A DNA stretch of 50,587 nt, taken from Desulfobacca sp. 4484_104 (GTDB lineage Bacteria > Desulfobacterota > Desulfobaccia > Desulfobaccales > Desulfobaccaceae). The stretch lies in assembly GCA_002049795.1 (NCBI GenBank), contig MUKC01000031.1:1-50587 (forward strand). The letters run 5' to 3'. The notes under the pieces were generated by a model, which did no database searches, had not been told where the DNA came from, and saw nothing but the letters and a program-made list of their open reading frames with translations. Positions 1 to 50,587 of the stretch are shown here, one piece after another. Each line of letters starts with the position of its first letter. The stretch's first letter is position 1. The position numbers and the translations under genes were made by a program.

Positions 1-63
1 AGGGAGGGACGATAAGGCGCAGACGATTGGGAGAAATAAATAACACCCGCATCAGCCCGGCCC

Positions 64-639
64 TCAATCAGCCGGGGGTGGGCCATGGAAGCGGCTCATG
101 GCTTCGGCGACTCCGGCGGTGAGGATGGTCTCCACGGCCTGGGCGGCCCGCTCAATCATGGCGTTAAAGATTTCGGCTTCTTCCGGATAGCAGGGGCTTA
201 ATACATAATCTTCAATGGTCTCACCATGTTGGGGACGCCCGATTCCGGCCTTGAGCCTTGAAAACTCCTGGGTTCCCAACGCCTGAATAATCGAACTGAC
301 CCCTAAATGGCCGCCGCCGCCACCCTGGCGGACGATTTTTAGACGTCCCAGGGGCACATCCAGATCATCATGGATGACCAGCAAGTCCTCCGGTCCCAGC
401 CGGAAATAATCAAGCAACTGCCGCACCGGTGGGCCGCTGCGGTTCATGTAGTTGTAGGGCTGGGCCAGGAGCACGGTTTCCTGGGCAATCCGGCCCTGGC
501 CCCAACGGTTTCCCAGGCTGTGTTTGGAGAGCGCCAGTCGCCAGCGCTGGCTGAGCACCTCAATGACCTCAAACCCCAAATTGTGGCGGGTATGTTGATA
601 TCGGGAGCCGGGGTTGCCCAGGCCTGCTACCAGACGCAA
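64..639 (-). CDS. pth: peptidyl-tRNA hydrolase
   Basis: Releases peptides from prematurely dissociated peptidyl-tRNA in the cytoplasm so that the tRNA can be recycled. The 191-residue length is normal for bacterial Pth. The N-terminal GLGNPG box (residues 6-11), the catalytic His near residue 19 in HTRHNLGF, the YNYMNRSG tRNA-contact motif (about 62-69) and the IHDDLDVPLG block with the catalytic Asp (about 89-98) are all present. The start is TTG at 639, with an AAAGG-type ribosome site about 9 bases upstream; no ATG gives a better N-terminus. It lies downstream of prs, as in many bacteria, but the L25 (rplY) gene often found between them is absent from the 150-base gap. Confidence 0.97.
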   Translation of the reverse strand: MRLVAGLGNPGSRYQHTRHNLGFEVIEVLSQRWRLALSKHSLGNRWGQGRIAQETVLLAQPYNYMNRSGPPVRQLLDYFRLGPEDLLVIHDDLDVPLGRLKIVRQGGGGGHLGVSSIIQALGTQEFSRLKAGIGRPQHGETIEDYVLSPCYPEEAEIFNAMIERAAQAVETILTAGVAEAMSRFHGPPPAD

Positions 640-790
640 CAGTCCCGACCTTTCAGGAGATATCCCGCGCCGGACCAGAGGCTGACTCTAGCGAAAAAAA
701 ATCGAGATGCAGCAAGTAATCCCGAAATGGATGACGCTGCGGTGATCGGGCTGGTAAGGGTGGAAATTTATCTGGCCGGTGCATTAGAAT

Positions 791-1769
791 TTAGACAAAT
801 AGGGCACTGACCGAATCCTGGTGGTGGATGCGTTTAATTGCCTCCCCCAGCAATGCGGCTACCGACAACACCTTGATCTTGTCGCAGGTTTGGGCCTCGG
901 CGGATAGTGGAATCGTATCAGTAACCACCAGACCCTGGAGCAACGATCCTTGGATATTGGCCACGGCATTTTGGGCCAGGACCGGATGGGTGACCGCTAT
1001 TGGCCACGGCATTTTGGGCCAGGACCGGATGGGTGACCGCGGCATGCACCAGCCGGGCCCCGTGGCGCATCAGGATTTCCGCGGCACTGACCAGCGTGCC
1101 GGCGGTATTAACCATATCATCCAAAATGATGGCCTCTTTGCCCCAGACATTACCGATCAGGGTCATGGCCTTGATGGCTGCGCCTTCACGGCGTTTATCA
1201 ATAATGGCCATGGTGGTATTGAGACGTTTAGCAAAGGCCCGGGCCCGTTCCACCCCTCCGGTATCGGGGGAAACTATGGTCGGTTCCGGCCCGAATTTTT
1301 GTCGTAGGTAGTCCAGCATTACCGGGGTGGCAAAGAGGTGGTCCACCGGAATATTGAAAAAACCCTGAATCTGGCCGGCATGCAGGTCGATGGTCAGCAG
1401 CCGCTGGGCCCCGGCGACGGTGATCAGGTCGGCTACCAGTTTGGCGGTAATGGGCATGCGGGGCGCGGTTTTGCGGTCCTGACGGGCATAACCATAATAA
1501 GGCAGTACCGCGGTAATGCAACCGGCCGAAGCCCGTTTGAGCGCATCCATCATCACCAGCAGTTCCATCAGGTACTCATTGACCGGGGGACAGGTCGGCT
1601 GGATGACATAAACATCCTTGCCGCGCACATTCTCGCTGATCTCTACGGTGATTTCGCCATCGGAAAAGCGCCCGACGCTGGCCTCGCCCAAGGGGATGCC
1701 TAAATACTGGCAGATCTTTTCCGCCAGCGGACGATTAGCGTTGCCACTAAAAACCTTTAATTCATCCAT
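791..1769 (-). pseudogene. prs: ribose-phosphate pyrophosphokinase, frameshifted by a 43-bp duplication
   Basis: Prs makes PRPP from ribose 5-phosphate and ATP for nucleotide, His and Trp synthesis. The start is ATG at 1769 ([10 protein letters not shown]) after an AGAGGAGAG ribosome site, inside the end of ispE. The N-terminal part carries the [11 protein letters not shown] block, the PRPP-loop-like [11 protein letters not shown] and the [13 protein letters not shown]-binding motif. After [19 protein letters not shown] the frame runs into nonsense and ends at 918. The true C-terminus ([11 protein letters not shown] ... [19 protein letters not shown]) follows in another frame to 791. The cause is an exact 43-base tandem duplication at 955-1040; since 43 is not a multiple of 3, removing one copy restores a normal Prs of about 312 residues. 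The gene is normally essential, so a sequence or assembly error is at least as likely as a real mutation. Confidence 0.9.
955..1040. repeat. exact 43-bp tandem duplication inside prs
   Basis: Bases 955-997 and 998-1040 are identical 43-base units lying head to tail. The repeat interrupts the conserved [11 protein letters not shown] region of prs and shifts its frame by one. The unit length resembles an unmerged overlap between two contig ends, although slipped-strand duplication would look the same. Confidence 0.95.
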
Positions 1770-2644
1770 GCCAAGCTCTCCTCTGGTCCGGTCAGCAGAT
1801 GGTCGCCGGAAATCCCCTGGGTTACCTGGAGCCATCCGGCCCCAGTGTTCTTAAGGTGCTCAGCCGCCCTCTGCGCCGCGGCCTGGTGCGGGAAAACCCC
1901 GAAGACCGTGGGGCCGCTGCCCGACATCAGGGTTGCCTGGGCTCCCTGACGACTGAGGGCAACTTTGAGAACCCCTAACTGTGGAAAGGCCTTTAAGGTC
2001 ACTGATTCGAGATCATTATCAAACCAGGTGGCCCAGGTCTGGCAGGCCAGACGGCCACATATGACGTTCTCCTCGGTCCGGTTCCGGTTTAGGGTTAAAT
2101 TGGCATATACCCAACCGGTGGGCACCGCAAATCCTGGATTAACTAGCACATACCAATATGCCGGCAGCCGGAGCGGGGTGAGCTCGGTGCCGATGCCGCG
2201 CCCCAGCGCCGGTCCGCCCAGCAGAAAAAACGGCACATCGGCCCCTAACCTCGCGGCCAGCCGATGCAAAGCCCCATAAGAGAGCGGATAACCGTGCAAG
2301 GCATTGAGACCGATCAACACTCCGGCGGCGTTACTGCTCCCCCCTCCCAGGCCCGCGGCTACGGGAATATTTTTCTTCAGCCTGATCTCCACCCCAAACT
2401 TCTGACCCCGTGCCGCTTGAAATACCTGGGCCGCGCGATAGGCCAGGTTGCGCTCATCTTGGGGTAGCTCCGGATGGTCACAGGCCAGCCCGATGGCCTT
2501 CCCGGTCAGGGTTAGAGTCAGCTCATCCGCCAGACTCAAAGGTTGCATCACCGTGATTAGATTATGATAGCCGTCTGGTCGTCGGCCGATCACCTTGAGG
2601 AACAGGTTAACCTTGGCCGGGCACATCCGGGTAAGGGCGTGCAA
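1757..2644 (-). CDS. ispE: 4-diphosphocytidyl-2-C-methyl-D-erythritol kinase
   Basis: GHMP-family kinase of the non-mevalonate (MEP) isoprenoid pathway. It phosphorylates CDP-methylerythritol at the 2-hydroxyl using ATP. The 295 residues fit the family. The N-terminal substrate motif ([11 protein letters not shown], about residues 8-18), the glycine-rich ATP loop [15 protein letters not shown] (about 94-108), the catalytic Asp in GADVPFF and the C-terminal GSGPTVFG motif are visible. The start is TTG at 2644, chosen for a GGAGG ribosome site 6 bases upstream; an ATG at 2626 would remove part of the conserved N-terminus. The end overlaps the prs start by 13 bases, indicating translational coupling; the ispE-prs pairing is common in bacteria. 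Confidence 0.96.
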
Positions 2645-2646
2645 AG

Positions 2647-3069
2647 TTAGCCTCCGGAGCAGGACACCTCTTTCACGTAACGCATCCGCAGATCATAAAG
2701 CAGATGATCGAATAGATTCTCCTCCTCGGTGGTGAGGTTATTTCTGGTTTTTTCCCGCAGTAAGCCTAAAAGATCAATAGTCTGCTTGGCCAGCGGCAGG
2801 TCCTTTTTCGTTTCTCCGGTAGCTGGATCAGGAAGATCTCCCAGATGCAGAAACGCGGAGGAGCTGAGCGAAATCAGGAAAGATGAAAAGGTGATCTCCG
2901 GCAAGGGACAGGTGCGGGATTCAGCTTCTGATTTACCCTCTTCCGAGGCGGCGGCCGCCGCCGCGCCCTCCGACCGGGTTTCTTCCCGCAGGCGAGCTTT
3001 TTCTTCCTCGCTCTGAAAAAAGAACCGTTTGTCTTTAACCGTGTAACCTTTATCTTCGGTTTCGGCCAT
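2647..3069 (-). CDS. DUF1844 family protein
   Basis: Small acidic protein of unknown function, about 140 residues. The N-terminal half is charged, Ala/Glu-rich and low in complexity. The C-terminal half (about residues 65-140) matches the DUF1844 pattern: FSSFLISLSSSAFLHLGD, then LPLAKQTIDLLGLLREKT, then LTTEEENLFDHLLYDLRMRYV. DUF1844 is widespread in Deltaproteobacteria and usually sits beside core genes. The start at 3069 (MAETEDKGY) follows a clear GGAGG site; an upstream in-frame start at 3099 has none. It lies only 2 bases upstream of ispE and probably shares its transcript. No function can be assigned from sequence. Confidence 0.85.
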   Translation of the reverse strand: MAETEDKGYTVKDKRFFFQSEEEKARLREETRSEGAAAAAASEEGKSEAESRTCPLPEITFSSFLISLSSSAFLHLGDLPDPATGETKKDLPLAKQTIDLLGLLREKTRNNLTTEEENLFDHLLYDLRMRYVKEVSCSGG

Positions 3070-3131
3070 GCCTGATATCCTCCCTAAATAAAATGCCATA
3101 GCCCATAAGCCGGGTGATTAACTTTGGCTTT

Positions 3132-4712
3132 TCATAGTTCGAGCTGCATGGCTTTGGCGACATGGGGCAAACGGCGCACATCTTCCAAACACTCTGGAGT
3201 TATCGGGGTATCGGTGGTAAGTAGGATAACGTTTTGCCCCCGTTCCTTTTCCTGACCCACCTGCATGCGGGCAATATTGATATTGTGCTTGCCGATGGTG
3301 GTGCCGATGGAGCCGATCACTCCGGGCCGGTCGGTATTATAGATGAACAGCAGGTGGCCTTCCGGCAAGGCTTCCAGGCGGAATTCATTGATCCGCACCA
3401 GTCGAGGTTCGTATTTGCCGAATATGGTTCCGGCCACCGAGTATTGCTGGGTTCCGGAGCGGACCGACAGCCGGATCAAGGTAGTAAAGTCTTCGGCGGA
3501 TTCGATTTTGGCCTCGGTCAGGTGAATGCCCCGACTCTTGGCGATGCTGGGGGCATTGATATAATTAACCTCGTCATGCATCACCGGATATAACAGACCC
3601 TTGAGCAAGGAATGGGTCAAGGGCTTGGTCTCCAGTTTGGAGACCTCGCCGATGTAATCGATGGCCACGCTATCAATGGGGCCTTCAATGATCTGGGCCT
3701 GGAAACTGCCCAGGGCTTCGGCCAGGGTCAGATAGGGCCGCGCCTGAGCCAGCATTTCGCCGCTCACCGCCGGGGCATTGACCGCATTTTTTATAGTTCC
3801 GGTGAGGAGATAATCCGCGACTTGTTCGGCGATCGCCACGGCCACATTTTTCTGGGCTTCTTCGGTCGAGGCTCCTAAATGGGGGGTACAGATGACATTA
3901 CCCATGATCAAGAGGGGGGAACCGACCGGAGGTTCTTGTTCAAAGACATCGATGGCCGCTCCGGCCACGATCCCCTCCTGCAAGGCATCCACCAGCGCGG
4001 CCTCATCAATCAGACCGCCCCGGGCGCAGTTGACCACCATGACCCCCGGTTTCATTTTGCGGAAGGCCTTGCGGTTAAGGATATGGGCGGTGTCCTTGGT
4101 CTTGGGGGTATGCAAAGTAATGAAATCGGAACGGGCCAAGAGATCGTCCAGCGATACCATCTCCACCCCGCAGGAAGTCACCATCTCCCGTTTGACGTAG
4201 GGGTCGTAACCCAGGATGCGCATCTTTAGGCCTTGGGCCCGGCTGGCCACTATGGTGCCGATCCGTCCCAAGCCGATGATCCCCAGCGTCTTATTATAAA
4301 GTTCCCGGCCCTGGAAACGCTTTTTCTCCCAGCGGCCTTCACGCATGGAATGCGCGGCCTGGGGAATATTCCGGGCCAAAGCCAGCAGCAAGGAAATGGC
4401 ATGTTCCGCGGTGGTAATACTATTGCCCCCCGGGGTATTCATGACCACGATACCCCGTTTGGTGGCCGCGCCAATATCGACGTTGTCCAGGCCGGTACCG
4501 GCCCGGCCCACTACCTTAAGACGATTGGAGGCCTCGATCACTTTGTCGGTAACCTTAGTAGCACTGCGGATGATCAGGCCCTCCACATCCTGAATGGCCT
4601 CCATTAATTCAGCCGGATCCATGCCTACCTGGACTACTACCTCGATATTGGGAGTGTTCTCCAAAACCGCGATCCCGGCCGGATGCAGGTCATCACTTAT
4701 CAGCACCTTCAT
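3132..4712 (-). CDS. serA: D-3-phosphoglycerate dehydrogenase
   Basis: First enzyme of the phosphorylated serine pathway; it oxidises 3-phosphoglycerate to 3-phosphohydroxypyruvate with NAD+. At 526 residues it is the long form. It has a substrate-binding domain, a Rossmann NAD domain with GLGRIG at 147-152, the catalytic triad Arg231 (CARGG), Glu260 (FEQEP) and His278 (TPHLGAST), an intervening allosteric-substrate-binding region, and a C-terminal ACT domain (about 455-526, containing YNTDRPGVIGSIG) that usually mediates serine feedback inhibition. It starts 4 bases after the class V aminotransferase and is co-transcribed with it. The two together could supply phosphoserine if the aminotransferase takes the SerC role. 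Confidence 0.97.
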   Translation of the reverse strand: MKVLISDDLHPAGIAVLENTPNIEVVVQVGMDPAELMEAIQDVEGLIIRSATKVTDKVIEASNRLKVVGRAGTGLDNVDIGAATKRGIVVMNTPGGNSITTAEHAISLLLALARNIPQAAHSMREGRWEKKRFQGRELYNKTLGIIGLGRIGTIVASRAQGLKMRILGYDPYVKREMVTSCGVEMVSLDDLLARSDFITLHTPKTKDTAHILNRKAFRKMKPGVMVVNCARGGLIDEAALVDALQEGIVAGAAIDVFEQEPPVGSPLLIMGNVICTPHLGASTEEAQKNVAVAIAEQVADYLLTGTIKNAVNAPAVSGEMLAQARPYLTLAEALGSFQAQIIEGPIDSVAIDYIGEVSKLETKPLTHSLLKGLLYPVMHDEVNYINAPSIAKSRGIHLTEAKIESAEDFTTLIRLSVRSGTQQYSVAGTIFGKYEPRLVRINEFRLEALPEGHLLFIYNTDRPGVIGSIGTTIGKHNINIARMQVGQEKERGQNVILLTTDTPITPECLEDVRRLPHVAKAMQLEL

Positions 4713-4715
4713 AGC

Positions 4716-5861
4716 TTAGGCCTCCCCAAACAGAATCTGTTCCGCGGCTCGGACCCCGCTTCCCAGCTCTACCTTGTAACCCAACTCATTCAAGACCACT
4801 TCGAGGGCGGCAATCGCCATAATCACATCGAAGGAATCAATATAGCCCATATGAGCGATGCGAAAGATCTTGCCTTTGGCCTGGGCCTGTCCGCCCGCAA
4901 TGGTTATCCCATATTTTTCACGGAGCAATTTGACCACTTGTTGGCCGTCGATGCCCGCCGGCGCCTGGATGGCGGTCAGGGCTTCGCTGGGATTATCCTT
5001 GGAAAAGAGCTCCAGACCCAGTGCCGCGACCGCGGCCTTGGTGGCCTTCGAGAGCAACCAGTGCTTGGCAAAAGTTTTTTCCAGGGTCTCCTGTTGGATG
5101 AAGGCCAAGACATCCTTCAGCCCGATCATCAGGGAAACCGCCGAGGTATATGCCCCTTGGTTTTTTTCCAGGGATTTCTTTTCCTTGGCAAAATTGAAAT
5201 AAAATTTTGGGCAGCGGGAGGTTTTGACAAATTCCCAAGCCTTGTCGCTGAGGCCGACAAAGGCCAGACCCGGCGGGAGCATGAGCGCCTTCTGAGAGCC
5301 GGTGACCAATACGTCCAGATGCCATTCGTCCATGGGCAGAGGATAAACCCCGAGCGCGGAAATGGCATCTACGATGAGGATAACTCCGGGCCGGTCCTTG
5401 AGGAGCTCGCCCAGTTCCTGCACCGGATGTTTGACGCCGGTAGAGGTCTCATGGGCCTGGACGCAGACCGCCTTGATCTCGGGATGGAGTTGCAACTGCT
5501 CGGCGACCGCGGCCGGAGTCACCGCCCGGCCCCATTCCACATCCAGGTTTACCACTTTTACGCCATAAGCCTCACAAATTTCGCCCCAACGCTCACCGAA
5601 CTTACCGCCCCGGACCACCAGCGCGGTATCGTCCGGAGACAAGGTGTTGGTAATCGCCCCTTCCATGGCCCCGGTGCCGGAGGCCGCAAAAATCAGGACT
5701 TCATTTTTGGTTTGGTAAAGATACTTAAGACCCTGCCGGATCTCGGCCAGCACCTCGGCAAATTCCGGGGCGCGGTGATGGATGATGGGACTGGCCATAG
5801 CCAGCAAGGTTTGGGGCGAGATCGGTGTCGGCCCCGGTGCCATTAAATAACGTTTTTTCAT
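4716..5861 (-). CDS. class V (PLP) aminotransferase, serine-pyruvate / alanine-glyoxylate type
   Basis: Cytoplasmic fold-type I PLP aminotransferase of 381 residues. The cofactor Asp165 lies in IVDAISALG and the Schiff-base Lys191 in VTGSQKALMLPPG. The N-terminal MAPGPTPISP and the IIHHRAPEF segment are typical of the alanine-glyoxylate/serine-pyruvate subgroup. Family members exchange amino groups among Ala, Ser, glyoxylate and pyruvate. In organisms lacking a classical SerC, the copy next to serA has been proposed to act as phosphoserine aminotransferase. That role is inferred here from the operon order aminotransferase-serA, not shown. It is the first gene after the promoter at 5940-5968. 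Confidence 0.9.
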   Translation of the reverse strand: MKKRYLMAPGPTPISPQTLLAMASPIIHHRAPEFAEVLAEIRQGLKYLYQTKNEVLIFAASGTGAMEGAITNTLSPDDTALVVRGGKFGERWGEICEAYGVKVVNLDVEWGRAVTPAAVAEQLQLHPEIKAVCVQAHETSTGVKHPVQELGELLKDRPGVILIVDAISALGVYPLPMDEWHLDVLVTGSQKALMLPPGLAFVGLSDKAWEFVKTSRCPKFYFNFAKEKKSLEKNQGAYTSAVSLMIGLKDVLAFIQQETLEKTFAKHWLLSKATKAAVAALGLELFSKDNPSEALTAIQAPAGIDGQQVVKLLREKYGITIAGGQAQAKGKIFRIAHMGYIDSFDVIMAIAALEVVLNELGYKVELGSGVRAAEQILFGEA

Positions 5862-6203
5862 AAGCCTGGGTTTCCTTTAACGCACATTTTTCCGGACCTG
5901 CCGGAATTTAGATTTTACAAGAAATTTCTTAAATTTGTTAATTTATTTTTTTAAGGGCGACCTGTCAAGAGACTTAGCTCCTGAAATATGACATTAAATA
6001 TTGATAAAGCCCTTTGCCTGCCAGCTATCCAACTTCTCCAATACCCGCGCCTTGCAAATTACGCCTGCGGTGATTAATAAGTTTATGACGCTCCGGCGGC
6101 TAGAGCGAGCTTAAGTAGCGATCAGAGCTGCGCCTGCGGCTGTGGCTGTGGGGAGCACGATCATGGCTGCGGGGCAGTAGACGATCCCCTTTCCCGGGTA
6201 AGC
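5862..6203. other. divergent intergenic region between the serA operon and the 6.2 kb gene
   Basis: The left part (to about 6000) is AT-rich and holds the serA-operon promoter and a perfect 12-base palindrome (AAGAAATTTCTT, 5919-5930) between the -10 box and the first gene, which could be an operator. From 6081 to 6203 the sequence is GC-rich and reads open in the frame of the downstream gene, with Cys-rich coding character but no start codon. Confidence 0.5.
5940..5968 (-). promoter_or_regulatory. sigma70-type promoter of the aminotransferase-serA operon
   Basis: On the minus strand a perfect -35 box TTGACA (5963-5968) is followed by a 17-base spacer and the -10-like box TAAATT (5940-5945). 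The palindrome AAGAAATTTCTT at 5919-5930 lies near the expected transcription start, which would suit a repressor site. Confidence 0.6.
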
Positions 6204-6455
6204 ATGGAGCTCCAGACCCAGGCCCTGGCTCTGACCCTGGAACGGGCCTTTCCGGGGCAGGTCCAGGTGCGCTATATCAATGTGCTCCGTGATTCCCAGG
6301 GGCCGGAGTTACCTCAGACTGAGATCTTACGCTCCGGAGCCTATCCTCCGCCCCTGGTCTATATTAATGGCCAGGGACGGTTTGCCGGGGGATTGCCGGC
6401 CGAACGCATCCGCGAAGAAGTAGGTCGCTGCCTGACTTCGGCTCCGGAAAATTAA
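6204..6455 (+). CDS. small thioredoxin-fold-like protein, start unresolved
   Basis: The 83-residue frame has an alpha/beta pattern with AFPGQVQVRYINVLRD, PPLVYINGQGRFAGG and a final helix, resembling small thioredoxin/glutaredoxin-like proteins; this is tentative. No ribosome site precedes the ATG at 6204. The same frame is open upstream to tandem TAA codons at 6075-6080 and encodes a Cys/Gly/His-rich segment (CACGCGCGEHDHGC) that looks like real coding sequence and would supply redox or metal-binding cysteines. No ATG, GTG or TTG exists in that extension. Either the true N-terminus lies in another frame (a frameshift near 6080-6115) or the gene is 5'-damaged. The SAM-hydrolase gene follows after 18 bases. 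Confidence 0.55.
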   Translation: MELQTQALALTLERAFPGQVQVRYINVLRDSQGPELPQTEILRSGAYPPPLVYINGQGRFAGGLPAERIREEVGRCLTSAPEN

Positions 6456-6473
6456 CTTAGATTAGGTCAAATT

Positions 6474-7280
6474 ATGGGCGGGACGGCCCAGCAGCACCCA
6501 AGCCTGATTACCCTCCTGACCGATTTTGGCAGCCAGGATGGTTATGTCGGGGTTGTGAAAGGGGTCATCCTGGGGATAAATCCGCGGGCGACGCTGGTGG
6601 ATCTCAGTCATGATCTGCCACCCCAGGATGTGATCGCCGCTGCCCTGGTGCTGCAGGCCGCCCAGCCCTATTTTCCGCCCGAGACCATCCATCTGGCGGT
6701 GGTGGATCCGGGCGTGGGGACCGCGCGGCGGGCGCTGGCCCTACGGGTCCGGGACCAGTTCTGGGTAGGGCCTGATAATGGCCTGTTCCACCTGGTTCTG
6801 GAAGGCCAGAGGGGGTTCCAGGCCGTTTGCCTGGAAAATTCCGCCTATTTCCTCCCTCAGGTGTCGGCGACCTTTCACGGCCGGGATGTCTTTGCGCCGG
6901 TTGCCGCCCACCTCTCCACCGGGGTTTCCCTATCTGAATTCGGTCCCCCTCTGACTGATCCGGTTCGCCTACACCTACCCGTGCCTGCTATTAGTTCCCA
7001 GCTCCTCCGGGGAGAGGTTATCCATGTTGATCACTTCGGCAATCTGATCAGCAATATCCGATTTTCGGAATTGGAGATCTGGAGACAGGGACGTTCTTTG
7101 GAAGTGCTAGTCGGCGGCCACCACCGCGTCCGTCTGGTCCGGACTTATGGATCAGGGGCGCCGGGGGAACTTATAGCCCTGGAGGGCAGCTACGGCTATC
7201 TGGAAATCGCCTGTGTGCAAGGGAATGCCGCCCAGCTGCTAGGTGGCGGGCGACAATTATCCATTGCCGTCATGGCTTAA
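6474..7280 (+). CDS. SAM hydroxide adenosyltransferase (DUF62, SAM hydrolase)
   Basis: Matches the DUF62 / fluorinase-chlorinase fold family. Non-halogenating members hydrolyse S-adenosylmethionine to adenosine and methionine using a water-derived hydroxide. The 268 residues contain the N-terminal LLTDFGSQDGYVGVVKG block, DLSHDLPPQDV, the AVVDPGVGT motif, the GPDNGLFHLV loop and the C-terminal HVDHFGNLISNI and GSYGYLEIA strands, so both domains are complete. The physiological role is uncertain; SAM homeostasis is the usual proposal. It starts 18 bases after the upstream small gene and is followed after 14 bases by the MBL hydrolase, so the three probably form one transcript. Confidence 0.92.
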   Translation: MGGTAQQHPSLITLLTDFGSQDGYVGVVKGVILGINPRATLVDLSHDLPPQDVIAAALVLQAAQPYFPPETIHLAVVDPGVGTARRALALRVRDQFWVGPDNGLFHLVLEGQRGFQAVCLENSAYFLPQVSATFHGRDVFAPVAAHLSTGVSLSEFGPPLTDPVRLHLPVPAISSQLLRGEVIHVDHFGNLISNIRFSELEIWRQGRSLEVLVGGHHRVRLVRTYGSGAPGELIALEGSYGYLEIACVQGNAAQLLGGGRQLSIAVMA

Positions 7281-7294
7281 TACCGGGATATTAT

Positions 7295-8149
7295 ATGGCC
7301 ACCAAAACCAAAATCGTTATAATAGGTATATTATGGGTGTTGTTTAGCCTCAATTTAGTAACCATTTGGGGCATTTCCGATCAATCAAGCCAGGGGGTAG
7401 CAATGACGGCAGCGACTACGGCCAATCCAGTAATTTTGGTAACTTTTGACAATAACGCTCATGATCCCCGCCTGGCCACGGCCTGGGGGTTTTCCTGTCT
7501 GGTACGGGGGTTGGAGAAGACCATCCTGTTCGATACCGGCGGCTCTGGCTCGGTCCTGTTAAGCAATATGGAAAAGATGGGGCTGGACCCGAGCGCAGTA
7601 GATCTGGTAGTGCTCTCCCACATTCACGGTGATCACACCGGCGGCCTGGACGGGTTTCTGCGTCGCCATGCCAGGGTCAGCGTTTATCTGCCCCAGTCTT
7701 TTCCTGCTGATTTTAAGGGCGACGTGAAACGCGCCGGGGCTCAGGTGGTCGAAGTTTCCGGTCCCCAGCCGATCTGTGCCGGGGCCGTAACTACCGGTGA
7801 ACTGGGCTCGGGTTGGGGACTGCGGGAACAATCCCTGGTACTGGAGACTGCCAAGGGTCTGGTGGTGATCACCGGCTGTGCGCACCCGGGCATTGTCAAC
7901 ATTGTCGAGAAAGCCAAAGCAGTGGTCAAAGGCGAGATCTTGCTAGTCATGGGCGGCTTCCATCTGGCCGGGCATTCTGCCCATGATATCGCGGGAATTA
8001 TCAAGCGCTTTCAACAATTGGGGGTGCGCTACGTCGGACCTTGCCATTGCAGCGGCCTAGCCGCCCAGCAGCAGATGGCCGCGGCTTATGGGGATAAATA
8101 CCTGGCTATCGGGGTCGGGAGCATCATCAATATCGGCGACCTTAAGTAG
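7295..8149 (+). CDS. exported MBL-fold metallo-hydrolase
   Basis: 284 residues with an N-terminal hydrophobic segment (about 8-26), suggesting export or membrane anchoring, followed by a metallo-beta-lactamase domain. The zinc/iron motif LSHIHGDHTGG gives the HxHxDH signature. Later ligands occur in TGCAHPG and GPCHCSG. The layout (GLEKTILFDTGGSG, then motif, then GGFHLAGHS) is that of the subgroup annotated as similar to the dihydropterin-ribofuranosylaminobenzene phosphate synthase of methanogens, but that activity cannot be claimed. Substrate is unknown. It is the last gene of the 6.2-8.1 kb cluster, and its stop codon is followed at once by an inverted-repeat element. Confidence 0.88.
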   Translation: MATKTKIVIIGILWVLFSLNLVTIWGISDQSSQGVAMTAATTANPVILVTFDNNAHDPRLATAWGFSCLVRGLEKTILFDTGGSGSVLLSNMEKMGLDPSAVDLVVLSHIHGDHTGGLDGFLRRHARVSVYLPQSFPADFKGDVKRAGAQVVEVSGPQPICAGAVTTGELGSGWGLREQSLVLETAKGLVVITGCAHPGIVNIVEKAKAVVKGEILLVMGGFHLAGHSAHDIAGIIKRFQQLGVRYVGPCHCSGLAAQQQMAAAYGDKYLAIGVGSIINIGDLK

Positions 8150-8153
8150 TTTC

Positions 8154-8216
8154 CATCCGGAAACCCCATAATTGCCTCTGTCTCAAGGGAGAGAGAAGAT
8201 CTAAGGTTTCCGGATG
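8154..8216. repeat. inverted-repeat element, copy A
   Basis: Perfect 12-base inverted arms CATCCGGAAACC (8154-8165) and GGTTTCCGGATG (8205-8216) enclose 39 bases. A second copy with the same outer arms and the same GAATA extension, but a different core, lies at 45876-45942. Both follow the 3' end of a gene, as REP-like or miniature dispersed elements often do. Confidence 0.65.
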
Positions 8217-8279
8217 AATACCAAGTAACTGTCCTGTCGGTGGCCGGGGCCGCAGTTAAAGCGAAATCTAGCTTTGGGC

Positions 8280-8308
8280 TTGTGGAAGATAGCCGCTTAT
8301 GCTATAAA
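8280..8308 (+). promoter_or_regulatory. putative promoter of the merR-mobB genes
   Basis: A -35-like TTGTGG (8280-8285), a 17-base spacer and a -10 box TATAAA (8303-8308) lie 42 bases upstream of the MerR-family start, in AT-rich sequence. The -35 match is weak. Confidence 0.4.
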
Positions 8309-8350
8309 TTTTGGTAATTTTTAAAAATTCGGTGAAAATTATCTAAATAA

Positions 8351-8797
8351 ATGTCACGGGCCAAATATCAGCGGCGTCTTACGGGTGGCCTCTATTTTAT
8401 CAATGATGTCTCCCGCATAGTTAATCTCTCCCAGAAACGCATCCGGGAATATGAGAAAGAGGGATTCATCAAGCCCATCCGGGAAGAGAATACTAATAAC
8501 CGCTTGTATTCCGAATTTGAAATATCCCAGATCTTAAAGATCAACGATCTTATCCACCATCGCGGTTTTACGGTGGCCAGTCTCAAAAACCTGCTGGTGC
8601 TGGCCCCCTGCTGGAATATCTTTGACTGCCAGATGAAGGAAGAATGCCCGGCCTACAAGCTCCCCTGGCGGCCCTGCTATGAGGTCCGGGAATATCGGGG
8701 CACGGCTTACAATGGCACTTGTGAACGCTGTGCCGTCTATCTCAACCGGGAACAGAGAAAAGATAAGGTCCTGGAGAAGTTCGAATCCCAGAAGTGA
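8351..8797 (+). CDS. MerR-family regulator with Cys-rich C-terminus
   Basis: 148 residues. The N-terminal 15-80 region is a MerR-type winged helix (FINDVSRIVNLSQKRIREYEKEGFI, a truncated wing with NRLYSEFEISQI, then the dimerising helix). The C-terminal part carries six cysteines, Cys87, Cys93, Cys99, Cys109, Cys124 and Cys127, in the arrangement CWNIFDC / ECPAY / PCYEV / CERCAVY. This resembles the two-CW cysteine module seen in some deltaproteobacterial sensors and would suit binding of a metal or Fe-S cluster. The end overlaps mobB by 4 bases (GTGA), so it is translationally coupled to molybdenum-cofactor genes; a role in molybdate or redox-responsive control is an inference from that neighbour. 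Confidence 0.88.
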   Translation: MSRAKYQRRLTGGLYFINDVSRIVNLSQKRIREYEKEGFIKPIREENTNNRLYSEFEISQILKINDLIHHRGFTVASLKNLLVLAPCWNIFDCQMKEECPAYKLPWRPCYEVREYRGTAYNGTCERCAVYLNREQRKDKVLEKFESQK

Positions 8798-9243
8798 TTA
8801 CCCCCCGGCACGGCCCGGCCTCAGCGTCGGCCACCACTCCCACGAAGCGGCCACCCGCCCTGGCCCTGGTCGGCCCCTCCAATAGCGGCAAAACCGAATT
8901 GATCTGTCGTCTCCTGACCACGCTGCGGGGTCAGGGTATGAAAGTGGCAGCCGTCAAACACAGCCAGCGACGCCTGCCCATCGATCAACCCGGCAAAGAT
9001 ACCTGGCGTTTTCACCGGGCCGGGGCCCAGGTGGTGGCCCTGGCGGCCCCGGGGATGTTGCAGGTGACCCAGAGTCTCGAAGCCGACCCGGAATTAGCGT
9101 CGGCTTCCCCGGCTGATCTCCAAGATTATCCACAGGTTATCGCCTATATTAGTGATCACCCCCTGCCTACCGGGCGACCGGTCTTTAGCCGAAACCAGGT
9201 AGCGGAGATTGCGGCCTTTATCTTGAAGCAGAAACAGATTTGA
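8794..9243 (+). CDS. mobB: molybdopterin-guanine dinucleotide biosynthesis protein B, shortened
   Basis: GTP-binding accessory protein for attaching GMP to molybdopterin. It starts at a GTG overlapping the merR stop. The P-loop GPSNSGKTELI (about residues 26-36), VAAVKHSQRR and PGKDTWRFHRAGA blocks are intact, and the C-terminus (VIAYISDHPLPTGRPVF) matches the family. At 149 residues it is shorter than the usual 160-175. The segment that normally carries the D-LILVEGFK motif and the following KI-V-R strand, roughly 35-40 residues, is missing between DLQDY and PQVIAY. The frame is preserved, so a shortened product could be made, but function is doubtful. Confidence 0.82.
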   Translation: MITPRHGPASASATTPTKRPPALALVGPSNSGKTELICRLLTTLRGQGMKVAAVKHSQRRLPIDQPGKDTWRFHRAGAQVVALAAPGMLQVTQSLEADPELASASPADLQDYPQVIAYISDHPLPTGRPVFSRNQVAEIAAFILKQKQI

Positions 9244-9354
9244 CTGCACCGGTTAAAACCGGTGCCACCATAATTATTTAACAATGTGAGGTAATAGCAG
9301 CGTTCATGACATCTGCCCAGATCCACATTTTTACTTAGGAATATTCAGCAACGG

Positions 9355-9386
9355 AAACCGAAAACCGAAAACCGAAAACCGAAAAC
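9355..9386. repeat. heptanucleotide simple-sequence repeat at the 5' end of mobA
   Basis: About 4.6 copies of AAAACCG run directly into the mobA reading frame. A gain or loss of one 7-base unit changes frame, so the tract could switch mobA on and off, or it may simply be an unstable spacer. A degenerate similar tract on the opposite strand precedes the UPF0280 start near 12541-12575. Confidence 0.75.
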
Positions 9387-9389
9387 TCT

Positions 9390-9983
9390 ATCACGGGGGC
9401 CATTCTGGCCGGGGGTCAGAGTCGCCGCCTGGGCCAGGACAAGGCGACCCAGAGTTTGGGCGGGCGGCCCCTGGCCCAATGGGTCGCCGCGGCCCTGACG
9501 CCCCTGGTCCAGGAATGCTGGCTGATTACCAATCACCCGCAGCCGCACCTGGTCTTGGACCTGCCTATGGTAACTGATCTAGTCCCCGGTCGCGGGGTCT
9601 TGGGAGGATTGCTGACTGCCATGTTTTACGCCCGTTATCCCCTGGTGCTGCTGGCACCCTGTGATACCCCTTTTCTCCAGACCAGCATGTTAAAAAATCT
9701 AGTGACCCAGGCCCAAAGCAAGCGGGTAGACGCGGTGTTCTGTCAGTCCAGCCGAGGCTTGGAGCCCTTACCGGCGATCTTTAAGACCCGGCTGTTCTCC
9801 CGGCTTGAGGCCTTTCTGACCCAGGGCGATTATCGGGTCCGGGAATTTCTGCGCCACTGCCGTACCCGCCTGGTGCCGCTGGGAGCCGTCGCCCGCCTCG
9901 ACCCCCAGGAACTGAGCTTCCTGAATGTCAATACCCCGGCGGAATTTGACCAGGCCCGGAAAATGGTGCGATCCCAGAGTTAA
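9390..9983 (+). CDS. mobA: molybdenum cofactor guanylyltransferase, start codon missing
   Basis: Transfers GMP from GTP to molybdopterin to form the MGD cofactor used by DMSO-reductase-family enzymes. The nucleotidyltransferase signature TGAILAGGQSRRLGQDK opens the protein. GGRPLAQW, the metal-binding APCDTPF and the C-terminal SFLNVNTPAEFDQA follow, and length is normal. No ATG, GTG or TTG precedes the GTP-binding loop: the frame is closed by TAG at 9336-9338, and an ATG at 9306 lies before that stop. The first usable codon, TTG at 9456, would delete the active site. I therefore give 9390 as the homology-based boundary. A heptanucleotide repeat at 9355-9386 sits exactly where the start should be, suggesting slippage. 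Confidence 0.8.
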   Translation: MTGAILAGGQSRRLGQDKATQSLGGRPLAQWVAAALTPLVQECWLITNHPQPHLVLDLPMVTDLVPGRGVLGGLLTAMFYARYPLVLLAPCDTPFLQTSMLKNLVTQAQSKRVDAVFCQSSRGLEPLPAIFKTRLFSRLEAFLTQGDYRVREFLRHCRTRLVPLGAVARLDPQELSFLNVNTPAEFDQARKMVRSQS

Positions 9984-10075
9984 GCCTTAGTGGGAAAAAT
10001 ATTTTCGAAATGGCAAGGCTGATTGTGTTATAATGTGAAAGGGTTAGGTTGCCGGTCGGGGATGAAGGCGTGGGT

Positions 10076-11695
10076 ATGAATTATCTCTATTATGGCGATA
10101 ACTTAGAGATTTTGCAGAAGTATATTGTCGACCATACGGTTGACCTGATCTATATCGACCCCCCGTTTAACTCCAGTCGGGACTACAATATTCTATTCAG
10201 AGAAGCGGATGGCGCGGCCTCCGATGCTCAGATTACCGCCTTCGAAGATTGTTGGCACTGGACCGCGGCCGCGGAAGCCACCTTCCGGCAATTGGTTGAC
10301 ACCGCCCCCCCTGCTCTGGTGGAAATGATGCGAAATTTTCGGAGCTTCATTGGCGAGAATGACATCATGGCCTATTTAACCATGATGGCTATTCGCCTGG
10401 TCGAGTTGCGGCGAGTCTTAAAAGACACCGGCTCCTGTTATCTCCACTGTGACCCCACTGCCAGCCATTATCTAAGGATTCTGTTAGACATTATTTTTGG
10501 AAAACGTAATTTTCAGAATGAGCTGATTTGGAAACGGACTTCGGCGCACAGCGACGCCCGGCGGGCAGGTCGGGTTCACGATGTCATTTTTTTATATAGC
10601 AAGTCCGAGAGAACCTGGACCTGGAACAAATTATATACTCCTTATGAAAAAGATTATGTTGAGAGTCATTATCGTAAAGCCGACCCCGATGGACGACTTT
10701 GGTATGATGATAATCTGATCGCTCCACGTGGGGCAGGACCGGTTTATGATTGGAAAGGCGTGACCCGGGCCTGGCGGGTTACCAGAGAAAACATGGAAAG
10801 ATTGGAGCGGGAAGGGAAACTCTATTACACGGAAAAAGGGGTGCCTAGATATAAGCGTTATCTTGACGAAATGCCTGGATTGCCCTTACAAGATGTATGG
10901 ACCGATATCTTCCCGATCAATTCTCAGGCCAAAGAACGTTTAGGCTACCCGACCCAGAAACCCCTGGCTTTGCTGGAGCGCATCATTCGGGCTTCTTCTA
11001 ATCCTGGAGATGTGGTATTAGACGCCTTCTGCGGGTGCGGGACCACCATTGATGCGGCTCAGAAACTGGGCCGTCGCTGGATCGGCATTGATATCACCCA
11101 TCTGGCCATTGCCCTGATCAAAAACCGGCTGCGCGACCGCTATGGCCCGAATCTGGAATATGAAGTTATTGGTGAACCCCGGGATGTCCCCAGCGCCCGA
11201 CAACTGGCCCAGCAGGACCGCTATCAGTTTCAATGGTGGGCCTTGAGTCTGGTCCCGGCCCGCCCGGTAGGTGACCAGAAAAAAGGGGCGGATCAAGGCA
11301 TCGATGGCGTGCTATATTTTTTGGATGATAAAGGCCAGGTTAAAAAGATTGTCATCCAGGTCAAAAGCGGCAAGGTTTCGGTCAAGGACATCAGGGAACT
11401 GGCCCACGTCGTCGAGCGCTACAAAGCTCAGATCGGGGCGCTCCTAACCTTGGAAGAGCCGACCAAACCTATGATCACCGAGGCCTTGGGTCAGGGCGTC
11501 TATCATTCTCCTACCTGGAAACGCGATTATCCCCGCTTGCAGATTCGTACTATCGCCCAATTGCTCTCCGGTTATGGTCTGGACTATCCCCCCTCCCTCA
11601 ATCCCGGTCTGACTTTTAAAAAGGCCGAAAAAGACAACTTCTCGGAATCGCAGGAAGCCAAACAGGGCGGTTTATTAATCAATCCCGAATCTTGA
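10076..11695 (+). CDS. site-specific DNA methyltransferase fused to an Mrr-type nuclease domain
   Basis: 539 residues in two parts. The N-terminal two thirds is an amino-methyltransferase of beta type: the catalytic IYIDPPFNSSRDYN motif comes first, and the SAM-binding AFCGCGTTIDAA motif near residue 320. The order catalytic motif before SAM motif marks N6-adenine or N4-cytosine methylation. The last third contains GADQGIDG followed by KKIVIQVKSGKV, the G-D-G ... QxK signature of Mrr-like PD-(D/E)XK endonucleases. Modification and restriction may thus sit on one chain, and no separate restriction or specificity gene is adjacent. The start at 10076 has GAAGG 7 bases upstream; a TTG at 10049 is possible. 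The gene stands alone between housekeeping genes, as a transferred solitary system would. Confidence 0.88.
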   Translation: MNYLYYGDNLEILQKYIVDHTVDLIYIDPPFNSSRDYNILFREADGAASDAQITAFEDCWHWTAAAEATFRQLVDTAPPALVEMMRNFRSFIGENDIMAYLTMMAIRLVELRRVLKDTGSCYLHCDPTASHYLRILLDIIFGKRNFQNELIWKRTSAHSDARRAGRVHDVIFLYSKSERTWTWNKLYTPYEKDYVESHYRKADPDGRLWYDDNLIAPRGAGPVYDWKGVTRAWRVTRENMERLEREGKLYYTEKGVPRYKRYLDEMPGLPLQDVWTDIFPINSQAKERLGYPTQKPLALLERIIRASSNPGDVVLDAFCGCGTTIDAAQKLGRRWIGIDITHLAIALIKNRLRDRYGPNLEYEVIGEPRDVPSARQLAQQDRYQFQWWALSLVPARPVGDQKKGADQGIDGVLYFLDDKGQVKKIVIQVKSGKVSVKDIRELAHVVERYKAQIGALLTLEEPTKPMITEALGQGVYHSPTWKRDYPRLQIRTIAQLLSGYGLDYPPSLNPGLTFKKAEKDNFSESQEAKQGGLLINPES

Positions 11696-11803
11696 AAGAT
11701 AGCCACTCAGTGAGACTGCCCTTAATCAATGGATTCTCCTTCGCTGTTGGGGTTTATGATCATGGTCCTATTTTATAGTTATCATTGATAGGTTATTCCA
11801 AGC

Positions 11804-12529
11804 TCATAATGGCACTAGCTCCACCTCTCCCCAGGCCCCTAATTTATCCCCGACAATGACCACCGCAGCCAACAGACCCGGCACCTGGGCTACCCAGTCC
11901 AGGGCCTGGGGAATGGCTGGCGCATCAGTGACCCGATTACCTAAGGCAGTGGCGGTCGCATCGGCCAGGGTAGCGCTGGGAGCCAATACACAGGCGGCAT
12001 CGGCCCGGCCCCGGCTGAAGGAATGGCCGACGGTGGCGGATGAGGTGCAAATACTTAACGGAGTGCTGGCCGCGGCAATTTTAATCCCGACCCGCTGGCT
12101 CAATGGCGAGTGGCCGGCGTAGATCGCCACCGTAGCCGGGCCCGACACGGCCAGAAAGATATCCCCGCCGTTTTCGACGATCACCTCCGGGCTATAAGCT
12201 TGCAAGGCCCGCCCCACCTGTTCGGCCACGGCCCCAGCGACCGCAGCCATCGGCCCTACCCCGACCCGGGCCGCGGCGGCGATCATCTCCTTGACCAGAG
12301 CCGGAGCAAAGGGGTCCGGCGGCCAGGGGGTTAAAGTATGGAGAAATTCAGGATGAGCGGCAATGTAACGCTCCAGTTGATAGCGCTCCTGACAGACCAG
12401 ATCCCGGGTCAGGCGGCTCAGGTCTTGAGACGCCAGGACCAGGAGATCGGTTTCTTTGATCACTACTCGAAAGGCGGTGAGCTGACCGCGGGCCATGCGG
12501 GTGCGATAGGTCCGCTCTTCCTCAGGCAT
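11804..12529 (-). CDS. UPF0280 family protein (ApbE-like fold)
   Basis: 241 residues matching UPF0280, a family related to the FAD-binding ApbE fold and common in methanogens and sulfate reducers. Visible blocks are YRTRMARGQLTAFRVVIKETDL at the start, VGVGPMAAVAGAVAEQVGRA, VENGGDIFL, STPLSICTSSATVGHSFSRGRADA and the Ala-rich DATATALGNRV. The biochemical role is not established. The start at 12529 has no clear ribosome site, and the sequence before it contains a degenerate AAAACC-type repeat like that in front of mobA. It is convergent with the methyltransferase gene and about 100 bases downstream of the EamA transporter. Confidence 0.85.
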   Translation of the reverse strand: MPEEERTYRTRMARGQLTAFRVVIKETDLLVLASQDLSRLTRDLVCQERYQLERYIAAHPEFLHTLTPWPPDPFAPALVKEMIAAAARVGVGPMAAVAGAVAEQVGRALQAYSPEVIVENGGDIFLAVSGPATVAIYAGHSPLSQRVGIKIAAASTPLSICTSSATVGHSFSRGRADAACVLAPSATLADATATALGNRVTDAPAIPQALDWVAQVPGLLAAVVIVGDKLGAWGEVELVPL

Positions 12530-12634
12530 GGCTTATCCCGTTTTCTGTTTTTGGTTTTCTCATTTCGGTTGCAATGCTTAAAATAATAAATGCCTTAAGT
12601 GATTAGTTGGTTAAAATTAAATGATAACTTGGTA

Positions 12635-13513
12635 TTAGCTTCCTTTCCAGGCGATGAGTATGACTCCGGCGGCCATCAGCAAACTCCCGGGCAGTCGGGC
12701 GGCCAGATGACTTTCTTTGAGCCACAGGCCGCCATAGAGCACGCTGATCACCAGGCTGGTGCGTTTCAGGGCGATCAGATAGGCCGCCGGGGCCAATTGA
12801 ATGCCGTGCATATGGCACAGGATGCTGGCCGCGGCGCAAAAACCCAATAACAGGCCCCAGCCCGGCCGGGCCCATAAGAGCTTACCAGGGCGGGAGCGGC
12901 TCCAGGGATAGCCCGACAACATCACCCCGGTAAAGACACAGGGATAAAATAGCCCGAAAAAGGTCGGCGCGGAATTGAGCACCGCCAGTTTGCCCAGGGC
13001 CGAAGTGCAGGCGAAGATGGCCGCCACCAGCAACATCAGCCGGGGTCCGGAGGCTTGCCAGAGGGCGGTTAGGGGTGCCAGCCAACCATAGCGCCGTCGG
13101 TCCAGATTAAGGATGTAGCTTCCCGCAGCCACCAGTCCGATACCGCCAATGCCCCAGATATTTAAAGACTCGCCTAGCAATACCTGGCCGGTGAGGATCA
13201 AGAGCACCGGCGTAAAGGCCAGCATCGGGGTGCACAAAGAAATCGGCGATACCTGCAAGGCCCGCATATAGAGAAGCTGGGCGACGATTTCCAGCGGCAG
13301 GGCCGCGGCCACCGCATAAAAAAAGGTTCGCCCCAAGGGGGGAATGGAGATGCACAGCCAGCCAATGCCCAAAAACGGCACGGCAAACAACAGACGGACC
13401 AGGATCATGCCGTAGGGCGGCAACCCAACAAAGTAACGCTTGGTCAGGGCATCGGCGCTGGCCAGACCCAGGGCCGAGCCCAGGGCATAGATGATCCAAA
13501 GCTGTTCCTCCAT
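12635..13513 (-). CDS. EamA/DMT-family transporter
   Basis: Inner-membrane protein of about 292 residues with roughly ten hydrophobic segments arranged as two EamA repeats. ALGSALGLASADALTKRYFVGLPP begins the first, and the loop carrying VLLGESLNIWGIGGIGLVAAGSYI ends it. The second ends with LWLKESHLAARLPGSLLMAAG, the usual glutamate-bearing motif. Such carriers export amino acids, nucleotides or other metabolites; the substrate cannot be read from sequence. The start at 13513 (MEEQLWIIYALG) lies one base after the ksgA stop, with AGGGAG upstream, so the gene is translated from the ksgA message. A longer frame to 13573 lies inside ksgA and is not needed. Confidence 0.87.
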   Translation of the reverse strand: MEEQLWIIYALGSALGLASADALTKRYFVGLPPYGMILVRLLFAVPFLGIGWLCISIPPLGRTFFYAVAAALPLEIVAQLLYMRALQVSPISLCTPMLAFTPVLLILTGQVLLGESLNIWGIGGIGLVAAGSYILNLDRRRYGWLAPLTALWQASGPRLMLLVAAIFACTSALGKLAVLNSAPTFFGLFYPCVFTGVMLSGYPWSRSRPGKLLWARPGWGLLLGFCAAASILCHMHGIQLAPAAYLIALKRTSLVISVLYGGLWLKESHLAARLPGSLLMAAGVILIAWKGS

Positions 13514-13514
13514 C

Positions 13515-14375
13515 TCAACCAGGCTCCCTGGCCTGTTGGAGGGCATTGCTGAGGCGGACGAAATCATCCACACTTAAGGTTTCAGCCCGACGCTGCGGGT
13601 CAATAGCTAGTTGCTCAAGAGTATTCAAGATCTGCTCCGGGGTGGACCCAAGTTCGGCGGCCTGGGCCGCCAGGGTATTTTTCAAGGTTTTGCGCCGCTG
13701 GCTGAAGGTCAGTTTAACCACCCGGGTCAGAAAGGATTGGTCTTCGGCGGGCAATGTCGTCCCATCCGGCTGCAAGCGCAGGACCAGCGAATCTACCTGG
13801 GGAGGAGGATAAAAGTTATTGGGGCCCAGCGTAAAGAGCCGCTCCATCCGGGTATGATACTGCAGCAGGACCGACAGAATACCATAATCCTTGCTGCCCG
13901 GCCCGGCCAGCAGGCGCTGGCCCACCTCCTGCTGGACCATGAAGACCATGGTGCTAATGGCTGGTTTCTCGCCGATCAGTTTAAACAACAAGGGCGAGGT
14001 GATCTGATACGGCAGGTTGCCGATTACCGCCAGTGGGTGTCCGAGGCTACGGCTTAGCCCTAGAAAATCAAAGTTCAGTGCATCCTGAGTAATGACTTTG
14101 ACGTTGGGGAAAGTGGCCAGTACTTCCGAGCGCAACCCTTGAGCGAGCTGCGCATCCATTTCCAGGGCAATTATTTGAGCCGCGGCCTGGGCCAGAAAGA
14201 CGGTCAGAGCCCCCAGTCCGGCGCCGATTTCGACCACGGTTTCAGACCCGCCCAGTTCCAAGGCCGCGACAATGCGCCGGGCCTGGTCCGGATGGAGCAA
14301 AAAATGCTGGCCCAGGGATTTTTTAGGCCTCAGTCCCAGACGGCGGCATAGGACTTTGGGAGAGATGCAGGGCAC
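13515..14375 (-). CDS. ksgA: 16S rRNA (adenine1518/1519-N6)-dimethyltransferase
   Basis: Dimethylates two adjacent adenosines in the 3' hairpin of 16S rRNA during late 30S assembly. The RPKKSLGQHFLLHPDQA N-terminus, the SAM-binding VVEIGAGLGALT, the acidic LEMDAQLA loop, the catalytic NLPYQITSPLLFK motif and the C-terminal LTFSQRRKTLKNTL segment are all present. I chose GTG at 14375 because an AGGAAG site precedes it by 7 bases; an alternative TTG at 14414 has no site. Either way the start lies within the end of the DUF2062 gene, and the stop is one base before the transporter start, giving a tightly coupled three-gene unit. Confidence 0.95.
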   Translation of the reverse strand: MPCISPKVLCRRLGLRPKKSLGQHFLLHPDQARRIVAALELGGSETVVEIGAGLGALTVFLAQAAAQIIALEMDAQLAQGLRSEVLATFPNVKVITQDALNFDFLGLSRSLGHPLAVIGNLPYQITSPLLFKLIGEKPAISTMVFMVQQEVGQRLLAGPGSKDYGILSVLLQYHTRMERLFTLGPNNFYPPPQVDSLVLRLQPDGTTLPAEDQSFLTRVVKLTFSQRRKTLKNTLAAQAAELGSTPEQILNTLEQLAIDPQRRAETLSVDDFVRLSNALQQAREPG

Positions 14376-14829
14376 GGTTGGGCTTCCTGGCGCGGCGCGT
14401 CCGATAGCGCACAATTCCCCAGTAAGTTAAGAAATAGGCGATAATTGCTATAGGTAGGGCGATGATTACCCCGCCTAACTGCAGGGCCAGATTAATCCGC
14501 CAGCCCAGGCGCAGAATGTCCAGTAGATTAAACGTTTCTGGCAGTGAAAAACTCTGCCCGGGAAATAACAGTAATTGCCCCATCTTAAAGCTAAAATAAT
14601 AGAACAGCGGGATGGTTAGCGGATTGCTGACCCAACACCCCATGACCGCGATAACCCGGGAGAGCCGGAACAGGGAGGCCAGCGCCATGGAAAGAATCAT
14701 ATGAAGAGGTATGGTCGGGGTTACCCCGATAAATACCCCCAGGGCCATACTCCAAGCCAGCCGCCGCGGCTCCCCCGGCAGCCGGCGGAGACAGAGATAA
14801 AAATAACGAATTCTACGGCGCCAACGCAT
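14323..14829 (-). CDS. DUF2062 membrane protein
   Basis: About 168 residues. The Arg-rich N-terminus is followed by the DUF2062 core: MALGVFIGVTPTIPLHMILSMALA, then VMGCWVSNPLTIPLFYYFSF, then a last hydrophobic helix near residues 120-145 and a basic tail. Three to four membrane segments are likely. The function is not known; relatives often adjoin glycosyltransferase or cell-envelope genes, but here the partner is ksgA, which it overlaps. I prefer ATG at 14829 over a TTG at 14868 because only the former begins at the conserved basic segment. Confidence 0.85.
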   Translation of the reverse strand: MRWRRRIRYFYLCLRRLPGEPRRLAWSMALGVFIGVTPTIPLHMILSMALASLFRLSRVIAVMGCWVSNPLTIPLFYYFSFKMGQLLLFPGQSFSLPETFNLLDILRLGWRINLALQLGGVIIALPIAIIAYFLTYWGIVRYRTRRARKPNRALHLSQSPMPPSGTEA

Positions 14830-14957
14830 GGTCAGTGAAAAACCTGGAATATGAGTTCGATCTTCCAAAGTTATTTATTCTGATCTTATATTATTAGCGA
14901 CTGATTAGCCTTTGGTTTAAATAACACAGTTTAAGGGCTTTATTCCGGCGCGGTAAA

Positions 14958-16676
14958 TCACCTGGTTTCAGTCACTGACTCTGCCCGCAAGGCCCGGCGC
15001 AGCACCTTGCCCACCATGGTTTTGGGTAATTCCGAACGAAATTCGATAATCCGCGGTAGTTTATAGGAGGCTAGCTGAGTCTTACAGAATTCTTGGATTT
15101 CTTCAACCGTGAGATTAACCCCGGGTTTGGGGACCACAAAGGCCTTGACCGTTTCCCCGCGATAGGGGTCGGGAATGCCCACCGCGACCGCGTCCATGAT
15201 CTGGGGATGTTGATAGAGCACCTCTTCAACTTCCCGAGGATAGATTTTGTAACCCCCGGCGATGATCACGTCTTTTTTGCGATCGACGATATAAAAATAG
15301 CCTTCGGGGTCCATGGAGGCCAGATCGCCGGTGTAGAGCCAACCGTTGCGGAGCACCAGCGCGGTTTCGGCGGGGTTCTGCCAATAGCCGCGCATCACTT
15401 GGGGGCCGCGAATGATCAGCTCCCCCACTTCCCCCGGCGCCAGCTTCCTGGTGCCGGACTCGGCGTCCACGATCCGGGCCTCAGTATTGGGAAAAGGCAG
15501 GCCGATGCTGCCTGATTTGCGCACCCCTTGGATGGGGTTGAGATGGGTTACCGGCGCAGCCTCGGTCAGACCATAACCTTCCAGAATCCGCCCGTGGGTC
15601 AGGCTCTCAAAGCGTTCCTGCACTTCCTGGGGCAGCGGCGCGGAGCCGCTGATACAACCCCAGATCGAGGATAGATCAAACTTGCCGATCCGGGGGTGAT
15701 TGATGAGGGCCACAAAGATGGTAGGCACCGCGGGGAAGACCGTAGGTCGATATTTATGAATAGCCCTAAGGACCTGATCGACCTCAAACCGGGGCAGGAT
15801 GATGACCGTACTGGCCAGCGCCAGGGGCCAATTCATGGCCGCGGTCATGCCAAAGGCATGGAAAAAGGGTAACACCGCCAGGACGCGCTCAGCCCCGCGG
15901 TTGACTCGGGGCAGCCAGGCGTTGATCTGCGCCACGTTGGTCATCAGGTTCTGGTGGGTCAGCATCGCCGCCTTGGGCACGCCAGTGGTGCCACCGGTAT
16001 ATTGGAATACCGCCAGGGCCTCGCACTGCTGCGCTAGTTCGGGGGGAGCAGGCCGGGGGGTGTGCAGGAGATCCCTAAAACTTAGCTCCCCTTTATCTGG
16101 CCGGACCCCCGTGGTCAGCCCCTGGCGGCGGGCTTTAAAAGGATAGAGCCAGTTGAGCGGGAAAGGCAGATATTCAGCCAGGCCGGTGACGATCAGGTGG
16201 TCCAGAGGGGCGCTGGTGCTCAGCTTTCGAACCTTGGGCATCGTATGATCCAGAGCGATCAAAATCCTGGCACCTGAGTCGTTTAGTTGATAAGCCAGTT
16301 CCCGGGGGGTTGACAGCGGGTTGAGCATGACTACCACCGCCCCTAACTGCAGGGCGGCATAATATCCCAGTATCGCTTGCGGGCAGTTGGGAAGCAGCAG
16401 GGCCAGCCGCTGGCCCGGCTGCAGCCCCAAGTGATATAACCCGGCTGCCAGTCGGGTAATCTGAGACCTTAACTGGCTATAGGTAATCTTCCGGCCAATA
16501 AACCGGAGGGCCACCGCCTCGGGGAAATCCTTGGCCGACCGGGCCAAAGCTTGCGGCAGAGTAAGGGTAGGAAGGTCGATTTCCGGCGGCACTCCGGGAT
16601 CATAATGCTGCTGCCAACAGAATGGTTTATCCACCAGTAAACTATCCGTTATCGATTTTAATTCGGGATTTGCCAT
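14958..16676 (-). CDS. fadD: long-chain-fatty-acid--CoA ligase
   Basis: AMP-forming acyl-CoA synthetase of 572 residues, activating fatty acids through an acyl-adenylate to acyl-CoA. The ANL-family motifs occur in order: the phosphate loop YTGGTTGVPKAAMLTH (about residue 225), LPFFHAFGMTAA, the adenine motif GYGLTEAAPVTHLNP, YTGDLASMDPEGYFYIVDRKKDVIIAGG with the hinge, and the C-terminal catalytic lysine in LPKTMVGKVLRRAL. The longer N-terminus (PFCWQQHYDPGVPPEIDLP) is that of long-chain ligases. The start overlaps the SlyD-like gene by 19 bases, so the pair is co-translated from the promoter near 17360. The gene could serve fatty-acid degradation or recycling; no other beta-oxidation gene is nearby. 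Confidence 0.92.
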   Translation of the reverse strand: MANPELKSITDSLLVDKPFCWQQHYDPGVPPEIDLPTLTLPQALARSAKDFPEAVALRFIGRKITYSQLRSQITRLAAGLYHLGLQPGQRLALLLPNCPQAILGYYAALQLGAVVVMLNPLSTPRELAYQLNDSGARILIALDHTMPKVRKLSTSAPLDHLIVTGLAEYLPFPLNWLYPFKARRQGLTTGVRPDKGELSFRDLLHTPRPAPPELAQQCEALAVFQYTGGTTGVPKAAMLTHQNLMTNVAQINAWLPRVNRGAERVLAVLPFFHAFGMTAAMNWPLALASTVIILPRFEVDQVLRAIHKYRPTVFPAVPTIFVALINHPRIGKFDLSSIWGCISGSAPLPQEVQERFESLTHGRILEGYGLTEAAPVTHLNPIQGVRKSGSIGLPFPNTEARIVDAESGTRKLAPGEVGELIIRGPQVMRGYWQNPAETALVLRNGWLYTGDLASMDPEGYFYIVDRKKDVIIAGGYKIYPREVEEVLYQHPQIMDAVAVGIPDPYRGETVKAFVVPKPGVNLTVEEIQEFCKTQLASYKLPRIIEFRSELPKTMVGKVLRRALRAESVTETR

Positions 16677-17152
16677 TTTTCGGCGGCGCCCGGACCGTAG
16701 AGCTGGGCAATGTCTTCTTTGGTCGCTTCCCGTACCTCCCGGATATTGATCACCACTTCCAGTTCCTTCCCTGCCAAAGGATGATTGAAGTCGATCACCA
16801 CGGTCTCCGGTCTGAGTTCCCGAATATAGAATTTGGAAGGCTGCCCCTGTTCATTGGTAGCCTCAAAAATCAAGCCGGGACGTAGTTCCACCGAAGGGTC
16901 AAATTCATCCCGTCTGACCTCGTAAATCAGTTGGTCGTTTATTTCTCCAAAAGCCTGTTGGGGGGTGAGATTGACTACCTTGATTTCATCCTCCTCCATA
17001 TCCAGGAGGGCCTTTTCCAAACCCAGAGGCATGCCGCCGCGTCCCATACAAATAGATATTTCTTCGGGGTCGCCGTCGGGTGGATAAATGGTGTCATTGT
17101 CTATCCGGAGCTGATATTCCAGATTAACAAATGAGTTTTGGCCGATTTTCAT
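16658..17152 (-). CDS. SlyD-like FKBP-type peptidyl-prolyl isomerase
   Basis: 164 residues. The FKBP half-domains flank an inserted-flap region as in SlyD: NSFVNLEYQLRIDN at the start, then LPLGLEKAL-type MPLGLEKALLDMEEDEIKVV, the VNLTPQQAFGEINDQLI insert, and VVIDFNHPLAGKELEVVINI near the end, the classic closing motif. It lacks the His-rich metal-binding tail of E. coli SlyD and ends soon after the FKBP fold. Role: proline isomerisation and chaperone activity in the cytoplasm. The start at 17152 (MKIGQNSF) follows a good AGGAG site; the long upstream extension in the same frame has no coding character. It is the first gene of an operon with fadD. Confidence 0.9.
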   Translation of the reverse strand: MKIGQNSFVNLEYQLRIDNDTIYPPDGDPEEISICMGRGGMPLGLEKALLDMEEDEIKVVNLTPQQAFGEINDQLIYEVRRDEFDPSVELRPGLIFEATNEQGQPSKFYIRELRPETVVIDFNHPLAGKELEVVINIREVREATKEDIAQLYGPGAAEKWQIPN

Positions 17153-17348
17153 AGTATTCTCCTGACTGCTCGAAAATTTAATAAACTTCCCTGACCTGGC
17201 CTTGATCGGTAGGCCGTCTGCCTGACCAGGGCTGAATGGCATTGAACTGGGGCTGGGGGACCTCGCCACGGGTACGGTTATGATTGATTTACCAATTCGA
17301 CAGTAGCTTGAGCGCGGGGAGGCCCGGCCGGGGGTCAAATTGAATCTA

Positions 17349-17377
17349 ATTATATGCCAAGCTGATTGATAAGGCAA
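17349..17377 (-). promoter_or_regulatory. sigma70 promoter of the slyD-like/fadD operon
   Basis: On the minus strand TTGCCT (17372-17377), a 17-base spacer and a perfect TATAAT (17349-17354). Transcription from here would leave an untranslated leader of about 190 bases before the gene at 17152; no structure was recognised in it. Confidence 0.65.
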
Positions 17378-17446
17378 GTTAATGTCTTAGGAAATTCCGG
17401 GAGGGAGGTGATAAATTTAATAATCTGGAGCACGATAAATTTTTTC

Positions 17447-17476
17447 TTGACAGGGGTAAAAAAAATTGGTTATTTT
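17447..17476 (+). promoter_or_regulatory. putative promoter of the aromatic amino acid operon
   Basis: TTGACA (17447-17452) with an 18-base spacer to TATTTT (17471-17476). The predicted start point falls at about 17483, the A of the leader-peptide ATG, so translation could be leaderless. A perfect anti-16S match GGAGGTGAT at 17404-17412 lies further upstream, so an earlier promoter is not excluded. Apart from these sites, 17153-17446 holds only the slyD-like/fadD promoter. Confidence 0.5.
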
Positions 17477-17482
17477 GATATT

Positions 17483-17599
17483 ATGATCGGAAAGTCGAGG
17501 GCAAAGGCACACAGGTCTGCTTATTGGGGCGGGGAGAACTTTAGCTGTTATTATTACTTTCGACCCCTGACCTGCGTCTCGACTTTTAAAAGTAAATAG
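17483..17599 (+). CDS. aromatic leader peptide of a transcription attenuator
   Basis: A 38-codon frame whose middle reads YWGGENFSCYYYF, with further Phe and Cys codons near the end. Nine of the 38 codons encode Trp, Tyr or Phe: one Trp, four Tyr, four Phe. It stops at 17597-17599, just before a terminator hairpin, and lies directly upstream of chorismate and phenylalanine biosynthesis genes. That is the layout of a ribosome-sensed attenuator leader. The ATG lacks a ribosome site. The frame is open further upstream and a GTG at 17408 could extend it, adding more aromatic residues; the sensing codons are unaffected by that choice. The peptide itself probably has no function beyond being translated. 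Confidence 0.75.
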   Translation: MIGKSRAKAHRSAYWGGENFSCYYYFRPLTCVSTFKSK

Positions 17600-17636
17600 C
17601 TAATAAAAATAAAGACTTTTAAAAGCCGTGGCGCAG
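17490..17636 (+). promoter_or_regulatory. attenuator: mutually exclusive 1:2 and antiterminator (2:3) helices
   Basis: Segment 17490-17500 can pair with 17577-17587 (11 pairs including two G-U): helix 1:2. Segment 17572-17593 can instead pair with 17615-17636 in a single register with 20 of 22 positions paired (one G-U, mismatches at 17579/17629 and 17582/17626): helix 2:3. Helix 2:3 sequesters the whole 5' arm of the terminator (17621-17631). A ribosome stalled on the Tyr/Phe codons at 17549-17560 would block 1:2 and leave segment 2 free, favouring read-through. A ribosome reaching the stop at 17597-17599 would cover segment 2 and allow termination. Confidence 0.75.
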
Positions 17637-17658
17637 CACAGGCGACCACGGCTTTTTT
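17621..17658 (+). terminator. attenuator terminator hairpin (helix 3:4)
   Basis: A perfect 11-base stem, AAAAGCCGTGG (17621-17631) with CCACGGCTTTT (17646-17656), closes a 14-base loop and ends in six T (17653-17658). It is a textbook intrinsic terminator placed 58 bases before the first biosynthetic gene rather than after a gene. Confidence 0.88.
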
Positions 17659-17715
17659 ATTGTTCGCGGCCGAGGTCGAAATGGAAAGCCGCTCCCGGCC
17701 CGAGGAGGAGAGCAG

Positions 17716-18513
17716 ATGATTGGTAAACAGATTCGCATGGAACGCATTATTAATCGGGAAACTGGTCGCACCGTGTTGGTTCCCATGGATCATGGGGTTA
17801 CCGTGGGACCGATCGAAGGGCTAATCGATATGAAAACTACCGTCGATCACGTAGCCCTGGGCGGCGCTAATGCCATTGTCATCCATAAGGGCCTGGTGGG
17901 GAGCGGCCATCGCCGCCGGGGCCGGGATGTCGGCCTGATCATCCATTTATCGGCCTCTACCAGTCTGTCACCCTTTCCCAACGCCAAGACCCTGGTCTGC
18001 AGTGTGGAAGAAGCCATCAAATTGGGGGCCGATGCGGTTTCCATTCACGTCAATATCGGCAACGGCATGGAACGGGAAATGCTTACCGATCTGGGCCAGG
18101 TGTCGCAGGAGGCGCACGAATGGGGCATGCCGCTCTTGGCCATGATCTACCCGCGCGGCGAACGTATTAAGGATGAATATGATCCCAAGGTCATCAAGCA
18201 CGCGGCGCGGTTAGGTGCGGAATTAGGGGCGGATATTGTTAAGGTGTCTTATACCGGTTCGGTGGAAAGCTTCCGCGCGGTGATCGCCGGCTGTCCGGTG
18301 CCGGTGGTGATTGCCGGCGGTCCGAAGATGAACTCGGATCGAGATATCCTGGAAATGGTCAAAGGCTCGGTCGAAGCCGGAGGCTCCGGGGTATCCATTG
18401 GCCGCAATGTGTTTCAACACCGAGAGCCGTCGCGCATGGTCGGCGCCATCAGTCTGCTGGTGCATGAGAATAGCACGGTGGATGAAGCCCTTTCCTTTCT
18501 ACAAACTGGATGA
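17716..18513 (+). CDS. 2-amino-3,7-dideoxy-D-threo-hept-6-ulosonate (ADH) synthase
   Basis: Class I aldolase-like enzyme (AroA' of the archaeal-type shikimate entry). It joins a deoxy-ketofructose-phosphate-derived unit with aspartate semialdehyde to form ADTH, bypassing DAHP synthase. The 265 residues include the active-site Asp25 in [11 protein letters not shown], the Tyr145 in AMIYPRG and the Schiff-base Lys176 in [10 protein letters not shown], plus VVIAGGPKM and the phosphate-binding SIGRNVFQH. The DhnA-type fructose-bisphosphate aldolases are close relatives, but the next gene being DHQ synthase II fixes the role. The start follows a GAGGAGGAG ribosome site, downstream of the attenuator. 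Confidence 0.93.
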
Positions 18514-18526
18514 TTAGGGAGTGAAG

Positions 18527-19519
18527 ATGAAACAGGCATGGGTAAAGGTTGATCCCTGGGATAAAAAACGGGTAACCACTGCTTTGGAAGGGGGCGCGGA
18601 CGCCGTCTTGGTACCGAACGGTTATGCCGATGAAGTCCGAGGACTGGGCCGTATCCAGGTAATTGCTCCCGATGGCGACCTGATTCCGGGGCAGGACGTC
18701 CAGACCATAACGCTGACCAGCATGGAAGATGAGGCCGAAGTCATTCGACTGGCGCAGAGCGGGCCGGTGATTGTGCAGTGTTCGGATTGGACCATCATTC
18801 CTTTAGAAAACCTGGTAGCTCGCTGCAATAATCTGTTCGTCGAAACCAACAGTGCTGAAGACGCCCGCACGTTCTTAGGGATCTTGGAGCGCGGCGTCGA
18901 TGGCCTGGTGATTACCACCGCTGACTTATCAGAATTGAAGAAGATTTTGCGGGTCGTCAAAGAGGTGTCGCCGCCGGTGGAGTTAAGCGTGGCCCAGATC
19001 ACCCAGATCAAGCCGCTGGGCATGGGCGATCGGGTCTGTGTGGATACCTGTACCAATATGGGAGCAGGGGAGGGCATGCTGATCGGCAATTCGTCGGCGG
19101 CCCTGTTCCTGGTCCACGCTGAATCCCTGGAAAATCCCTATGTGGCGCCTCGGCCTTTCCGGGTTAATGCCGGTCCGGTTCACGCCTATATCCGGGTTCC
19201 GGAGGGCAAAACCCGCTACTTGGGGGAATTAGCCGCCGGGGATGAGGTGCTGATCGTCAACCATACCGGCCGTACCCTGCCCGCCGTGGTGGGCCGCATA
19301 AAATTGGAGAAACGGCCGCTGATGCTGATTGCCGCCAGTTGCGGCGGACAAGAATTCAGTACGGTGGTCCAAAATGCCGAGACCATTCGGCTCACTCAAC
19401 CGGGGGGCGAGGCCGTTTCGGTGGTGCATCTCAAGCCTGGCGATGAGGTGTTGGTTGCCCTGGAGGAAGCCGGTCGCCATTTTGGCTATAAAGTTAGTGA
19501 GACCATCATTGAGAAATAG
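18527..19519 (+). CDS. 3-dehydroquinate synthase II
   Basis: NAD+-dependent enzyme (AroB') that oxidatively deaminates and cyclises ADTH to 3-dehydroquinate, replacing classical AroB. The 330-residue protein shows AWVKVDPWDKKRVTTALEGGADAV at the start, MEDEAEVIRLA, the KPLGMGDRVCVDTCTNMGAGEG-type block, LVHAESLENPYVAPRPFRVNAGPVHAY, and the C-terminal SVVHLKPGDEVL, all characteristic of this family. The bacterial form is known from sulfate reducers such as Desulfovibrio. The start is ATG at 18527, preceded by AGGGAG; a GTG 6 bases earlier is possible. It sits 13 bases after ADH synthase, so the two-step bypass is co-expressed. Confidence 0.94.
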   Translation: MKQAWVKVDPWDKKRVTTALEGGADAVLVPNGYADEVRGLGRIQVIAPDGDLIPGQDVQTITLTSMEDEAEVIRLAQSGPVIVQCSDWTIIPLENLVARCNNLFVETNSAEDARTFLGILERGVDGLVITTADLSELKKILRVVKEVSPPVELSVAQITQIKPLGMGDRVCVDTCTNMGAGEGMLIGNSSAALFLVHAESLENPYVAPRPFRVNAGPVHAYIRVPEGKTRYLGELAAGDEVLIVNHTGRTLPAVVGRIKLEKRPLMLIAASCGGQEFSTVVQNAETIRLTQPGGEAVSVVHLKPGDEVLVALEEAGRHFGYKVSETIIEK

Positions 19520-19525
19520 ACAACC

Positions 19526-20611
19526 ATGACCGACAAGCAAAGCTTAAGGGAAAAAATCGACCGCCTTGATCAGCAGTTGGTCGAACTGCTCAATCAACGC
19601 CAGGCCTTGGCCCGATCCATTGGAGAGATCAAAAACAAGCAGTGTCTGGACACCTTGGATCCGGAGCGGGAACAACAGGTTATGGCCCACCTGCAGCAAT
19701 GTAACTCCGGGCCGCTCAGTCAGGAGGCACTAAATAATATCTTCCGGGAGATCATCTCCGCGGCCCGGCAGATTCAGATGCCTCTTCGGGTAGCCTTTTT
19801 AGGGCCCGAAGCGACTTTCACCCACCTGGCGGCGATCAAGAAATTTGGCCGCAGCAGCCAATTTGGCCCCTTGCCGACTATCCAGGAGGTATTTTTCGAG
19901 GTCGAAAAAGGCAAATATCATTTAGGGGTGGTGCCCATTGAAAATTCTACCGAAGGGGTGGTCAACGATACTCTGGATCTATTCGTCGGGACGCCGCTCA
20001 AGATCTGCGGCGAAATCTATCTGGAGATCTCTCATGACCTGATCTCCAGGACCGGTCAGCGCCAGGACATCGAGATCATTTATACGCATCCCCAGGCCTA
20101 CGCGCAATGCCGGAAGTGGCTCAAGACCCATCTCCCCGAAATTCCGGTGATGGATGTGCGCTCTACCGGTCTGGCCGCCCAGAAGGCCGCTCAAAACCCC
20201 AATTCCGCGGCCATTGCCAGCTCTTTTGCGGCCTCGCTCTACGATCTTAGGGTAGTAGAACCCCGCATCGAGGATTATCGGGAAAACGCCACCCATTTCT
20301 TTATTATCGGCCCCCAAAGTCAGGCTTTGACCGGTGCGGATAAAACTTCCATAATTTTCGGCGTGGATGACGTGCCCGGGTCCTTATATAACATGCTCCG
20401 GCCACTGGCTGAGCACCGGATTAACATGACCCGGATTGTTTCCCGGCCGATAAAGACGGTGGCCTGGCGCTATCTCTTTTTCGTCGATCTGGATGGCCAT
20501 CAGGAAGAGGAGCCGGTTAAGGGTTGCCTGGCCGAAATGCAGCACCTGAGTGTATTTTTTAAGATCATGGGTTCGTTCCCGCGCTCCGAAGCTATTGAGA
20601 AGATCAGTTGA
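19526..20611 (+). CDS. pheA: bifunctional chorismate mutase / prephenate dehydratase
   Basis: Converts chorismate to prephenate and on to phenylpyruvate, the committed Phe branch. In 361 residues the N-terminal 1-85 is an AroQ-type chorismate mutase (REKIDRLDQQLVELLNQR, then IGEIK). The dehydratase domain (about 90-275) has FLGPEATFTHLAA, GVVPIENSTEGVVNDTLD and RENATHFFIIG, with the catalytic Thr before HFF. The C-terminal ACT domain (about 280-360) has DVPGSLYNML and a TRIVSRP motif corresponding to the ESRP Phe-binding site, so allosteric Phe inhibition is expected in addition to the attenuator upstream. Its stop overlaps the TTG start of aroD by 4 bases. Confidence 0.96.
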   Translation: MTDKQSLREKIDRLDQQLVELLNQRQALARSIGEIKNKQCLDTLDPEREQQVMAHLQQCNSGPLSQEALNNIFREIISAARQIQMPLRVAFLGPEATFTHLAAIKKFGRSSQFGPLPTIQEVFFEVEKGKYHLGVVPIENSTEGVVNDTLDLFVGTPLKICGEIYLEISHDLISRTGQRQDIEIIYTHPQAYAQCRKWLKTHLPEIPVMDVRSTGLAAQKAAQNPNSAAIASSFAASLYDLRVVEPRIEDYRENATHFFIIGPQSQALTGADKTSIIFGVDDVPGSLYNMLRPLAEHRINMTRIVSRPIKTVAWRYLFFVDLDGHQEEEPVKGCLAEMQHLSVFFKIMGSFPRSEAIEKIS

Positions 20612-21076
20612 ATAAACTGAGAGTCTGCGTTCCAGTCGTAGAGCGGACTAACGAGGGGGCTCGGCAAACCTTGGAGCAGATTGCCGCCCGCAGCTATCTG
20701 GCCGAACTGCGGGTTGATTATTTGGCTCAACCCGATCTGCCTCTCCTGGCATGATTTTCAGGGGACGCCGGAAACAGCCCGGTTACAGGACATCCTGGAG
20801 GAGCAGATGCAATTGGGTGCTGACGTGGTCAAACTGGTCACCCTGGCCCGGACGCCCCAGGATAACCTGCGGGTGCTAGCGCTGATTCTGCAAGCCAACG
20901 CCGGGGGCCAGGAAATTATTGCCTTCTGTATGGGGCCGGATGGCAAGTTTTCCCGCGTCATCGCTCCCTTGCTGGGCAGCTATCTGACTTTTGCCACCCT
21001 GGCGGCGGGCCGGGAATCGGCGCCGGGACAGTTGACCGCGGCGCAAGTTGAAGCAATCTGGGAGATTCTGGCATGA
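20608..21076 (+). pseudogene. aroD: type I 3-dehydroquinate dehydratase, internally deleted and frameshifted
   Basis: AroD dehydrates 3-dehydroquinate to 3-dehydroshikimate through a Lys Schiff base. The frame from TTG 20608 gives a family N-terminus (KLRVCVPVVERTNEG ... AELRVDYLAQPDL) but ends at TGA 20752-20754. The C-terminal half, in another frame from about 20737, starts at the catalytic SWHDFQGTP and continues with the Schiff-base lysine in ADVVKLVTLA, CMGPDGKFSRV and ESAPGQLT to 21076. By comparison with E. coli AroD, about 75 residues between these blocks, including the active-site EGG region, are gone, and the missing length is not a multiple of three. Product should be inactive. No other dehydroquinase lies in this window, so either another copy exists or the junction is an artefact. 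Confidence 0.9.
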
Positions 21077-21894
21077 TTAACGGCAGCACCCGCATATTTG
21101 GTATCCTGGGCCAACCAGTCAGTCATTCCTTAAGCCCGGCCATGCACAATGCCGCGTTCCAGGCCCAGGGAGTCAACGCCGTCTATGTGGCCTTTCCGGT
21201 GCAGAATCTGGAGCAGGCGGTTTTGGGGCTGCGGGGGCTTAACATTGGCGGGGTCAGCGTCACCATACCGTTCAAAGAGGCAATCATCCCGCTTTTAGAT
21301 GAGATTGAGGCCCAGGCCGCGGCCATGGGCGCGGTGAACACCGTAGTCAACCACGAAGGGCGGCTTAAAGGCAGCAATACCGATTATTTAGGGGCAATTG
21401 CGGCCCTTAGGGATCATACCCAGATTAACGGCCAGCACTTCTTGGTGCTGGGCGCTGGAGGTGCGGCCCGGGCCATCGCCTTTGGCATTCAGGAGGCGGG
21501 CGGACGGGTTTCGGTCAGTGATATTGACTGGGACCGGGCGCAAGCCCTGGCCCAGGAGTTCAAGCTGGAGGCTATCCCCTTAACTGCCCTGGCTCAATGC
21601 CCGGCAACGAATTTAATTAACGCCACGCCGATCGGCATGACCCCTAAAGTCGAGGAAATCCCCATTGATGCGAATCTGTTGGGACGGATGGCGCTGGTCA
21701 TGGACATCGTTTATCAGCCACTCCAGACCAGACTGTTACGGGAGAGCGCGGCTCGCGGCGGGAAGACCATTGATGGCCTACAGATGTTGGTTTATCAGGG
21801 TGCGGCCCAGTTTGAGTTGTTTACCGGCCAACCCGCGCCGGTAGAGGTGATGCGCCAGGCCGCCCTGGCAGGGCTAGCGCTAACATCTAAATAA
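21073..21894 (+). CDS. aroE: shikimate dehydrogenase (NADP+)
   Basis: Reduces 3-dehydroshikimate to shikimate with NADPH. The 273 residues are of normal length. The substrate site GQPVSHSLSPAMHNAAF (about 13-29), the catalytic Lys68 in VTIPFKEA, GAVNTVV, the Asp in GSNTDYLG, the nucleotide loop VLGAGGAARAI (about 125-135), NATPIGM and the C-terminal GLQMLVYQGAAQFELFTG are all visible. The ATG overlaps the aroD stop by 4 bases, so its translation would be coupled to an intact upstream aroD; the broken aroD would weaken this unless ribosomes reinitiate. Confidence 0.96.
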   Translation: MINGSTRIFGILGQPVSHSLSPAMHNAAFQAQGVNAVYVAFPVQNLEQAVLGLRGLNIGGVSVTIPFKEAIIPLLDEIEAQAAAMGAVNTVVNHEGRLKGSNTDYLGAIAALRDHTQINGQHFLVLGAGGAARAIAFGIQEAGGRVSVSDIDWDRAQALAQEFKLEAIPLTALAQCPATNLINATPIGMTPKVEEIPIDANLLGRMALVMDIVYQPLQTRLLRESAARGGKTIDGLQMLVYQGAAQFELFTGQPAPVEVMRQAALAGLALTSK

Positions 21895-21896
21895 TC

Positions 21897-21958
21897 CTCT
21901 GTGTCTTTCCTGTCTTGGTGGTGAAAAATATTAACCACAGAGGCACCAAGACACAGAG
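21897..21958. repeat. palindromic CACAGAG-type intergenic repeat
   Basis: Between aroE and aroA, 11-base inverted arms CTCTGTGTCTT (21897-21907) and AAGACACAGAG (21948-21958) enclose further partly complementary sequence, and another CACAGAG follows at about 21964-21970. Similar CACAGAG-rich intergenic elements occur in many environmental bacterial genomes (from memory). It separates aroE from aroA by 95 bases in an otherwise overlapping operon. Confidence 0.55.
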
Positions 21959-21989
21959 AAAAGCACAGAGTAAAGAATACAACCATTCC

Positions 21990-23258
21990 ATGACAATTGA
22001 GATCATACCGGTGGAGCGGGTCGAGGCGACCATAACCCTGCCCGGCTCCAAAAGCTTTACCCACCGGGCGCTAATCGCCGCCAGTCTGGCGGATGGGGCT
22101 AGCGTCTTGATAAATCCCTTGCGGGCCGAAGATACTTTACTGACCGCCTCGGCCCTGAGCCAGTTGGGGTCGTCGATTAACTGGCCGGGCGCGTCATGTG
22201 AGGTACAGGGCACCGGCGCTAAGCTACAGGTGCCCGAAAAGCCGATCTATTTGGGTGATTCCGGCACCTCTATGCGTCTGCTGACCGCGGTAGTGGCCCT
22301 GGGGCACGGTCGCTATCGCCTGCTGGGCTCCGAGCGCCTGAGCCAGCGTCCTATTCAAGATCTACTCGATGCCCTGACCCCCTTAGGGGTGGAAGCCGTT
22401 TCCGAAGCCGACACCGGTTGCCCACCGGTTACGGTTAACGCCCGCGGCCTGGCCGGTGGCCCCACCCGGGTAGCAGGCCGGATCAGCAGCCAGTTTCTCT
22501 CCGCCCTGCTGCTGATCGCCCCCTTGGCCCATAAGGACGTGGAGATCACGGTGATCGGCGAACTGGTATCCCGGCCCTACGTAGATATTACCCTTGAAGT
22601 GATGTCGGCCTTCGGCATTGCCTATTCCCGCCAGGATTACCTGTTTTTTCGTGTGCCCGCCGGTCAGCGCTACCAGGCCCGGACCTATGAGATCGAAGGC
22701 GATGCCTCCAGTGCTTCCTATTTTCTGGGCGCCGCGGCGATCACCGCCGGACGGGTCCAGTTAACCAATCTTAACACTAATTCCTGCCAGGGAGACAGCC
22801 GTTTTGTTCATATCTTAGAACAAATGGGTTGTAAAGTTGAACATTCGGCCAAGGGCATGGTTTTACAGGGAAAACCTCTTAAAGGCCTTACCGTCGACAT
22901 GAGCGACATGCCAGATTTGGTACCGACCCTGGCAGTAGTGGCCGCTTTTGCCCAGGGAAAGACGGTGATCACCGGCGTAGCTCATCTTAGGCATAAGGAA
23001 TCCAATCGCCTGGAGGCGGTGACCAGCGAATTGCACAAGCTCGGCATTGCCGCCCAGGAAACCCCAGAGGGCTTGACGATTCCAGGCGGCCACCCTCATG
23101 GTACCACTATCGAGACCTATAATGATCACCGTATTGCCATGAGCTTTGCCCTGGCGGGCCTCAAAATCCCCGGCCTGGTGATAACCAACGAACAATGCGT
23201 GGCCAAATCATTCCCGGAGTTTTGGGAGTACTTTGACATCTTGACTGGCCGCCGCTGA
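21990..23258 (+). CDS. aroA: 3-phosphoshikimate 1-carboxyvinyltransferase (EPSP synthase)
   Basis: Transfers enolpyruvyl from PEP to shikimate 3-phosphate. From the start at 21990 (MTIEIIPVERVEATITLPGSK) it has 422 residues. The motifs LPGSKSFTHRALIAASLADG, GDSGTSMRLLTA, SERLSQRPIQDL, RISSQFLSALL, EIEGDASSASYFL, DMSDMPDLVPTLAV, LRHKESNRLEA and YNDHRIAMSFALAG cover both globular domains. An upstream extension to 21915 in the same frame is encoded by the CACAGAG repeat and is not credible. It is the last gene of the aromatic operon; chorismate synthase and shikimate kinase are not in the window. Confidence 0.96.
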   Translation: MTIEIIPVERVEATITLPGSKSFTHRALIAASLADGASVLINPLRAEDTLLTASALSQLGSSINWPGASCEVQGTGAKLQVPEKPIYLGDSGTSMRLLTAVVALGHGRYRLLGSERLSQRPIQDLLDALTPLGVEAVSEADTGCPPVTVNARGLAGGPTRVAGRISSQFLSALLLIAPLAHKDVEITVIGELVSRPYVDITLEVMSAFGIAYSRQDYLFFRVPAGQRYQARTYEIEGDASSASYFLGAAAITAGRVQLTNLNTNSCQGDSRFVHILEQMGCKVEHSAKGMVLQGKPLKGLTVDMSDMPDLVPTLAVVAAFAQGKTVITGVAHLRHKESNRLEAVTSELHKLGIAAQETPEGLTIPGGHPHGTTIETYNDHRIAMSFALAGLKIPGLVITNEQCVAKSFPEFWEYFDILTGRR

Positions 23259-23383
23259 CTGGGTTGTGCTGATATGCGGCATTTTAGGGTTTGGTATAAG
23301 ATTTGCGCCGGGGAAATTGCGGCCTGAGAGATTGTGGCCCAGATTAAGGTAGATTTGAGGTCACAGAGGCTGAGTTATTACTG

Positions 23384-24655
23384 TTGAATGCTCTCGGGGT
23401 CAGTTTGCCAATTTCACCTCCACAAAAGTCTTATGTTACAAGGGCCATCCTGATTCTCAGCGGCCTCAATCTCCTCGATTATGTCGATCGTTATGTGATT
23501 GCCGCCCTGGCCAGTCCTATTAAGCTAGAACTGGGGCTGTCGGACCGCGCCTTTGGGTTGCTGGGCACTGCCTTTTTTCTGGTGTATCTGTTGTCGTCGC
23601 CAGTATTTGGCTATCTGGGAGATCGCTGGGGCCGGATCCGGTTGATGGCTGCCGGCGCGATGCTTTGGAGTCTGGCCACCAGCCTGGCGGCCTGGGTCAG
23701 CACTTATTATGGCCTACTGCTGGCGCGGGGCTTGGTGGGGCTGGGGGAGGCCTCGTTCGGCACTTTGGCCCCCGCTTATCTGGCCGATGTGCTTCCTATC
23801 ACCCGCCGCGCCCGTTACCTCGGCTTGTTCTACGCCACCATCCCGGTAGGCGCGGCCCTGGCCTATTACTTTGGCGGTCAGCTAGGTTATTACTGGGGCT
23901 GGCGCTGGGCCTTTATGCTGGCCGGATTGCCGGGTCTGGGCCTGGGGTTGTTAATCTTCACGCTTCCTAAACAGACGGCTCCTGCTGCTCCAGCCTCGGA
24001 AGCTTTTCAGACCGGCGGACTACGTCAGCCTTTGCTGGTAGCCGGGGAACTCTGGAAGATTCCTACCTTCCGTCGGGTCACCCTGGGTTATGGGTTGCTA
24101 ACCTTTGCGCTGGGCGGACTGGCTTTTTGGATGCCGCGTTTTCTCGAGTTGCACAAAGGCTTGAGCTTCAAGGAAGCCAATCTGTTGATGGCTTTAGCTA
24201 CTACCATTGCCGGGGGCTTGGGAACCCTGGTGGGCGGTCTGGGGGGTGATTGGTTGTTTGCCAGAAGCCGCCGCGCCCACCTTTGGGTCGGAGGTCTGGG
24301 CGTGCTGACGGCCTTGCCCTTTGGGGCGCTGGCCATTTTTGCCACCCAACCCCTATTTTACGGAGTGGGCCTGTTTGCCGCCTGTTTTCTGCTGTTTCTC
24401 AATCCGGGGGTGCTGACCACGGTAATCGTCAGCGTCGCCGGGGCTACCCGTCGAGCCACTGCCTTGGCCTTAAATATTATCATTATTCACTTGGTGGGAG
24501 ATGTGCCGTCGCCCTTCTTGATCGGCTGGGTCTCCGATCTGGCCGGTTTACAATACGGGGTCTCGCTGGCCCTGGTGGCCCTGGCCGGTAGCGCTATGCT
24601 GCTGCTTTCGGGTATTGCCGTGGTATCGCCCGATCTGGCCCGAGCCGGGGAATAA
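23384..24655 (+). CDS. MFS transporter
   Basis: Inner-membrane protein of 423 residues with about twelve hydrophobic segments. The N-terminal half shows LNLLDYVDRYVIAAL and the MFS loop-2/3 signature GYLGDRWGRIRLM, followed by GLVGLGEASFGTLAPAYLADVLP, a pattern seen in spinster-like and lactate/glutarate-type carriers. A soluble loop splits the halves near residue 200. The substrate cannot be assigned. The predicted start is TTG at 23384 without a clear ribosome site, so the first residues are uncertain. It follows aroA after 125 bases in the same direction and may share the transcript or use its own promoter. Confidence 0.85.
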   Translation: MNALGVSLPISPPQKSYVTRAILILSGLNLLDYVDRYVIAALASPIKLELGLSDRAFGLLGTAFFLVYLLSSPVFGYLGDRWGRIRLMAAGAMLWSLATSLAAWVSTYYGLLLARGLVGLGEASFGTLAPAYLADVLPITRRARYLGLFYATIPVGAALAYYFGGQLGYYWGWRWAFMLAGLPGLGLGLLIFTLPKQTAPAAPASEAFQTGGLRQPLLVAGELWKIPTFRRVTLGYGLLTFALGGLAFWMPRFLELHKGLSFKEANLLMALATTIAGGLGTLVGGLGGDWLFARSRRAHLWVGGLGVLTALPFGALAIFATQPLFYGVGLFAACFLLFLNPGVLTTVIVSVAGATRRATALALNIIIIHLVGDVPSPFLIGWVSDLAGLQYGVSLALVALAGSAMLLLSGIAVVSPDLARAGE

Positions 24656-24943
24656 CCACTTTAAATAATTTCATTATTAAATTCAGCCAGAACCACTAAG
24701 GGTGTTAATTTCAGCTGATTAATAATTAAGAACTGGGTGCGGCGCTGGTTTCAATAACTGGTCATGGCTGGCGGTGAGCATTCCAAGAACTTAAACGCTT
24801 GGAGCTCCAAGTGCCCAGCTTAAATTGGTGGTTAATGAAACATTTTTAAGTTGTAGATCTCGACCTGGACTTTGAGCCTTTAAAAAAATTAATGTCAATT
24901 ATCTGCTATAGTCTTAATTACCACAATTTAAAGTAATAAATGG

Positions 24944-25135
24944 TTAATTACTAAGCGGAATTTGCTGCTGTTGTGGTAATCTGGGCGGAGATTCTAAGCG
25001 CGTTACTAATTCAAAAGGCAAGGAAACCATCTGGGGAGGATGATAAGCTTCATTCAGAATGGCATTTATGAGCTTTTGGCGTCGCGCCGACGGGATGTGG
25101 GAGAGTAGGCTCTCTAATTTTCCTATTTTGACCAT
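24944..25135 (-). CDS. hypothetical small protein (63 aa)
   Basis: A 63-residue frame (MVKIGKLESLLSHIPSARR ... PQQQQIPLSN) starting at ATG 25135 behind a strong GGGGGAGGA ribosome site about 9 bases upstream. The first 30 residues could form an amphipathic helix with KL-LL-IP-A spacing; the tail is Pro/Gln-rich. I do not recognise a family. Preceded on the same strand by another short frame ending at 25160, so the two may be a tiny operon or the remains of a larger locus. Confidence 0.45.
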   Translation of the reverse strand: MVKIGKLESLLSHIPSARRQKLINAILNEAYHPPQMVSLPFELVTRLESPPRLPQQQQIPLSN

Positions 25136-25159
25136 GGGTTTAAATCCTCCCCCAGAGTA

Positions 25160-25243
25160 TTATTGACGATAAACGATTTCTAACATGAACTTAACCGAGA
25201 ATTGTTCGATAATAGCTTGTACTTCAGATGACAGATCGTCCAT
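25160..25243 (-). CDS. possible very small protein or gene remnant (27 aa)
   Basis: A frame beginning MDDLSSEVQAIIEQFSV and ending VYRQ at 25160, with protein-like composition. It is open upstream to a stop at 25298-25300, adding residues KAKPLGEYKVKTR, with a TTG at 25294 as another start. The ribosome site is weak. The 24 bases between its stop and the next small gene contain that gene's ribosome site. It could be the 3' remnant of a longer gene. No family recognised. Confidence 0.22.
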   Translation of the reverse strand: MDDLSSEVQAIIEQFSVKFMLEIVYRQ

Positions 25244-25584
25244 CCTGGTCTTGACCTTATATTCCCCCAAAGGTTTTGCTTTGGAAGTCTGCAATCCTTA
25301 TGCCAGCTTATCCAGACAGGCTTAATAAGTAGTCCAGAGCCAAACAGAGCTGGCTTCAAGTTGTTTTCACCAGGGCGAGGGGCAGTCAAAAAAGAACTTT
25401 TTATCCTATCGAACTGTAAATTTTGCCGACTTCGAAGGGGATTTAGGAAATGTTAAACGCTTAGGTCGGGGACGGGAAAAAGTCCTAAAGTAACTTGTTT
25501 TAATAACAAGGTAAAATTACAAGAGAAACAGCTTCGAGCAATTTTACTATGGTTCAACTTAACTATTAAATTTGAACGCTCCTC

Positions 25585-25613
25585 TTGACAGCTTCCCTAA
25601 TTAGGGATATAAT
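25585..25613 (+). promoter_or_regulatory. perfect-consensus promoter of tRNA-fMet
   Basis: TTGACA (25585-25590), a 17-base spacer, and TATAAT (25608-25613), both boxes perfect, ending 14 bases before the mature tRNA 5' end. This is what a strong stable-RNA promoter should look like. Confidence 0.9.
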
Positions 25614-25627
25614 TAAAAATTATAAGA

Positions 25628-25704
<77 letters not shown>

Positions 25705-25743
25705 CCACAGAATATCATTACCCCATATCGTTTTGTAATGGTT

Positions 25744-25780
25744 TAAGGCCCTTCAGTGGTTTACTCACCGAGGGGCTTTA
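25744..25780 (+). terminator. stem-loop downstream of tRNA-fMet
   Basis: A long imperfect hairpin of about 14 pairs including G-U pairs (TAAGGCCC arm at 25744-25751 with GGGCTTTA at 25773-25780) about 40 bases after the tRNA, followed by AAAATTTT rather than a clean T-run. Likely the end of the tRNA transcript, and possibly bidirectional with the convergent phoU. Confidence 0.45.
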
Positions 25781-25887
25781 AAATTTTGGGGTGGAATTGA
25801 GAGAGCAGGGAGCGGTACAGGTCTGGGGTTAAAAAAAACCCGTCCCAAGTAGGACTGGCCTGCCGGTACTGGTAGGATTTAAATTGG

Positions 25888-26604
25888 TTATTTTAATAAC
25901 TTGGTCATATCCATAACTTTTCCCTCTTTGGGAACCGAGTTCGGGGCTTCTACGGTTTGATGGCGGACAATTTTGCCTTCGGTCAGATAGATTACTTCCT
26001 CGGCAATGTTGGTAGCGTGGTCGGCGATGCGCTCCAATTCGGCCGATATAGTAGGAAATTGGATCAGGCAGTCCAACCGCTCGGGACTTTGGCGGATGCT
26101 TTCCTCGACCTGGCTATAGATTTCCTGATTTAAGTTGTCCACCTCTTCGTCAGCCAGGCATACCTTCCGGGCTAGGTCTGCATCCAGGTTGATCAGGGCA
26201 TCCAGGCTGTTTTTCAGCATGGTCAAGGCCTTCTCGGCCATCCCGGAAAAATCAAAGGGGATATCGATCTCGGAGCAGGAGGCTAAGGCGAAGGCCCGCT
26301 CAGCAATATTGACCGCCAGATCGCCGATCCGCTCCAAATCGTTATTAATATTAAATACGGCGATAATAAAGCGCAGGTCGGTAGCTACCGGCTGGTGGAG
26401 GGCGATGATTTTTAAGCAATGCTCCTCTACTTCAACTTCCATCTGGTCAATGTCCTCATCCGCGTCAATAACCTTGCTGGCCAGTTTTGTATCCCGTCTC
26501 ACCAAAGCCCGGATGGTATTGCGCACATTTTCCTCGACCAGGGCGCTAAAATACAGCACCCGGTTTTTTAGCTTATCAATTTCTTGTTGAAGCGGACGCG
26601 CCAT
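25888..26604 (-). CDS. phoU: phosphate-specific transport system accessory protein PhoU
   Basis: 238-residue all-helical protein with two PhoU repeats. It links the Pst transporter to PhoR and prevents toxic phosphate uptake. The first repeat shows ALVRRDTKLASKVIDADEDIDQMEVEVE, then VATDLRFIIAVFNINNDLERIGDLAVNIAERA; the second has DADLARKVCLADEEVDN and AELERIADHATNIAEEVIYL. The paired (D/E)RIxD...NIAE metal-cluster motifs are both intact. It is the last gene of the pst operon, 23 bases after pstB. A T8 run on the minus strand near 25830-25837 follows it and could aid termination. Confidence 0.95.
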   Translation of the reverse strand: MARPLQQEIDKLKNRVLYFSALVEENVRNTIRALVRRDTKLASKVIDADEDIDQMEVEVEEHCLKIIALHQPVATDLRFIIAVFNINNDLERIGDLAVNIAERAFALASCSEIDIPFDFSGMAEKALTMLKNSLDALINLDADLARKVCLADEEVDNLNQEIYSQVEESIRQSPERLDCLIQFPTISAELERIADHATNIAEEVIYLTEGKIVRHQTVEAPNSVPKEGKVMDMTKLLK

Positions 26605-26627
26605 GAATGCCTGTCCTTTCTGAGTAA

Positions 26628-27190
26628 TTATCCAAAACGACCGGTAACATATTCTTCCGTCTGCTTATTAATCGGGTTGGTAAATATTTGGTCAGTGGTG
26701 CCGAACTCAATAATCCGTCCTTGGTAGAAAAAACCGGTGAAGTCAGCGACCCGGGCCGCCTGTTGCATGTTATGGGTAACGATGACAATAGTATATCTTG
26801 TTTTCAACATATAAATCAACTCTTCTATTTTGCGGGTGGCAATCGGATCGATAGCCGAGCACGGTTCATCCATTAACAACAGCTCGGGTTCGACCACAAT
26901 GGCCCTCGCAATACACAATCTCTGCTGCTGGCCGCCGGACAGGGCCGTGCCCGGTTTGCGCAGAAAGTCCTTGACTTCGTCCCACAGGGCTGCCCGCTGC
27001 AAGGCATCCTCGACCCGCTCAGCCATTTCGCTCTTGGATTATTGAATAAGGCCTGCTGATTGCCATAATAAAAGTCCAGGTGGCGAACCGAGAGCTTGAT
27101 GCCGGGTTTTGGTGCAGGCCGGGGCGTATCCACGCTTTCCTCAGAGGATTCTAAGACCCAGGCAGGTTCTGGATAATTCATTTTTTCCAT
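26628..27190 (-). pseudogene. pstB: phosphate ABC transporter ATP-binding protein, Walker A region deleted
   Basis: PstB powers high-affinity phosphate import. The frame from ATG 27190 gives a normal N-terminus ending SVRHLDFYYGNQQALFN, then becomes nonsense. A second frame from about 27040 supplies the C-terminal half: the ALWDEVKD block, the ABC signature [16 protein letters not shown], Walker [14 protein letters not shown], the H-loop VTHNMQQA and the end VTGRFG. Missing between them are roughly 85-90 residues, including the Walker A GPSGCGKST loop and the Q-loop PNPF region, and the frame differs on the two sides. The remaining protein cannot bind ATP normally. Flanking pst genes are intact, so a recent deletion or a sequence-joining error is more likely than old decay. 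Confidence 0.92.
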
Positions 27191-27297
27191 GACCTAGTGT
27201 TTTAATGGTTATTCGCTTTAACCGCATAGAGGCGTCCCGCTGGTTCACCTCCCCGGGTCAGCCCTACGTTCAGTATTAGCTCCCCGGCAACTTGTGA

Positions 27298-28140
27298 TTA
27301 TCTTTTTTCTTGGAGGACGAAACGCGCCGTTAGATTAAGGGCCAGGACTCCCACCGTAATCAGCAGCGACGCCCCCCAGGCCATTTGCTGCCAGTCGCGG
27401 TAGGGTGACATGGCATAATTGAAGATGGTCACGGTTAAATTGGCCATCGGTTCCCCTAAGGACCGGAACCAGTACGGGCTATTCAAGGCGGTGAATAATA
27501 GCGGCGCGGTTTCGCCGCTGACCCGGGCCACGCCCAACAGACCGCCGGTGATTAACCCGGCCCGGGCGGCGCGAAAGACAATCAACACGGTCACTTTCCA
27601 GCGTGGCGCCCCCAGGGCCAGGGCCGTTTCCCGCAGGGTATTGGGAACCAGGCGCAGCATATCTTCGGTAGTGCGGGAAATGACCGGCAACATAATGATC
27701 GCCAGCGCCAAGGCCCCGGCATATCCTGAAAAGTGTTTGAGCGGCACCACAACGATGGCATAAATAAAGACGCCGATAATAATCGAAGGCATACCCATCA
27801 GCACATTGGCGGAGAAACGGCTGTTATCGGCGAGACGCGAGTCTTCTCCGTATTCAGCTAAATACACCCCTCCCAATAGTCCCAGAGGTACGGCAATCAG
27901 GGTAGCCAGGCCGGTCATTGCCAAAGTCCCGGCGATGGCGTTGCCTAGCCCGCCTCCGGCCATGCCGGGCGGAGTGGGCAGCTTAATAAAAAAGTCAAAA
28001 TTAATCGCCGTCAGGCCGCGATATATTACTTCCAGGATAATCCATCCTAATAAAAATATGCCTAACAGTGAGGCCAGCACAGAGAAGCCGCTGACCAGAA
28101 AATTGATCAGGCGGCGTCCGGTCGGCGGGCGGCGATTCAT
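27298..28140 (-). CDS. pstA: phosphate ABC transporter permease PstA
   Basis: One of the two inner-membrane channel subunits of the Pst transporter. 280 residues with six predicted membrane segments. The cytoplasmic coupling-helix region EDMLRLVPNTLRETALALGAPRWKV, with the permease EAA-type ALGAPRW-VTVLIV pattern, is intact, as are GVYLAEYGEDS and GVARVSGETAPLLFTAL, which are typical of PstA. It overlaps pstC by 4 bases (ATGA). A 107-base gap separates it from pstB, unusual in a pst operon, and no structure was recognised there. Confidence 0.95.
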   Translation of the reverse strand: MNRRPPTGRRLINFLVSGFSVLASLLGIFLLGWIILEVIYRGLTAINFDFFIKLPTPPGMAGGGLGNAIAGTLAMTGLATLIAVPLGLLGGVYLAEYGEDSRLADNSRFSANVLMGMPSIIIGVFIYAIVVVPLKHFSGYAGALALAIIMLPVISRTTEDMLRLVPNTLRETALALGAPRWKVTVLIVFRAARAGLITGGLLGVARVSGETAPLLFTALNSPYWFRSLGEPMANLTVTIFNYAMSPYRDWQQMAWGASLLITVGVLALNLTARFVLQEKR

Positions 28141-29108
28141 AATCCCACGCTCCAGGCACGATACATGCGGCGCAACAGTATTTGGGACAGTACCTGGACC
28201 AGATAAGTGACGATGAACAGGACCAGTCCCAGGGCAATCAGGGCACTGACATACAAGGGCTCGGTGGCCTCGGCGAATTCGTTGGCCAGGCAGGAGGCAA
28301 TGCTGTTGCCGGGGGCAAACAGCGAGGCCGAGATCCGATGAGTATTGCCAATCACAAAAGTGACTGCCATGGTTTCCCCTAAGGCCCGGCCCAGGCCTAA
28401 AAACCCGGCTCCCAAAACCCCGACCAGACCATAAGGGATGGTTACTTTATAAGTTACCTCCCAGGTGGTTGAACCCATACCGTAGGCTGACTCCTTTACT
28501 ACCGGCGGCACCAGGGTGAACACGTCACGGGTGATCATGGTGATAAACGGCAGGATCATAAACGCCAAAATAATCCCGGCGGTCAGCATGCCAATGCCCA
28601 TTGGCGGGCCTTGGAAGAGCGGCAGAAAACCCAGGGTATGGCCCAGGGCGGGTTGCACATAATCGGCCATGAACGGCGCAAAGACGAATAAGCCCCACAT
28701 GCCATAGATAATGCTGGGAATGGCCGCCAACAGCTCAATCAGGGTACCGATGACCCGGCTGATCCAGGGCGGCGCCAATTCCACCAGCAGCAGGGCAATA
28801 ACCATACTTAAGGGCACCGCCAGCAGCATGGCGATCAGGGTGGAGATCAGGGTGCCAAAGATACTGCTGGCCGCGCCAAATTCCTGGGTCACCGGGTTCC
28901 AGGTCTGAGAAAACAGAAATCCCAATCCAAAGGTCTTGATGGTCGGGAGCGAGTAATATAATAATTGCACAAAAATAGCCCAAATCAGTAAGGGCACTAA
29001 AAGGGCGCAGCACCCCGACAGCCAGCGAAAACCGACGTCGCCGAGGGGTTCGGCCCCGGTCTGGGGCCAGAGCTGAAAAAATCTTAGGACTCTGGGTTCC
29101 CGCACCAC
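28137..29108 (-). CDS. pstC: phosphate ABC transporter permease PstC
   Basis: Partner permease of PstA, 323 residues. Diagnostic segments are LLVELAPPWISRVIGTLIELLAAIPSIIYGMWGLFVF, the coupling region VFTLVPPVVKESAYGMGSTTWEVTYKV and LGLGRALGETMAVTFVIGNT. Membrane segments are interspersed as expected and the protein is full length. It lies downstream of pstS after a 113-base gap that contains a strong hairpin, which may set the ratio of binding protein to permease. Confidence 0.95.
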   Translation of the reverse strand: MVREPRVLRFFQLWPQTGAEPLGDVGFRWLSGCCALLVPLLIWAIFVQLLYYSLPTIKTFGLGFLFSQTWNPVTQEFGAASSIFGTLISTLIAMLLAVPLSMVIALLLVELAPPWISRVIGTLIELLAAIPSIIYGMWGLFVFAPFMADYVQPALGHTLGFLPLFQGPPMGIGMLTAGIILAFMILPFITMITRDVFTLVPPVVKESAYGMGSTTWEVTYKVTIPYGLVGVLGAGFLGLGRALGETMAVTFVIGNTHRISASLFAPGNSIASCLANEFAEATEPLYVSALIALGLVLFIVTYLVQVLSQILLRRMYRAWSVGL

Positions 29109-29126
29109 CTACTCCTTAAATTACGC

Positions 29127-29159
29127 CCATGGAGGCGACCCGGCGGGTCGCCCCCATGG
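29127..29159 (-). promoter_or_regulatory. pstS-pstC intercistronic hairpin
   Basis: A 15-base stem with one mismatch: 29127-29141 pairs with 29145-29159 across a 3-base loop, core GGCGACCC/GGGTCGCC. There is no T-run on the pst-coding strand, so it is better read as a 3'-stabilising structure or partial attenuator that keeps pstS mRNA more abundant than pstCAB. Confidence 0.65.
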
Positions 29160-29221
29160 TTCGACCTCAGCTTTTAAATAATGGTAATCGACGCTGAACT
29201 TTTGGATTAGAAGGTCAGATT

Positions 29222-30265
29222 TTATTGCCACACCGGCTGGCCGTCAGCTTTAACTTCCTGGGTCCAGGAAGCTTCTACCATTTTGACCACTTCCTCGGGC
29301 ATAGGCACGTAGTGCAACTGCGTGGCAATATCACTGCCGTGTTTGAAGCACCACTCAAAATATTCCAACATGGCTTTGGCCAGCTTCACGTCCGGCTGGG
29401 TTTTATGGATCAGGATAAAAGTGGCGCCGGCGATGGGCCAGGTGTTGTCCCCCGGTTGGTTGGTCAGCACCATGAAGTAGCCCGGAGCGTTTTTCCAATC
29501 GGCATAGGCCGCCGCCGACTGGAACGACTCAATGCTGGGGGCGACAAATTTGCCGGCCTGATTCTCAAGTTTGGCATATGTCAGGTTGCCCTTGATGGCA
29601 TAGGCATATTCGACGTAGCCGATGCCGCCCATTACGCGATTGACATTGGCCGCCACCCCTTCATTACCTTTGGCGCCGATCCCGGTGGGCCAGGAGACTA
29701 CCTTGCCGTAACCCACTTTGGCTTTCCAGTCCGGGGAAATCTGGCTCAGATAATGGGTGAACAGCCAGGTGCTGCCGGAACCGTCCGCCCGGTGGACAAT
29801 GGTGATCGCCTGTTTGGGGAGCTTCAGATCGGGATTGGCCTTTTTGATCGCCGGGTCGTCCCAAGATTTGATGTTACCCATAAAGATATTGGCCAGTAGC
29901 TCTTGCGAAAGCTGCAGCTCACCGGCTTTGATACCTTTAATATTGACCACCGGGACAATACCGCCGATCAACATGGGGAACATCAAGAGGTCAGATTCTT
30001 TCTGCTCTTCCAGCTTTAATGGCTTGTCCGTGCCTCCGAAATTGACGGTCTTGGCCTTGATCTGGGCAATGCCGCCCCCGGAGCCGATCGACTGATAATT
30101 AACCTCTACTTCCTTTAAGTCCTTGTATTTGTGGGCCCACTGCGAATAGACCGGATAAGGGAAAGAAGCCCCGGCGCCGTTGATCTTCATGGCTTCGGCC
30201 TGGGCCAGCCCGAAGACGCCCAAAATAAATGCTAAGGTTAACGCCAAACATAAAGTTTTTTTCAT
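29222..30265 (-). CDS. pstS: periplasmic phosphate-binding protein PstS
   Basis: High-affinity phosphate-binding lipid-free periplasmic protein. The signal peptide is residues 1 to about 24 (MKKTLCLALTLAFILGVFGLAQA). The mature part shows the phosphate-site motifs GAGASFPYPVYSQW, YQSIGSGGGIAQI, VNFGGTDKPL, ITIVHRADGSGSTWLFTHYLS and the C-terminal GATFILIHK. The 347 residues are normal for the family. The start at 30265 follows a GAGGAGG site; a TTG two codons upstream is less likely. The gene is preceded by three 11-base-spaced TTAAC repeats that look like a PhoB box, and heads the pst operon. Confidence 0.96.
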   Translation of the reverse strand: MKKTLCLALTLAFILGVFGLAQAEAMKINGAGASFPYPVYSQWAHKYKDLKEVEVNYQSIGSGGGIAQIKAKTVNFGGTDKPLKLEEQKESDLLMFPMLIGGIVPVVNIKGIKAGELQLSQELLANIFMGNIKSWDDPAIKKANPDLKLPKQAITIVHRADGSGSTWLFTHYLSQISPDWKAKVGYGKVVSWPTGIGAKGNEGVAANVNRVMGGIGYVEYAYAIKGNLTYAKLENQAGKFVAPSIESFQSAAAYADWKNAPGYFMVLTNQPGDNTWPIAGATFILIHKTQPDVKLAKAMLEYFEWCFKHGSDIATQLHYVPMPEEVVKMVEASWTQEVKADGQPVWQ

Positions 30266-30333
30266 TGCCAACCTCCTCTCAGTCCCCGCAGATGGAAATG
30301 GCCCGCGGGGATAATTAAGTTTTGATTAAAATT

Positions 30334-30360
30334 GTTAGACTTTGGTTAACAATCGGTTAA
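30334..30360 (-). promoter_or_regulatory. putative PhoB box of the pst operon
   Basis: On the minus strand three TTAAC-like heptads, TTAACCG, TTAACCA and CTAACAA, start exactly 11 bases apart (cores at 30356-30360, 30345-30349 and 30334-30338). The 11-base phasing of 7-base direct repeats is the PhoB/PhoP binding pattern. An AT-rich TTAATTAT at about 30311-30318 downstream could be the -10 region. A CCCCGC/GCGGGG hairpin lies in the leader before pstS. Confidence 0.6.
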
Positions 30361-30454
30361 TTTTGCATAAGCGCCGCAGAATCTCCCCTGCTCTAACCGC
30401 CAGGATGTGGTATTAACTTGACTACCCGGCAGCGCGGCAATTTTTGGTCTGAGA

Positions 30455-31960
30455 TCAAAAGTAGATCTGATAGACCATCTGGAAGCGGGTATCGTCATCC
30501 AAGCCGGTGTTAAAGCGATCCGGTCTGGTCAAATACGAGCGGGTACCGTTCCAGCCAGGCCAGTCATGGATATTGCGGCCATAATTAGTGGTTTCGAAAA
30601 CCAACAATAACAGGTTTTTCTTGTAAAGCTCATAGGCCAAGCCGGCAATATATTTGTGGTACATGGCGCTGGGATAATATTCGTTGTCTTTATCGGCGTC
30701 GTAATAGTCAAAGCGGGCAAATAGGTTTAAGCGCCGCTCCCACCAGGGGAACCTGACATTGCCGAAGAAGGAAAAACCATGGCCCCAGAGCGCCGAGCCG
30801 GTCGGATCAACTCGGCGACCTTCCTGACCGCCTTTGGCGGCGTAATATTGGCCGGTAAAGATGACCCAGGGATTCTGATAACTCAACATCACCAGATGGG
30901 TAACCCAATCGGCGAAGTAATTGTTATTGGTGGACAGGGGAGCGACATTAGCCAGGGTCGCATAGGTATTAATACTATCATTGCCCTTCCCGTACAAGCC
31001 AAAGTAGCTCAACTGCAAACCGGCCAACCAGCGATAATAGGGCAGGGGGCGCAGGGTTACCCGGTATTCCACCACCTTGTTATCGTTGTTCTCCCGATTG
31101 TGATAACTGGCGCCATTATAGACGCCAATGTGCCAGCTGCCATAGAGGCCGTCATAATGACTATCTCCGATTACCACCTTGGATTCCGGCACCCGACCGC
31201 CGAAATAGCCCCGCAGACTGACGCCTAGATCGGCAGAGTTAAAGATTCCGGCCCGCTCAATGGCCATGGTCCCCTGGCAGCGGTAGGGATTGATATGCTC
31301 TTCAAAATCGAGCCAGGGCATGTGGCCCATGCCGATCTCGGATTTCATATCGGTCAAGAATCCTAAATTGGGAGGCCGCAATTCGGCATAATAGTATTTG
31401 AACCGCACTTCATAATCGTTACCCCCAGGACGATGCCGGTCCAGGGTGGCTCGGGCTGACATCCAGGGAGTGATCTTCTTTTGAATGGTGATGTAGGCCC
31501 GGGTCAGATCAAACTGGTTGTATGAGTTCTGTTGTCCTTTGTAGCGTCCGGTATTGTCCCGTATCGGTCTTTCCCCCAAGGAGTAATCGACATAGCCCAA
31601 AAACTTGATCTGCAGGTCTTTTAAGGCCTTGGGCACCAATTTGTCGGCATTTTTTTCGACCGATTTGGTGACCTCTTTAGCAACCTTCTGTTCTCTTTCC
31701 TTTTCCAGGTCTTTGGCTTCCAGTTCTACCTGGCTGGCTTCTTGGGGGGTGAGAACCCCCTTACGGATCAACACCTCCAGCAGCGGGTCGCGGGCCGCTC
31801 CCGGGGACACGGTCCCCAAAATGACCGTGAGGACCATGACGCCTAAGGCAAGGAAAATAAGACCATAGCCTCGACGCCAAACCTTTGGTTTGGAAACTTG
31901 ACTTGCCACCGCTATTCTCCTTTCTCCCTCAATGGTTATTTCTGGTTCAGTTAACGACAT
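30455..31960 (-). CDS. outer-membrane porin, phosphate-selective (OprO/P-like) type
   Basis: About 501 residues. A basic N-terminus and a hydrophobic segment (about residues 27-52) ending GAARD serve as a long signal peptide. A short coiled-coil follows (LLEVLIRKGVLTPQEASQVELEAKDLEKERE), typical of OprO/OprP-like porins, then alternating aromatic beta strands, ending in FQMVYQIYF with the C-terminal Phe required for BAM recognition. Position between phoR and pstS strongly suggests phosphate or polyphosphate uptake across the outer membrane. I take ATG 31960 as start rather than a TTG at 31969; the N-terminal extension before the hydrophobic segment is unusually long. Confidence 0.82.
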   Translation of the reverse strand: MSLTEPEITIEGERRIAVASQVSKPKVWRRGYGLIFLALGVMVLTVILGTVSPGAARDPLLEVLIRKGVLTPQEASQVELEAKDLEKEREQKVAKEVTKSVEKNADKLVPKALKDLQIKFLGYVDYSLGERPIRDNTGRYKGQQNSYNQFDLTRAYITIQKKITPWMSARATLDRHRPGGNDYEVRFKYYYAELRPPNLGFLTDMKSEIGMGHMPWLDFEEHINPYRCQGTMAIERAGIFNSADLGVSLRGYFGGRVPESKVVIGDSHYDGLYGSWHIGVYNGASYHNRENNDNKVVEYRVTLRPLPYYRWLAGLQLSYFGLYGKGNDSINTYATLANVAPLSTNNNYFADWVTHLVMLSYQNPWVIFTGQYYAAKGGQEGRRVDPTGSALWGHGFSFFGNVRFPWWERRLNLFARFDYYDADKDNEYYPSAMYHKYIAGLAYELYKKNLLLLVFETTNYGRNIHDWPGWNGTRSYLTRPDRFNTGLDDDTRFQMVYQIYF

Positions 31961-32289
31961 CACAATCAATCCACTTCCCCCACACCTTCGCCCCTAAATT
32001 GAAATCCCGATTTAGCTTACGGTTATCACCCCTTTCTTAAGCCGGCTGGTAAGTTGCCAACCAGAAAGTTATTGCCAGGCCGGCCGGCTTACCACGCTAT
32101 ATATAAGTTTAAGTAATGAAAAAATTTTTCTTAGCCCGACAATGCTTTTAGGGCTAGCCTGATCTGACTCTGGCGGTAGTTACCGTCTGGTCTTAGGCTC
32201 AGCAAAGGAAGGATAAAAGGAAATTATTTGCAGATGACAAGCAGTTAGTTAGAATTGATTACAAACTTTATTAAAGATCTATTAGCAAG
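31961..32289. other. intergenic region between phoR and the porin
   Basis: AT-rich leader/promoter region of the porin. It holds an inverted repeat, TAAGCCGGC (32038-32046) with GCCGGCTTA (32083-32091), and a nested CTGGT/ACCAG pair. No T-run follows, and I could not find a convincing 11-base-phased PhoB box here, in contrast to pstS and phoB. Confidence 0.4.
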
Positions 32290-34077
32290 CTAAAGTTGAT
32301 TAAAGTATCTTTTCGGAATGTGTAAGGCAAACACGCTGCCTTGCCCCGGAGAGCTTGCCACTGTCACCCGGCCGCTGTGGGCCTGGGCAATGTGTTTGAC
32401 AATCGCCAGTCCCAGACCGGTGCCGCCTACTTTGCGACTGCGACTGGCATCAACCCGATAAAAACGCTCAAAGATGCGGGGCAGATGCTCTTTATTGATG
32501 CCGATGCCTTGGTCGCGCACACGCAGGATGATGTCATGCTGGTTGCTCTCCGTTTCCACCTGGACCACGCTGCCGGTAGGACTGTATTTAACCGCGTTAT
32601 CGATCAGATTGACCAGGGCCTGCTCCAACAGATGGGCATTGATCGGGGCCTGCAGGTCTTTGGTGGTGGCGGTCAGCAGGGTGATGCCTTTGGCGGCGGC
32701 GCGATTGGCGCAGGCCTGGACCGCGGCTTGAACCACCTCATTGATCGGGCTCAGAATCAGGCTGAATTTGACCTGGTCCGCCTCTTGTTCGAGTCGGCTT
32801 AAGCTGAGCAGATCTTCAATAATCTGGTTCAGACGATCAGCTTGGCGAGCCATGATGTCTAAAAATTCTTTGGCCTTATCCGGTTCTGCCAGAGCTCCCT
32901 CCTGCAGAGTTTCGACAAAGCCTTTGATGGAGGTAATCGGGGTCCGGAGTTCATGGGAGACATTGGCTACAAAGTCCCGGCGGGCATTTTCCAGTTGGCG
33001 CAAGCGGGTGACATCATGGAGTACAATCAACGCCCCGATCGGCGCGCCCTGGAGATCACGGAGCTGAGTACCATGGGCCTGGAGAACGCGTCCGTCGTTG
33101 TCGTTCAAGACGATTTCGCCTTCGATGGCGGCAGTTGCGGTCTGGGCCCGGCTAACAAACCATTGCAGGTCGGTGTTGCGGATTACTTCCTGGATACTGC
33201 GATGCTGCACCTGGTGGGCCTCCACTCCGAGGAGTTGGCCCCCGGCAGTATTCAAGGTGATGAGATGCCCCTGGCTGTCAACCGCAACGACGCCCTCCAC
33301 CATACTGGATAAGATAGCCTCGTGCTCGTGGCGCTGTCTGAGGATGGTGCGGATGCGATCGTCTAGCTGGACGGCCATATGATTCAAGGCGTTCGCCAGG
33401 CTGCCTAACTCATCCGACGATGGTACCGGGACTTTGCGACTCAGATTGCCCTGGGCAAAACGGGCCGCGGCCCGCTTCATTTCTTCCAAAGGCCGGGTAA
33501 TACGCCGCGCCACAAATAAACTGAGGATGGCGGCCATCAAGGCGATCGCCAGCCCCGCGAAAGCTATTTTAGGATAGATCGAGGCCAAGGCCTGGTCAAT
33601 GGCGGCCACCGGAATCGCGGCCCGGACCACCCCGCTTACCCGGCCCTGCTCCTTAAGTGGCCGGGCCACATACATCATCTCTTGGTCCAGGGTGTAGCTT
33701 TTTCGGGTTTTGGTGATAATCTGGCCGGCCAGCGCTCCCCGGATTTCCGGACGGTCGCTATGATTATCCATGAGCGCCGGATCATGGTGGGAATCACCCA
33801 GCACCTGGCCGGTGGGCAAAATAATGGTGAAGCGGATATGAGTTTTCTGCCCCCAGGATTTACAGAGGGCATCCAATTCCGCGCCGGAGGATAATCTTAG
33901 CCTGGTTCCCACCTGCATCTCCAGCAGGCTGGCCTGATCTCCCAAATCCATGGCCATCTGGTTGAGATAGAGCTGCTCCCAGACCCGGGAAATATACCAG
34001 GTAACCGCTACCAGAGAAATAATGGTGATTAGTAAATAGGAAGGATAAAGATGCCAGAGAAGCCGTTTGCGGGCCAT
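32290..34077 (-). CDS. phoR: phosphate-regulon sensor histidine kinase
   Basis: Membrane sensor kinase of about 595 residues. TM1 (about 9-28), an extracytoplasmic sensor of about 130 residues, TM2 (about 165-188), HAMP, a PAS domain (about 250-360, ending with IVLHDVTRLRQLENARRDF), HisKA with the phosphorylated His in VANVSHELRTPITSIKGFVETLQ, and HATPase with NLIDNAVKYS, DQGIGI, RFYRVDASRSRKVGGTGLGLAI. The HAMP-PAS-kinase order matches PhoR/PhoR-like kinases (including Gram-positive PhoR with an extracellular domain). The start is ATG 34077. It lies 98 bases after phoB on the same strand and next to the pst genes, which fixes the role. Confidence 0.92.
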   Translation of the reverse strand: MARKRLLWHLYPSYLLITIISLVAVTWYISRVWEQLYLNQMAMDLGDQASLLEMQVGTRLRLSSGAELDALCKSWGQKTHIRFTIILPTGQVLGDSHHDPALMDNHSDRPEIRGALAGQIITKTRKSYTLDQEMMYVARPLKEQGRVSGVVRAAIPVAAIDQALASIYPKIAFAGLAIALMAAILSLFVARRITRPLEEMKRAAARFAQGNLSRKVPVPSSDELGSLANALNHMAVQLDDRIRTILRQRHEHEAILSSMVEGVVAVDSQGHLITLNTAGGQLLGVEAHQVQHRSIQEVIRNTDLQWFVSRAQTATAAIEGEIVLNDNDGRVLQAHGTQLRDLQGAPIGALIVLHDVTRLRQLENARRDFVANVSHELRTPITSIKGFVETLQEGALAEPDKAKEFLDIMARQADRLNQIIEDLLSLSRLEQEADQVKFSLILSPINEVVQAAVQACANRAAAKGITLLTATTKDLQAPINAHLLEQALVNLIDNAVKYSPTGSVVQVETESNQHDIILRVRDQGIGINKEHLPRIFERFYRVDASRSRKVGGTGLGLAIVKHIAQAHSGRVTVASSPGQGSVFALHIPKRYFNQL

Positions 34078-34175
34078 CAATTATACCGAAATTTTATTTA
34101 GAGCGAACCATGCCATAACTAAACGCGCTTATTTGATGAATAAATCTAACAGAAAACCCAAAACAGAATACTATA

Positions 34176-34862
34176 TTATTCCTTAAAGCGGTAGCCGACG
34201 CCGCGCACCGTTTCAATATAGTTGCCACAGGGTCCCAGCTTTTTGCGCAGGCCGACGATCTGGACATCTATGGAACGGTCCGAAACCGGATAATCGTCGC
34301 CGTGCACGCCGTTGATGATTTGGGTGCGGGTGAATACCCAGCCCGGACGACGGGCCAACATGTGCAACAAGCGGAATTCAGTCACCGTCAGTTCCACCGG
34401 TTGTCCGGCCACCATAATCTCATGGCGTCCGGGATGAATGGATAATTCATGGATGGTTAGCGGCGCGCTATCTCCTGGCGGCTCAATCGCCCGGCGGCGC
34501 AGCACGGCGCGCACCCGTGCGACCAACACCCGCGGACTAAAGGGTTTGGTGACATAGTCTTCAGCCCCCAGTTCCAGGCCGGCCACAATATCGGCTTCTT
34601 CACCTTTGGCGGTGAGAATCACCACGGGAATATGCTGGGTTTTGGCATCATGCTTGAGCACCCGGCAGACCTCCAGGCCGTCCACGCCGGGCAGCATCAG
34701 GTCGAGTAAAACCAGCTCTGGCAACATGCTGCGGGCGGTTTTCAAGCCTTCTTCCCCGGAGGTTACGCCAGTGATGCGAAATCCTTCCCGAGACAGATTA
34801 TATCTGACCAATTCCAGGATATCTTCCTCGTCCTCGACCACCAAGATCCGTTCTTTCGCCAT
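34176..34862 (-). CDS. phoB: phosphate-regulon response regulator
   Basis: OmpR/PhoB-family regulator of 228 residues. The receiver domain has acidic-pocket Asp11/Glu12, phospho-acceptor Asp54 in LVLLDLMLPGVDG, and the conserved Lys in YVTKPFSP. The C-terminal winged helix (about 130-228) has LTVTEFRLLHMLARRPGWVFTRTQII and DVQIVGLRKKLG with VRGVGYRF at the end. ATG at 34862 follows AGGAGAT. Partner of the downstream phoR. Upstream repeats at 34908-34934 suggest autoregulation. Confidence 0.95.
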   Translation of the reverse strand: MAKERILVVEDEEDILELVRYNLSREGFRITGVTSGEEGLKTARSMLPELVLLDLMLPGVDGLEVCRVLKHDAKTQHIPVVILTAKGEEADIVAGLELGAEDYVTKPFSPRVLVARVRAVLRRRAIEPPGDSAPLTIHELSIHPGRHEIMVAGQPVELTVTEFRLLHMLARRPGWVFTRTQIINGVHGDDYPVSDRSIDVQIVGLRKKLGPCGNYIETVRGVGYRFKE

Positions 34863-34907
34863 TAACCATCTCCTAAATTTATCCTGGCCAATTTATAATA
34901 TAATACT

Positions 34908-34934
34908 GTAATAGATGTATTAGTATCCGGTTAA
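34908..34934 (-). promoter_or_regulatory. putative PhoB box upstream of phoB
   Basis: On the minus strand TTAAC (34930-34934), CTAAT (34919-34923) and ATTAC (34908-34912) are spaced 11 bases apart, a degenerate version of the box before pstS, followed by TATTATATTATAA at about 34893-34905 as -10 region. The match is weaker than at pstS. Confidence 0.4.
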
Positions 34935-35089
34935 TTTATCATCAAATTATTGTAAACTAGCAAATTATTATTAAGCTATTGAGAAATCGGGGAGGCGGTA
35001 AGGAGCGGGAAGGGGAAGAGTTTGGGCCGAAATCAAAGGCCATGGTATTTTTAATAATCTTAAGCTGGTAGATTACCTTCCCTTATTAT

Positions 35090-38000
35090 TTAAGCTAGCT
35101 CCTGGCAGTCGGGCCGATTGATAACCCCATGCAATACCCGGCTCAGTTCGGCGAGCCGATAAGGTTTGGGAATGATGCCCTGAAAACCATATTCTTTATA
35201 GTTGGCCACCGTAGTTCCGTCGGCATAACCGCTGGACACAATCGCTTTAACCTGGGGATCCAACTGCAGCAATCTCTTGATGGCTTCCTTGCCGCCCATA
35301 CCGCCGGGGATGGTTAAGTCCAGGATAACCGCGTTAAAGGGCTGCCCCGTGTTTTTGGCTTGGGCATATAATTTTAAGGCCTCGGCTCCGTCCCGGGCGC
35401 ACTCTACCTCGTAGCCGATTCTTTCCAGCATTTTGGCGACCAGCTCCCGGATTATGGCTTCATCATCCATGACCAGAATTCTACCCTGACCAGCTACCGG
35501 TCTGTCTGTTACCTCGGTAGCATCAATGACTTTTTTCTTAGAGGCAGGGAGAAAAATATGGAAACTGGTGCCCACGCCGACCTGGGAGTCTACCGCGATA
35601 TAACCCCCATGATTCCTAATAACCGCATAAGAGGTGGCCAGACCCAGGCCGCTGCCTTGCTGTTTGGTGGTGAAATAGGGATCAAATATCATGCTCAGAT
35701 GTTCTTTGGGAATTCCGGTTCCTTGATCAATGATCGAGATCTTGACATATTTACCTGCTCTGAGTGGGAGAGTAGATTTATCGTCGATAGTGATATTTTG
35801 GGCGGTCACCTTGATAATGCCGCCCTGGGGCATGGCTTGTTCCGCGTTGATCAGCAAGTTGTTAAGTACCTGGCTCAATTGTCCCGCATCAACCTCCACC
35901 GGCCAGAGATGGTCGGGGAGGTCCAATTCCCCGCGCACCATGGAGCCGATCAGCGCAAAGTTGACCCCATCCTTGATTAATTCGCTGATTAACGTGGGTT
36001 TTCTAACCGGCAGGCTGCCTTTGGCAAAAGTGAGCAATTGTTGCGTCAGCTCGCTGGCCCGCAGGCAGGCACTCTCAGCCGCGCTCAACCTCTTAAATAG
36101 CTCATCGCGGGAAATGGGGTTTAGCATCGTGCGCGCCAGAGAGAGATTTCCTAAAATACCATGCAACAGATTATTGAAGTCATGGGCAATGCCCCCGGCC
36201 AGAATACTGAGCGACTCCAGTTTGCTGGCCTTAATCAGCTCTTCTTCCATTTTCTTGCGCGCCGTAATATCCCGGGCGATTCCCAATACCAGCGGCTGAC
36301 CGCGGAAGTTTACCGGATAACTTCTTATTTCAACGTTAACCTTGCTGCCGTAGCGCTGACTGAGGGTAAGTTCGATCGGTCCTGCTGTCTGACCTTGAGC
36401 CACTTGAGCCAGAAGTCCCGGAATCAGCGATCTTTGCTGAGGGTCTAACAGGGGTAAGTCCATGATATTTTTGCCAATCAACTCTTGCCGCCGATATCCC
36501 CCCAGCTTTTCCGCGGTCTGATTGCCATTGATCAAATTGCCGGTCAGATCATGAAGAAAATAGGCGTCGGGGGCATATTCGAATAACAGCTTAAAGCGTT
36601 CTTCTGACTCTTTTAGGGCCTCTTCGGCCTGGGTGCGCTCGGTAATATCTTCGTAGATTATAAATTCATCAAGGTTTTCCAGGGTTACGGCGCGGAAGTG
36701 GATGATCTTTTGCGAGCCGTCCTTACAGGTCACCGTAAAGGTGCGGCGTCGGCACTTGCCCCGCCCGAAGTTTTTTAGGTCGTTGATCCAGGTGGAAATA
36801 ACCTGCTGGCGATATACTGGGTCAGGATAGGCCTTGGCAAACCAGTCCCGGCCGGTGGGAATTTCATCCGGGGTGTAGCCAAAGAGCTCGATGAATTTGG
36901 GATTGAAGTATTGGTAAACTCCCCGTTTATCGATTAAGCTGATCCCTAAAGGAGACTGTTCCGCCAGGGCCTGAAATTTTTGCTTTTCCTGTTGCAATGC
37001 CATTTCGGCCTGCCGGCGTTCAGTGATATCCTCAATGATACACAGACCTCCTAAGAACTCTCCGGCGTCGTTATTAACGCGGCTGAATAATGTCCTTAAG
37101 GGGGTTAATTTATTGCCGGTGACCGACAGATAATCCCCCTCATACTGGCCTATCTCCCCTCCTAAAGCAGTCATTACCGCGGTGTGCATGGCTTCATCGC
37201 GGATGGACTTCAACATATCGAACCCGATCAAGGCTTGCTGGGAAGACCCCATGATTTCCACAAATTTATCATTACAGGCCACAATAATCCCTTGCTGATT
37301 AAAGTGCATGATGCCCAACGGCGAATGGCTAAACAACAGGCGATAGCGCTCTTCACTTTCCCGCAGGGCCTCCACGGCCCGTTTGTATTCGGTCATGTCA
37401 TTGCCGATACATAGGGTTTCAGTGACCCGTCCCTGGTCGTCAAAGATGGCTTTATTAGTCCAGGCGACCCAGACCCGCTCGCCGTTCTTGCGCATGTTCT
37501 CATTTTCATGGTTGACATAACGCTCCGGGTATTGAGCGATATTGGCAATCATATCAGCCAAATCGCGACCGGTGGTCTCAATTTCGGGAACAATGGTGCC
37601 CACAACGTTGCGGCCCAGGACCTCATTCTCAGAGTAACCAAAGAATTTTTGGGCGAACTCATTGAAAAAAGTGATCCTGCCGGTGGGATCCATGCGCAAA
37701 ATGATGCTATTGGCATTTTCCACCAGTTGGCGATACTTGGCCTCGCTGGCCTGCAAGGCTTGTTCAGTGAGTTTGCGCTCGGTGATGTCAAATAACACGC
37801 CGCTGATATGGTCAATTTTACCCTCCTGATCACAAATGATTTGACCTCGGGCCTGAATCCAGAGAATCTTACCATCTTTATGTTTTATCCGATATTCCTG
37901 CACGTAGGCCCGGTTAGTCTTTAAAGCTTGAGTAAAAATTCTCTTGGCTTCCGGCTGGTCTGCCTCTAACACGAGATCAGACCATTTCAGTCTGCGGTTA

Positions 38001-39238
38001 TCGAATGCCGCTTTGGGGTAGCCGGTCAGGGCCTCGATCTTGTCATCGAAAAAATCTACCGACCAATCCGGGTAACCTTTAAAAACCACGGCAGGGATAG
38101 TATTAACTAGTAGCCGATATCTCTGTTCACTCTCCCTTAGCGCCTTCTCATTCTGGCGGCGTTCAGTAATGTCGCGGGAGACAGTGAACACCAGCGGAGT
38201 ATCGCCAACGCGAGCCCCGCTGGCGCTGACCTCCGCCTCATAAATCGTTCCATCCTGGCGGCGATGGCGGGTTTCAAACATCTTGTTGGTTTTGGTAAGA
38301 TCTGCAAAATTGGCTCTTATTTCCGCTTCGGTCATCCCGACATCCCAATCCCAGGTATGCAGGCGGGTTACATCCTCTGGGCCATAGCCCAGCATCTCGG
38401 CGAAGCGCTGGTTGGCTTCCACTACCAGGTGGTCCTGATTGATGATCGCAATGCCGTCGCGGCAGGCGTTCATCAGAGTCCTATAGCGGGAGGCCTTTTC
38501 CTGCAGCGCCGTCGCGGCACGCTTGACTTGGCTGATATCCAAAGTGATTTCTAGGGCGCCGATCAGTTGTCCACTTTGATCCCGAACCGGATAACCCCGA
38601 ACATCCCAGTTACAGAGCCGGCCGCGGTAAATCACCCGCGGATGCGTGGCTATGAGGCTTAACCAGATTTCCGGAGCAAACTGGCGACGATGATAATGAA
38701 AAATTCCTAGCGCCTGATGGTGGGCAAAAAACCGGTTGAGCCCGTCCTGAAAGGCTAGTAGCCGTTCATGGTTTAGATCATGGTTCGCTTCCCGGAAAAT
38801 TTCACCAGTGATGCGCAGCGCATTATATCCGGACGCCTGGGCCGCAGTGGCTGCCTCCTCCAAAACGGCTATCATCTGATCTGCATCAAAATGGCCGTGC
38901 CGGTAACTGACCCTAGCCGCAGAAGCCAGGACCAGGGCGCCCGTATCTAGGGCCGCGTCAACTTGCAAACCACTTTCCCGCAAGGCTTTCAAAACGTTGG
39001 ACTCATCGCCCGCCGCGGCGATATAGAGACACTGTTCGCCCCCTTCCCAACCCGATTGCAGAAAGGGGATAACCGCCGCAAGGATCTCGTTCGATTGTTC
39101 ATAGATCAATCCGAGATGCTCATGCTCAGTTAGGCGGCTAAGCGCTTCCCAGGGTTGAGTGCTGAAGTTAGACGTTCCTTCCAACAACAAGATATTTTCA
39201 TATATAATTATATGATATATTTTACCGATTAGAAACAA
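35090..39238 (-). CDS. hybrid sensor histidine kinase: MEDS, multiple PAS, kinase, receiver
   Basis: 1382 residues with no membrane segment. The N-terminal 38-190 matches the MEDS (methanogen/methylotroph DcmR sensory) domain, for example EHLGLIYEQSNEILAAVIPFLQSG. A partial PAS/PAC follows, then six PAS repeats, each starting with a YRxLx-type segment (the last is RFKLLFEYAPDAYFLHD) and joined by DITER linkers. The kinase part has LAGGIAHDFNNLLHGILGN with the phospho-His and an HATPase ending GSGLGLATSYAVIRNHGG. The final receiver domain carries MDDEAIIRELV and phospho-Asp in VILDLTIPGG. A cytoplasmic redox or one-carbon signal is plausible. TTG at 39238 is only the longest start; TTG codons near 39185-39195 are alternatives. 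Confidence 0.88.
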   Translation of the reverse strand: MFLIGKIYHIIIYENILLLEGTSNFSTQPWEALSRLTEHEHLGLIYEQSNEILAAVIPFLQSGWEGGEQCLYIAAAGDESNVLKALRESGLQVDAALDTGALVLASAARVSYRHGHFDADQMIAVLEEAATAAQASGYNALRITGEIFREANHDLNHERLLAFQDGLNRFFAHHQALGIFHYHRRQFAPEIWLSLIATHPRVIYRGRLCNWDVRGYPVRDQSGQLIGALEITLDISQVKRAATALQEKASRYRTLMNACRDGIAIINQDHLVVEANQRFAEMLGYGPEDVTRLHTWDWDVGMTEAEIRANFADLTKTNKMFETRHRRQDGTIYEAEVSASGARVGDTPLVFTVSRDITERRQNEKALRESEQRYRLLVNTIPAVVFKGYPDWSVDFFDDKIEALTGYPKAAFDNRRLKWSDLVLEADQPEAKRIFTQALKTNRAYVQEYRIKHKDGKILWIQARGQIICDQEGKIDHISGVLFDITERKLTEQALQASEAKYRQLVENANSIILRMDPTGRITFFNEFAQKFFGYSENEVLGRNVVGTIVPEIETTGRDLADMIANIAQYPERYVNHENENMRKNGERVWVAWTNKAIFDDQGRVTETLCIGNDMTEYKRAVEALRESEERYRLLFSHSPLGIMHFNQQGIIVACNDKFVEIMGSSQQALIGFDMLKSIRDEAMHTAVMTALGGEIGQYEGDYLSVTGNKLTPLRTLFSRVNNDAGEFLGGLCIIEDITERRQAEMALQQEKQKFQALAEQSPLGISLIDKRGVYQYFNPKFIELFGYTPDEIPTGRDWFAKAYPDPVYRQQVISTWINDLKNFGRGKCRRRTFTVTCKDGSQKIIHFRAVTLENLDEFIIYEDITERTQAEEALKESEERFKLLFEYAPDAYFLHDLTGNLINGNQTAEKLGGYRRQELIGKNIMDLPLLDPQQRSLIPGLLAQVAQGQTAGPIELTLSQRYGSKVNVEIRSYPVNFRGQPLVLGIARDITARKKMEEELIKASKLESLSILAGGIAHDFNNLLHGILGNLSLARTMLNPISRDELFKRLSAAESACLRASELTQQLLTFAKGSLPVRKPTLISELIKDGVNFALIGSMVRGELDLPDHLWPVEVDAGQLSQVLNNLLINAEQAMPQGGIIKVTAQNITIDDKSTLPLRAGKYVKISIIDQGTGIPKEHLSMIFDPYFTTKQQGSGLGLATSYAVIRNHGGYIAVDSQVGVGTSFHIFLPASKKKVIDATEVTDRPVAGQGRILVMDDEAIIRELVAKMLERIGYEVECARDGAEALKLYAQAKNTGQPFNAVILDLTIPGGMGGKEAIKRLLQLDPQVKAIVSSGYADGTTVANYKEYGFQGIIPKPYRLAELSRVLHGVINRPDCQELA

Positions 39239-39479
39239 AAATCTCGCCTCGGGTTAGTTGGAAAACTTCATATTTTGATTCTTGCTGTTTCTACGGCGCA
39301 TCTCAGGGGATGAGGAATTAGCAGATTTTATAACTGGTTATCATTTTAGGAACCGAAAAAATCAGATTCCTAAGCAAGTTATCTTGGAAGTATGTTTAGT
39401 AATTATATCGTCTTATCTTATCCGCTACATTAGCCCTAATCTGAGTCTTAGTGGTTTTAGAAAGAATTCCCTGGAGTTA

Positions 39480-39498
39480 TGACCGGCAATGCCGGTCA
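39480..39498. promoter_or_regulatory. perfect 19-bp palindrome upstream of ftsY
   Basis: TGACCGGCA-A-TGCCGGTCA, 9-base arms around one central base with no mismatch. The size and symmetry suit a dimeric repressor operator. It lies between the MEDS kinase and ftsY, 14 bases before the start of a small frame. Confidence 0.5.
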
Positions 39499-39512
39499 CG
39501 GGCGGAGGTAAG

Positions 39513-39596
39513 ATGATTAGCCGGGTGGCGTCTAATTTGGTATTGGATTTTTGGTCGAACTGTGATATCTTTAAAAGATTAATTTTTTGGACTTAA
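39513..39596 (+). CDS. possible small peptide upstream of ftsY (27 aa)
   Basis: Short frame MISRVASNLVLDFWSN... ending RLIFWT, preceded by GGAGG with a 4-base spacer, and directly downstream of the palindrome. Hydrophobic and aromatic in composition. Ends 35 bases before ftsY. It may be a leader or small membrane peptide; chance is not excluded. Confidence 0.28.
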   Translation: MISRVASNLVLDFWSNCDIFKRLIFWT

Positions 39597-39630
39597 TATG
39601 CAAATAATTTTCAGCTCTAGTTAAATCAGC

Positions 39631-41037
39631 ATGCGTAAGTGGTTTAAAAAAAAGAAACCTGCCAAAGTTAGTGGCGAAGAGGCCCCCGCGCCCGAGACCA
39701 ATGGGGCTGCCGTTTCTGAGGTTGAAACCATTGAGGACTCAAGCCCCCTTCAGGAGGTCATGAAGGCAGAGACGGCCCGGGTGGCCGCCACCGAGCTGTC
39801 ACCTGAACTAACGTCTCTGGATCAGGAACTATCACCTCCGCCGCCGGGAACAGATTTGACCGCCGAGGCGGATTCCGAGGCCGAAACCGGTCGCCGAAGA
39901 TGGTTTAGAAGAAAGAAACTCCGCCAAGTTAGTCCTGAAGTCGGGCCTGAACCCGAGCCCCTGACTGGGATTCCCGAACCTCCGGCCACCGAGGAATCAG
40001 GCCAGTTGCCCGATGAGATGGAATCAGAGCCGGTCTTGGTCAGCCCTCTGGAGCCCGAAGCCGAGCCCCTGGCTTTCGAGTCCGAGACCGAAGGCGAGGC
40101 GGCGGTAGCGGCGACCACCCCGAACAAAAAGGGGGTGTTCCGCCGCCTGCGGGAGCGGCTGGGCCGGACCCGGGAAGCCCTGGCCCACGGTTTGGATCGC
40201 CTCTTCCTGGGCAAAAAAGTAATCGATGCCGAGCTTTTGGAAGACCTGGAAGAGCTGTTAATCACCGCGGACTTGGGGGTGGATACCACTCTGGCGTTGA
40301 TCGAGGCGGTGCGCGAGAAGGTTCGCCGTAAGGAACTGAGTGATCCCAGCCGTCTCAAATCCCACCTCAAGGCGGAAATGGTGGCGCTGTTGCAAACCCC
40401 GGCGTCATCCCCGGTGGTCAATGGCCATCCCCGGGTGGTGATGGTGATCGGGGTGAACGGCGTCGGTAAGACCACCACCATTGCCAAGCTGGCCCATTTT
40501 GACCGGACCGCGGGTCGGAAGGTGTTGCTGGTCGCGGCCGATACCTTCCGCGCCGCGGCCATCGAACAACTGGAGATCTGGGGACAGCGGCTGGGGGCCG
40601 AGGTCATCAAACAAAAAAGCGGCTCTGATCCGGCCGCGGTAGTCTTCGACGGCCTGGCTGCGGCCCAGTCCCGCCAGGTGGACACGGTTTACATTGATAC
40701 CGCGGGTCGGTTGCACACCAAGGTTAACCTGATGGAGGAACTAAAAAAGATCAAGCGGACCGCTACCCGCCAGATACCTACCGCTCCCCACGAGGTTTAC
40801 CTGGTTTTGGACGCCACTACCGGTCAGAACTCCATCAGTCAGGCCCGGATGTTCCATGAGGCTTTGGGAGTGACCGGACTGATCCTCACGAAGTTGGATG
40901 GTACTGCCAAAGGCGGCGTGGCCCTGGGAGTAGTGAAAGAAACCGGCCTGCCGCTGCGCTATATCGGAGTGGGGGAAGGTATGGAGGAATTGCGTGCTTT
41001 TGAGGCCGAGGCCTTTATCGACGCAATCCTAGGATGA
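39631..41037 (+). CDS. ftsY: signal recognition particle receptor FtsY
   Basis: SRP receptor GTPase that docks ribosome-SRP complexes at the membrane. Of 468 residues, the first ~170 form a charged A domain rich in Glu and Pro. It contains two copies of a basic W-F-(K/R)-KK motif ([13 protein letters not shown] at the start and [13 protein letters not shown] near residue 90), an apparent internal duplication with likely lipid-binding character. The NG domain follows: G1 [30 protein letters not shown]3 DTAGRLHT and G4 [14 protein letters not shown]. The start at 39631 has no strong ribosome site. The stop overlaps the next gene by 4 bases. Confidence 0.96.
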
Positions 41038-41618
41038 TATTCAGGAGGATCACCCGGTTGGCATCGGAGTTGGCCAAAGGCCCGGCGGTCGGTTTTAAGG
41101 GCCAAAAAGATCAAGCTGAGGCTGCCACTATTCATGTCTTTGGTAATCCTCACCTCATGAGGAACTGTTACTACTGGCTACCGCCGCTGTTATTGACCGG
41201 ATTAGTTTTGTTGTTTTCCGGCGAACTGGGGGATGCCAGGCATACCCATTGGATTGTGGATTTGGTCCAAAACTGGTTTCCCTCTATGACCAGAAAAGAG
41301 GCAGATCTGATCCATGTATATTTTCGCAAATTTGGCCATTTTTCTATATATGCCCTGCTCTTTATCGCCTGGGTGCGGACCCTCAGGTGGCGTCTCAATT
41401 TTAGACCGGGGGCAGCCAGCCTGTTAGCCCTGTTGATCATTCTAAGCGTGGCGCTGGTAGATGAAGGCGGTCAGGCCTTTATAAAAACCCGAACTTCCAA
41501 TCCCTGGGATGTATTATTGGATCTCAGCGGGGCGGTTATGGCCACCCTGATAATTTTTCCTTTTTTACACCAGCCTTCGGGTTGGAAGCGGAAAAATGTG
41601 CAAGGAAAACATGGTTAA
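41034..41618 (+). CDS. VanZ-like membrane protein
   Basis: 194 residues with four hydrophobic segments in the VanZ pattern: a first helix (LPPLLLTGLVLLFSGELGD), the KFGHFSIYALLFIAWVR motif, the LIILSVALVDEGGQAFIKTRTSNPWDVLLDLSG motif with the conserved D-E-x-x-Q and R-x-(A/S)-x-x-D, and a final helix. VanZ relatives are linked to glycopeptide resistance or envelope functions, but most are uncharacterised. ATG 41034 overlaps the ftsY stop; ATG 41157 (MRNCYYWLPP) would remove a polar 41-residue N-terminus and is a credible alternative. Confidence 0.82.
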   Translation: MIFRRITRLASELAKGPAVGFKGQKDQAEAATIHVFGNPHLMRNCYYWLPPLLLTGLVLLFSGELGDARHTHWIVDLVQNWFPSMTRKEADLIHVYFRKFGHFSIYALLFIAWVRTLRWRLNFRPGAASLLALLIILSVALVDEGGQAFIKTRTSNPWDVLLDLSGAVMATLIIFPFLHQPSGWKRKNVQGKHG

Positions 41619-42990
41619 AAAACATCTGCCCCTAATGCTGCTGTTGTGTCTGTGGTTCTTGGGCGCCGGGTGCTCCGGGGCCGCGGACGTTGATTTCTAT
41701 GGCCGGGTGCAAGAGGTCGATCTCGATAACGGCTTAAAAGTGCTGCTCTGGCCGGAAAACCGGGCCCCGGTAGTCACTCTCCAGATCTGGTATGGGGTGG
41801 GTTCCCGGAACGAAGTGCTGGGCAAAACCGGGCTGTCACATCTTATCGAGCACCTGATGTTTCGGGGCACCGAAAAGTATGGTCCCAAGGTCTTTTCCCG
41901 ACAGGTGCAAAAGTTCGGCGGCCGCGATAATGCCTTTACTTCCCGAGATTACACCGCCTATTATGAGATCGGTCCGAAGACTAGTTTAGGGATGTGGCTG
42001 GAAATGGAGGCCGATCGGATGCAAAACCTGATGATCAGTGAGGAATTGTTCCGCACCGAACAGCAGGTGGTGCTGGAGGAACGCCGCTTGCGGACCGAAG
42101 ACGACCCGGTCAGTTTTCTCATCGAGGAAACCCTGGCCATGGCTTATAAGGCCCATCCTTATCAATGGCCGGTAATCGGCTGGATGCATGATATCAAGAA
42201 GTTGCGCCGCCAGGATTTTATGGCTTATTATCGGCAATATTATCAGCCTAATAATGCTACCCTGGTAGTGGTCGGGGATTTTGAGCCCAATGCCGCGCTG
42301 CAAGAGATCCGCGCCACTTTCGGGAAACTGCCCCGCGGCCCGAAACCGCCGCCTTTTCGCCCCTTAGAACCACCGCAGCAGGGCGAACGCCGGGTAACCG
42401 TGCAGCGGGAAGCGCAATTACCATTTATCTGCCTGGCCTATCACGTGCCCAACCTGGGTCATGCCGATGCCTACGCCCTGGAAGTGCTCTCCTCTATCCT
42501 GTCGCAGGGGCGTAGTTCCCGGCTCTTTCAGCAGTTGGTTTATGAAAAACGCCTGGCCCTGGATGTCGGGGCCGATTATAGCCTGGCAACGGCTTCGCCC
42601 TCGGTGTTTTTGGTTTATGGCCAACCCTTGCCGGGCAAAACCGTGGAAGAACTGGAGCAGGCCTTGGAAGCCGAGCTGAACCGGATCAAAACTACGCCGG
42701 TGACTGATCGGGAACTGACCAAGGCCAAAAACCAGGCCGAATCAGGTATTATTATGGCTCAGGATTCACTGTTTTATCGCGGTATGCTCCTGGGGCGTTA
42801 TCAGACTATCGACCACTGGCAGCGTCTTAAAGAATTGCTGCCTGGAATTCAGGCCGTAGGCAAACCAGATGTGTTAAGGGTCGCACAGCGATATCTGGTT
42901 CCGAAGAACCGTACGGTAGGGATTCTGCAGCCGCTCAAAACTGACAAGCCCATTGTCGGGCGCTATCAAGGACATGGCCAGATTGACTAA
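41611..42990 (+). CDS. M16 family zinc peptidase, catalytic subunit
   Basis: 459 residues with an N-terminal signal (KKHLPLMLLLCLWFLGAGC) whose Cys21 could be lipidated. The inverted zinc motif HLIEH (His77, Glu80, His81) and the third ligand Glu in VVLEERRL (about 156-157) are intact, so the protein should be an active metallopeptidase. The C-terminal half shows SSILSQGRSSRLFQQLVYEKRLAL, the substrate-binding R/Y region typical of the mitochondrial-processing-peptidase group. ATG 41611 has AAGGA upstream and lies within the vanZ end. The paired gene downstream encodes its inactive partner; the two probably form a periplasmic alpha/beta heterodimer. Confidence 0.93.
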   Translation: MVKKHLPLMLLLCLWFLGAGCSGAADVDFYGRVQEVDLDNGLKVLLWPENRAPVVTLQIWYGVGSRNEVLGKTGLSHLIEHLMFRGTEKYGPKVFSRQVQKFGGRDNAFTSRDYTAYYEIGPKTSLGMWLEMEADRMQNLMISEELFRTEQQVVLEERRLRTEDDPVSFLIEETLAMAYKAHPYQWPVIGWMHDIKKLRRQDFMAYYRQYYQPNNATLVVVGDFEPNAALQEIRATFGKLPRGPKPPPFRPLEPPQQGERRVTVQREAQLPFICLAYHVPNLGHADAYALEVLSSILSQGRSSRLFQQLVYEKRLALDVGADYSLATASPSVFLVYGQPLPGKTVEELEQALEAELNRIKTTPVTDRELTKAKNQAESGIIMAQDSLFYRGMLLGRYQTIDHWQRLKELLPGIQAVGKPDVLRVAQRYLVPKNRTVGILQPLKTDKPIVGRYQGHGQID

Positions 42991-44359
42991 AAAAATATGT
43001 AGCTTAATCATTATCGGGGTCTTTTTCCTGGTTAGCCAGGGGGTTGCCGCCCCTGCCGATCAGGTATTAGGAGAGCGTCATCAGTTATCCAACGGACTGG
43101 TCTGGTTGTTTTCCGAGCAGTCTGACCTGCCCCTGGTCACCTTGGAGCTGCTGATCAAGGCCGGAGTTTTACAAGAACCTCAGGGCAAGGCAGGTCTGGC
43201 CAACCTGACCGCATCGCTGTTATTAAACGGCACTAGAACCCGAACTGCTACTCAGATCTCCGAGGAGATCGATTTTTTAGGAGCCAAGCTGGGGGCCAGT
43301 GGCGGGCAGGATTATGCCGTTATCAAGCTCACGGTGCTGAAAAAAAATCTGGTTCCGGCCCTGGAACTCTGTCAGGATATCTTATTGCATCCTACCTTTG
43401 CTCCGGCGGAGATTGCCCGTAAAGTCGAACGGCTTAAGGGGCAGTTGCAGAGCGAACAGGATGACCCCGGTATCGTAGCGGCGCGGGCTTTTTGTCGGGC
43501 CTTGTACGGCGCCCATCCTTATGGCTATCCGGTGATCGGCACTGCGGCCGACCTGTCGACCATCACCCAGGCTGATCTAGTGACCTTTCATCGCCAATAT
43601 TATCGGCCTAACAATGCTATCTTGGCGGTGGTCGGGGACTTGCGGGTAGATGAGGCCCGGGGGCTGATGCAGAAATTTTTCGGCAACTGGGCCGCGGCCC
43701 CCGTGCCCCAAAGGAAGGTCCCGGCCATCCCTGATTTACCGCAAAGCCAAGTACTCAGGATCGACAAAGATATTACTCAGGCCAATATTATTCTGGGGCA
43801 GGTGGGCCTCAAGCGCCAGAATCCCGATTTCTATCCTTTCTTAGTAATGAATTATATCCTCGGCGGCGGCGGCTTTGCCTCACGGCTGATGGATAATATC
43901 CGGGATAACCGCGGCCTGGCTTACTGTGTCGCTAGTAGCTTTAATCCTGGTGTGGAGGCCGGACCCTTTGAAATTACCTTGGAAACCAAGAATGTCAGCG
44001 CCGGCCTGGCGCTTCAGGAGGCCCTGAAGGAACAGCAGCGCATCCGAAGTGAATTGGTAACCGCAAAAGAGTTATCGGAAGCCAAGTCTTTTCTGATCGG
44101 CAGCCTGCCCCTGAAGATGGATTCCAATGCCAAGCGGGCCTGGCTGTTAGGTTATGTAGAGTTTTATGGGCTGGGGCTGGATTACCCGTGGCGTTATCCT
44201 GATCTCATCAATGGCCTGACCCGGGAACAGATTCGCGGCGTGGCCCAAAAATATCTGTCACCCCAACAATTAATGGTAGTAGTGGGTAAACAGGAAAACA
44301 TCAAGTTGGATTTACCCCAGGATTGGCAATTGATTAACCAACCGCCGAAAGCGGAATAG
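42974..44359 (+). CDS. M16 family peptidase-like protein, zinc site lost
   Basis: 461 residues with a signal peptide (ICSLIIIGVFFLVSQGVAAPA). The fold matches the preceding M16 peptidase, but the zinc motif is replaced: where HLIEH stands in the partner, this protein has NLTAS (GLANLTASLLLNG), so both His and the Glu are gone. The C-terminal FASRLMDNIRDNRGLAYCVASSF segment, containing the R/Y pair that positions substrate, is kept. This is the arrangement of two-subunit M16 enzymes, one catalytic and one substrate-binding. The start at 42974 overlaps the catalytic subunit by 17 bases, consistent with a 1:1 complex. Confidence 0.92.
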   Translation: MARLTKKICSLIIIGVFFLVSQGVAAPADQVLGERHQLSNGLVWLFSEQSDLPLVTLELLIKAGVLQEPQGKAGLANLTASLLLNGTRTRTATQISEEIDFLGAKLGASGGQDYAVIKLTVLKKNLVPALELCQDILLHPTFAPAEIARKVERLKGQLQSEQDDPGIVAARAFCRALYGAHPYGYPVIGTAADLSTITQADLVTFHRQYYRPNNAILAVVGDLRVDEARGLMQKFFGNWAAAPVPQRKVPAIPDLPQSQVLRIDKDITQANIILGQVGLKRQNPDFYPFLVMNYILGGGGFASRLMDNIRDNRGLAYCVASSFNPGVEAGPFEITLETKNVSAGLALQEALKEQQRIRSELVTAKELSEAKSFLIGSLPLKMDSNAKRAWLLGYVEFYGLGLDYPWRYPDLINGLTREQIRGVAQKYLSPQQLMVVVGKQENIKLDLPQDWQLINQPPKAE

Positions 44360-44368
44360 GAGAGTCTA

Positions 44369-45802
44369 ATGCTGCAATACAAGCATAATATTAAGCTTTT
44401 GGTGTCAACCCTAGTTATGGCCCTGATACTTCTGGGAGCAGGTTTGGCAATGGGAGGAAAGCAACTCCAGGCCGCCCTGGCTCCCGAATCCTTCGCAGAA
44501 CTAGCCCGGCAGGCCTCGCCGGCCGTGGTTAACATCAGCACCGAAAAGACCCACCGGACGCCGGGGCGAGTTAAAGAATTTTTTGGCCCCTCACCTTTTG
44601 GCCGGGAGGACCCCTTCCGGGAATTTTTCGAGAAATTTTTTGGAGACCTTCCCAAAAACTTTAAGCAACGCAGTCTGGGATCGGGCTTTATTATTGATCG
44701 CGACGGTTTTATCATTACTAACAACCATGTGGTCGAAGGGGCCGACAAAATCAAGGTTAAACTGGTCGATGGCCGGGAATTTGCGGCCACTATCAAAGGT
44801 CGGGACCCCAAAACCGATCTGGCCCTGATCAAGTTGACAACCTCAGCCCATGACCTGCCGGTTTTAAGGCTAGGGAATTCCGATACGGTCCAGGTCGGGG
44901 ATTGGGTGCTGGCGGTAGGCAATCCCTTCGGTCTGGGACATACCGTCACACAGGGGATTATCAGCGCCAAAGGGCGGGTCATCGGAGCTGGCCCTTACGA
45001 TGACTTTCTGCAAACCGATGCCTCCATCAATCCGGGAAACAGCGGTGGTCCCTTGCTCAATCTGAACGGTGAAGTGGTGGGTATTAATACCGCCATTCTG
45101 GCCACCGGCCAGGGGATCGGCTTTGCTACCCCGAGCAACATAGCCCAAGAGGTTATTCCCCCGTTGAAAGAAAAGGGCAAAGTGACTCGGGGACTGCTAG
45201 GGGTTCAGATCCAGGTGGTGACCCCCGGCCTGGCAGAGTCTTTTGGGCTGGCCAAGCCCCACGGGGCCTTGGTGGCCCAGGTCAATCCGGGCTCGCCGGC
45301 GGCTCAAGCCGGGATTCAACGCGGCGATATCATTGTGGAATATAACGGGAAGGTAATTAACGAGATGCACGATCTGCCCCGTCTGGTGGCTCACACCGCG
45401 CCGGGCACCAAGGCCACGGTTAAGGTTATTCGCCAGGGCAAGGAAAAGACCATATCGGTCACGATTGGGGAACTTAAAGAAGAGGACCAGTTAAGTAAGG
45501 AAACAGATGGTGACTCGGAATCCGAGTTGGGTATGGTGGTTCAAGAATTGACCCCACAACTGGCCCGCCAGTTCCGCCTGCGGGATACGAGAGGGGTAGT
45601 GGTGATGGCGGTAGATCGGAGCGGTCCCGCGGCAGAGGCCGGGTTGCGACCGGGCGATGTGATCGTGGAGATTAATAATACCCAAATTACTAGCCAGTCC
45701 GACTACCAAAAGGCCATTAAAGGGCTAAAAAGTAAAACCCCGGCCCGGCTGCTGATTAAACGCCAAGGACGCACCCTGTATGTTACCCTGGAGATTCCCT
45801 AA
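44369..45802 (+). CDS. degP: DegP/HtrA-type periplasmic serine protease
   Basis: Do-family trypsin-like protease and chaperone of the envelope. The 477 residues comprise a signal segment (about 8-30), a protease domain with the triad His120 (ITNNHVV), Asp150 (KTDLALIKL) and Ser225 (NPGNSGGPLL), and two PDZ domains (about 270-365 and 385-475, with GALVAQVNPGSPAAQAGIQRGD and GVVVMAVDRSGPAAEAGLRPGD). A flexible FFGPSPFGREDPF loop precedes the protease. ATG follows AGGAGAG. It completes the ftsY-vanZ-M16-M16-degP run, a set combining membrane insertion with periplasmic proteolysis. Confidence 0.96.
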   Translation: MLQYKHNIKLLVSTLVMALILLGAGLAMGGKQLQAALAPESFAELARQASPAVVNISTEKTHRTPGRVKEFFGPSPFGREDPFREFFEKFFGDLPKNFKQRSLGSGFIIDRDGFIITNNHVVEGADKIKVKLVDGREFAATIKGRDPKTDLALIKLTTSAHDLPVLRLGNSDTVQVGDWVLAVGNPFGLGHTVTQGIISAKGRVIGAGPYDDFLQTDASINPGNSGGPLLNLNGEVVGINTAILATGQGIGFATPSNIAQEVIPPLKEKGKVTRGLLGVQIQVVTPGLAESFGLAKPHGALVAQVNPGSPAAQAGIQRGDIIVEYNGKVINEMHDLPRLVAHTAPGTKATVKVIRQGKEKTISVTIGELKEEDQLSKETDGDSESELGMVVQELTPQLARQFRLRDTRGVVVMAVDRSGPAAEAGLRPGDVIVEINNTQITSQSDYQKAIKGLKSKTPARLLIKRQGRTLYVTLEIP

Positions 45803-46144
45803 AATTAAGCCATCTCCTCAAAGTGATTGGTCTGGCGCCCCGATGCGCAATGTTTAACGGGAGTTAAGTAGGGGCCATCCAGAAACCTTAAGTTTTCCCT
45901 CTCCCCGCCAGCGGGGAGGGGCAATAATGGAGTTTCCGGATGAATAATAGGCAATAATATCCAATGGCCCGAAAGACGGTAATAAAAGTAAATTTAAGCA
46001 TATTTCGTTAAGTTATCCATAATTAATCTGATATTTCAAACCCCGGTCTGCCGGAATCCCGGGGCAACCGTAGCTGGGGCGGGGAGATATGTCTGTCCAA
46101 CCGATGGAGCTAAAAATTAGCCGTAAAAGGACAAATTTTCGGTA
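45803..46144. other. intergenic region between degP and the cyclase, with a structured leader
   Basis: Contains inverted-repeat copy B at 45876-45942, then AT-rich sequence (45945-46035). A GC-rich leader (46041-46115) follows, with at least one stem, CCCCGG (46041-46046) with CCGGGG (46059-46064), just before the cyclase gene. The leader may be regulatory RNA; it did not match a riboswitch consensus I know. Confidence 0.4.
45876..45942. repeat. inverted-repeat element, copy B
   Basis: Outer arms CATCCAGAAACC (45876-45887) and GTTTCCGGATG (45932-45942) match copy A at 8154-8216 with one difference. The core differs and contains a separate perfect 8-base stem, CTCCCCGC/GCGGGGAG, around a 2-base gap. 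Located 74 bases after degP, it may also act in 3'-end formation. Confidence 0.65.
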
Positions 46145-49763
<3,619 letters not shown>

Positions 49764-49772
49764 TACCTATAG

Positions 49773-50288
49773 CAGCCGGAATCGGGCCGCTTCACCCGGA
49801 TGATTTACCGCAATCCGGCCGGAAAGCTGGAAGTGGACGTGACCTTTGATGCCAGCCGCTGGGGATTATTTGCCTTCGGTCTCTATGCCGCCGAGGATCC
49901 CCGGCTGGTATCGACCATGACGGCCTTAAAGGACCAGTTATGGGTCAAGACCAAGATCGGCGGCCTGGCCCGCTACGAGGATGATCCCTATCATCGGGTC
50001 AGCCTCGTCCTGCCCGGCAACCCCTGGTTTATCCGTACCTTGTGGCTGGCCGATTATCTGCTGGAACAGAGCGATGCTGTGACCGGGGAGCCCTTGTCCG
50101 TTTCCCCCTTAACCTGGAGTCATGCCACCTACATCACTTCGGTGCACCGTCTGCTGCGGCGGTTGGCCAAAATATCGGCTGTGACAGAAGCGGGCGCGGT
50201 CTTGGCCCCCTCTCTGCGCCATGAGGACTGGATTGAGCGGCTCTATGCCCAAGCCTGCGACTCCATCCACGGCATCTGCAAACTCTGA
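49773..50288 (+). pseudogene. glycoside hydrolase family 15 (glucoamylase-like) C-terminal fragment
   Basis: The frame opens after TAG at 49770-49772 and immediately shows GH15 sequence: SGRFTRMIYRNPAGKLEVDVTFDAS, then FAFGLYAAEDPRLV, LWVKTKIGGLARYEDDPYHR, GNPWFIRTLWLA and EPLSVSPLTWSHATYI. Only about 170 residues remain of a family whose members usually exceed 600; the N-terminal sugar-binding and first catalytic regions are absent. A stretch expected between TLWLADYL and the EQ-TGEP motif is also short by some 25-30 residues. The homology begins before the first ATG (49800), supporting a truncated gene rather than a short protein. It abuts purA by 9 bases. Confidence 0.72.
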
Positions 50289-50587
50289 GCAAAGGTGCTG
50301 TTAAGAACAGTTCAAGGTTCAAAGTTCAGAGTATGCTAAGAGTAAGGTGAGCACTGCCCGCGAACCCACTCTTCATATTATTGGAGAGAGCCGAAGGCTC
50401 ATGAGCGACTGGGCTGATTATTTAGAAAGCAGGTCTTTCCGTAAATGACTTTCATAGGGCGCGTCCTACGGACCGAAAGATAATGTATGATAGGCATCGC
50501 GCGTTAATTTTCCTGATTTTTAGGATAGGGAAAGAATATGCCGGACTGGTGAGTTATTAAACTTGGCGACGCTCTGAGAGCATGGGT
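50289..50587. other. non-coding right end of the window
   Basis: No gene is recognised. The first 50 bases contain short imperfect direct repeats (AAGGTTCAAAGTTCAGA). No tRNA, terminator with a T-run or conserved frame was seen. Confidence 0.4.

Follow-up and report, generated by a model that had tools for sequence, protein, structure and literature searches.

How is an archaeal-type aromatic operon controlled in a member of the Desulfobacterota, and what is the role of the short reading frame and the hairpins that precede its first gene? This question is raised by a locus in the window, that is, the whole analyzed stretch of 50,587 nt from Desulfobacca sp. 4484_104 (contig MUKC01000031.1), in which all features described here lie on the forward strand. 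The operon starts with the gene of 2-amino-3,7-dideoxy-D-threo-hept-6-ulosonate (ADTH) synthase (17716-18513; TIGR01949, 386.7 bits, cut-off 299.5), followed by 3-dehydroquinate (DHQ) synthase II (18521-19519; NF002627, 494.8 bits, cut-off 392; Pfam DHQS), and these two genes, whose family models exceed the curated cut-offs, define the operon as archaeal-type. Further downstream are genes for a chorismate mutase/prephenate dehydratase (CM-PDT; 19526-20611; NF008865 and TIGR01807 above cut-off), the type I DHQ dehydratase AroD (20612-21076), shikimate dehydrogenase (aroE, 21073-21894; TIGR00507 above cut-off) and EPSP synthase (aroA, 21915-23258; TIGR01356 above cut-off). A preliminary description of this DNA had placed the shared pathway, rather than a single terminal branch, under control. 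The presence of ADTH synthase and DHQ synthase II agrees with this view, but the operon also encodes CM-PDT, a branch enzyme, and is consequently not restricted to the shared pathway. The aroD gene is broken in the window: its match is limited to model positions 122-228, about 200 internal bases are missing, and the frame is shifted, with the N-terminal piece in another frame. Two relatives of the same genus carry an intact aroD, and the defect is either genuine or possibly an artifact of the assembly.

We propose that the region upstream of the ADTH synthase gene controls the operon as a transcription attenuator of the ribosome-mediated, leader-peptide type, responding to a shortage of charged aromatic tRNAs, chiefly those for Tyr and Phe and probably also for Trp, and we assign this reading a probability of roughly 0.93. 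Several features of the region correspond to such a device. A short, aromatic-rich open reading frame (ORF), predicted to be translated, is followed by an intrinsic terminator ahead of the first gene, and a potential antiterminator shares the 5' arm of this terminator. In addition, the aromatic codon run is situated upstream of the 5' strand of the antiterminator (segment 2) and the stop codon is placed such that a terminating ribosome would mask this segment.

In the window, a candidate sigma-70-type promoter (17447-17476) is predicted by consensus match only, with a -35 element TTGACA (17447-17452), an 18-nt spacer and a -10 element TATTTT (17471-17476); the TTGACA motif is at least 90% conserved in an alignment of 27 sequences. 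The leader ORF (17483-17599) reads MIGKSRAKAHRSAYWGGENFSCYYYFRPLTCVSTFKSK*, with …AYWGGENFSCYYYF… inside, and contains Tyr14-Trp15 (17522-17527), a Phe codon (17540-17542) and the YYYF run (17549-17560) before it ends at a TAG stop codon (17597-17599). Three competing helices, as well as a perfect 11-bp terminator with a T6 run, had been recognized in the preliminary description, and both were confirmed. Segment 1, the GAAAGTCGAGG region (17490-17500), forms 11 of 11 pairs with 17577-17587 (helix 1:2), segment 2 (17572-17593) forms 20 of 22 pairs with segment 3 (17615-17636; helix 2:3, the antiterminator), and segment 3 overlaps the entire 5' arm of the terminator (3:4; 17621-17658). The arms of the latter, AAAAGCCGTGG (17621-17631) and CCACGGCTTTT (17646-17656), pair perfectly into an 11-bp stem with a loop of 14 nt and a T6 run (17653-17658). 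A simple terminator scan of the window reported no site at 17621-17658, because its loops were limited to 3-8 bases. The free leader folds more stably than its dinucleotide shuffles (z -2.9).

The start of the leader peptide is uncertain. A leader of 38 codons had been described, and the ORF and its aromatic codons were found as stated. Its start at ATG 17483, by contrast, is not preceded by a Shine-Dalgarno (SD) sequence and is not conserved, being absent from the closest relative (locus L002). In relatives, the leader starts at an ATG downstream of a GTCGAGG box, and the same codon is AGG in the window. In the stretch 17483-17515, the SD-proximal ATG of the relatives thus appears to be lost, and an upstream, in-frame ATG is located at the predicted transcription start. 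Since ATG 17483 coincides with the start expected from the predicted promoter, leaderless initiation at this position is possible. The GAGG of segment 1 doubles as the SD sequence of the leader in relatives. As their segment 1 contains the GTCGAGG box just before the leader start, the alignment suggests that helix 1:2 would in addition mask the site at which ribosomes bind to the leader.

From the anatomy of the element, its conservation and covariation and the direction in which its folding responds to the position of a ribosome, we infer the following course of stalling, termination and read-through in vivo. When charged tRNAs are plentiful, the ribosome would pass the YWGGENFSCYYYF stretch and reach the stop codon just beyond segment 2. 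There it would mask segment 2, so that segment 3 would be available for pairing with segment 4 and transcription would terminate before the ADTH synthase gene. If one of the aromatic tRNAs is uncharged, a ribosome would instead stall within the aromatic run, upstream of segment 2, so that helix 2:3 could form ahead of the transcription of segment 4 and RNA polymerase would read through. In an untranslated leader, helix 1:2 would pair and the terminator would form by default.

The decisive check against chance is conservation. Aromatic leaders in relatives had been set as a test of the original proposal, and each of the 26 ADTH loci that were retrieved from the order has a leader ORF with an aromatic run, the same competing helices and the same terminator. 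A detector that called for five or more W/Y/F among 10 codons in a short ORF, with an intrinsic terminator close by, was positive for 122 of 190 ADTH upstream regions (including some duplicate records), compared with one of 570 dinucleotide shuffles and one of 190 reverse strands. Counting primary copies per genome, the element occurs at 71 of 103 primary loci and in 19 of 30 families of the Desulfobacterota. It was found in Desulfobacterales-, Syntrophaceae-, Desulfofervidaceae- and Desulfovibrio-type records and in a metagenome-assembled genome (MAG) labeled Spirochaetes, these taxon labels being the titles of the public records as deposited, and it was not detected at the ADTH genes of Archaeoglobi, one Methanobacteriaceae genome, Aquificaceae and Planctomycetes-type MAGs. 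A pattern search for the TTTTAAAAGCCGTGGCGC core in 29 genomes of the order identified one copy each in 22 of them, always at the ADTH locus. In divergent families the sequences differ, and the order of aromatic run, segment 2, stop codon in or near segment 2 and terminator is kept.

The helices themselves are conserved to different degrees. In the 27-sequence alignment of the order, 89.8% of the cells of helix 2:3 are paired, compared with 39-56% in slid controls, and two-sided changes occur in 12 cells, compared with 3.5 in shuffles (0 of 500 shuffles reach 12). The terminator, with 99.7% of cells paired over the 27 sequences, is too conserved to covary. An alignment-free test, in which the duplex of the post-run region with the terminator 5' arm plus loop was scored against 100 shuffles, placed the antiterminator in the top 5% for 90 of 102 non-redundant leaders (median z -3.0). 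The pairing partners change from clade to clade, with antiterminator/terminator-arm sequences such as CTGCGCC/GGCGCAG, GGTCTGCC/GGCAGACC and GCCTGTGG/CCGCAGGC, and the stop codon falls within or directly after segment 2 in most of the 102 leaders. The compensatory stem changes that the original proposal called for are therefore present, both as two-sided changes above shuffles in helix 2:3 and as one architecture built from different sequences in unrelated families. Helix 1:2 was likewise scored by the alignment-free duplex test, because segment 1 of genus g2 is not aligned correctly by MAFFT, and is in the top 5% of shuffles for 20 of 25 leaders of the same order and for 32 of 77 others.

Folding with ribosome masks yielded responses in the direction of the model. 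When the RNA ends before segment 4 and the run is occupied by a ribosome, 24 of 27 leaders have a P(2:3) above 0.5, as do all 27 if the SD sequence is occupied as well; with the ribosome at the stop codon, this is the case for only 4 of 27. In the complete leader with a ribosome at the stop codon, the terminator is dominant in 27 of 27. These results, together with the distances within the leaders, bear out the claims that the run precedes segment 2 and that the stop codon is positioned for blocking helix 2:3. At equilibrium, however, the terminator of the complete leader is still favored in the presence of a stalled ribosome in 22 of 27 leaders, including that of the window, and the antiterminator in 5 of 27. 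Consequently, the switch must either be kinetic, with helix 2:3 forming before segment 4 is available, or be aided by a segment 1 that is occupied as well. For the window, the fold before segment 4 is near balance with a stalled ribosome (P23 0.47, P12 0.43), and P23 is 0.81 for the free RNA. The logic of the trp and phe attenuators, to which the locus had been compared, is accordingly supported by conservation, by the changes in helix 2:3 and by folding before segment 4, but not by the equilibrium fold with a stalled ribosome.

Which amino acids would act on the leader can be approached through its codons. Within the run and its flanks, Tyr is present in 101 and Phe in 102 of 103 leaders, Trp in 75 and all three in 74, a composition that suggests a joint action of Tyr, Phe and Trp. 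A contrast is available within the same genome, as its trpE operon (contig C116, L191, about 2960-3160, minus strand) has a leader of its own, MRVIEGHNWCWWRPWQVREVCPPLI, which includes NWCWWRPW, contains Trp codons and no Tyr or Phe codons, and is accompanied by two terminators. In the order, 25 trpE loci were inspected, and a count made by eye gave 18 with a Trp-run leader. With a mixed run on the aro operon and a Trp run on the trp operon, the runs match the products of their operons.

A narrower version of the attenuator reading, compatible with the main one, is that Tyr and Phe, or just one of the two, are the only amino acids acting on the leader and that its Trp codons are incidental. 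Tyr and Phe do dominate the run, and Trp is absent near it in 28 of the 103 leaders. Moreover, for the AroR leader of Corynebacterium glutamicum, Phe alone is described as acting (PMC11802643), and this example of a codon that is present and need not act calls for caution with respect to three-amino-acid sensing by the aro leader. These points have to be weighed against the 75 leaders that do have Trp near the run, often inside it in other families. In the window, the only Trp codon precedes the YYYF run by about 22 nt, and a role of Trp in this particular organism is thus weakly supported. On the whole, we regard a restriction to Tyr and Phe, or to one of them, as a serious possibility, though somewhat less likely than not.

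A terminator/antiterminator pair ahead of a biosynthetic operon would also fit an RNA that binds a metabolite or a protein, such as a riboswitch, a T-box or a TRAP-like element, with the ORF being incidental. No Rfam match was obtained at the gathering threshold, though, including Trp_leader and the other attenuator families, whose covariance models did not match the window leader above the gathering score; a permissive search returned sub-threshold scores far below the cut-off, and no T-box match was found. An Rfam search of 20 upstream regions without a detected leader yielded nothing meaningful except for one tRNA. The conserved parts are the open frame with its aromatic codons and the helices, no aptamer-like core being apparent between divergent families, and such an RNA is therefore very unlikely. 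Even less probable is a gene for a small functional or membrane peptide with a terminator of its own, which the ORF, the terminator and the hydrophobic residues might suggest, as the peptide is not conserved between families outside the aromatic run and has no Pfam or NCBIfam match, the TTTTAAAAGCCGTGGCGC core is confined to ADTH loci in single copy in the matching genomes of the order, and the stop codon and frame shift between genera (inside CTTTTAAAAG in g3, before segment 2 in g2) while the RNA helices persist.

Leader-peptide attenuation is a classical principle, and the leaders of ilvGMEDA and thr sense several amino acids because their operons serve several products. The aro leader would resemble them in this respect, but with three aromatic amino acids in place of the branched-chain ones or Thr/Ile. 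With the E. coli trp and pheA attenuators (Trp_leader, RF00513; pheL) it shares a leader peptide containing codons of the product, the competition between 1:2, 2:3 and 3:4, an intrinsic terminator and a stop codon positioned such that a finishing ribosome blocks 2:3. It differs from them in that the main aromatic run is located between segments 1 and 2 instead of inside segment 1, segment 1 of the relatives includes the SD box of the leader, codons for Tyr, Phe and Trp are mixed, the operon is of the archaeal ADTH/DHQ synthase II type, and sequence homology was not detected by Rfam.

The preliminary description also knew of no earlier account of such control. None was found for this operon type or phylum: searches of the open-access literature found no description of attenuation, or of any regulator, for an ADTH/DHQ synthase II operon or of attenuators in Desulfovibrio, and this attenuator does not figure in the main text of either Rodionov (2004) or Naville and Gautheret (2010). 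Attenuation of the shared pathway has precedents, however. The aroR-aroF attenuator of C. glutamicum was predicted (PMC4046766) and, as described in PMC11802643, has a Phe-Tyr-Phe leader peptide and is reported to respond to Phe but not to Tyr (Neshat et al., 2014). It likewise acts at the first committed step of the shared pathway, but on a canonical DAHP synthase in Actinobacteria, and contains Phe-Tyr-Phe only, while the run in Desulfobacterota is longer and most leaders include Trp. The predicted uORFC-13-1 motif of Acholeplasma similarly combines an upstream ORF with Phe codons and a terminator before the DAHP synthase gene aroF, but belongs to another phylum, another enzyme and another RNA, and has Phe codons only (PMC8632094). 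An attenuator has been suggested for the aroF genes of Shewanella and E. coli as well (PMC2659441). What we found undescribed is an attenuator on this operon type and its spread across the phylum, while the principle and attenuators of DAHP synthase genes were already known.

For sulfate reducers and related bacteria with archaeal-type entry reactions, the element is a candidate regulator of the synthesis of aromatic amino acids. In its broadest form, which we consider an even bet, the proposal is that one translation-based sensor, responding to all three aromatic aminoacyl-tRNAs, governs the archaeal-type aromatic pathway throughout much of the Desulfobacterota and has diverged in sequence while its logic was kept, with the ribosome-binding site of the leader sequestered by segment 2 and, in some families, two serial terminators disabled by one stall, as the 3' arm released from the first would pair with the 5' arm of the second. 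With about 100 naturally diverged versions of this attenuator on orthologous operons, it becomes possible to test directly how attenuator logic, mixed-codon sensing and terminator relays have evolved, also in species of the Desulfovibrio type that can be cultivated.

Several leaders depart from the basic arrangement. A second terminator precedes the gene in 28 of 101 leaders (e.g., L050, L054-L056, L070, L077, L113, L125 and L138), and in 27 of these 28 the 3' arm of the first terminator and the 5' arm of the second show complementarity within the top 5% of shuffles, so that a single antitermination event could disable both. Part of this complementarity would follow automatically from the similarity of the stems, yet L077 and L063 have changed both stems together to GGCCATG. 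In L049, L068 and L117-L119, a hairpin lacking a T run is found between leader and terminator. Pairing is possible between the 3' arm of this hairpin, GCCCACGGCT, and the 5' arm of the terminator, which suggests a longer relay following the same logic. Finally, two genomes of one family (L028 and L129) carry a tandem pair of complete aromatic attenuators with the leaders ...SWQGFFYYF... and ...YTYWWGFFFYFYTW..., and the pair at L028 extends from about -485 to -79 upstream of the ADTH synthase gene.
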